35,329 nucleotides of DNA from Ruminococcus sp. Lineage in GTDB: Bacteria; Bacillota; Clostridia; Oscillospirales; Ruminococcaceae. This document shows positions 1-35,329 of this stretch, piece after piece; the stretch's first letter is position 1, and each line of letters begins with the position of its first letter. The notes under the pieces were generated by a model. That model had not been told where the DNA came from, ran no database searches, and worked only from the letters and a program-made list of their open reading frames with translations. Position numbers and translations under genes: made by a program. The stretch covers positions 1 through 35,329 of the forward strand of contig JAFTPG010000048.1 in NCBI GenBank assembly GCA_017463375.1, read 5' to 3'.

Positions 1-139
1 TCTTCCCCAGACCCCTTTCCAAAGACTTCAACTCAAATTTTCCAGATAGGGGGCATGCCCCCTATCTGGAAAATTTAAATAAAAGTTTTAGGGAGGGAGT
101 TTGAGGGAGGACCCTTTTTCAAAAGGGTCTCCCTCAATA
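1..139 (+). repeat. Modular hairpin repeat, family R1, copy A
   Basis: Directly seen. This block matches the reverse complement of 23628-23767. The left flank (1-27, TCTTCCCCAGACCCCTTTCC...) is identical in both. The right flank (about 86-139) differs only by one missing C. Between them lies a perfect 42 bp palindrome (35-76, centre GGGGGCATGCCCCC) whose sequence is not the one in the other copy. The right flank itself folds into a long hairpin (101-137, TTGAGGGAGG/CTCCCTCAA with loop TC and one bulge). The element may extend left of the window. There is no coding capacity. It is either a non-autonomous mobile or REP-like element, or a cassette of terminator hairpins. Confidence 0.8.
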
Positions 140-183
140 GACTACGAAGATCCCCCCGCTAAACAACAATTTGCAAAATACCG

Positions 184-212
184 TTGATTAATGGGGAAAA
201 ATGTAGTATAAT
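184..212 (+). promoter_or_regulatory. Sigma-A-type promoter for the 245-1444 gene pair
   Basis: TTGATT (184-189), 17 bp spacer, TATAAT (207-212). The predicted start of transcription is about 25 bases before the first gene's GGAGG site at 233-237. The -10 and the spacing are consensus. Confidence 0.75.
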
Positions 213-244
213 TATAGCTGAGAAAACACATCGGAGGTTACATG

Positions 245-784
245 ATGAAAAAACAGGGTGAAAACAAAAATAGTTCCATATTAAAAACGGCAGTCACGCT
301 GATAGTAATTATCGTTGCGGCGATTTTCGGCGGAAAGCAATTTGTCGGCGGCGGCGAGGACGACACAAAAAAGGATGTTTCGATTGTTGCGGACGTTTCG
401 GACGATAATGAGGATGAACAGCTGACTCCCAAGGATTCCGGAACTAAAGAAACAGAGGCTGAGAAAACCGAAGCCGAGAAAACGGAGACTCCGACGGAAG
501 CTCCTGCCGAGGAGATTCAGTATACCTTTTACAGTGACGAGCTTCTTGAATCTCACTTTGAGAAGCATGGGGATGAGTTTGACTATGCGACTGCCGAGGA
601 GTACGAGCAGGCTGCAAGCGATGTAATCAACTCGCCCGACGCTCTCCATAAGACTGAAAAAGAGGACGGAGACGATGTCTATTACATTCCCGAGACAAAT
701 GAGTTTGTGGTGCTCTCAACCAGCGGATTTATCAGAACCTATTTCAAGCCTACCGACGGCATGGATTATTATGAGAGACAATAA
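245..784 (+). CDS. Membrane-anchored protein with BECR-nuclease-like C-terminal domain
   Basis: Unnamed protein of 179 residues. Two ATGs are adjacent (242 and 245); 245 gives the better spacing (7) from GGAGG at 233-237. Residues 12-30 form one membrane segment. Residues 38-90 are an acidic, low-complexity linker with EAEKTEAEKTE repeats. Residues 91-179 are a compact domain with HFEKHGDEF (H104, H108), a following EEY (Y120), HK at 135-136 and a terminal TYFKP...YYERQ (T165, Y166, Y175). This H-x3-KHG...Y...TYF-P pattern resembles the phage/toxin BECR RNase group (Barnase-EndoU-ColicinE5/D-RelE fold). That relation is by pattern only and no activity is shown. With an uncleaved N-terminal anchor the domain should face outside. 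The gene is followed after 24 bp by a C39-like peptidase gene. There is no obvious immunity gene. Confidence 0.6.
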   Translation: MKKQGENKNSSILKTAVTLIVIIVAAIFGGKQFVGGGEDDTKKDVSIVADVSDDNEDEQLTPKDSGTKETEAEKTEAEKTETPTEAPAEEIQYTFYSDELLESHFEKHGDEFDYATAEEYEQAASDVINSPDALHKTEKEDGDDVYYIPETNEFVVLSTSGFIRTYFKPTDGMDYYERQ

Positions 785-808
785 TTCCGGGAGAAAGAGC
801 AGTTTCAA

Positions 809-1444
809 ATGAATATGTCAAGAACTATATCAAGTGTTTTATTTCTGCTTGTGATGGCAGCAATAGCTGCTGTCGGAATCGTATATTTACGCTCTTACAG
901 CGGAACTGAGGTCAAGCCCGCAGTCAGTACCTCGGCTGCTGCGGATATCGTTATGTACAGACAGGACGACGAGAAATGGGCTTCCGAAAAGCTGGGCGGC
1001 TCTGAATATACCATGAAATCGTCGGGATGTCTTGTATCGTGCATCGCATCCGCTCTGACCATGCAGGGTGCGGAACAGACTCCCGGAACCCTTAACCGTA
1101 TATTTTCTGAGAATAACGTGTATGACTCTGAGGGAAATATCCTGTGGGACAAAATAGACGCTTTTGATTTTCATTTTGCAAGAGTCTATGACGATGTTTC
1201 TTCTGAGGATATCGACAAATGCCTGTCCGATGGGGATTATCCCATAGTGAAGGTCAGAAGGAACGGTAATGGCAGCTTTCACTATGTCCTTATTGCAGGA
1301 ACTGAAAACGGCGAATATGTCTGCATGGATCCTCTCGAGGATGAACTCATGCTTCTGTCGGATTACGGCGATACGGTTTATTCAGTTCGCTGCGTCGGAA
1401 TAGAAAAAATTTCAGCTGATACCGAAAGCAATACGCTTAATTGA
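809..1444 (+). CDS. Membrane-anchored C39-like cysteine peptidase family protein
   Basis: 211 residues. Residues 6-27 are a hydrophobic anchor or signal, and the rest would be extracytoplasmic. The domain starts at IVMYRQDDEKWA (47-58), the usual opening of C39_2 (papain-like) proteins. It continues with SSGCLVSCIASAL (catalytic Cys C74), FHYVLIAG (His H158) and VCMDPL (Asp D174), so the triad expected for the family is present in order. There is no ABC-transporter module, so it is not a bacteriocin exporter of the classic C39 kind. It sits 24 bp after the tethered nuclease-like gene and ends just before a strong terminator, so the two form one transcription unit. Its substrate is unknown; peptidoglycan or peptide cleavage is possible. 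GGGAG at 788-793 is a rather distant ribosome site. An alternative ATG lies two codons downstream. Confidence 0.7.
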   Translation: MNMSRTISSVLFLLVMAAIAAVGIVYLRSYSGTEVKPAVSTSAAADIVMYRQDDEKWASEKLGGSEYTMKSSGCLVSCIASALTMQGAEQTPGTLNRIFSENNVYDSEGNILWDKIDAFDFHFARVYDDVSSEDIDKCLSDGDYPIVKVRRNGNGSFHYVLIAGTENGEYVCMDPLEDELMLLSDYGDTVYSVRCVGIEKISADTESNTLN

Positions 1445-1454
1445 ATTCCTGCGA

Positions 1455-1497
1455 TCCGCAGCGGAGACTCCAAATGCCCTCGCTGCGGACTTTTTTT
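1455..1497 (+). terminator. Rho-independent terminator
   Basis: TCCGCAGCG (1455-1463) pairs with CGCTGCGGA (1481-1489) and is followed by C and seven T. It ends the 245-1444 unit before the prfB promoter. Confidence 0.85.
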
Positions 1498-1507
1498 GCG
1501 ATTTTTG

Positions 1508-1536
1508 TTGCAGTTCTGCGGAAACTATGTTATAAT
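1508..1536 (+). promoter_or_regulatory. prfB promoter
   Basis: TTGCAG (1508-1513), 17 bp, TATAAT (1531-1536). Transcription would start about 25 bases before the prfB start codon, leaving a very short leader with GAAAGGATG. Confidence 0.7.
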
Positions 1537-1569
1537 GTAAGTATGTATATCACGAAAGGATGAATAACA

Positions 1570-2691
1570 ATGATTATACTTGACGACCTCAGAGTAGAAA
1601 TGGTCGCATACCGCAAGGAAATGACAGAGCTTGCGGACGTTCTGAATATAAAGGCTGCTCATGAGGAGCTTGCTGAGCTTAATAAAAAGGCTGCCGAGGA
1701 GGGCTTCTGGGACGATCTCGAAAACTCGCAGAAGGTACTTCAGCAGACAAAGGCTCTTGAAAAGAAAATAGAAAAATACAATCAGCTCAATAACAGTCTC
1801 GAGGATCTGATTACCCTCATCGAGCTTTCCATTGAGGAGGACGACGAAAGCTCCATTGACGAGATTAAATCAGAAGCCGCTTCATTCAAGTCAAAGCTCG
1901 AGGAGGAGAAGCTCTCGACGCTTCTTACCGGAGAATACGATAACGCCAACGCAATTCTTACTTTCCACGCAGGCGCAGGCGGTACAGAGGCTCAGGACTG
2001 GGCGGAAATGCTCTATCGTATGTACAATCACTGGGCTGAGCGTCATGACTATAAGGTGACTCTGCTCGACTATCTCGACGGCGACGACGCAGGTATGAAG
2101 TCAGCTTCAATTCTCATTGAGGGCGACAATGCCTACGGCTATCTCAAGTCAGAGTCGGGAGTCCACAGACTTGTAAGAATTTCTCCCTTTGACTCGTCAG
2201 GCAGACGCCATACGTCCTTTGCCGCACTCGAGGTTATGCCCGAAATCGACGAATCTATCGAGGTTGATATCCGTCCCGAGGACTTGCAGGTTGACGCTTT
2301 CCGTGCCAGCGGCGCAGGCGGTCAGCATATCAATAAGACCTCGTCCGCTATCCGTATCACTCATCTTCCCACAGGTATCGTGGTTTCCTGCCAGACTCAG
2401 CGAAGCCAGCATCAGAACAGAGATTACGCTATGAAGATGCTCCGTTCAAAGCTCGTTGAGATCAAGGAGCGTGAGCACCTCGAGAAAATTGAGGATATCA
2501 AGGGCGTTCAGCGTGAGATCGCATGGGGCTCGCAGATCCGTTCCTACGTTTTCATGCCCTATACTCTCGCAAAGGACCACCGCACAGGCTTTGAGAACGG
2601 AAACATCAATGCGGTTATGGACGGCGATATCGACGGCTTTATCAATGCATATCTCAAGTCGCTCTCGCACGGAACTCTTGAGGCAAAGTAA
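1570..2691 (+). CDS. prfB: Peptide chain release factor 2 (RF2)
   Basis: 373 residues, full length. RF2 recognises UGA and UAA at the ribosomal A site and triggers release of the finished chain. The stop-codon recognition tripeptide SPF is at 205-207, which separates RF2 from RF1 (PxT). The catalytic GGQ is at 250-252 in RASGAGGQHINKTSSAIR. The N-terminal helical domain (1-110) is rich in Glu and Lys. Numbering of SPF and GGQ matches E. coli RF2. However, the reading frame is uninterrupted from ATG 1570: the in-frame UGA and +1 slippage site (CUU UGA C near codon 25) that autoregulates RF2 in many bacteria is absent. At that position the sequence reads DVLNIKAA. It is transcribed from its own promoter. 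Confidence 0.97.
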   Translation: MIILDDLRVEMVAYRKEMTELADVLNIKAAHEELAELNKKAAEEGFWDDLENSQKVLQQTKALEKKIEKYNQLNNSLEDLITLIELSIEEDDESSIDEIKSEAASFKSKLEEEKLSTLLTGEYDNANAILTFHAGAGGTEAQDWAEMLYRMYNHWAERHDYKVTLLDYLDGDDAGMKSASILIEGDNAYGYLKSESGVHRLVRISPFDSSGRRHTSFAALEVMPEIDESIEVDIRPEDLQVDAFRASGAGGQHINKTSSAIRITHLPTGIVVSCQTQRSQHQNRDYAMKMLRSKLVEIKEREHLEKIEDIKGVQREIAWGSQIRSYVFMPYTLAKDHRTGFENGNINAVMDGDIDGFINAYLKSLSHGTLEAK

Positions 2692-2795
2692 GTCGATTTT
2701 ACGGCAAAAAGTCCGTTTCACGGGAAAGAATATAGAAATGTGACGAATTTGAACAAAAAAATTTGTAAAGTTTTACCTATCTTTCCGAAATGATA

Positions 2796-2824
2796 TGGAC
2801 AATCATCGGGAAATAGGTTATAAT
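2796..2824 (+). promoter_or_regulatory. Promoter of the rsmD-coaD unit
   Basis: TGGACA (2796-2801), 17 bp, TATAAT (2819-2824), near consensus. This gives a leader of about 105 bases before the rsmD start at 2936. Confidence 0.8.
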
Positions 2825-2935
2825 ACCTATGTATAGTACAATTCTTAATCTGAAAATGTGTATTCTTCGGAAATCCGGCTTCCGTATGCCGTAAAATGCG
2901 GAAACGGCGCACTCTGTGCGCTGCGGAGCTTTGAA

Positions 2936-3493
2936 ATGAGAGTTATTACAGGCACGGCAAGAGGCCGCAGACTTATTGCACCGGAGGGACTCGATGTCCG
3001 TCCTACTACTGATAAGGTTAAGGAAGCTGTATTTTCTGCCGTTCAGTTCGAGCTGGAGGGTGCTTCCGTTCTCGATTTGTTCGCAGGAAGCGGACAGATG
3101 GGTATCGAGGCACTGAGCAGAGGTGCGGCAAAGGCTGTTTTCGTTGACAGCTCACCGAAGGCTGTGAAATGTATCAGTGAGAATCTTCGTGCCACTAAGC
3201 TTGACAAAGTGTCACAGCTCGTGAGCCGTGACAGCTATGACTATATCAAGCTTACAGCCGAAACTTTCGATATCATCATTCTCGACCCGCCCTACAGATG
3301 CGGTCATGTGGATAAGATTCTCCCGTTTGCTGCAAAAAAGCTCAATGACGGCGGATTTATTATCTGCGAGTATGAATCTGAGGCTGATGAACCCAAGGCT
3401 CCCGAGGGACTTGCCCTGAAGAAAACCTACAGATACGGAAAAATCAATGTGACCATTTTCTGCAAATATGCAGAGGAGGCGGATGAGGAATGA
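2936..3493 (+). CDS. rsmD: 16S rRNA (guanine(966)-N(2))-methyltransferase RsmD
   Basis: 185 residues. The enzyme transfers a methyl group from SAM to N2 of a guanine in the 16S rRNA head region. The N-terminus MRVITGTARGRRL is the family signature and fixes the start at 2936, with GGAG at 2924-2927. An in-frame ATG at 2858 would add 26 unrelated residues. The SAM-binding loop DLFAGSG is at 47-53 and the catalytic DPPY at 117-120, typical of N2-guanine methyltransferases. The stop codon overlaps the coaD start by 4 bases (ATGA), so the two are translationally coupled. The rsmD-coaD order is widely conserved in Firmicutes. Confidence 0.93.
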   Translation: MRVITGTARGRRLIAPEGLDVRPTTDKVKEAVFSAVQFELEGASVLDLFAGSGQMGIEALSRGAAKAVFVDSSPKAVKCISENLRATKLDKVSQLVSRDSYDYIKLTAETFDIIILDPPYRCGHVDKILPFAAKKLNDGGFIICEYESEADEPKAPEGLALKKTYRYGKINVTIFCKYAEEADEE

Positions 3494-3981
3494 GAAGAGT
3501 TGCTGTGTGTCCGGGAAGCTTTGACCCCGTTACGCTCGGACATCTCGATATTATCAGAAGAGCGTCAAAGCTCTTTGATAAGGTAATCGTCCTGATTTCA
3601 CGCAATGCAGGCAAAAGTGCTCCGAGCTTTTCCGCAGCGGAGCGAATGCTGATGATCCAGTCGGTTACAAAAGATATAGATAATGTTGTAATTGATATTC
3701 TCGACGGTCTGCTTGCGGACTATGTTGAAAGAGTCGGTGCGATCGCAATCGTAAAGGGTCTCAGAGCTGTCAGCGACTTTGAATATGAGTTCCAGATGGC
3801 GCTTGCAAATAAGAAGCTCTATGCCGGTGCGGAAACGGTCTTTCTTACGACAACTGCCGAGAATATGTATCTCAGCTCAAGCGTTGTAAAGCAGATCGCC
3901 TACTTCGGCGGAGATATAAGTCACTTTGTTCCGGAAGTCATTTTAGAAGATATAAAACAGAGATTAGTAAAAGAGAGGTAA
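3490..3981 (+). CDS. coaD: Phosphopantetheine adenylyltransferase
   Basis: 163 residues, normal length. It joins AMP from ATP to 4'-phosphopantetheine to give dephospho-CoA, the penultimate step of CoA synthesis. The nucleotidyltransferase motif GSFDPVTLGHLD contains TLGH (15-18) with the catalytic His at 18. KGLRAVSDFEYE (89-100) and the late SSS motif (129-131) match the family. It overlaps rsmD by ATGA and is followed 6 bp later by the coiled-coil gene. Confidence 0.96.
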   Translation: MRRVAVCPGSFDPVTLGHLDIIRRASKLFDKVIVLISRNAGKSAPSFSAAERMLMIQSVTKDIDNVVIDILDGLLADYVERVGAIAIVKGLRAVSDFEYEFQMALANKKLYAGAETVFLTTTAENMYLSSSVVKQIAYFGGDISHFVPEVILEDIKQRLVKER

Positions 3982-3987
3982 CTGATA

Positions 3988-4458
3988 ATGAGTATTGATG
4001 AAATCCTTGAGGAGATGGACGAGCTTCTTGACAAAGCTTCGTCAGTTCCGTTCATGTCACATAAGAAGCTCGTTGACGGCGAGCGTATGAGAGAGCTTAT
4101 CAACGATGTCCGTCTTAATATGCCCCACGAGCTTAAAGAAGCTAAGAAAATTGAGTTCGACTGCCAGCGTATTCTGAATGAGGCTAAGATCAATGCCGAG
4201 TCAATTATCAGAAAGGCTGAGGAAAGAGCAGCTCAGATAGTTTCTCAGCAGGCAATCGTTGTCGAGGCTAAGAAGAAGGCTATTGATATGCTCACAAAGG
4301 CTCAGGCTGCGTCAAAGAACCTCCAGCAGAACGCTGCGGCTGCTGTAAGCAAGCTCTTTAATGACACCGAAAATTACTATGCAAAGAATCTTCAGGAAGT
4401 AAGAGCTGTAAAGGCGAAGATCGGCACAGGCGCTGCATCGTCAGAGCCTAAGAACTGA
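3988..4458 (+). CDS. Coiled-coil protein, ATP synthase B-subunit/DivIVA-like
   Basis: 156 residues, cytoplasmic, almost entirely helical and rich in Ala, Lys and Glu, with no signal or membrane segment. A short N-terminal segment (MSIDEILEEMDELLDKA) is followed by VPFMSHKKLVDGERM (residues 20-34). Then a long amphipathic helix runs to about 145, with stretches such as AKINAESIIRKAEERA. Automatic annotation usually labels such proteins ATPase or subunit-B-like because of the coiled coil, but there is no nucleotide-binding motif. Similar coiled-coil genes beside coaD in other Gram-positives are sometimes annotated as cell-division initiation or SepIVA-like proteins. A structural role in division or envelope growth is plausible but unproven here. 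It is co-transcribed with rsmD and coaD. Confidence 0.75.
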   Translation: MSIDEILEEMDELLDKASSVPFMSHKKLVDGERMRELINDVRLNMPHELKEAKKIEFDCQRILNEAKINAESIIRKAEERAAQIVSQQAIVVEAKKKAIDMLTKAQAASKNLQQNAAAAVSKLFNDTENYYAKNLQEVRAVKAKIGTGAASSEPKN

Positions 4459-4506
4459 TTCTGCCGGCTGTTTCGGAATCAATTTATAGAAATACTTAAT
4501 ATAAAG

Positions 4507-4553
4507 CGCAATGGGGCGCAGCTTTGTAACAAGCTGTGCCCTTTTACATTGCG
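4507..4553 (+). terminator. Terminator-like hairpin before the Lrp-family gene
   Basis: GGGCGCAGCTT (4514-4524) pairs with AAGCTGTGCCC (4531-4541) across loop TGTAAC, followed by TTTT. Outer arms CGCAATG (4507-4513) and CATTGCG (4547-4553) also pair, enclosing the T-tract. It probably ends the rsmD-coaD unit. Because the next start codon is only 17 bases further, it may also attenuate the regulator gene. Confidence 0.65.
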
Positions 4554-4570
4554 GCGGAATGGAGATTATT

Positions 4571-5014
4571 ATGGACAAAATTGACGCTAAGCTTATTTCA
4601 CTTCTTCAGAAGGATGCGAGAATGCCGCTGAAGGTTCTTGCATCACAGGTGTTTTTATCAGCGCCTGCGGTATCTTCACGAATCGAAAAGCTCGAAAAAC
4701 AGGGAATTATCCTCGGTTATAATGCCGTGATCGACAAGCAGAAGCTCGGATATCACATTACTGCCTTTGTGAGTCTTGAGATTTCTGCAAATCAGAAGCA
4801 GGAGTTCTATCCGTTTATAGAGAAGTTCCCGAACGTCCTTGAATGCAGCTGTGTTACGGGAAATTATTCGATGCTGATAAAGGTGGCGTTTCCCAGTACT
4901 CAGGAGCTAGACGCATTTATCGGACAGCTTCAGCGGTTCGGTAAAACCTCTACTCAGATCGTTTTCTCAACGCCTGTTCCGCACCGTGAGATCAGGATCG
5001 CTGAGGAAGAATAA
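4571..5014 (+). CDS. Lrp/AsnC-family transcriptional regulator
   Basis: 147 residues, normal for the family. The N-terminal winged helix-turn-helix (MDKIDAKLISLLQKDARMPL... LASQVFLSAPAVSSRIEKLEKQGII) binds DNA. The C-terminal RAM domain (about 65-140) has the alternating strands and the GNYSMLIKV segment typical of amino-acid-sensing oligomers. The start at 4571 is preceded by GGAG (4561-4564). An upstream in-frame ATG at 4511 lies inside the hairpin and adds non-family residues, so it is rejected. The effector and targets cannot be told from sequence. Nothing nearby is an obvious target other than itself. A dedicated promoter is not clear. Confidence 0.88.
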   Translation: MDKIDAKLISLLQKDARMPLKVLASQVFLSAPAVSSRIEKLEKQGIILGYNAVIDKQKLGYHITAFVSLEISANQKQEFYPFIEKFPNVLECSCVTGNYSMLIKVAFPSTQELDAFIGQLQRFGKTSTQIVFSTPVPHREIRIAEEE

Positions 5015-5038
5015 CTCTTAAAAATATCAAAAACTGAA

Positions 5039-5250
5039 AAGGGGACGCCCTCTCTTGCGCTAGACAAAGGCAGAAGTTTTCGGTCCAGCCTTTTTCAAAA
5101 GGCTGGCGGGGTCGAGGGGCAGCGCTCCTCGTCGCTCTCCGCAGAGAGCGAAACTCTTTGCCGTAGGGCGCACCGCAAGGGGTGAATTCTAAAACAGTCC
5201 GGTGGACTGTTTTAGAAGAGGGGACGCCCTGCAAGAGAGGGCGTCCCCTT
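5039..5250. repeat. Dense intergenic hairpin repeat between the Lrp gene and radA
   Basis: This 256 bp gap holds a 20 bp inverted repeat (5039-5058 with 5231-5250) that encloses several smaller perfect hairpins. They are CAGCCTTTT/AAAAGGCTG (about 5087-5106), GCTCTC/GAGAGC (about 5135-5150), and CTAAAACAGTCC/GGACTGTTTTAG (about 5189-5215). The last, GGGGACGCCCT/AGGGCGTCCCC (5220-5248), is followed on the + strand by TTATTTT and can act as a terminator for the Lrp gene. No gene is seen. The motif with a TTTTTCAAAA loop is also present in repeat family R1. Confidence 0.75.
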
Positions 5251-5270
5251 ATTTTGGTATCTGCCTTTTA

Positions 5271-6641
5271 TTACTTTATAATCTCAAACGCCTGTTTAAG
5301 GGAGTCGGCTGGAATTATGTTAATGCTGTAATCCCCGGGATTCACGTTGTTCATGCACTGCTTCGGAACTACGCACGTTCTGAAGCCCATGCGCTCGGCT
5401 TCACGGATTCGCTGTGCAATGTGCGATACGGAGCGTATCTCTCCTCCGAGACCGATTTCTCCGAATGCGATAAGCTCCTCGTCGATCTGCTTGTCCATGA
5501 TTCCCGAATAAAGAGCCATAGCAACAGGCAGGTCTCCGGCAGGCTCGTCGAGCTTGAAGCCTCCGACGATGTTGAGATAAACGTCGAGCGCGCCCAGATA
5601 GATTCCCAGCCGCTTCTCAAGAACGGCAATAATGATGTTCAGTCTGTTGAAATCGAAGCCCGTGACCATTCTTCTCGGGGCAGAATAGCTCGTCTTTGCG
5701 GCAAGAGCCTGAACCTCCGCAAGAATAGGACGAGTTCCCTCCATAATGCAGGCAACGCACGTTCCCGAAACATTGTGAGGACGTCCCGAAAGAAGCATCT
5801 GCGAGGGATTCTCGACCTCACGAAGTCCCTTGTCAATCATCTCGAAAACGCCGATTTCATTTGTAGAGCCGAAACGGTTCTTTACCGCACGAAGCAGACG
5901 ATAGCTCTGGTGGCGTTCGCCCTCGAAGCAGAGTACAGCGTCCACGATATGCTCCATGACCTTAGGACCTGCAATAGCTCCGTCCTTATTGACGTGACCG
6001 ACGATAATTATCGGGATCTCCTGACTCTTGGCGGTATGCATAAAGAGATTGGTGCACTCCCTGACCTGCGTGAGACTTCCCGGACTGGAGGCGATCCTGC
6101 CGATGCTCATAGTCTGGATCGAGTCAATGATTGCGATATCAGGAGTGCAGGATGAAATAGTCTCCGCAACGGATTCCGCATCGGTGGAGGTGAGAATGTA
6201 GAGATTCTCCGTATCGACTCCCAGACGCTGTGCACGGAGCTTTATCTGCCGTGCCGATTCCTCTCCCGAGACGTAGAGAACGGAGTGTTCCTCTCCCAGA
6301 AACTGACATATTTGCAGCAGAATGGTACTTTTTCCGATTCCCGGCTCTCCGCCGAGAAGCACGAGTGAGCCCTTTACAAGACCTCCGCCGAGCACACGGT
6401 TTAGCTCGCCGATTCCCGTATCGTAGCGCACATCATCGTCAACGCCGATTTCCTCAAGCTCGAGAATTTTATCGGAAAGATCAGTGCTGAAGCTCTGAGC
6501 CGTGCCTTTTGCGGCGGGAGAGCTGCCTGCAAGCTCCTCCTCAAAGGAATTCCATGCGCCGCAGGAGGGGCATTTGCCGTTCCATTTGGAGCTTTCATAG
6601 CCGCACTGATTGCAGGTATAGATATATTTTGATTTAGCCAT
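5271..6641 (-). CDS. radA: DNA repair protein RadA
   Basis: 456 residues, full length. RadA (Sms) is a RecA-like ATPase that promotes branch migration in recombinational repair. In order it shows a C4 zinc finger (C10, C13, C24, C27), the Walker A motif GEPGIGKST (98-106), Walker B IIDSIQ (171-176), the RadA-specific KNRFG motif (254-258), and a C-terminal Lon-protease-like domain (about 275-456) without need for protease activity. The start ATG at 6641 follows AAAGGA. It lies 33 bp after the small zinc-ribbon gene on the same strand and probably shares its transcript. The 3' end abuts the hairpin repeat at 5039-5250. Confidence 0.97.
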   Translation of the reverse strand: MAKSKYIYTCNQCGYESSKWNGKCPSCGAWNSFEEELAGSSPAAKGTAQSFSTDLSDKILELEEIGVDDDVRYDTGIGELNRVLGGGLVKGSLVLLGGEPGIGKSTILLQICQFLGEEHSVLYVSGEESARQIKLRAQRLGVDTENLYILTSTDAESVAETISSCTPDIAIIDSIQTMSIGRIASSPGSLTQVRECTNLFMHTAKSQEIPIIIVGHVNKDGAIAGPKVMEHIVDAVLCFEGERHQSYRLLRAVKNRFGSTNEIGVFEMIDKGLREVENPSQMLLSGRPHNVSGTCVACIMEGTRPILAEVQALAAKTSYSAPRRMVTGFDFNRLNIIIAVLEKRLGIYLGALDVYLNIVGGFKLDEPAGDLPVAMALYSGIMDKQIDEELIAFGEIGLGGEIRSVSHIAQRIREAERMGFRTCVVPKQCMNNVNPGDYSINIIPADSLKQAFEIIK

Positions 6642-6674
6642 TATTTTATTCCTTTCGGATAAGTGTTTCAGACT

Positions 6675-6908
6675 TTATTCCTCGACATCGAATATTCCCG
6701 TAACCTTATTGCAGTTTTTGCAGTAGTAGGCGCCGGGAACTTTTGTTTCACCCCAGACAACACTGGTTTTTCCTAATCTCTTTCCCGGTTCAAAGCTGCG
6801 TCTCAGCGTGTTTTTATTGTATATTTCATCCGGGTACCATACGATATATAGACTTTTTGAGGCTAAGCCGCCCTTTTCCATTTCAGCTCCGCAGCATGGA
6901 CAAAGCAT
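6675..6908 (-). CDS. Small zinc-ribbon protein (DUF6487-like)
   Basis: 77 residues. An N-terminal MLCPCCGAEMEKG knuckle (C3, C6) and a C-terminal YYCKNC knuckle (C63, C66) form a probable zinc ribbon. Between them is a short beta-rich core with two tryptophans (W24, W52). The CPxCGxEMExG opening and the AYYCKxC close match small uncharacterised Clostridia proteins of the DUF6487 (PF20097) type. No function is known. The ribosome site TAGGAG precedes the ATG. It is upstream of radA by 33 bp, so the two may be co-transcribed. Confidence 0.75.
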   Translation of the reverse strand: MLCPCCGAEMEKGGLASKSLYIVWYPDEIYNKNTLRRSFEPGKRLGKTSVVWGETKVPGAYYCKNCNKVTGIFDVEE

Positions 6909-6940
6909 ATTTCATTACTCCTATCATTCTATGTTGTTCA

Positions 6941-6973
6941 GGCAGTACCGCACGATCTTTATGCGGTGCTGCC
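6941..6973. terminator. Hairpin between the secreted repeat protein and the zinc-ribbon gene
   Basis: GGCAGTACCGCA (6941-6952) pairs with TGCGGTGCTGCC (6962-6973) with one mismatch. It begins right after the stop codon of the minus-strand gene at 6974. No T-tract follows on the minus strand (TGAACAAC), so it may be an mRNA-stabilising or processing hairpin rather than a true terminator. Confidence 0.5.
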
Positions 6974-8749
6974 TTAATTTTCCTCATGGGGAAGAAGCTG
7001 CTGAACTCTGAGCGGCGCAAACCGCATGTCCAGCGAGACGGTCAGAAGCTCCGAATAAACAGAGTCCGAACCGTAAAGAGCCGAGACTATTCCCTTACCG
7101 TCGGGAATACATCGTCTGCCGCACTGCATATAGTTTTCCTCATTTTCGTATTCAGCAATCGCAGCGTAATATTCCTCTTTTGAAACATCGCTGCCGTTGA
7201 TTATATACTGAGCTGTTTCATGCTCCTGAATTCCGTTTTCTTCATTGTATTCATTTATTCCGCTGACATATTCTTCATTATCGGAGTAGATTATTTCCGT
7301 TGTACACTCGCCTCCGCTCAGCTTATAGAAGCTTCCGTGATGGCTGCCCATGCGCTGAATAAGAGTATACACAGATCCGCTTTCGGCATTGTATCTGAAT
7401 TCGCCGTAGACTCCGAAGCTGCCGTAATCAGACAGCTTGCCGTCATGAATCGTGAAAACGCTGCACTGTGTTCCCAGACCCGATGCGTAAGCGGATACAA
7501 TAAGCTCGGGAGAAGCGTCTCCGTCAAGGTCGCACAGCTCGAATCTCGGGGATTCGATGGGGTCGGTAAGATATTGCGTTGATTCACTTTTCAGCTCGCA
7601 CAGCTTGCGGAGATATAATTTTTTTTGCTCGTCCGTCAGCTCGTTCTGCGAAGCAAGAGCGTAGTCGATTATCCTATCGCCGAAGCTGTATTTTCGTCCT
7701 GTATAGATATACGGACTTCCGTAAGCAGCATCAGAGTATTCCGTAAATGTGACTTTTTCTCCATTGATAGTGTAGATGTATTCGTTGAAAGTACTGTCCC
7801 GCTGCTCGGCAAGGATATCCGTGGCTTTAAGGGAGTAATTTTCCATTCTGAAAAATATTGTACTGTCCGCTGAATACTCCTCAGTGAAATAGCTTTTTAC
7901 GGACAGGACGTTCTCCCCGGGATAGAATGCATAGAAATTCTCAAATGCGTCCGTACTTCCGATGGTTCCGAGACTGAGCAGCCCCCTGTCAAGGACAGTG
8001 TAAATGCTGAGGGGAGCTTGTGCGTTCTCGGAGATCATCAGCTCCGGGACTCCGTTTCCGTCGAGGTCATAAAGGTCGAACATGGACTCCTCGGAAAAGC
8101 ATTCGGAGTCTCTGTATTCGCTGAGCTTGGTCTTGTACAGCTCACGCCAGTTCGCAGCCGGATCAAAAAAAGCGGAAATACCTTCTTCTGTAAGCGGATT
8201 TGCAGTGCCGAGCCATTTGAAGTTTTCGCTCTTATAATTTGAGAGAGCAATGCTGTAAGCCTCATAGGAAACAGTTTTTCCGTTCAGCTGATATGCAGGC
8301 TTACTCTCGGCAGCTCCTGCGTCGTTACTGTAGGAGAAGATCCTGTTGAATTTAGTTCTGTTCTCCAGATTATAATATGTTCCCGACTCATAGCCCTGAC
8401 CGCAGTTATAGGCAAGAACAGCGTCTTTTTCAGGGCAGTAGCCGATTGTTCCGCAGGAACCGAGTTTGTCAACTTCAACAGGCTCACCGCCGCAGACAGT
8501 ATAGACGATACATTGGTCAGCGTGTGCAGTACCCTCGGAAATGATAAGCTCAGGAACACTGTATCCGCCGATGTCGTACAGATCGAATGACGCATCCTCC
8601 TTATAATCCTCGGAGTTCATGTATTCACGGAGCAGATTCTGGTATATATCCTGCCAGTTCGTATCATCTGCATAAACGTCAGCTGCCGGCAGTACAGCTC
8701 CGATGACTGCACAGGTAAGTATTGAGGATGTGATTCTATTGAGTTTCAT
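6974..8749 (-). CDS. Secreted three-repeat protein with DLDGxGxPEL motifs
   Basis: 591 residues of unknown function. Residues 1-27 are a signal peptide (a hydrophobic stretch ending in a probable VYA/DD cleavage site). The rest contains three related units of about 170-210 residues, starting near 32, 200 and 375. Each opens with a W/K-x-x-L/I-Y helix (NWQDIYQNLLREY, NWRELYKTKLSEY, KKLYLRKLCEL) and then FDLYDIGGYSVPELIIS, FDLYDLDGNGVPELMIS or FELCDLDGDASPELIVS. The latter resemble calcium-binding or VCBS-like loops. Each unit ends in a Y-I-NG-x-x-V-[ST]xx-EY segment. It has no catalytic signature and no dockerin. GGAGGG precedes the ATG at 8749, and a consensus promoter (8778-8806) shows it is transcribed on its own. 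Confidence 0.75.
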   Translation of the reverse strand: MKLNRITSSILTCAVIGAVLPAADVYADDTNWQDIYQNLLREYMNSEDYKEDASFDLYDIGGYSVPELIISEGTAHADQCIVYTVCGGEPVEVDKLGSCGTIGYCPEKDAVLAYNCGQGYESGTYYNLENRTKFNRIFSYSNDAGAAESKPAYQLNGKTVSYEAYSIALSNYKSENFKWLGTANPLTEEGISAFFDPAANWRELYKTKLSEYRDSECFSEESMFDLYDLDGNGVPELMISENAQAPLSIYTVLDRGLLSLGTIGSTDAFENFYAFYPGENVLSVKSYFTEEYSADSTIFFRMENYSLKATDILAEQRDSTFNEYIYTINGEKVTFTEYSDAAYGSPYIYTGRKYSFGDRIIDYALASQNELTDEQKKLYLRKLCELKSESTQYLTDPIESPRFELCDLDGDASPELIVSAYASGLGTQCSVFTIHDGKLSDYGSFGVYGEFRYNAESGSVYTLIQRMGSHHGSFYKLSGGECTTEIIYSDNEEYVSGINEYNEENGIQEHETAQYIINGSDVSKEEYYAAIAEYENEENYMQCGRRCIPDGKGIVSALYGSDSVYSELLTVSLDMRFAPLRVQQLLPHEEN

Positions 8750-8777
8750 GGCGATCCCTCCAGATATTGATGATTAT

Positions 8778-8806
8778 ATTATACATTATATAAGAGGGAT
8801 TTTCAA
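8778..8806 (-). promoter_or_regulatory. Promoter of the 8749-6974 gene
   Basis: On the minus strand, TTGAAA (8806-8801), 17 bp, TATAAT (8783-8778). It lies between the amidase terminator and the start codon at 8749. Confidence 0.75.
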
Positions 8807-8815
8807 GGAGCTTTT

Positions 8816-8846
8816 CAAAAAATACAGGGCAGCCTGAACTGCCCTG
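8816..8846 (-). terminator. Terminator of the amidase unit
   Basis: On the minus strand, CAGGGCAG pairs with CTGCCCTG (8846-8839 with 8832-8825; loop of 6), followed by TATTTTTTG. It lies 12 bases past the amidase stop codon. Confidence 0.85.
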
Positions 8847-8857
8847 CATGCGGTATG

Positions 8858-9586
8858 CTAATTATTCTTATACACGAACTCATTTATTCCCGAAAAAATA
8901 GTAAATGCAACCTTTCGTTGATACTCCTCAGTTTTCAGAAGCTCGGCTTCTTCGGGATTTGAGAGGAATCCGCATTCCACCATAACGGTAGGATTCTCGC
9001 TGTAATAGCACAGGAAAAGCTCCTTTCCGCACAGCTTGATTTCACGGTTATTCCCGGGCTGAAGATTCTCAACAAACTTGTTTTGAAGTGTCTGTGCAAG
9101 AGCCTCGTTACTGCTGTTGCTGTCTGAGTAGAACATCTGAGCGCCGCTGTATTTGGGGTCGGTGAACTGATTCTGATGAATCGAAAGGCAGATTGCGTTG
9201 GGATTGCTGTTAAAAATCTCGAGTCTGTTGTCCATGTCCGAGCTTTTCTGATTTGCAATTCCCTCGATTCCCTTGTCGTGAATGGAAGTATCCGTATCAC
9301 GGGTGGTAATTACCTCGTAGCCGTTGATTTCCAGCATATCCCTGAGCGTAAGAAGGATGTTCAGGTTGATTCCCTTTTCGGGAACGCCGTCCGCCGTCGA
9401 GCATCCGCCGTCCATTCCGCCGTGTCCGGCGTCAAGGATAATAACAGGCTTCTGAGCGTCATAGTCAACGGAAACGGGAATGGCGTTATTATCGTTTTTG
9501 CGGAAAACGGAATAGATTCCCAGCACAGTAAGCGCACAGGCAGCAGCAGCGGCTCCGGTTATAATTTTGCGTTTGATATTATTCAT
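8858..9586 (-). CDS. N-acetylmuramoyl-L-alanine amidase (Amidase_3)
   Basis: 242 residues. It is a zinc enzyme that cuts the bond between muramic acid and the stem peptide of the cell wall. Residues 8-28 form an N-terminal membrane anchor or signal. The catalytic domain begins at VIILDAGHGGMDGG (zinc His H55), followed by zinc Glu E70 (VPEKGINL), SIHQN (zinc His H137) and VMVECGFLSN (catalytic E204). Size and the single domain are close to CwlD-type amidases, which act in spore cortex remodelling, but a vegetative role is equally possible. AAGGAG precedes the ATG. It lies 85 bp after the M50 protease gene and ends at a good terminator. Confidence 0.92.
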   Translation of the reverse strand: MNNIKRKIITGAAAAACALTVLGIYSVFRKNDNNAIPVSVDYDAQKPVIILDAGHGGMDGGCSTADGVPEKGINLNILLTLRDMLEINGYEVITTRDTDTSIHDKGIEGIANQKSSDMDNRLEIFNSNPNAICLSIHQNQFTDPKYSGAQMFYSDSNSSNEALAQTLQNKFVENLQPGNNREIKLCGKELFLCYYSENPTVMVECGFLSNPEEAELLKTEEYQRKVAFTIFSGINEFVYKNN

Positions 9587-9671
9587 TGCAGTACTCCTTG
9601 GTGAAATTATTTTTATTCAAGGATATGCTCCGGGAAAAATCAATATTCTCAGGGAATTATTGTTTTCTGAT

Positions 9672-10229
9672 TTATCTGAATTCGTTCAGGAAATAGAACA
9701 TCATTACACACAGCAAAGCCAGAAACGTATTTCCGAATGCAATAACGGAATACACCCCGAGGATGACCGGAAGAAGCCTGAATGCAGTCATGATCGGAGC
9801 ACAGCTCTCACGATATCCGAAAATCAGATTGAGAGCCGCTCCGCCGTCGAGGGAGCTGTAGGGGAGAAGATTGAAAACCGCAGCACAGAGATTCATCAGC
9901 GCAAAAGTGTTTCCGGGGGAGAAAGCGTTCAGAGCTGCAAAAATAATCAGGTTCACTGCCGGACCGGCAAGAAGTACAATAAGCTCGTTTCTGACGGGAA
10001 ATATTCTGTATCGCTCGGGAATCATCTTCAATCCCGTTCCGCAGAAAATCAGCGAAGAAAGGCGACCTCCTGTGAGATAAAGAGCTGCTGCATGACCTGT
10101 CTCGTGAGCTAAGCAAACCGTGAAGAATCCGCATATCGTCAGGCTGTCCTTAACGAGAAATATCAGCGACAAAAACACGAGAAATGAAAATTCAACATCT
10201 ATCCTCACACCGAACAAGGTGAATCTCAC
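9672..10229 (-). CDS. M50 (site-2 protease) family membrane metalloprotease, SpoIVFB-like
   Basis: 185 residues, strongly hydrophobic with several membrane helices. Intramembrane zinc proteases of this family cut membrane-spanning substrates. The zinc motif HETGH is at 42-46, a conserved AGPAVN turn at 88-93, and the third-ligand region LPYSSLDGG at 122-130 (Asp 128). The short, bare core without PDZ domains fits the SpoIVFB/sporulation subgroup rather than RseP. The start is GTG at 10229, overlapping the stop of the upstream gene by GTGA, so translation is coupled. The pair recalls spoIVFA-spoIVFB, but the upstream protein has no recognisable SpoIVFA peptidase-like domain. The substrate is unknown. 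Confidence 0.85.
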   Translation of the reverse strand: MRFTLFGVRIDVEFSFLVFLSLIFLVKDSLTICGFFTVCLAHETGHAAALYLTGGRLSSLIFCGTGLKMIPERYRIFPVRNELIVLLAGPAVNLIIFAALNAFSPGNTFALMNLCAAVFNLLPYSSLDGGAALNLIFGYRESCAPIMTAFRLLPVILGVYSVIAFGNTFLALLCVMMFYFLNEFR

Positions 10230-10516
10230 AGCTTTTCCATAATGATGTCGATCGGATTCGGCATCACATCCTCCGTTTCAGAGGTAAGCCGCAGAAGCCT
10301 CTCGTATACAGGAGTGCAGAGCTTTGGATAAAACAGGTTCGATAACAGCAGCAGTGCCGCTAAAATAACGCACACTACAGCCTGCATTGCCGGTATATCG
10401 TCATTTTTCTGCGTGCGGCGTCTGTCGTATTTTTTAAGAAGCTCCTCAGTGCTGTCCTCGCAGACCGGCTCATTGTAATCCACTGATTCATCTGCTGTAA
10501 ATTTTTTGCCGTTCAT
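10226..10516 (-). CDS. Small single-span membrane protein upstream of the M50 protease
   Basis: 96 residues, not recognised. The N-terminal 40 residues are charged and cytoplasmic (DRRRTQKNDD). Residues 43-64 form one membrane helix (AVVCVILAALLLLSNLF), followed by a short extracytoplasmic tail of about 30 residues. GAGGAG precedes the ATG at 10516. Its stop overlaps the GTG of the M50 protease, which suggests a stoichiometric partner, inhibitor or anchor of that protease. In position and topology it is like a very reduced SpoIVFA, but this is inference; no sequence motif supports it. Confidence 0.65.
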   Translation of the reverse strand: MNGKKFTADESVDYNEPVCEDSTEELLKKYDRRRTQKNDDIPAMQAVVCVILAALLLLSNLFYPKLCTPVYERLLRLTSETEDVMPNPIDIIMEKL

Positions 10517-10590
10517 TTTATCAGCTCCTCTTTATATATTATAATGTATAACCGCACAAAGTCCCTCTGAAAACTTTGCACCGTGCCGCC

Positions 10591-10758
10591 TTAGAGCGTG
10601 TTCACATAAAAATATAACATATGTCTTTTCGGCAAAATATCATGCATACTGCGTTAAAAATCCTTGCAGTGCGACAGCACGCCTGTGGATTTTTGCCTTG
10701 CCTGCGTGAAATTTATGCTCGAAAATCCGCATATTTATTTTATGTGAACACGCTCTAA
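10591..10758 (+). repeat. Structured repeat family R2, copy 1 (MITE-like)
   Basis: 168 bp bounded by a perfect 21 bp inverted repeat (10591-10611 with 10738-10758; AGAGCGTGTTCACATAAAA and complement). The core is shared with 26180-26342 and with the reverse of 27567-27729: TTTCGGCAAAATAT near the left arm, TTGCAGTGCGACAGCACG in the middle and GCTCGAAAATCCGCATA near the right arm. The middle forms GTGC-GACA-GCAC, flanked by AAAAATCC/GGATTTTT. The copies align without gaps over about 107 core bases. No transposase is present and no clear target duplication is visible. It lies in the 474 bp gap upstream of nadB, 147 bp from its promoter; the rest of that gap shows only an ATTCAGGG/CCCTGAAT inverted repeat (10801-10851). 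Confidence 0.85.
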
Positions 10759-10905
10759 TTTTATTGCAGAAAAATTGATTTTATTCCATGAGACGGGTCG
10801 ATTCAGGGAGAATTATGATCTGCCGGAGCTCAGCATCAACACGCCCTGAATAACAATTCACATCAAAGTCTTCCGGGATGACAATGAATTTAGTGAATTT
10901 TGATA

Positions 10906-10934
10906 GTGACATATACGACAAAATGTGTTATAAT
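10906..10934 (+). promoter_or_regulatory. nadBC promoter
   Basis: GTGACA (10906-10911), 17 bp, TATAAT (10929-10934). The leader is about 50 bases, with AAAAGGA before the nadB ATG. An 8 bp inverted repeat (ATTCAGGG 10801-10808 with CCCTGAAT 10844-10851) upstream could be a regulator site but is unassigned. Confidence 0.75.
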
Positions 10935-10990
10935 AGAATAAGTATAATTAAATTCGGACAAAATCCGTGTAAATAAAAGGACGTGCTGAA

Positions 10991-12445
10991 ATGTCAAAGA
11001 ATTATGATGTCATCATTGTCGGCTGCGGTGCTGCCGGACTTTATGCCGCTATAAATCTTCCTTCTCATCTGAAGGTGCTGATCCTCTGTAAAAGAGAGCT
11101 TAGCCTGTGCAACTCCTCACTTGCACAGGGCGGTATTGCAGGAGTCTACAACTCGCCGAACGACAGCATACAGTTCCACCAGAACGATACTCTCGTTGCA
11201 GGCGGCTTCAAGAATAATATCGACGCTGTACATACTCTTGTCAGCGAGGCTGCTCAGGATCTGGAAAAGATAATAAGTCTGGGCGTTGATTTTGATAAGA
11301 ATCCCGACGGTACATACCACCGAACCCTCGAGGGCGGTCACGGACATCACCGCATTTTCCATCATGCAGACGCTACGGGAGAAGAAATTACATCGACGCT
11401 CCTCGAAAACGTCCGTACTCTTGAAAATGTCGATATTGCGGAGAATACTCTTGTATGCTCTGTTAAGAGAACCTCCACGGGATACTCCGCCTTCACCCTC
11501 TGTAATAATGAGTACAGCACCTATAACTGTCACTTCATGATTCTCGCAACAGGCGGAATCGGACGTGTTTACGAATACACAACAAACTCCGCAATAGCAA
11601 CAGGCGACGGTATATGCTTTGCCTACGAAATGGGAGCTAAAATCAAGAACCTCAGCTATGTTCAGTTCCATCCGACCGCTTTCAATAACAAGCATACCCG
11701 TGAATGCTTCCTCATTTCCGAAGCCGTTCGAGGCGAGGGAGCTTATCTGCTCAACTGTCACCGTGAGCGCTTCATGCACAACTACGACAAGCGTCTTGAG
11801 CTTGCGCCGAGAGACGTTGTTTCGCATTCGATAATACTTGAATCAAGAAAGCAGAACTCCACTGAGTTCTATCTCGACATAAGCTACAAGGACAGCGATT
11901 TCCTCAAAAAGCGTTTCCCGATGATTTACGAGAAGCTCCTCGAACAGGGCTATGACCTCACTAAGGAGCCTGTTCCGATTTTCCCCTGCCAGCATTACCT
12001 CATGGGCGGAATCGACGTTGACAATAACGCTGAGACCTCGCTCCCTAATCTCTATGCCGCAGGTGAGTGCTCGCATACGGGAGTTCACGGAGGCAACCGT
12101 CTCGCAAGCAATTCACTTCTCGAGGCTCTGGTATTCTCCCGTCATGCTGCCGAGGATATCACGAGAAAGCTCGATTCCTGCCCCAAGGATTTCGAGGAAG
12201 TGCAGTTCAGCTCCAACACCGACCACGAGCATATTCCTCAAGGCTTCAGAACCGAAACACGCCGTATCATGCAGAACAGTCACTTTGTAATTCCCGATAA
12301 GAATTCTGCTGCCGAGGGCTTCAGAAGAGTCGAGGAAATCCGTGAAAATCTGCTCAGCGGCGGATATTATGTCGATGCCGCCTATGTCGAGGCTAAATCA
12401 CTCGTGACCGTTGCATACATTATTCTCAAAGATGTTATCCGATAA
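10991..12445 (+). CDS. nadB: L-aspartate oxidase
   Basis: 484 residues. This FAD enzyme oxidises L-aspartate to iminoaspartate, the first step of de novo NAD synthesis. The Rossmann motif is VIIVGCGAAGLYAA (7-20). The flavin-domain signature SLAQGGIAG (43-51) and TLEGGHGHHRIFH in the capping region are followed by the late YAAGECSHTGVHGGNRLASNSLLEAL, all typical of the succinate dehydrogenase/NadB flavoprotein family. It is shorter than the E. coli enzyme (540) because the C-terminal helical domain is reduced. nadC follows after 25 bp. nadA (quinolinate synthase) is not in the window and must be elsewhere, or absent. Confidence 0.94.
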   Translation: MSKNYDVIIVGCGAAGLYAAINLPSHLKVLILCKRELSLCNSSLAQGGIAGVYNSPNDSIQFHQNDTLVAGGFKNNIDAVHTLVSEAAQDLEKIISLGVDFDKNPDGTYHRTLEGGHGHHRIFHHADATGEEITSTLLENVRTLENVDIAENTLVCSVKRTSTGYSAFTLCNNEYSTYNCHFMILATGGIGRVYEYTTNSAIATGDGICFAYEMGAKIKNLSYVQFHPTAFNNKHTRECFLISEAVRGEGAYLLNCHRERFMHNYDKRLELAPRDVVSHSIILESRKQNSTEFYLDISYKDSDFLKKRFPMIYEKLLEQGYDLTKEPVPIFPCQHYLMGGIDVDNNAETSLPNLYAAGECSHTGVHGGNRLASNSLLEALVFSRHAAEDITRKLDSCPKDFEEVQFSSNTDHEHIPQGFRTETRRIMQNSHFVIPDKNSAAEGFRRVEEIRENLLSGGYYVDAAYVEAKSLVTVAYIILKDVIR

Positions 12446-12470
12446 CAAAAATACGAAAGGAACTTTTATT

Positions 12471-13313
12471 ATGAAACTTCTTCAGTGCTATATTGACAAT
12501 ATCATCAACACTGCCCTCATGGAGGACATCAACTACATAGATGCCGCTGCGGATAATCTCATTCCTCCCGAGCACAGGAGCAGCGCTTACTATGTTGCAA
12601 AGGATTCCGGAGTTCTCTGCGGAATCGAGGTCGCTAAGAGAGTTTTCGAGCTTGTCGGCGGAGACGTTGATTTCAGAATCCTCATCAACGACGGTACAAA
12701 GGTTAAAAAAGGCGATATCATTGCCGAAATGGAGGGAAGCACTCTTACTCTGCTCAAGGGCGAGAGAACTGCACTGAATCTTCTCCAGCATATGTCGGGA
12801 ATCGCAACAGCTACAAACAAATGTGCAGAGCTTGTTGCAGGAACAAAGGCTTCCGTGACCGATACGAGAAAGACTCTCCCGGGACTCCGTGCGCTCCAGA
12901 AATATGCCGTAACTGTAGGCGGAGGCAAGAACCACCGCTTCAATCTCTCGGACGCTGCAATGCTCAAGGACAATCACATCGACGCTTACGGCGGAATCAC
13001 TGCTGCTGTGAATGCGCTTCGTGAGAAGATCGGACACACAGTAAAGGTCGAGGTCGAGGTAAGAACTCTTGACGAGCTGAGAGAGGCTCTTGATGTGAAC
13101 TGCGAAATCATCATGCTCGACAACATGAGCTGCGATGAGATGCGTGAGGCTGTGGAGATCACCGCAGGTAAGGCTCTTCTCGAGGCTTCGGGAAACATCA
13201 CCGCTGAGAATATCCGTGCCGTTGCCGAAACGGGAGTAAATATTATCTCACTCGGTGCGCTGACTCATTCGGTAAAGTGCTTTGACATCTCGATGAAGAT
13301 CGGAAAGAAATAA
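12471..13313 (+). CDS. nadC: Nicotinate-nucleotide pyrophosphorylase (quinolinate phosphoribosyltransferase)
   Basis: 280 residues, normal length. It converts quinolinate and PRPP to nicotinate mononucleotide, CO2 and pyrophosphate. The start at 12471 is preceded by GAAAGG; an upstream in-frame ATG at 12411 lies inside nadB. The substrate-binding motifs DTRKTLPGLR (131-140), GGGKNHR (150-156) and AMLKDNHI (163-170) are all present, as is the late LEASGNI segment near the phosphate site. It is transcribed with nadB and closed by the terminator at 13352-13385. Confidence 0.96.
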   Translation: MKLLQCYIDNIINTALMEDINYIDAAADNLIPPEHRSSAYYVAKDSGVLCGIEVAKRVFELVGGDVDFRILINDGTKVKKGDIIAEMEGSTLTLLKGERTALNLLQHMSGIATATNKCAELVAGTKASVTDTRKTLPGLRALQKYAVTVGGGKNHRFNLSDAAMLKDNHIDAYGGITAAVNALREKIGHTVKVEVEVRTLDELREALDVNCEIIMLDNMSCDEMREAVEITAGKALLEASGNITAENIRAVAETGVNIISLGALTHSVKCFDISMKIGKK

Positions 13314-13351
13314 CTCAGAACCTGTTTTTGCCGGTGAATGCAGGTTCTATT

Positions 13352-13385
13352 AAAAGCAGGCGGACGTAACGTTCGCCTGCTTTTT
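13352..13385. terminator. Bidirectional terminator between nadC and trxB
   Basis: AAAGCAGGCG...CGCCTGCTTT stem with inner ACG/CGT pairs and loop TAA. There are five T on the + strand and A-runs giving T on the minus strand. It serves both convergent genes. Confidence 0.88.
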
Positions 13386-14280
13386 ATCTTTCGAGGAATT
13401 TTTCCGCAGAATACACACAATTTGCTCCGTCCGCTGCTGCGGTAGCAACCTGTCTGAACGCTTTTGTGCGTATGTCTCCTGCTGCAAAGATGCCCTCAGC
13501 GGAGGTTACTCCGTCCTCGCCTGCAATAACATATCCGTTACTGTCAAGCGCGCATATCCCCTCAAGCAGCTTTGTATTCGGCAGACTTCCGATTGCTGCG
13601 AAAATTCCGTCGGCAGGAAGTGTTTTACGCTTGCCTGACTGCTCGATCTCGATTGCTTCAACGTGGCTCGTTCCGACCACTCTCACGGGAACGGCATTGA
13701 GCAGAAGCTGAATGTTCGGAATGCTTTTCACCCTTTGCTGCAAGCTTTTATTTGCCCGAAGCTCCTCTCTGCGATGGATCAGATACACCTTTTTCGCAAT
13801 TTTCGAGAGATATACTGCCTCGCCGAGTGCCGTATCGCCGCCGCCTATGACTGCGGCAGTTTTGCCTTTAAGAAAAGCTCCGTCGCATGACGCACAGTAC
13901 GATACTCCCGGAAGCTCTCCTCCGGGTATGGTGAGCTTTCGGTTAGTTGTTCCGCAGGCGCAGATTATGCTGCGTCCGCTGAGACTTCCTCCGCCGCTGA
14001 GCCTTACCTTAAATAGTGCACCGTCTCTGGATATTCCGCAGGCTTCCTCTTCACAGAACTCTGCTCCGAATCGTTCAGCGTGCTCACGGAACCTTTCTCC
14101 CAGCTCGTAACCGTTTGTTCCGGGAAGTCCGAGATAATTGTCAACTCTTTCGCTGTATGCTATCTGTCCTGTTCCCCTGTAGTTCTTTTCAATTACAATT
14201 GGTCTGAGTCCTGCACGGCATGCATATAATGCTGCTGAAAGACCTGCCGGTCCGCTGCCTATTATAATGATATCGTACAT
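13384..14280 (-). CDS. trxB: Thioredoxin-disulfide reductase
   Basis: 298 residues. It passes electrons from NADPH through FAD and a redox disulfide to thioredoxin. The FAD motif is IIIGSGPAGLSAALYA (5-20), the redox motif YCASCDGAF has Cys 129 and 132 (CxxC followed by D-G), the NADPH motif is VIGGGDTALGEA (144-155), and the late FAD motif is GIFAAGDIRTKAFRQVATAAADG. It is slightly shorter than the usual 305-320. The start at 14280 has GGAGG just before it. No thioredoxin gene is adjacent, so the partner is elsewhere; other low-molecular-weight substrates cannot be excluded. Confidence 0.93.
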   Translation of the reverse strand: MYDIIIIGSGPAGLSAALYACRAGLRPIVIEKNYRGTGQIAYSERVDNYLGLPGTNGYELGERFREHAERFGAEFCEEEACGISRDGALFKVRLSGGGSLSGRSIICACGTTNRKLTIPGGELPGVSYCASCDGAFLKGKTAAVIGGGDTALGEAVYLSKIAKKVYLIHRREELRANKSLQQRVKSIPNIQLLLNAVPVRVVGTSHVEAIEIEQSGKRKTLPADGIFAAIGSLPNTKLLEGICALDSNGYVIAGEDGVTSAEGIFAAGDIRTKAFRQVATAAADGANCVYSAEKFLER

Positions 14281-14461
14281 ATTTTCACCTCCGATATACT
14301 TCCTGAAAAGTATTTCCGTGAATCGGGAGGTTATACTGCTGAAAAATTGAAATTTGCAGAAAATGATATGCGTCCGGGCGGGGATGCCGTGCTTCTGTGA
14401 TGGTAATATTCAATATTTCAACAAATAAAATTGGTTTGTGCAAAATTCGGCTTTTTTACTA

Positions 14462-14490
14462 TTGACAAAGAATATAAGCAAGGCTATAAT
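14462..14490 (+). promoter_or_regulatory. trkA promoter
   Basis: TTGACA (14462-14467), 17 bp, TATAAT (14485-14490): exact consensus. The leader is about 58 bases with GGGAG before the ATG. Confidence 0.88.
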
Positions 14491-14554
14491 AATACTGATT
14501 GCTGTGTAATGCAGCATTACGAATATGAACATAATTCAGAACAGGGAGAATTGA

Positions 14555-15916
14555 ATGGATATTATTATTGTTGGATGCGGAAAGGTCGGCAGCTCTCTTG
14601 CCGGAGTCCTGAGCACAAAGGAACATAATGTAACGGTAATAGATAAGCGGGAGTCAGTTATCAACGAACTTTCCAACGATTTCGATGTTATGGGAATCGT
14701 GGGAAACTGTCTCCAGACAAGCATTCTTGATGAAGCAAACGTAGACAAAACTAACATTTTTATCGCTGCGACCGATTCGGACGAGGTGAATATTCTTTCC
14801 TGCCTTATTGCAAGAAAGATGAAGGCACGTCACTGTATTGCGAGAGTCCGCAATCCCGAATTCAGCAAGCAGCTTGTTTTCATGCGTGAGGAGCTTGGCA
14901 TCAGCATGATGATCAATCCCGATTATACGGCTGCGGCTGAAATCGCAAAGATGCTCCAGTATCCGACGGCAATAAATATTGAGTCCTTTGCAAAAGGCAG
15001 AGTAGACCTCGCCGAGATCCGCATAGCTGAGGGAAGCATTCTCAACAATACAGCTCTGTTTGAGCTTTCGAGAAAGCTAAAACTTGACGTTCTTATCTGC
15101 GCTGTTCAGCGAGGGGATGAGCTGATCATTCCTAAGGGAGATTTCGTTTTCCAGACAGGCGATAAGATTCATATGACTGCGTCTCACAGCGAGATGGTCA
15201 AGTTCTTCAAGAGCATCAGTGAAACATATCGTGAAAAGCGAGTGAAAACAGCAGTCCTCATCGGCGGAGGAAGAATTGCGTATCATCTTGCCAATCAGCT
15301 TACAGAGATGGGAGTTAAGGTCAAGATAATTGAAATCGACCCCGAACGCTGCCGCGCACTGAGCGAGAATCTCAATAAGGTCGATATTTCGTGTGCTGAC
15401 GGAACCGATAATGATATTCTCGAGGAGGAGCGTGTGTTTGACGCGGATGCCGTTGTGACTCTCACGGGAATTGACGAGGAAAATATATTGCTGTCCCTTA
15501 TCGCACAGAAAAACGGAGTAGGCAAGGTCGTTACAAAGGTAAACCGCATGTCGCTGCTCCAGCTTTCGGGAAGCTTCGGGCTTGACTGTCTGATCTCTCC
15601 TAAGTCGATCACCGTCAACCAGATTCTCCAGTATGTGAGAGCAAAGCAGAATTCCCACGGAAGCGGAGTTATAACGCTCTACCGACTTGTAAACGACAGG
15701 CTGGAGGCTCTTGAATTTATTATCAGAGCTTCTGCGGATTATGTTGACGTGCCGCTCAAGAAGCTCAATGTGCGTCAGGATGTTATCATTGCGAGCATCG
15801 TAAGAGGCAACGAGCTGATTATCCCCCGAGGCGATGACTGCCTGAAAATGAATGACAGTGTAATTGTAATTACAACAGACAAGGGTCTGGACGACCTCAG
15901 CGACATATTTGACTGA
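14555..15916 (+). CDS. trkA: Trk potassium uptake system, peripheral NAD-binding subunit TrkA
   Basis: 453 residues, the usual full-length double-RCK form. It binds NAD(H) or adenine nucleotides on the cytoplasmic face and gates the TrkH channel. The first RCK_N domain starts MDIIIVGCGKVGSSLAGVL with the conserved acidic VIDKRE. The first RCK_C domain lies near 145-215. The second RCK_N domain carries VLIGGGRIAYHLANQL (234-249), and the second RCK_C domain ends the protein. trkH begins 19 bases after its stop, so both subunits are made from one transcript. Confidence 0.95.
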   Translation: MDIIIVGCGKVGSSLAGVLSTKEHNVTVIDKRESVINELSNDFDVMGIVGNCLQTSILDEANVDKTNIFIAATDSDEVNILSCLIARKMKARHCIARVRNPEFSKQLVFMREELGISMMINPDYTAAAEIAKMLQYPTAINIESFAKGRVDLAEIRIAEGSILNNTALFELSRKLKLDVLICAVQRGDELIIPKGDFVFQTGDKIHMTASHSEMVKFFKSISETYREKRVKTAVLIGGGRIAYHLANQLTEMGVKVKIIEIDPERCRALSENLNKVDISCADGTDNDILEEERVFDADAVVTLTGIDEENILLSLIAQKNGVGKVVTKVNRMSLLQLSGSFGLDCLISPKSITVNQILQYVRAKQNSHGSGVITLYRLVNDRLEALEFIIRASADYVDVPLKKLNVRQDVIIASIVRGNELIIPRGDDCLKMNDSVIVITTDKGLDDLSDIFD

Positions 15917-15935
15917 TACGGCAGCGGAGGAACAT

Positions 15936-17372
15936 ATGAATTACAGAATGATTCTTTTCATTATCGGACAGATAATGAAGGCAGAGGGAGCTTTTATGGC
16001 TCTTCCAATAATAGTCGGACTGATTTACGGCGAATCGCATGTCTGGGTCTCGTTCGGAATACCAATGGTGTGTCAGCTTGCGGCAAGCTTTGCGCTGACT
16101 CTGAAAAAGCCGAAGAATAATGCGGTATTTTCAAGTGAGGGCTTTGTGAGTGTAGCTCTTGCGTGGATCATAGTTTCGCTCACCGGAGCGCTGCCGTTTG
16201 TGCTTTCAGGGGAGATACCTAACTTTGCGGATGCATTCTTCGAGACCGTTTCGGGCTTCACAACTACGGGAGCAACTATTCTTCCGGATGTTGAAGCACT
16301 GTCACGCTCATGCCTGTTCTGGCGGTCGTTTACCCATTGGATAGGCGGTATGGGAATTCTTGTATTCGCACTTGCAGTAATGTCGAGCAACGACTCACGG
16401 ACGATGCATATGATGCGTGCGGAGTGTGCAGGTCCCAAGGTCGGAAGACTTGTATCAAAGTCAAGCTTTTCGGCGAGGATCCTCTACGGGATATATATTT
16501 CCATGACAGCTCTGGAAGTTATCCTGCTGCTGCTTGGCGGAATGCCGCTGTTTGACAGTCTCGTGCATTCGTTCGCTTCGGCGGGAACAGGCGGATTCTC
16601 GATCTATGCCGACAGTATAGGACACTATGACAGTGTGTATATAGAGATGGTAGTAGCAGTGTTCATTATTCTTTTCGGAGTGAATTTCAATCTCTACTAC
16701 TACCTTATAATAAAGAAGTTTGCACAGGTTTACAAAAACGAGGAGCTTCGTGTTTATCTGGGAGTCATCCTGACGGCGACAGTTCTGATTGCAGTGAATA
16801 TCTTCAATATCTATGACAGCGTCGGAAGCTCGCTTCGTTACTCGTTCTTTATGGTGGCGTCTACGATTACCTCGACGGGATTTGCGACTGCCGACTTTAC
16901 TCTGTGGCCGGAATTCTCGCAGACGATAATACTGGCGCTTATGTTTATCGGCTCCTGTGCAGGCTCGACAGGCGGCGGAATGAAGATTTCAAGATGGATA
17001 ATCCTTGTGAAAACGGGTCTGAAGGAGCTTAAATATGTTTTGAATCCCAGAGCCGTTGTAAGCGTCAAAATGGACGGCAAGCCTGTTGAGCAGGATGTCA
17101 TAAGAGGAGTTACCTCATATTCTATCCTGTTTGTGCTGATTTTCGTGATTTCAATGCTGTTGGTATCACTGGACAGATATTCGATCGAGGAAACCTTCTC
17201 GGGAGTTGCAACCTGCATCAATAACGTTGGCTACGGTGTGGGACGCCTGGGACCTGCCGGAAGCTTCGGCGGAATGAATAATTTCTCAACTGTCATTCTG
17301 AGTATTGATATGCTCATCGGACGACTGGAGATCTATCCGCTGCTCATGATTTTTACAATACGCAGAAAGTGA
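15936..17372 (+). CDS. trkH: Trk potassium uptake channel subunit TrkH
   Basis: 478 residues from ATG 15936, which has GGAGG 5 bases upstream; a TTG at 15909 overlapping trkA is less likely. It is an integral membrane protein with four pore repeats. The selectivity-filter segments are visible: SGFTTTGATIL, GTGGFSIYAD, TSTGFATADF and NNVGYGVGRLGP. The acidic/glycine-rich GSCAGSTGGGMKISR loop between repeats is also typical. With TrkA it brings in potassium. It is followed 20 bp later by a secreted dockerin-like gene on the same strand. Confidence 0.95.
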   Translation: MNYRMILFIIGQIMKAEGAFMALPIIVGLIYGESHVWVSFGIPMVCQLAASFALTLKKPKNNAVFSSEGFVSVALAWIIVSLTGALPFVLSGEIPNFADAFFETVSGFTTTGATILPDVEALSRSCLFWRSFTHWIGGMGILVFALAVMSSNDSRTMHMMRAECAGPKVGRLVSKSSFSARILYGIYISMTALEVILLLLGGMPLFDSLVHSFASAGTGGFSIYADSIGHYDSVYIEMVVAVFIILFGVNFNLYYYLIIKKFAQVYKNEELRVYLGVILTATVLIAVNIFNIYDSVGSSLRYSFFMVASTITSTGFATADFTLWPEFSQTIILALMFIGSCAGSTGGGMKISRWIILVKTGLKELKYVLNPRAVVSVKMDGKPVEQDVIRGVTSYSILFVLIFVISMLLVSLDRYSIEETFSGVATCINNVGYGVGRLGPAGSFGGMNNFSTVILSIDMLIGRLEIYPLLMIFTIRRK

Positions 17373-17392
17373 GATTAAGAAGGAGAATTTTT

Positions 17393-17995
17393 ATGAAAAA
17401 GATGATATCTGCAATAATACCGGCACTGATTCTGACATCGGCAATGCCGTTTCAGGCGAATGCAGAAACAAGCTCTCCTGCAATCGACTATGAGCTTGTC
17501 GGAGTGTGGTACAGCGAAAAAATGGGAAGCTGCTTTGTGGAATTCTGCACAGATGGTATGATGTACGGCGATTTCAACGAGACGCTGGAGGAGTTCTATG
17601 AATCAAGAGAGGCAGGCTCGGTTTTTGCGGAAGCCTTGTATACTGCCGACGGAAGCGCTATAAGTGCGGAAAACACAGTAACTCAGTATAAAATCAGCGG
17701 CAATACCATGACTGTGACCTTTGGCGCAGCTGACTATATTTTCAGCCGTGCTTTTTCGCTGGGAGACCCGAACGATGACGGAAGCATAAATGCACTCGAC
17801 GCTTCGGCAGTGCTTACCGAGTACGCTCTCACAGCTACAACGGGAGCTCCGGGACTTGAGTTCGTTCAGAGAAAAGCCGCAGATGTGAACTGCGACGGAG
17901 CAGTAAACGCTCTCGACGCGTCGGAGATCCTCGGGTACTATGCATATACTGCAACAGGCGGAGCAGGCTGCTTTGCGGAGTATTATTACGAGTGA
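17393..17995 (+). CDS. Small secreted protein with C-terminal dockerin type I-like module
   Basis: 200 residues from ATG 17393 (AAGGAG 7 bases upstream). Residues 1-24 are a signal peptide (cut after QANA). Residues 33-118 form a small beta-rich domain of unknown role (ELVGVWYSEKMG...), lipocalin-like in look. Residues 124-188 are two duplicated calcium-loop units, GDPNDDGSINALDASAVLTEYA and ADVNCDGAVNALDASEILGYYA. Both are canonical 12-residue dockerin loops, so the protein probably binds a cohesin. These differ from the dockerins at 27.7-33.8 kb, which have a 13-residue second loop. Its place just after trkAH is unusual for a cellulosomal gene; it may be part of the same transcript. Confidence 0.8.
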   Translation: MKKMISAIIPALILTSAMPFQANAETSSPAIDYELVGVWYSEKMGSCFVEFCTDGMMYGDFNETLEEFYESREAGSVFAEALYTADGSAISAENTVTQYKISGNTMTVTFGAADYIFSRAFSLGDPNDDGSINALDASAVLTEYALTATTGAPGLEFVQRKAADVNCDGAVNALDASEILGYYAYTATGGAGCFAEYYYE

Positions 17996-18006
17996 CGGAG
18001 AATAAT

Positions 18007-18870
18007 ATGAATTATAAAAATATTGTCAGGGTGAACGGACATGGTATGAATGTTTTTCATACGGGAAGCGGAGCTGATACGCTTGTATTTCTGGCAGGAG
18101 CGGCAGTTACAGCTCCCGTGCTTGAATACAAGCCGCTGTGGAGCAGACTCAGCGAAACGTTCAGAATCGCTGTCCCGGAGAAGCTCGGCTACGGCTTCAG
18201 CGATTCTGATACCGGATCTCCCCGTGATGTGGAGACGATGGTGAACCAGACCAGAGAAGCGCTCCTGAATGCCGGCATAAAGCCGCCGTATATACTTGTT
18301 CCGCACTCATACTCGGGAACAGAGGCTGTGTACTGGGCAAATACATATACCAGCGAGATCAAGGCAATACTGGGGCTTGATATGGTTACGCCTGGCTTTG
18401 CCCTCGCTCAGGCTGAGGAGCTTCCGGAGGATAAAAAACGTGCAATGGTGGAGCGCAATGAGAAGCTGTACCGGAAAATCAGCAGCTCAAGACTCTTGCA
18501 GAAGCTCCTCAGAAAGCAGACCGTTGAAGCTACGGGCGTTCTTAAAAGCGGAGCGCTTGATGATGAGGAAAAGAAGCTTTACTGCGAGCTTTTCTATAAG
18601 AATCTCTGCAACGGTGAAATAAGCAGCGAGCAGCTTCTTGCAACTTCTAATGCGGAAACCGCAGAAAAGACTGGAAAGCTTAAAGTGCCGGCGCATATGT
18701 TTATAAGCGATATGAAAACTCCGCTGAAAAAGACAAGCTGGCTTGCCGAAAATACTGCCTTTGCAAAAGAAAACGGAATCAGTTATGAAACAGCAAAATC
18801 ACATTTTTATTATGCGGAAGCTCCCGACATAATAGCCGGTGTTTGGCGGAATTTTATAAAAGCGCTCTGA
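18007..18870 (+). CDS. Alpha/beta-fold hydrolase
   Basis: 287 residues, cytoplasmic (no signal). ATG 18007 has GGAG 6 bases upstream; the earlier GTG is rejected. The early strands GADTLVFLAG and RIAVPEKLGYGFSDSD match the hydrolase core with an oxyanion-type region. The nucleophile elbow reads LVPHSYSGTEAVYWA. Ser 101 would be the nucleophile, but the usual G-H-S-x-G has Pro and Ser in place of its two glycines. A late Asp (SDMKTPLKK) and a His near the C-terminus (AKSHFYY) may complete the triad. The family covers esterases, peptidases and dehalogenases, so the substrate is unknown. It is probably the last gene of the trkA transcript. Confidence 0.8.
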   Translation: MNYKNIVRVNGHGMNVFHTGSGADTLVFLAGAAVTAPVLEYKPLWSRLSETFRIAVPEKLGYGFSDSDTGSPRDVETMVNQTREALLNAGIKPPYILVPHSYSGTEAVYWANTYTSEIKAILGLDMVTPGFALAQAEELPEDKKRAMVERNEKLYRKISSSRLLQKLLRKQTVEATGVLKSGALDDEEKKLYCELFYKNLCNGEISSEQLLATSNAETAEKTGKLKVPAHMFISDMKTPLKKTSWLAENTAFAKENGISYETAKSHFYYAEAPDIIAGVWRNFIKAL

Positions 18871-18937
18871 ACGGAAGCCGATGTATGTAAAAATATGTAG
18901 AATCGCAAAAAATGCACGGATTTTTGAAGAAAACCTC

Positions 18938-18966
18938 TTGACAAACCGCTTTTTTGCGTATATAAT
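18938..18966 (+). promoter_or_regulatory. str operon promoter
   Basis: TTGACA (18938-18943), 17 bp, TATAAT (18961-18966): exact consensus, as expected for ribosomal genes. The leader to rpsL is about 50 bases. Confidence 0.9.
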
Positions 18967-19024
18967 ATTAAAGTGTGCTGTATAATATTATCAGTGCGCC
19001 ATTATTGAGAAAAGGAGGAAGAAT

Positions 19025-19444
19025 ATGCCTACATTTAACCAGTTGGTTCGTAAGGGAAGAAAAGTTCAGGAGGACAAGTCTACAGCTCCGGCTCTCCAGA
19101 AGGGCTACAACGCTAAGAAGAAGACTCAGATCAATCAGAGCTCACCTCAGAAAAGAGGCGTTTGCACAGCTGTAAGAACTGCTACACCTAAGAAGCCTAA
19201 CTCAGCTATGAGAAAGATTGCCAGAGTTAAGCTCACAAACGGATATGAAGTAACTTCATACATTCCGGGTATCGGTCACAATCTCCAGGAACACAGCGTT
19301 GTTCTCATCAGAGGCGGACGTGTTAAGGATCTCCCTGGTGTACGTTACCACATCATCAGAGGTACACTCGATGCTCAGGGTGTTGCCGGCAGACTTCAGG
19401 CTCGTTCCAAGTACGGTGCTAAGAGACCTAAGGCTGGAAAGTAA
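19025..19444 (+). CDS. rpsL: 30S ribosomal protein S12
   Basis: 139 residues, the longer Gram-positive form with an insert around residues 15-32 relative to E. coli. S12 sits at the decoding centre and controls accuracy. The conserved [10 protein letters not shown] and [13 protein letters not shown] loops carry the wild-type lysines at which streptomycin-resistance changes occur, so no such mutation is seen. AAAGGAGG precedes the ATG. It is first in the order rpsL-rpsG-fusA-tuf. Confidence 0.98.
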
Positions 19445-19630
19445 GAGCAATTATTTACTACAATAGGATAACTACTGCCACAGGATAAATGTGGAGATTT
19501 ATATATATAATAAATCCTCTGCATTGGTCTTGACGGGTTGAACGGGTGAAGAAAAGTCGCTCGTGCGACAGTAATCCGTTCGGTACGAGTACCTATGAAT
19601 TCATGAATCTATGTGAAGGAGGGAAGCGAA
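19445..19630 (+). promoter_or_regulatory. Structured rpsL-rpsG intercistronic region
   Basis: This gap is 186 bp, unusually long within the operon. It contains an imperfect AT-rich hairpin (about 19492-19518), a perfect GTCGC-TCGT-GCGAC hairpin (about 19556-19569), and an ATGAATTCAT palindrome (about 19597-19606) shortly before the GAAGGAGGG of rpsG. In E. coli, S7 represses by binding the rpsL-rpsG spacer; a similar role here is inferred only from position. Confidence 0.4.
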
Positions 19631-20101
19631 ATGCCAAGAAGAGGTAATATCGCAAAGCGTGATGTACTGCAGGATCCTGTTTACAATTCCAAGCTCGTTA
19701 CACGTCTTATCAATAACATAATGCTTGATGGTAAAAAGGGTGTTGCACAGAAAATTGTTTACGATGCATTCGAAATCGTAGCTGAAAAGACAGGCAAGGA
19801 TGCTCTCGAGGTGTTCCAGGAAGCAATGGAGAATATCATGCCTGAACTCGAGGTAAAGGCTCGCCGTTTAGGTGGTGCTACTTATCAGGTTCCTATGGAG
19901 GTTAGACCTGAGAGACGTCAGACACTCGGACTCAGATGGATTACAAAGTACTCCAGAGAGAGAAACGAAAAAACAATGAAGGAAAGACTTGCAGGTGAAA
20001 TCCTCGACGCTCTTAACGGCACAGGCGGTGCTTGCAAGAAGCGTGATGATACTCACAAGATGGCAGAGGCAAACAAGGCGTTTGCTCACTACCGCTGGTA
20101 A
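19631..20101 (+). CDS. rpsG: 30S ribosomal protein S7
   Basis: 156 residues, normal. It nucleates assembly of the 30S head and contacts the E-site tRNA. The start at 19631 ([12 protein letters not shown]) has GGAGGG upstream; the in-frame codon at 19613 lies before the ribosome site. [14 protein letters not shown] and the terminal FAHYRW are family hallmarks. It is 36 bp upstream of fusA. Confidence 0.98.
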
Positions 20102-20137
20102 GAGTCTCGTTCTTCTGTTTAATTTAGGAGGATTATT

Positions 20138-22222
20138 ATGTCAAGAGACTGCTCACTTGAACAGACAAGAAATATCGGCATAATGGCCCACATTGACGCA
20201 GGTAAGACCACCACTACTGAGCGTATCCTTTTCTACACAGGTGTTAACCACAAGATCGGTGAAACACACGAAGGTTCCGCTACAATGGACTGGATGGAGC
20301 AGGAGCAGGAGAGAGGTATCACAATCACTTCTGCTGCTACAACTGCATATTGGGCAGGCCACAGACTCAACATTATCGACACTCCCGGACACGTTGACTT
20401 TACAGTAGAGGTTGAGCGTTCACTTCGTGTACTCGACGGCTCTGTAACAGTTCTCTGCGCTAAGGGCGGCGTTGAGCCCCAGTCTGAAACCGTTTGGAGA
20501 CAGGCTGATAACTATAAGGTGCCCAGAATGGCTTATGTAAATAAGATGGATATCATGGGTGCTAACTTCTATCGTGTTGTTGACATGATGAAGGACAGAC
20601 TTAAATGTAATGCCGTTCCGATTCAGCTTCCTATCGGCGCTGAGGAGGATTTCAAGGGAATCATCGACCTCGTTGAAATGAAGGCTTACGTTTATTACGA
20701 TGACCTCGGAAAGGATATCCGCGTTGAGGATATTCCCGAGGATATGATGGACAAGGCACAGGAATACCACGAGGCAATGGTAGAAGCTGCTGCTGAGCAG
20801 GATGATGCTCTCATGGAGAAGTACTTCGAAGAAGGCGAACTCTCTATCGAGGAGATCAAGGCTTGTATCAGAAAGGCTTGTATCGCTAACGAAATGGTAC
20901 CTGTATGCTGCGGTACATCTTATAAGAACAAGGGCGTTCAGAAGCTCCTCGATGCTATCATCGACTACATGCCTTCACCGCTCGATGTTCCTGCTATCAA
21001 GGGCGTTAACCCTGATACAGATGAAGAGTGCGAAAGACCTTCTTCCGATGATGAGCCTTTCTCAGCTCTCGCATTCAAGATCGCTACAGACCCGTTCGTA
21101 GGTAAGCTCTGCTTCTTCAGAGTTTACTCAGGCGTTGTAAATCAGGGCGATACAGTCCTCAACGCTACTAAGGACAACAGAGAAAGATTCGGCCGTATCG
21201 TTCAGATGCACGCTAACCAGCGTAAGGATCTTACTACTGTTTACGCAGGCGATATCGCTGCTGCTGTAGGTCTTAAAAATACAACTACAGGTGACACTCT
21301 CTGTGATGAGAAGCACCCTGTAATTCTCGAATCCATGGAGTTCCCGGAGCCTGTTATTCAGCTCGCTATCGAGCCTAAGACTAAGGCTGGTCAGGAGAAA
21401 ATGGGTATCGCTCTCGCTAAGCTTGCTGAAGAGGATCCTACTTTCAAGACATGGACAGACGAGGAAACAGGTCAGACTATCATCGCTGGTATGGGTGAGC
21501 TTCACCTCGATATCATCGTTGACAGACTTCTCCGTGAGTTTAAGGTAGAGGCTAACGTTGGTGCTCCTCAGGTTGCATACAAGGAGACAATTAAGGGTAA
21601 TGCCGATGTTGACAAGAAGTATGCAAGACAGTCCGGTGGTAAGGGTCAGTACGGTCACGTTAAGATCCGTGTATCACCCAATGAGTCCGGTAAGGGCTAC
21701 GAGTTCAAGAATGTCGTTGTCGGCGGATCTATTCCGAAGGAGTACATTCCTGCTGTTGACAAGGGTATTCAGGGCGCTATGAAGTCCGGTATCCTCGCTG
21801 GCTACGAAGTAGTTGACGTTTGCGTTGAGCTTTACGATGGTTCATACCACGAGGTTGACTCATCAGAAATGGCATTCCAGATCGCTGGTTCAATGGCGTT
21901 CAAGGAGGCTATGGAGAAGGCTACACCTGTAATCATGGAGCCTATCATGAAGGTTTCCGTAATCGTTCCTGATGACTATACTGGTACTGTTATCGGTGAC
22001 CTCAGCTCACGCCGTGGTCAGATCCAGGGACAGGAATCCAGAAACGGAACAGTTCAGGTTGACGCTCTCGTTCCGCTTTCAGAGATGTTCGGATATACAA
22101 GCGATCTTCGTTCCAACACTCAGGGCCGTGGTCAGTACACTATGGAACCCCACAGCTACCTCGAAGTTCCGAAGAATATCGCTGAAAAGATTATGACTTC
22201 CAGAAATAAGGGAAAAGAATAA
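20138..22222 (+). CDS. fusA: Elongation factor G
   Basis: 694 residues, full length. This GTPase translocates tRNAs and mRNA through the ribosome. The GTP-binding motifs are [14 protein letters not shown] (17-30, P-loop), RGITITSAA (switch I), DTPGHVDF (G3) and NKMD (G4). Domains II-V follow without interruption, including the domain IV segment [21 protein letters not shown] precedes the ATG. A strong hairpin lies between it and tuf. Confidence 0.98.
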
Positions 22223-22235
22223 TCATATAAATTTG

Positions 22236-22266
22236 GTGTTTTGAGGAATAAAATTCCTCAAAACAC
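22236..22266 (+). terminator. Hairpin in the fusA-tuf spacer
   Basis: GTGTTTTGAGGAAT (22236-22249) pairs perfectly with ATTCCTCAAAACAC (22253-22266) across loop AAA. It is followed by TTGATTTT. It may partly terminate the upstream transcript, in line with a separate tuf promoter right after it. Confidence 0.65.
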
Positions 22267-22295
22267 TTGATTTTACCAAATGAATCTGTTATAAT
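22267..22295 (+). promoter_or_regulatory. Internal tuf promoter
   Basis: TTGATT (22267-22272), 17 bp, TATAAT (22290-22295). This would allow tuf to be made in excess of the rest of the operon, as is usual for EF-Tu. Confidence 0.75.
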
Positions 22296-22340
22296 AAATG
22301 TACAGATTTCTTAATGCTAATTATAAGGAGGAATTTTCCA

Positions 22341-23540
22341 ATGGCAAAGGCTAAATTTGAAAGAAACAAACCCCATGTAAACATTGGTACAATCGGACAC
22401 GTTGACCACGGTAAGACTACTCTTACTGCTGCTATCACTAAGACTCTCGCTATGAAGGGTCAGGCTAAGTTTGAGGCTTACGATATGATCGATAAGGCTC
22501 CCGAGGAGAGAGAGCGTGGTATCACAATCAATACTGCTCACGTTGAGTACGAGACAGACGCTCGTCACTATGCTCACGTTGACTGCCCCGGACACGCTGA
22601 CTACGTTAAGAACATGATCACAGGTGCTGCTCAGATGGACGGTGCTATCCTCGTTTGTGCTGCTTCTGACGGTCCTATGGCTCAGACAAGAGAGCACATC
22701 CTTCTCGCTCGTCAGGTAGGCGTTCCTGCAATCGTTGTATTCATGAACAAGGCTGACCAGGTTGACGACGAAGAGCTCCTCGAGCTCGTAGAGATGGACA
22801 TCCGTGACCTTCTCTCTTCTTACGATTTCCCTGGCGACGATACTCCTATCATCAAGGGTTCAGCTCTCGCAGCTCTCAACGCTCCTGATGATATCAACGA
22901 TCCCGCTTACGCTCCTATCATTGAGCTCATGAACGCTGTTGACGAGTACATCCCCAGCCCTGAGCGTGACGATGCTAAGCCTTTCCTTATGCCTGTTGAG
23001 GATACTATGACAATTTCTGGTCGTGGTACTGTTGTTACAGGTAGAGTAGAGAGAGGACGTCTCAACGTTAACGAGCAGGTTGAAATCGTTGGTCTTTCTG
23101 ACGAAAAGCAGACAACTGTTGTTACAGGTCTCGAGATGTTCCGTAAGTCACTTGACTACTGTGAGGCTGGCGATAACGTAGGTGCGCTCCTCCGTGGTAT
23201 CACAAGAGACATGGTTGAAAGAGGTCAGGTTCTTTGTAAGCCCGGCTCAATTCAGCCCCACACAAAGTTCACAGGTCAGGTTTACGTTCTTAAGAAGGAA
23301 GAGGGCGGACGTCATACTCCTTTCTTTAACAACTACAGACCTCAGTTCTACTTCAGAACAACTGACGTTACTGGCGTAGTTACACTTCCTGCTGATAAGG
23401 AAATGTGCATGCCTGGTGATAACGTAGAGATGGCTGTTGAGCTTATCACTCCTATCGCTATCGAAGAGGGTCTCCGTTTCGCTATCCGTGAGGGTGGTAG
23501 AACAGTTGGTTCAGGCGTTGTTACTGCTATCAACGAATAA
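22341..23540 (+). CDS. tuf: Elongation factor Tu
   Basis: 399 residues. It delivers aminoacyl-tRNA to the ribosome as a GTP complex. The P-loop is GHVDHGKT (19-26), with [13 protein letters not shown] (switch I), [13 protein letters not shown] (G3) and NKAD (G4). The beta-barrel domains with KPFLMPVED...[13 protein letters not shown] follow. The start is ATG 22341, after AAGGAGG; an earlier in-frame codon at 22314 precedes the ribosome site. It is last in the str operon, with a good terminator beyond. Confidence 0.98.
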
Positions 23541-23573
23541 TTATTTATAATTATATTTTGTCCAGACGATAAT

Positions 23574-23603
23574 AAAAGGGTACGCTTTATGCGTACCCTT
23601 TTT
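23574..23603 (+). terminator. tuf terminator
   Basis: AAAAGGGTACGC (23574-23585) pairs with GCGTACCCTTTT (23591-23602) across TTTAT, with T-rich continuation. It closes the str operon. Confidence 0.92.
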
Positions 23604-23627
23604 GATTTTTAAGAGTTTTCCGCTGGT

Positions 23628-23767
23628 TATTGAGGGAGGACCCTTTTGAAAAAGGGTCCTCCCTCAAACTCCCTCCCTAAAACTCTTAATTAAAAATCCC
23701 CAATAGGGTCGTATGACCCTATTGGGGATTTTTGACTAAAAGTCTTTGGAAAGGGGTCTGGGGAAGA
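23628..23767 (-). repeat. Modular hairpin repeat, family R1, copy B
   Basis: Reverse-orientation copy of 1-139. Positions 23741-23767 equal the first 27 bases of copy A. Positions about 23628-23684 equal its right flank with one extra base, giving here a perfect 18 bp stem (23630-23647 with 23650-23667, loop GA). The centre (23692-23733) is a 19 bp stem with loop GTAT, AAAAATCCCCAATAGGGTC and complement. It is 42 nt long like copy A's palindrome but of different sequence. It lies in the 269 bp gap between tuf and serA; the remaining sequence holds only the tuf terminator and a short AACCTTTC/GAAAGGTT hairpin (near 23767-23786). Confidence 0.85.
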
Positions 23768-23809
23768 ACCTTTCTTCAGAAAGGTTTTCACCAGCAGCCT
23801 GCGAGAAAA

Positions 23810-24970
23810 CTACTTAATAACCCTGACTCTGATAACGCCCTCGATAGCCTTGATATCGTTTACAAGTGAGTTATTGACATCTCCAGCAACGTCGATCATA
23901 GTATATGCGAACTCCTTCTTGCTTGCATTGACCATGTTGTCGATATTCAGACCGAGATTACCCACAGCAGTTGTCATAGCAGCGATGAGAGCGGGAACAT
24001 TCTTATGAATCACGCAAACCTTGGTTCCGGCAGCGTTCATGGAAGCGTTGGGAAGATTTACGCTGTTCTTGATATTACCGTTCTCGATGTAGTCAATAAG
24101 CTCGTGAGCAGCCATAACAGCGCAGTTATCCTCGCTCTCGGGAGTAGAAGCTCCGAGGTGGGGGAGAACGATGATATTCTCCACGCCGAGAACAACGTCA
24201 TCAGCGAAGTCAGTTACATACTTAGCAATTTTGCCGTCAGCAATAGCCTTTACAACAGCCTCGCTGTTGATAAGCTCACCGCGGGCGAGATTGATGAGAC
24301 GAACGCCGTCCTTCATCATAGCGATCTGCTCAGCGTCGATTGTATTCTTAGTGCTTGGGAGATAAGGAACGTGAATTGTGATATAGTCGCTCTCCTTGTA
24401 GATATCGTTGACATCTGCGACAACCTGAACGTGGGGATCAAGGTGGAGAGCAGCGTCAAGTGAGAGGTACGGGTCATAGCCGATAACCTTCATACCGAGC
24501 TTGATAGCAGTATTTGCGATCTTACCGCCGATAGCTCCGAGACCGATAACGCCGAGTTTCTTTCCGAGCAGCTCAGGACCTGCGAACATAGCCTTGCCGC
24601 CCTCAACAGTCTTAGGAGCGTCGGGAGTTCCCTTGAGTGAAGCAGCCCATGAAGCAGCCTCAACGATTTTTCTTGAAGCGAGGAGGAGTGCACAGATAGC
24701 GAGCTCCTTAACAGCGTTTGAGTTAGCTCCGGGAGTATTGAAAACGCAGATACCCTCCTCAGCGCAGCGCTCAACGGGGATGTTGTTTACGCCTGCGCCT
24801 GCACGAGCGATAGCAAGGAGATTGCTGCCGAATTCCATGTCGTGCATTTTTGCAGAACGAACCATTATAGCGTCCGGATTCTCGCAAGCGTCAGAAACAG
24901 TATACTTGCTCTTGTCGAAAATATCAGTACCAACGCTTGCAATCTTATTAAGTGTCTGAATATTGTACAT
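23810..24970 (-). CDS. serA: D-3-phosphoglycerate dehydrogenase
   Basis: 386 residues from ATG 24970, which has GAAAGAGG upstream; the in-frame ATG at 24988 lies before that site. It oxidises 3-phosphoglycerate with NAD, the first step of serine synthesis. The NAD motif is GVIGLGAIGGKIA (140-152), with NLARGELI (Arg 230) and PHLGASTPESE (His 271). The C-terminal ACT-like domain is at about 315-386 (KVCVIHKNVPALIAAMT...). The loop between Arg and His is short (YVTDFADDVVLGVEN), as in the Clostridia-type short SerA. serC is upstream on the same transcript, separated by 99 bp holding two hairpins (GGGCGAAC/GTTCGCCC and GGCGGA/CCGCC). Confidence 0.94.
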   Translation of the reverse strand: MYNIQTLNKIASVGTDIFDKSKYTVSDACENPDAIMVRSAKMHDMEFGSNLLAIARAGAGVNNIPVERCAEEGICVFNTPGANSNAVKELAICALLLASRKIVEAASWAASLKGTPDAPKTVEGGKAMFAGPELLGKKLGVIGLGAIGGKIANTAIKLGMKVIGYDPYLSLDAALHLDPHVQVVADVNDIYKESDYITIHVPYLPSTKNTIDAEQIAMMKDGVRLINLARGELINSEAVVKAIADGKIAKYVTDFADDVVLGVENIIVLPHLGASTPESEDNCAVMAAHELIDYIENGNIKNSVNLPNASMNAAGTKVCVIHKNVPALIAAMTTAVGNLGLNIDNMVNASKKEFAYTMIDVAGDVNNSLVNDIKAIEGVIRVRVIK

Positions 24971-25069
24971 TGAAATTACCTCTTTCAATTAATGTGGGGG
25001 CGGATATTCTCCGCCGGAAATATGCAGATATTTGAGGGCGAACGGAGTTCGCCCCTGATGACAGAATAA

Positions 25070-26152
25070 TTAAGCGTTCTCTTCCTCGAACTTCTTCATG
25101 AAAGCAACGAGAGCCTCAACACCCTCGATCGGCATAGCATTGTAGATAGAAGCACGCATACCGCCGACAGATCTGTGACCCTTGAGGTTTTCGAGACCAG
25201 CAGCCTTAGCCTCCTTAACGAACTTAGCGTCAAGCTCGTCATTTCCTGTAACGAAAGGAACATTCATGAGTGAACGATCCTCCTTAGCAACAGTACCCTT
25301 GAAGAGCTTGCTGTTGTCGAGGAAATCATAGAGGATAGCAGCCTTCTTCTCGTTGAGAGCCTTCATAGCTTCGAGACCGCCCATCTTCTTGAGCCACTTG
25401 AACACCTTGCCGCAGATATAGATGCCGTATGTAGGGGGAGTATTGTAGAGAGAATCGTTATCAGCCTGAGTTTTCCACTTGAGCATTGTAGGAGTTCCGG
25501 CAAGAACGTCATCACGGATGAGATCTTCACGGATGATAGCGATTACAACGCCTGCGGGACCTACATTCTTCTGAACGCCGCCATAGATAACGCCGTACTT
25601 AGTAACGTCAACAGGCTCTGAGAGGAAGCAGGAGGAAACGTCAGAAACGAGCTCCTTGCCCTTTGTGTTGGGGAGAGTCTTGAACTTTGTACCATAGATA
25701 GTGTTGTTCTCGCAGATATAAACGTAGTCTGCGTCCTCGGGGATATCAAGGTCGGAGCAATCGGGAATATAAGAGAATGTCTTATCAGCGGAAGAAGCGA
25801 CAGCAACAGCCTCGCCGTACATCTGAGCCTCCTGATAAGCCTTCTTAGCCCACTGACCAGTAATGATATAAGCAGCCTTCTTGTTCTTCATGAGATTCAT
25901 GGGAACTGCTGCAAACTGCTGTGAAGCACCGCCCTGAAGGAAAAGAACCTTATAGTTGTCGGGAATATTCATGAGATCACGGAGATCCTGTTCAGCTTCC
26001 TTGATAATAGTATCATAAGCCTTTGAACGGTGGGACATCTCCATAACGGACATACCAGTGCCCTTGTAATCCATCATTTCGTCAGCAGCCTCTCTGAGAA
26101 CCTCCTCAGGGAGAACGGCAGGACCTGCGCTGAAGTTGTAAACTCTGCTCAT
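25070..26152 (-). CDS. serC: Phosphoserine aminotransferase
   Basis: 360 residues from ATG 26152 (GGAGG with 8-base spacing). An open frame continues upstream to 26383 only because it runs through the R2 repeat; those extra 77 residues are not part of the protein. SerC is a PLP enzyme that converts 3-phosphohydroxypyruvate to phosphoserine. The family start is VYNFSAGPAVLPEEVL. GGASQQFAAVPMNL (74-87) binds phosphate, the PLP lysine is K195 (YGGVQKNVGPAG), and the late HRSVGGMRASIYNA motif is present. It is transcribed from the promoter at 26389-26417 with a leader of about 230 bases, then serA. Confidence 0.95.
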   Translation of the reverse strand: MSRVYNFSAGPAVLPEEVLREAADEMMDYKGTGMSVMEMSHRSKAYDTIIKEAEQDLRDLMNIPDNYKVLFLQGGASQQFAAVPMNLMKNKKAAYIITGQWAKKAYQEAQMYGEAVAVASSADKTFSYIPDCSDLDIPEDADYVYICENNTIYGTKFKTLPNTKGKELVSDVSSCFLSEPVDVTKYGVIYGGVQKNVGPAGVVIAIIREDLIRDDVLAGTPTMLKWKTQADNDSLYNTPPTYGIYICGKVFKWLKKMGGLEAMKALNEKKAAILYDFLDNSKLFKGTVAKEDRSLMNVPFVTGNDELDAKFVKEAKAAGLENLKGHRSVGGMRASIYNAMPIEGVEALVAFMKKFEEENA

Positions 26153-26179
26153 AATAAAAACCTCCAATATAAATATATG

Positions 26180-26342
26180 AGAACTTGTTCTCATAGAATA
26201 CTGCACCCGTCTTTTCGGCAAATTTCGTTGTTGACTGTGTTGAAAACACTTGACATGCGACAGCATGCCTGCGCATTTTCGCCTTGTCACCAACAAAATT
26301 CTGCTCGAAAATCCGCATACATCTTCTATGAGAACAAGTTCT
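26180..26342 (+). repeat. Structured repeat family R2, copy 2, inside the serC leader
   Basis: 163 bp bounded by a perfect 19 bp inverted repeat (26180-26198 with 26324-26342; AGAACTTGTTCTCATAGAA and complement). The arms differ in sequence from those of copy 1 yet still pair. The central hairpin is CATGC-GACA-GCATG, enclosed by GAAAA/TTTTC. It shares TTTCGGCAAATTTCG and GCTCGAAAATCCGCATA with the other copies. It lies between the serC promoter and start codon, so it is transcribed (as its complement, with loop TGTC) in the 5' untranslated region. Confidence 0.85.
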
Positions 26343-26388
26343 GAAAAATGCAGGCGAAGTCCGCCTGTATAATTACAATACACTAATA

Positions 26389-26417
26389 ATTATACTATTT
26401 TTCGGGCTGCAAGTCAA
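26389..26417 (-). promoter_or_regulatory. serC-serA promoter
   Basis: On the minus strand, TTGACT (26417-26412), 17 bp, TATAAT (26394-26389). Directly downstream the leader shows CAGGCG-GACTT-CGCCTG followed by CATTTTT (26346-26367), a terminator-like hairpin, and then repeat R2 copy 2. The stretch from 26418 to 26751 has no gene and no other clear signal. Confidence 0.8.
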
Positions 26418-26751
26418 TAAAAACGGGAAATTTTTTCAAATATCCGTGAAAAACGGGCTTATCTGTAAACGGAGGGTAACAAAGAGCCATGCTGTATGAC
26501 TTGACCGGTTTTGATAGTGGGAAAAATATGAAATCAGTATAAATGGATAAGAAGTATACTGTCGGTATAATTCTTGCAGCATAAAGGAATATCTTTAGTT
26601 ATATCCACCATATATTCACAATCTTCGGTATCGGGAATAGGAAAATACTGTAAAACCGCAGTTAACCTAACAGCGGCTGTTGTGAAATTCGTACAAATGG
26701 GCGGAGTTTTTTACAGTTTTTTGCTTGATTTGTAGAATTTACAAAATGTAA

Positions 26752-26780
26752 TTGACATCATCGGACAAGTATGCTAAAAT
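26752..26780 (+). promoter_or_regulatory. Promoter of the sugar-phosphate transferase gene
   Basis: TTGACA (26752-26757), 17 bp, TAAAAT (26775-26780). It overlaps an in-frame ATG at 26771, which therefore cannot be the translation start. Confidence 0.82.
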
Positions 26781-26821
26781 GTTGTAAACGGGCAGAGTGT
26801 ATCTATTTTAAGGAGGAGATT

Positions 26822-27520
26822 GTGTTGTACCAGACTAATCTTGCTGAATCTGTCTGCCGCAGTGAACAGATTAAAGTCAGCACCAATAAGCTCGCCGAAA
26901 ATGTCAGAAGAAGAAAGCTCTACTATTTCATGAAGCGTATTTTTGATTTCACAGCAGCTCTTGTGGCTCTTGTTTTTCTCAGTCCGCTTTTTTTAATTAT
27001 ATCTTTAATCATTTTTATCGACGACCCTCATGGAAGCCCGTTGTTTGTGCAGGAACGCGTCGGTAAAAATAATAAAATCTTCAGATTCTATAAATTCAGA
27101 ACCATGGTGGTCAATGCCGAAGCCATGCTCGACACGCTTCAGGATCAGAACGAAAAGGATGGTCCTGTTTTCAAGATAAAAAATGACCCCAGAATTACCA
27201 GAATCGGTGGATTTTTAAGAAGAACAAGCCTTGATGAGCTGCCCCAGCTGCTGAATATCATAAAAGGCGATATGAGCGTTGTCGGACCTCGTCCGGCTCT
27301 TCCGAAAGAGGTTGAGCAGTATTCGTTTTTCCACAGTCAGAGGCTTCTCGTTAAGCCCGGACTTACCTGCTACTGGCAGGCGTCCAAAAATCGTGACAAA
27401 ATAAGCTTTGAAGACTGGATGGCTCTTGATGTGAAGTACATAGAGGAACAGTGTATGTCTCTCGATATCAAGTTGATTTTCAAAACGATCGCCGCAGTTT
27501 TCACTTGCCAGGGAAGCTAA
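26822..27520 (+). CDS. Bacterial sugar transferase (polyprenyl phosphate sugar-1-phosphate transferase)
   Basis: 232 residues if GTG 26822 is used; TTG 26825 is equally well spaced from AAGGAGG at 26810-26816. An ATG at 26771 lies inside the promoter and is excluded. The enzyme moves a sugar-1-phosphate from a nucleotide sugar to undecaprenyl phosphate, starting a surface polysaccharide or glycan. It shows KRIFDFTAALVALVFLSPLF (a single re-entrant membrane segment, about 38-66), QERVGKNNKIFRFYKFRTM, the catalytic Asp-Glu dyad LDELPQ (D138, E139), and VVGPRPALP with VKPGLTCYW. It is the minimal PglC/WcaJ-core form without the extra N-terminal helices. No glycosyltransferase cluster surrounds it. 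Confidence 0.9.
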   Translation: MLYQTNLAESVCRSEQIKVSTNKLAENVRRRKLYYFMKRIFDFTAALVALVFLSPLFLIISLIIFIDDPHGSPLFVQERVGKNNKIFRFYKFRTMVVNAEAMLDTLQDQNEKDGPVFKIKNDPRITRIGGFLRRTSLDELPQLLNIIKGDMSVVGPRPALPKEVEQYSFFHSQRLLVKPGLTCYWQASKNRDKISFEDWMALDVKYIEEQCMSLDIKLIFKTIAAVFTCQGS

Positions 27521-27523
27521 TTG

Positions 27524-27556
27524 AAAAGCCTGTTGCTATATGCAACAGGCTTTTTT
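27524..27556. terminator. Bidirectional terminator
   Basis: AAAAGCCTGTTGC pairs with GCAACAGGCTTTT across TATAT, with T-runs on both strands. It ends the sugar transferase gene and, from the other side, the dockerin gene after repeat R2 copy 3. Confidence 0.9.
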
Positions 27557-27566
27557 AATGGATCTT

Positions 27567-27729
27567 AGAACCTTTCTTCACAAGAAATATGTATGGATTT
27601 TCGAGCATAATTTTGTTGCAGACAAGGCGAAAATGCGTAGGAGGGCTGTCGCCCTGCAAGGATTTTTAACGCAGTATGCGGCGAAATTTGCCGAAAATAC
27701 ATGCGTGTTTCTCTGTGAAGACAGGTTCT
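27567..27729 (-). repeat. Structured repeat family R2, copy 3, 3' of the Ig-domain dockerin gene
   Basis: About 163 bp, reverse orientation relative to copies 1 and 2. The ends are imperfect inverted repeats (AGAACCTTTCTTCACAAG at the left and AGAACCTGTCTTCACAGA when the right end is read on the minus strand). On the minus strand the central hairpin is AGGGC-GACA-GCCCT, and the core TTTCGGCAAATTTCGCCGCA...TGCGTTAAAAATCC is nearly that of copy 1. It sits between the stop codon of the minus-strand gene (27734) and the shared terminator, so it would be transcribed as part of the 3' untranslated region. Confidence 0.82.
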
Positions 27730-27733
27730 TATC

Positions 27734-29839
27734 TTAGAGCATAGACTCCGGAAGACCTGAAACAAGCTGAGCAAGCTTCTTCTGAACTGCAAGAGCGTCC
27801 ATATTGCTGAGACCGTCTCCGCGCTGGTAAACGTCAGCAGCGTTGATCTCATCTTCCGTCATCGGATATTTAGCTGAATCGGTAACATAAGTCATGATTT
27901 TTACAGCGTCGTTGATATTGATTTCTCCGCTGAGGTCAGCGTCTCCGTAGAGGAATCCGACTACCGTTACATTGCACTCACATACAGTGTTTCCGACAAC
28001 TGCGTAGATCACAGCTGTACCGCTGCCGACAGCTGTTACTGTACCATTTGAAACTGTAGCTACGCTTGTGTTGTCTGTCAGCCAAGTAACTGTCTCGCCG
28101 TCAGGCACGTTCAATACTGTGAGAAGAGCTGAATCCCCCGGTGTAAGAGTGAGCTTTGTCGGGAGTATCGACGGTGAACCTGACGGAGCTGTCGTCTCGG
28201 AAATCGTGAAAGTCACTGAGTCGCTTGCAGTGCCTGCCTGTGAATTCTTAACCTTAGCAGTAATTGTAACTGTACCATATCCGACGATCTTTACTCTGTT
28301 GTCGCTGAGGATCATCGCAATTGCTTCATCGCTCGTTGACCATGTTATGGAGTTTATGTTCTCGCCGGTGTATTCGATATTGAACACATTGAGCGCATAC
28401 AGCAGTGAAGCGTCAGGCTCGATAAGCTCGATAGTCGGCGGCGGCTCGACCGTGAAGGTCACAGAGTCAGTCATACCATAATAATTGTTCTGAGCTTCAG
28501 CACTTATCGTTACTGTTCCGCTGCCAACTATTGTAACTTTGCCATAGCTGTCAACAGTTGCAACGCCTGTATTATCTGATGACCAATAAATATAATCGTA
28601 ATCATAAGCTACATAATCCAATTCAAAAACGTTACCTATACATAAATCAGAAGAGGACGGTGAAGAAAGGCTGATATAAGCATAAGGAGGAGGTTCAGTT
28701 GTCGTCAACTGTCCCACGCAAACATAAAATGTTATGCTGTCTGACCAATAACTATTCCTAGCAGTTATAGTGATCGTAAATTCCTGCACATAATATGTGC
28801 TTTCACAGTATACAGTAACTTGTCCATTTTCATCAACAGTTGCAACAGATGGATCACTTGATTCCCAGCTTGTGGGCACTCCGTAGCTGCTGTTGTAGTG
28901 TGAGTAGCTTTCAATGGTAAAGGATTCACTGTTTCCGAATATATAAATCGTTTCACCATCATATGTCCTATCCAAATCAAACGCATAACTAATTGTTGTA
29001 GTTGTAGTTGGCATTGTAGTATAAGCCGCTATACCGACCTCAAAGGTGATACTGTCGGAATAGTACTCATTTGATGCGGTAATAGTTACTTCAAAATACT
29101 GTTCATACTCGGTACGCTGTGTATATATTCGTACATATCCTTCGCTGTCTACTGACACGACGCCGTTGCTTGACTCCCATTTTGTAGGAGCACCGTTTCC
29201 GGTGTATTCCACTTGAAAAGCCGGAGCGCTGTCAAAATAGCCCCAATAAAAATAATGTCCGTCATAAGTCTTATCAAGCTCGAACTGATAATTCTCAACC
29301 GTAAAGTCCCTAACGGTATAGGTCAGGGAATCCTGTACAACGCTTCCGCTGCTGTAGCCGTAGACCGTGAACGTCACCTCGCCCTCCGCAAGGAGAGTTA
29401 CTGTTCCGTCGGAATCAATGGACGCAATCTCCTCGTCACTTGATGTATACTCAACATAGGAACAGCCGTTCTTAGTTATGGAAAGCGTAAATTCATCTCC
29501 GACATAATAGTCGCCTGTGATTTCATTGATCGAAACCGATGGCTCAGAGGAAAGAAGTCCGGCTTCTTCAATACAGAGCTGCTCACCGATTTCAGTTACT
29601 GCTGTCTGCGGTGCAGCATAGGCATATTCCGTCTTGGGAGCTTCGCTTCCGCTTGCCGTCACGGTAGATGTGCAGATTTCACGCATTCCCCCGCCGTCAA
29701 GCATAAGATTGAGGATATTTCCAGCCGCTTTGCCAAAGGAGCTGACAGAAGCTCCTGCCGATACCAGCGGCACCGATACCGACGATGCCGTAATTACTGC
29801 CGCTGTCAGAGCGACAAGCTTTTTCATAAATTTTCGCAT
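27734..29839 (-). CDS. Secreted multi-Ig-domain (Big_2-like) protein with dockerin
   Basis: 701 residues. The signal peptide is at about 1-29. From about residue 100 on, roughly six Ig-like units of 80-100 residues follow one another. Most carry the bacterial Ig (Big_2) signature 'WxSSDxxVATVDxxGxVT...GxxTIT', for example WSSDNTGVATVDSYGKVTIVGSG. The middle units share a second-level repeat (F[ED]LD[KR]TYDG near their starts). Residues 632-701 are a dockerin: GDADLSGEININDAVKIM and then ADVYQRGDGLSNMDALAVQKKLAQ, the same type as in the next two genes upstream. There is no catalytic domain. It may be an adhesive or carbohydrate-binding cellulosomal component. AAGGAGGTAAATC precedes the ATG. 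It follows the metalloprotease gene after 63 bp with no clear promoter. Confidence 0.88.
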   Translation of the reverse strand: MRKFMKKLVALTAAVITASSVSVPLVSAGASVSSFGKAAGNILNLMLDGGGMREICTSTVTASGSEAPKTEYAYAAPQTAVTEIGEQLCIEEAGLLSSEPSVSINEITGDYYVGDEFTLSITKNGCSYVEYTSSDEEIASIDSDGTVTLLAEGEVTFTVYGYSSGSVVQDSLTYTVRDFTVENYQFELDKTYDGHYFYWGYFDSAPAFQVEYTGNGAPTKWESSNGVVSVDSEGYVRIYTQRTEYEQYFEVTITASNEYYSDSITFEVGIAAYTTMPTTTTTISYAFDLDRTYDGETIYIFGNSESFTIESYSHYNSSYGVPTSWESSDPSVATVDENGQVTVYCESTYYVQEFTITITARNSYWSDSITFYVCVGQLTTTEPPPYAYISLSSPSSSDLCIGNVFELDYVAYDYDYIYWSSDNTGVATVDSYGKVTIVGSGTVTISAEAQNNYYGMTDSVTFTVEPPPTIELIEPDASLLYALNVFNIEYTGENINSITWSTSDEAIAMILSDNRVKIVGYGTVTITAKVKNSQAGTASDSVTFTISETTAPSGSPSILPTKLTLTPGDSALLTVLNVPDGETVTWLTDNTSVATVSNGTVTAVGSGTAVIYAVVGNTVCECNVTVVGFLYGDADLSGEININDAVKIMTYVTDSAKYPMTEDEINAADVYQRGDGLSNMDALAVQKKLAQLVSGLPESML

Positions 29840-29902
29840 GATTTACCTCCTTAATTTTTCAATGCAGAGAATAATATCGTCCGCACTTAATATTACTGCT
29901 CC

Positions 29903-31588
29903 TTACATATAGGTTTCAGGAAGCTCAGCAATGATCTGTGCAAGCTTCTTCTGAACCGAAAGAGCGTCCATGTTACTGAGACCGTCACCTTTCTGGTAAA
30001 CATCACCGATCTCTATTTCAGCTTCGGTCAGCGGACAGCTCTCCTTGTCTGTAGCGTATGACATAATCTTAACTGCGTCAGAAATTCCAAGCTCTCCGTT
30101 TCCGTCAACGTCTCCCCAGATGATTTCAGTATCGGGAGCACCGCTTTCATAAATCAGAATCACGCTGTCAAGGCTGATTGTGATATCCTCCATAGCTCCG
30201 AGCTCATTGCTCCAAACTCCGGCATAATCCTTGCGGACGAGCATTTCGCCCATTCCCTCTGAAAGGGAAACCGTGAGAACCATCTGACCGTTCTCGTCGA
30301 GTCTGCCCTCCCACGGGAATTCCGTCTGAGTATCGGTGCTCTTGACAACGCCGTAGCCTCCGCCGTGAGCGGCTCCGCTGAACGTAAGCTCGACAGCGTC
30401 CGCACCGTTTGCATTGAAGCTCCACTCGCTGTCGGTCGAGCCGGAAACTACCGCAGCAGGAACTCTTTCAGCTTCGGTGATATCGGAAACAGTTGTTGTG
30501 GTCGTTACGACAGGAGGAGCAGTTGTCGTAACAGTTGTGGTTGTGGTTTCGGTAACGGCAGGAGCTGCACTTTCATCAATGTCAAAGCGACCCTCCTCGT
30601 CCTTGATCTTTGTCCACATATAGCGCAGAAGCCAGCCGTCGAAATTGGTTATTTCTGTTGAGGAGCCAGCCATCATTATGGAAGTTCCGTCGTCGGGGAA
30701 GCCTCCGGGAGGAGGTCCACCCCATTCAGTTCCGCCGCTTGCAGTGCCCTCTTCGCCGTAGTAGTCGGGAATACCGAAGCCGTGTCCTATTTCGTGTTCG
30801 AGAACGTGGACTCCTATTCCGTCGAGCATGTTGAGATAAGCGGTATCTGATAATCTCTGACCCCAGTCGCCGCCGCATCCGCCGATGTCCGGGAATCCGT
30901 ATGTAGCCCACAGATACATATCAAATCTCTTGTCCAGACCGCCGGGATATTCGTAGCTCTCATTCCAGAAATGCTCGGCTCTGGAAAGCTCGGTCGGAGC
31001 GTTCGGGAGCTTATCGGGGATCGTATAGCCATCCTTTGGTGAATCTGCCGAAGCGTCATAGTCTGTGAGATTGGTGTAGATTATTTCATCGGGCTGAGGG
31101 TCTATGATAGAGCTTTCATCGAGCACTGCCCATCCTACAATGTTAACATCCACATAGCTGTAAGGCCAGTTTTCATAGCCTGCAAGCCAGCTGTTCCACG
31201 CATTGATGCTGTCGGAGCAGAGCTGTTCAAACTGCTGACGCTGCTCCGGGGTAATAGACTCATAGGACTGCCATCTTACAACGTAATTGATAGTACCCTT
31301 GCCGTCGATGATCTGGTCAAAGATAGTGTTCCAGCGTCCGGAGGAGGACGCATTTGCGCTTCCGGTTGAGTTTTCTATGGCGATTCTGTTGTTCCATATC
31401 CAATCGGCAGCGTACTGATACTCCTCGGGAAGATCGTCGATAGTGATGCTGCCGGCTGCTTCGGCGGTAATGGGAGTTGATGAGGGGATTTCGATTTTAG
31501 TTTTGCCTGTACCGACCGGAGAAACTGCTGTGGCTGCAAGCAGTGCGGCGCTTACTGCTGCGGCTGTGAGACGGTTTTTCTTGTACAT
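29903..31588 (-). CDS. Secreted dockerin-bearing zinc metalloprotease
   Basis: 561 residues. After a signal peptide (about 1-45), the catalytic region (50-340) holds EHEIGHGFGIPDYYG with zinc ligands H265 and H269, catalytic E266 and probable third ligand D275. SIMMAG (303-308) serves as a Met-turn, giving a metzincin-like HExxHxxGxxD pattern. A Thr-rich linker (346-367) leads to a beta-sandwich module (about 380-482, SEWSFNANGADAVELTFSG...) that may bind carbohydrate. The dockerin is at 492-556 (GDVDGNGELGISDAVKIM, VYQKGDGLSNMDALSVQ). It would work outside the cell, perhaps bound to the cellulosome and cutting plant or scaffold proteins. A terminator-like hairpin separates it from the GH26 gene. 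Confidence 0.88.
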   Translation of the reverse strand: MYKKNRLTAAAVSAALLAATAVSPVGTGKTKIEIPSSTPITAEAAGSITIDDLPEEYQYAADWIWNNRIAIENSTGSANASSSGRWNTIFDQIIDGKGTINYVVRWQSYESITPEQRQQFEQLCSDSINAWNSWLAGYENWPYSYVDVNIVGWAVLDESSIIDPQPDEIIYTNLTDYDASADSPKDGYTIPDKLPNAPTELSRAEHFWNESYEYPGGLDKRFDMYLWATYGFPDIGGCGGDWGQRLSDTAYLNMLDGIGVHVLEHEIGHGFGIPDYYGEEGTASGGTEWGGPPPGGFPDDGTSIMMAGSSTEITNFDGWLLRYMWTKIKDEEGRFDIDESAAPAVTETTTTTVTTTAPPVVTTTTTVSDITEAERVPAAVVSGSTDSEWSFNANGADAVELTFSGAAHGGGYGVVKSTDTQTEFPWEGRLDENGQMVLTVSLSEGMGEMLVRKDYAGVWSNELGAMEDITISLDSVILIYESGAPDTEIIWGDVDGNGELGISDAVKIMSYATDKESCPLTEAEIEIGDVYQKGDGLSNMDALSVQKKLAQIIAELPETYM

Positions 31589-31604
31589 AATTACATTTTC
31601 CTTT

Positions 31605-31660
31605 CATAAAAATCAGGCTGCGCAGATATATCCGCCTGAAGATGATATTCTGCGCAGCCT
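31605..31660 (-). terminator. Terminator-like hairpin between the GH26 and protease genes
   Basis: On the minus strand AGGCTGCGCAGA (31660-31649) pairs with TCTGCGCAGCCT (31626-31615), followed by GATTTTTATG. The protease start is only 26 bases further, too close for an ordinary promoter. It is therefore either a leaky attenuator or a processing hairpin. Confidence 0.7.
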
Positions 31661-31690
31661 TAAATGCTGAATTTAGTTAAGGTGATTCAA

Positions 31691-33757
31691 TTATTCCGCA
31701 TTACTTTCGGGAAGCCCGCTGAGAAGCTGAGCAAGCTTCTTCTGAATTGATAATGCGTCCATATTGCTTAAACCGTCGCCCTTCTGATATACATCAGCAA
31801 TTTCAATCTGAGCGTCAGTCAGCGGATACTTTTCTTTATCTGTAACGTATGACATGATCTTAACAGCGTCTGAGATGCCAACAACGCCGTCTCCGTCAGC
31901 GTCGCCGTAAACAATGTCCTCGCCGCCATCAGTTGTTGTCGGAACATCAGGTTCTGTAGTCGGTGCAGGAGTTGCAGGCTGAGGATCCTCTCCGCTGAGA
32001 ACATAGAGATTCTCCGGAAGCTCGTCGAGAGTGATACAGTAGTCGCTCTGATATACAGCTGTGAGAGCCTCAGGATCCTGATATCTGTCACTCATGATAT
32101 GATCTGTATACCATGGACAGAAGTAGAGCCAGCCAGCGTCCTCAACGACCATGTTTTCAACTGTAGGAACAGTATCATTCTCAGACATAGCGATCATCTT
32201 GCCGCCGTCAACGAGATCGTAGATATAGTTGAAGATCGAGGAAATAGCGCTGAAATTAGGGCCGCTTGTAAGACCGTCGTCTCTGTTGTTGTCAACATTG
32301 TACTTATCGTAAGCTACGATATCAACGTACTCATCGCCGGGATACCAGTTCTCGGAGTTTGTGTGAGCGTAGCTGTTGTACTCCCAGATAAGGTTGTGGA
32401 GACCGTACTCCTCTGTAAGAGTTGTATAGAGAAGCTTCCAAAGCTCCTTATAAACCTCACAGCCCTGGTCGCCCCACCAGAACCATGCTGTACCGGTGCC
32501 GCCGTATCTGCCCTCGTTACCCTGAGCCTCGTGGAGAGGTCTGAAGATAAGGGGAACGTTGTTTTCCTGAAGGATGAGGAGCTGCTCAGCGAGATCTGCC
32601 ATAGCAAGCTGGAAGTATTCGTATTCCTTTGTACCCTCAATTACAGCGTTTGCAGTATTGAAAGTGCTGTTTGAAGACTGATAATTCTTGTATGTGCATT
32701 CAGTCCAGTCCAGAGCGTCGCCAAGCTCATAATTCTCGAAGTCGATCGGAACGTTGATATGCCATGAAGCTGTAGCGATACCGCCTGTTTCGTTTACCCA
32801 GTCGATACAGCGCTGAGTAGTACCGTCATCCCAGCCGTAGAGGGGGTTATAGTTCATGAAGTCAAAGCCTCTGATAGCAGGAAGCTCGCCTGTGAGATCC
32901 TGGATATACTCGAACTCGAGGTCATAATTAACAGTGCTGTAGTTTCTGTTCTGCTGGTTATAGCTGTACTTCTTGCCCTCGGGGCTTACGCAGTTCCAGA
33001 CAAAGGTTGAGCCGTCGTCAGCTGTTGCAACATCTGCCTCGTTATATGTGTACTCATTGCCGGAGCTGTCGGTAAGAGAACCTGTAGAAGCATTGTAGTT
33101 AAGAGAAATGCTTGACTGATGAGCAGAGCTTCCGCCGCCGTAGATTTCCTGCTGACCTGAAATGGTGTGGTCGCCGTAAACGCTCTTGAGGTATTTCATG
33201 AGAGCCTTTGCCTCGTCGGTAGCCTCAGGGTCAACGAGCGAATCCGTTGCCTTTGAATAGTCGTGGGAAATTGCCTTTGAAATAGTGATGGTATCATAGC
33301 TCGCATAGCCGTACTGCGGCTTGAGGATGATAGTATTGATTCCCTCCTGAAGTCTGAACACACCGATAGTATAATCAGTCCATTCGTCTGCATAAACGAG
33401 ATTGAATACAGTATCTTTGCCGTTTACGCTGATTGTCTGCTCACGGGAATCAGTGCTGAGAACCTGAGTGTAGCTTATATCGATCTGATACATACCCTCC
33501 TCAGGAGCTTCTACCTCGATAGTGATAGGGGATGATGTCAGGTATGCGAAGCCTTCGCCGGAATAACCGGGGAAATAGTGGTCGCTGTAGATAGAAGTCC
33601 ACAGCTCTGCTCCCTCGAGAGTTTCGCATTCTGCGCAGAAAATAACCTCTCCGTCCTCAATCGCAGAAACGGGAGCCGGAAGAGCTGAGAGAGAAACAGC
33701 TGTCATAGCTGCTGCGGCAATCAATGAGAGTGCCTTTTTTAGTGATTTAGCCTTCAT
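31691..33757 (-). CDS. Cellulosomal CBM35-GH26 endo-beta-mannanase (dockerin)
   Basis: 688 residues. Signal peptide 1-32. Residues 38-160 are a CBM35-like module (FCAECETLEGAELW..., YSGEGFAYL, DTITI). The GH26 catalytic domain runs from about 178 to 585. The acid/base Glu is E410 (FRPLHEAQGNEGRYG) and the nucleophile E526 (MIAMSEND), with WFWWGDQG (425-432) and ASWHINVP (330-337) as conserved subsites. GH26 enzymes are mostly beta-1,4-mannanases, so mannan or glucomannan is the best guess; a xylanase of the same family is not excluded. An insert at about 205-275 lengthens the early part. A Pro/Thr linker (591-609) is followed by the dockerin (617-682). AGGAGG precedes the ATG and a promoter is present. 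Confidence 0.93.
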   Translation of the reverse strand: MKAKSLKKALSLIAAAAMTAVSLSALPAPVSAIEDGEVIFCAECETLEGAELWTSIYSDHYFPGYSGEGFAYLTSSPITIEVEAPEEGMYQIDISYTQVLSTDSREQTISVNGKDTVFNLVYADEWTDYTIGVFRLQEGINTIILKPQYGYASYDTITISKAISHDYSKATDSLVDPEATDEAKALMKYLKSVYGDHTISGQQEIYGGGSSAHQSSISLNYNASTGSLTDSSGNEYTYNEADVATADDGSTFVWNCVSPEGKKYSYNQQNRNYSTVNYDLEFEYIQDLTGELPAIRGFDFMNYNPLYGWDDGTTQRCIDWVNETGGIATASWHINVPIDFENYELGDALDWTECTYKNYQSSNSTFNTANAVIEGTKEYEYFQLAMADLAEQLLILQENNVPLIFRPLHEAQGNEGRYGGTGTAWFWWGDQGCEVYKELWKLLYTTLTEEYGLHNLIWEYNSYAHTNSENWYPGDEYVDIVAYDKYNVDNNRDDGLTSGPNFSAISSIFNYIYDLVDGGKMIAMSENDTVPTVENMVVEDAGWLYFCPWYTDHIMSDRYQDPEALTAVYQSDYCITLDELPENLYVLSGEDPQPATPAPTTEPDVPTTTDGGEDIVYGDADGDGVVGISDAVKIMSYVTDKEKYPLTDAQIEIADVYQKGDGLSNMDALSIQKKLAQLLSGLPESNAE

Positions 33758-33801
33758 AAGAATCCTCCTGAATTATAATTAGACCATACTTTGGTACTTT
33801 A

Positions 33802-33830
33802 ATTATAATCCTTTTTTCAGACGAAATCAA
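33802..33830 (-). promoter_or_regulatory. GH26 gene promoter
   Basis: On the minus strand, TTGATT (33830-33825), 17 bp, TATAAT (33807-33802). The start region is followed by a short ACCA/TGGT inverted repeat (about 33783-33795), a possible operator but unassigned. The 226 bp gap to the solute-binding gene also holds a 14 bp palindrome AGCTTAATTAAGCT (33922-33935). Confidence 0.72.
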
Positions 33831-33983
33831 TATTTTCCAATTGAAAATTATGCTGACAGTATAAAAATTGTAGTAATATACAAATCAGTCTTAATTTCTT
33901 TAGGCAAAGAGACAAAGCACTAGCTTAATTAAGCTTAAATAATAGGTTGTTTTCAACTTAATTTGTGCAATTTAAAGTGCAAT

Positions 33984-35329
33984 CTATGCTCTTTCGCTGA
34001 GATAGATGGATATACGGTTCTGAAGCAGGTCGGCGCATTCCTGAGCAGTGCTTCCTCCGGCGGCAGCTGCCTGACATTCCTCGCTGATTATGTTTTCCAG
34101 CTCGGTGGTACCGTATCTGCCGTAATAGGGAGTGAATTTCAGGGTCGTCAGGTAATCGTAAAGCTTCTGCTGAGCCTGCTCGGGAGTAAGGTCGGCGTCG
34201 GGATTGTTTTCATAGGTCTGCACGAGGAAGTACCACATATTATCGTGAGAGAGAGCCTCAGTGTCCTGCTCGAACGCCTGCTCGTCGAAAACCTCTTTCA
34301 GGATCGGGAAATATCTGTTCATGTCGCTTTCAAGCAGATCTCTCTGATATCTCTTGGACAGCAGATAGCAGATAAAATCCCATGCGCCTTCCTTGTTCTG
34401 ACAGCTCTCGCTGATTCCGAACATCATAGCACTGCTTCCGGCTGCGCCATAGCCGTCCTCCGAGGGAAAGCCTACAAAGGTTACATCCTCTCCGCCGAAT
34501 TGTGAATAGAAGTCAGCCGCCTGTCCTCCGAAAGCATTCAGAATGAGCTGCTTTACCATGTCATCCTCGCCGATATTGCCTCCCTTGGGATTGCCGCATG
34601 CCAGCTCCAGCATATCCACAAAGCTGCTGTCAGTGAAATTGCAGGTGCTGCTTTCTTCATCAATATAGCTGAACTGCGCTGTTTTGGTCATGTACCAGAC
34701 AAGCTGTGAGGTATCTCCGTCCTGTAAAAAGGTCAGATCATCCGGCATTGCATTGTATGCCGCCATAGCCTGCTCGGGAGTCCAGCTTTCGGCGTCCTCG
34801 CCGACATACCGGGTTTTGGCTGCCGCAGTTCTGATGTAGAAGCCATAGGATATCGCCGGAAGCTCACCGTCAACCTCAAAGCCCTCAAGGATATTCGGAA
34901 GCAGCTCCTCTTTCTTTACTCCGTCGTACTGCTCCATAAGAGCATACATGTCGGTGAACATCCCAAGATCAACGAACATCCCCATCAGGTGCGGCTCGAC
35001 GGCTATTATATCCGCAGTTTTGCCGCTTACCATATCCAGCTTCAGCTCGTTGAAGGATTTCTTCCAAAGCTCAGGATCCTCCTGAAATTCCGATGTAGTA
35101 TAACGGCTTTTCAGCTCAATGATATAATCATCCTGCGAGCGATTGTACTCGGCAACCGCAGAAGCAAGGCTGCCGATGTTATAGGGCGTATCAAGCGTCA
35201 GAGTGATCGGCTCATCGGCAGGAGTATCATTCTCCGCCTCCTCCTGCGAATCTCTGATATCCTCAGGCTTGTCCTCTCCGCAGGAGGTAAATGCTCCCAC
35301 TGTGAGGATGGCAAGGGTGAGGGCTGTGA
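33984..35329 (-). CDS. Extracellular solute-binding lipoprotein (partial, N-terminus outside window)
   Basis: The frame stays open to the end of the window, so the start codon is missing; a GTG at 35300 is internal. The available N-terminus, TALTLAILTVGAFTSC, is the end of a lipoprotein signal with Cys as the lipidation site. The following acidic linker (PEDIRDSQEEAENDTPADEP) leads to a two-lobe substrate-binding fold of the family 1 (sugar ABC) type, with ADIIAVEPHLMGMFVDLGMFTDM, FGISESCQNKEGAWDFICYLLS and YYGRYGTTELENII as visible parts. Such proteins give sugars or oligosaccharides to an ABC transporter; the permease genes are not seen here. It lies upstream of the GH26 gene on the same strand but the latter has its own promoter. 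Confidence 0.82.
   Translation of the reverse strand, partial: TALTLAILTVGAFTSCGEDKPEDIRDSQEEAENDTPADEPITLTLDTPYNIGSLASAVAEYNRSQDDYIIELKSRYTTSEFQEDPELWKKSFNELKLDMVSGKTADIIAVEPHLMGMFVDLGMFTDMYALMEQYDGVKKEELLPNILEGFEVDGELPAISYGFYIRTAAAKTRYVGEDAESWTPEQAMAAYNAMPDDLTFLQDGDTSQLVWYMTKTAQFSYIDEESSTCNFTDSSFVDMLELACGNPKGGNIGEDDMVKQLILNAFGGQAADFYSQFGGEDVTFVGFPSEDGYGAAGSSAMMFGISESCQNKEGAWDFICYLLSKRYQRDLLESDMNRYFPILKEVFDEQAFEQDTEALSHDNMWYFLVQTYENNPDADLTPEQAQQKLYDYLTTLKFTPYYGRYGTTELENIISEECQAAAAGGSTAQECADLLQNRISIYLSERA

Follow-up and report, generated by a model that had tools for sequence, protein, structure and literature searches.

IS5-type miniature elements with a conserved and probably strand-specific folded core beneath many terminal inverted repeats

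The window, that is the whole stretch of DNA analysed here (35,329 nucleotides of contig JAFTPG010000048.1, Ruminococcus sp.), carries three copies of a short repeated element (Table 1). They lie where a first-pass annotation had placed them, and a repeat search recovers them too. The bounds listed for copies 2 and 3 include the target duplications and replace the narrower ones first given. As had been proposed, the ends of each copy mirror each other, with one mismatch in copy 1, two in copy 2 and five in copy 3 (counted over the first 22 bases inwards from both ends, 3-bp flank included), and compensating changes in the central stem are present in all three. Copy 1 folds with z-scores of -10.1 and -9.8 (two strands) as RNA and -8.9 and -7.9 as DNA, in each case with 0 of 200 shuffles as good. 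Judged by eye, a class-V aminotransferase gene on the opposite strand starts near 26152, with copy 2 just upstream; given a sufficiently long leader of this gene, the minus strand of copy 2 would lie within the transcript. Contig C58 of the same genome (G000:C58) carries copy 3 again with the same 60-base flanks (window 27470-27830), probably as an assembly or strain duplicate. Other repeats are present in the window. Positions 1-129 and 23639-23785 belong to another palindromic family with 70-nt arms at 90%, and three direct repeats of about 200 nt (27745-27946, 29914-30115 and 31705-31906; 68-75%) lie at the ends of consecutive genes, and Big_2 domains are present in the first of these. Rfam gave 0 matches in the window at the gathering score, and the region 26150-27760 gave weak matches at chance level only.

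Table 1. Positions of the three elements and of their parts in the window
Feature	Position	Strand	Remarks
Copy 1, whole element	10591..10758	+	Flanks TTA 10591-10593 and TAA 10756-10758, not an identical duplication
Copy 1, left TIR GAGCGTGTTCACATAAAA	10594-10611		Right TIR ends at 10755
Copy 1, core	10622..10736	- (putative fold strand, from the family)	Central stem-loop 10669-10680
Copy 2, whole element	26178..26344	+	TGA/TGA duplication at 26178-26180 and 26342-26344
Copy 2, TIR GAACTTGTTCTCATAGAA	26181-26198		Same as TIR of the decayed IS at G000:C101:16559-17306
Copy 2, core	26209..26322	-	Central stem-loop from 26254
Copy 3, whole element	27565..27731	-	TTA/TTA (window plus strand) at 27565-27567 and 27729-27731
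Copy 3, TIR type			Common to copy 3 and the IS of G140
Copy 3, core	27587..27700	+ (putative fold strand: window plus strand)	Central stem-loop 27642-27655

The family is not limited to the three copies first counted. A BLAST search with copy 1 revealed 23 places in this 2.28-Mb genome, some of them cut by contig ends (28 rows, including reverse or split hits to places already counted). In a BLAST comparison of 60 genomes, 14 (own included) contain the element and all of these belong to the genus; none of the 24 from other families has it. The core was searched with a covariance model (R1), which matched 79 of 125 genomes in the genus, 86 of 295 genomes and 51 of 148 genera in the order, and 14 of 398 genomes in the phylum, including 10 from other classes (own genome included throughout); the E-values are rough, with at most 30, 12 and 9 candidates scored per genome at the level of genus, order and phylum. 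Named carriers among the matches listed are Ruminococcus flavefaciens FD-1 and assemblies of Oscillibacter and Lawsonibacter. An element of the G749 type aligns with a Paenibacillus cellulosilyticus plasmid record (class Bacilli) at 80% over 65% of the query. Among 49 copies inspected from 34 genomes outside the genus, mirrored ends were seen in 44, a few of them weak; the other five lack them under the rule used, some lying close to a contig end. The ends are diverse outside the genus (grouped by eye: GGCAACACCGCACAATT, GGAACCTCTGATTAAAT, GGGACTATCAAAAAATAAA, GGACGTGTCTGAAAACTC, AGTACCATGTCAACCC, GGCATACGGGAGTCGAACCC and others). By the same grouping, one core hairpin is found beneath more than 10 types of terminal inverted repeat (TIR), from Ruminococcus to a Paenibacillus-like genome.

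Several elements depart from the simple form in that they contain a second, shorter core in opposite orientation. Two cores of opposite orientation are present in each of L351-L353, L356-L359, L361 and L230, the TIRs of which resemble an antisense tRNA T-arm (GGGAGTCGAACCC). A tRNA-derived end was considered for elements of the G305, G155 and G392 type and rejected, since the end is a mirrored TIR. L188, L195, L201 and L204 (genomes G064 and G081) are composite, a copy of the miniature element and a second core fragment lying within a longer element with GGCAACACCGCACAAAGCC ends. In G031, similar inserts with GTGCTTCTGCTTCGCAGAG, each about 50 bp long, disrupt three elements (L050, L053, L057) around alignment column 104. 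Pieces of the element also occur in eight unannotated faecal 'Bacteriophage sp.' records, including MT837732.1 and MT835604.1.

The elements are about 165 bp long, have no coding capacity and carry mirrored ends, as miniature inverted-repeat transposable elements (MITEs) do. Within the genus, the ends read G(A/G)(A/G)... inwards from TNA at both sides. TIRs were detected by the script's rule in 193 of 256 copies, and TNA stands on both sides in 148 of these; in these scorable copies the two TNA triplets are identical in 118, compared with about 40% expected from base usage. L051 in G031 contains a second copy nested within it, and this insertion is bounded by a clean TTA duplication. Taken together with the IS5-family partners described below, we consider it rather likely that the elements are non-autonomous MITEs with a TIR match to the IS5 family and a 3-bp TNA target duplication, their movement being read from these sequence marks. 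The first-pass annotation had offered a structured RNA or a MITE; the MITE part of this proposal is borne out by the TIRs, the TNA duplications, the nested insertion and the IS5 partners, and an RNA fold is likely too. Its observation of mirrored ends is correct, however folding is not needed to explain them: the ends co-vary mainly because both TIRs must fit one transposase.

A search for a transposase gene whose substrate shares the core had been suggested as a check, and IS5-family elements with matching TIRs were indeed found for several TIR types. Of the TIR-pattern matches listed for this genome, just one pair faces inwards at a spacing of 0.6-2 kb, C101:16559-17306. It has exactly the TIR of copy 2 and encloses a decayed IS5-type transposase that lies in several frames. 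A piece of this decayed IS matches PF01609 above the cut-off and PF13340 (DUF4096) just below it, and the C-terminal piece of the transposase has relatives in 18 of 125 genomes of the genus (own included). Single ORFs from L108, L109 and L117 match NF033580 below the cut-off set for a whole protein. Among the loci with such C-terminal relatives, those of G144 and G126 have GAACYTGTCCACATAG ends; G144 contains both a MITE and an IS with identical TIRs. The IS locus of G140 has GAACYTGTCTTCACA ends, which is the type of copy 3, and those of G099 and G003 have GAGCCTGTTCAGTATCTTTT ends, also present on MITEs of G018. For the TIR of copy 1 no IS partner was seen in six genomes, and none was seen for the GGGTGTGTTGACACTAA TIR. 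One locus of G018, L079, had been taken as an IS carrying the core; this was rejected, as inspection by eye shows a MITE into which another IS has inserted. The inserted IS (L079:1003-2440) is about 1.4 kb long and lies inside the MITE TIR, with an apparent 10-bp target duplication (by eye).

Beneath the TIRs lies a core of about 115 bp, composed of a hairpin with covarying stems and two conserved purine-rich internal loops below the stem-loop (minus strand: ACAAGGC / AACGCAG and GCAGG / CAAG). Across 46 copies, double changes were seen at 49 of the 69 pairs, and the covariation score is 0.368 compared with 0.067-0.114 for slid pairings. Alignments of the core comprise 44 of the 46, L067 and L056 being left out. 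The analysis was extended to 131 distinct cores, each close to full length and with 40 bases of flank at either end, 126 from the genus and five from outside it (L222, L223, L224, L228 and L229, also among the 49 outside copies). On the tree of these cores, 134 double changes from one Watson-Crick pair to another were reconstructed, whereas an independent-column simulation on the same tree gave 16.6 ± 4.9 (maximum 27 in 30 runs). Selection on folding, as first proposed, is thus upheld. The first-pass annotation had named insignificant covariation and absence of further copies as outcomes that would count against it; we find significant covariation in our own tree simulation, and the covariance-model search that it recommended found further copies in related genomes. 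The central loop GACA, described as invariant, is not so outside the window: GACA is found in 66 of the 131 distinct copies, and GTCA is the next most frequent with 31. Among 50 matches from outside the genus, identity is mostly 0.7-0.99 in the loops (minus strand CAAGGC, GCAGG, CAAG and AACGCAGT), 0.3-0.5 in the stem that separates both loops and mostly 0.7-0.9 in the terminal stem-loop, in an alignment that was fitted to the genus-derived model. Mean conservation outside the genus is equal for unpaired (0.63) and paired (0.64) positions. Given these equal means and the model-fitted alignment, the contrast between loops and stems is only local.

The strand on which the core folds was addressed by the type of mismatch within stems. 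A G·U pair on the minus strand appears as A·C on the plus strand. Structures were predicted without G·U on both strands, and lone mismatches flanked by pairs were counted; as both strands were folded, each site is counted about twice. A·C and G·T (plus strand) stand at 164:27 in the set of 131 and at 112:16 in the 49 outside copies, two sets that overlap by five, which is a 6-7 times excess of A·C over the reverse type. By genome the ratio is 27:2 (p = 1.6e-6), against roughly 1:1 expected from base composition. The TIRs served as a control and show a skew as well, with an A·C to G·T ratio of 65:36. Events on the tree give 98:52 (p = 2e-4 against equality) compared with 78:66 in the simulation, and transitions in unpaired columns lean the opposite way (70:116). 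Folding energy is lower on the minus strand in 45 of 46 copies and in 128 of 131; outside the genus this holds for 47 of 49 copies and for each of the 34 genomes. Of the difference of -6.0 kcal/mol in a sample of 40 copies, dinucleotide shuffles recover -3.9; the corresponding values outside the genus are -8.0 and -3.2. The folding z-score is lower on the minus strand in 27 of the 40 and in 41 of the 49 outside copies. Composition hence explains about two thirds of the energy difference in the genus and about two fifths outside, and the difference was rejected as proof of an RNA. As it is largely compositional, we relied on the mismatch types instead. For most outside copies a minus-strand model (R2) scores above the plus-strand R1 (by eye). 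From the mismatch asymmetry we infer that the selected fold probably forms on the single minus strand. The orientation first described is the opposite one and is probably not that in which the fold is made; copy 1 departs from this pattern in that both its strands fold about equally. Folding of the minus single strand is, as judged from the sequences, probably under selection. RNA would be the simplest carrier of this fold, and G·T pairs would form in single-stranded DNA too.

No preference in orientation relative to tandem genes was observed, with 48:40 among those 143 of 247 copies that have a gene no more than 300 bp away on each side. An apparent bias of 34:20 in the first 131 copies faded to this ratio in the larger set, and other distances gave 35:32 (150 bp) and 66:53 (600 bp) for the 247 copies. 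The fold is thus not tied to host transcripts by position.

This lack of gene orientation would suit a pure DNA palindrome, in which symmetry arises from the matching of TIRs and from template switching around a functionless core. A hairpin that spans the full length of the element and the ability of both strands to fold fit this explanation as well, however it does not account for stem mismatches as strand-asymmetric as those counted above, nor for loop letters that are kept outside the genus while the intervening stem varies. We therefore regard it as unlikely. Somewhat less probable still is that the folded strand is single-stranded DNA, formed during replication, conjugation or uptake and aiding the survival or movement of the element. 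G·T pairs form in RNA and single-stranded DNA alike, hence the mismatch asymmetry fits both, and so does the absence of a preferred orientation to genes; yet IS5-family DDE transposases are not known to make use of a folded single strand, and the TIRs with TNA duplications indicate duplex transposition.

An RNA made from the core might instead help to mobilise the element, for instance as a ligand of the transposase or of a shared host factor. Retention of the core across TIR types and the high copy number are in keeping with this, but such a core would need to suit different transposases, and the IS loci examined contain no core match at E 1e-6, except for the MITE in L079; we hold this role to be improbable to a similar degree. 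It is very improbable that the elements are REP/BIME-like palindromes that owe their movement to a RAYT (Y1) transposase, one of the enzymes suggested in the first-pass annotation. The elements are palindromic and repeated, and the genome has one Y1_Tnp match (IS200/RAYT-type; G000:C71:6793-6903, L385). However, contig C71 with that gene is free of the element, the 23 places all being on other contigs, and the TIRs with TNA duplications and the IS5 partners speak against such an origin.

IS5-family MITEs are likewise short and non-autonomous, with IS5-type TIRs and TNA target duplication. The present family differs from them in that the interior is conserved in sequence and fold across genera, under different TIRs. 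The candidate MRSC-65-2 resembles it as described, with a single long covarying stem, dozens of copies per genome and a location sometimes near transposases (PMC11109978). Its authors class it as a mobile or repeat candidate with a conserved UYCCGG repeat and leave RNA or DNA open (PMC11109978). UYCCGG is found in 3 of the 131 copies and in 1 of the 49 outside cores, never twice; the comparison with that source rests on MRSC-65-2, one among its 250 mobile/repeat candidates. The repeats bcr1-bcr18 of the Bacillus cereus group are intergenic, bcr1-3 being MITE-like, with about half of the copies transcribed; bcr3 correlates with mRNA decay, and bcr10 and bcr18 have conserved structures (PMC3446304). 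As they are described there, no core shared under several TIRs is part of the account (PMC3446304). In other bacteria, the Correia (Neisseria) and ERIC (Yersinia) elements are described as hairpin-forming MITEs that RNase III cleaves or that alter transcript decay (PMC10969869), and it is to this description that the role proposed below is likened. The literature searched contains no account of the present element, which is weak evidence as few subscription papers were covered. We take the family to be a form of IS5-type MITE whose folded core is conserved, probably strand-specific and found beneath many TIRs.

We propose that IS5-family transposases would recognise the TIRs of the MITEs, move them in trans and duplicate a TNA target. 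The divergence of TIRs between subfamilies would then reflect that each pair fits its own transposase, with the core as a second part under separate constraint, retained while the TIRs changed. The folded minus-strand RNA would arise upon transcription of the element. That the core persists under exchanged TIRs in many Firmicutes genera suggests that the fold itself does something. By analogy with the Correia and ERIC elements, it may be a cis-acting RNA, processed or bound by a protein, so that insertions in transcription units could be tolerated; this role is a guess that we put forward tentatively.

The interior of MITEs is often regarded as filler. In the present family the sequence and the fold of the interior are conserved, and no such conservation extends to the ends; this holds in Clostridia and for at least one genome that resembles Paenibacillus. 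It is conceivable, with the same reserve, that one RNA or single-stranded DNA motif is the selected cargo shared by many otherwise unrelated MITEs of Firmicutes, a portable module that would retain its internal loops through changes of TIR and give a mini-transposon an advantage whichever IS moves it. If so, a trait at the RNA level would decide the spread of mini-transposons, and the core would be a concrete motif for structure probing and one to seek in the transcriptomes of gut and rumen bacteria.
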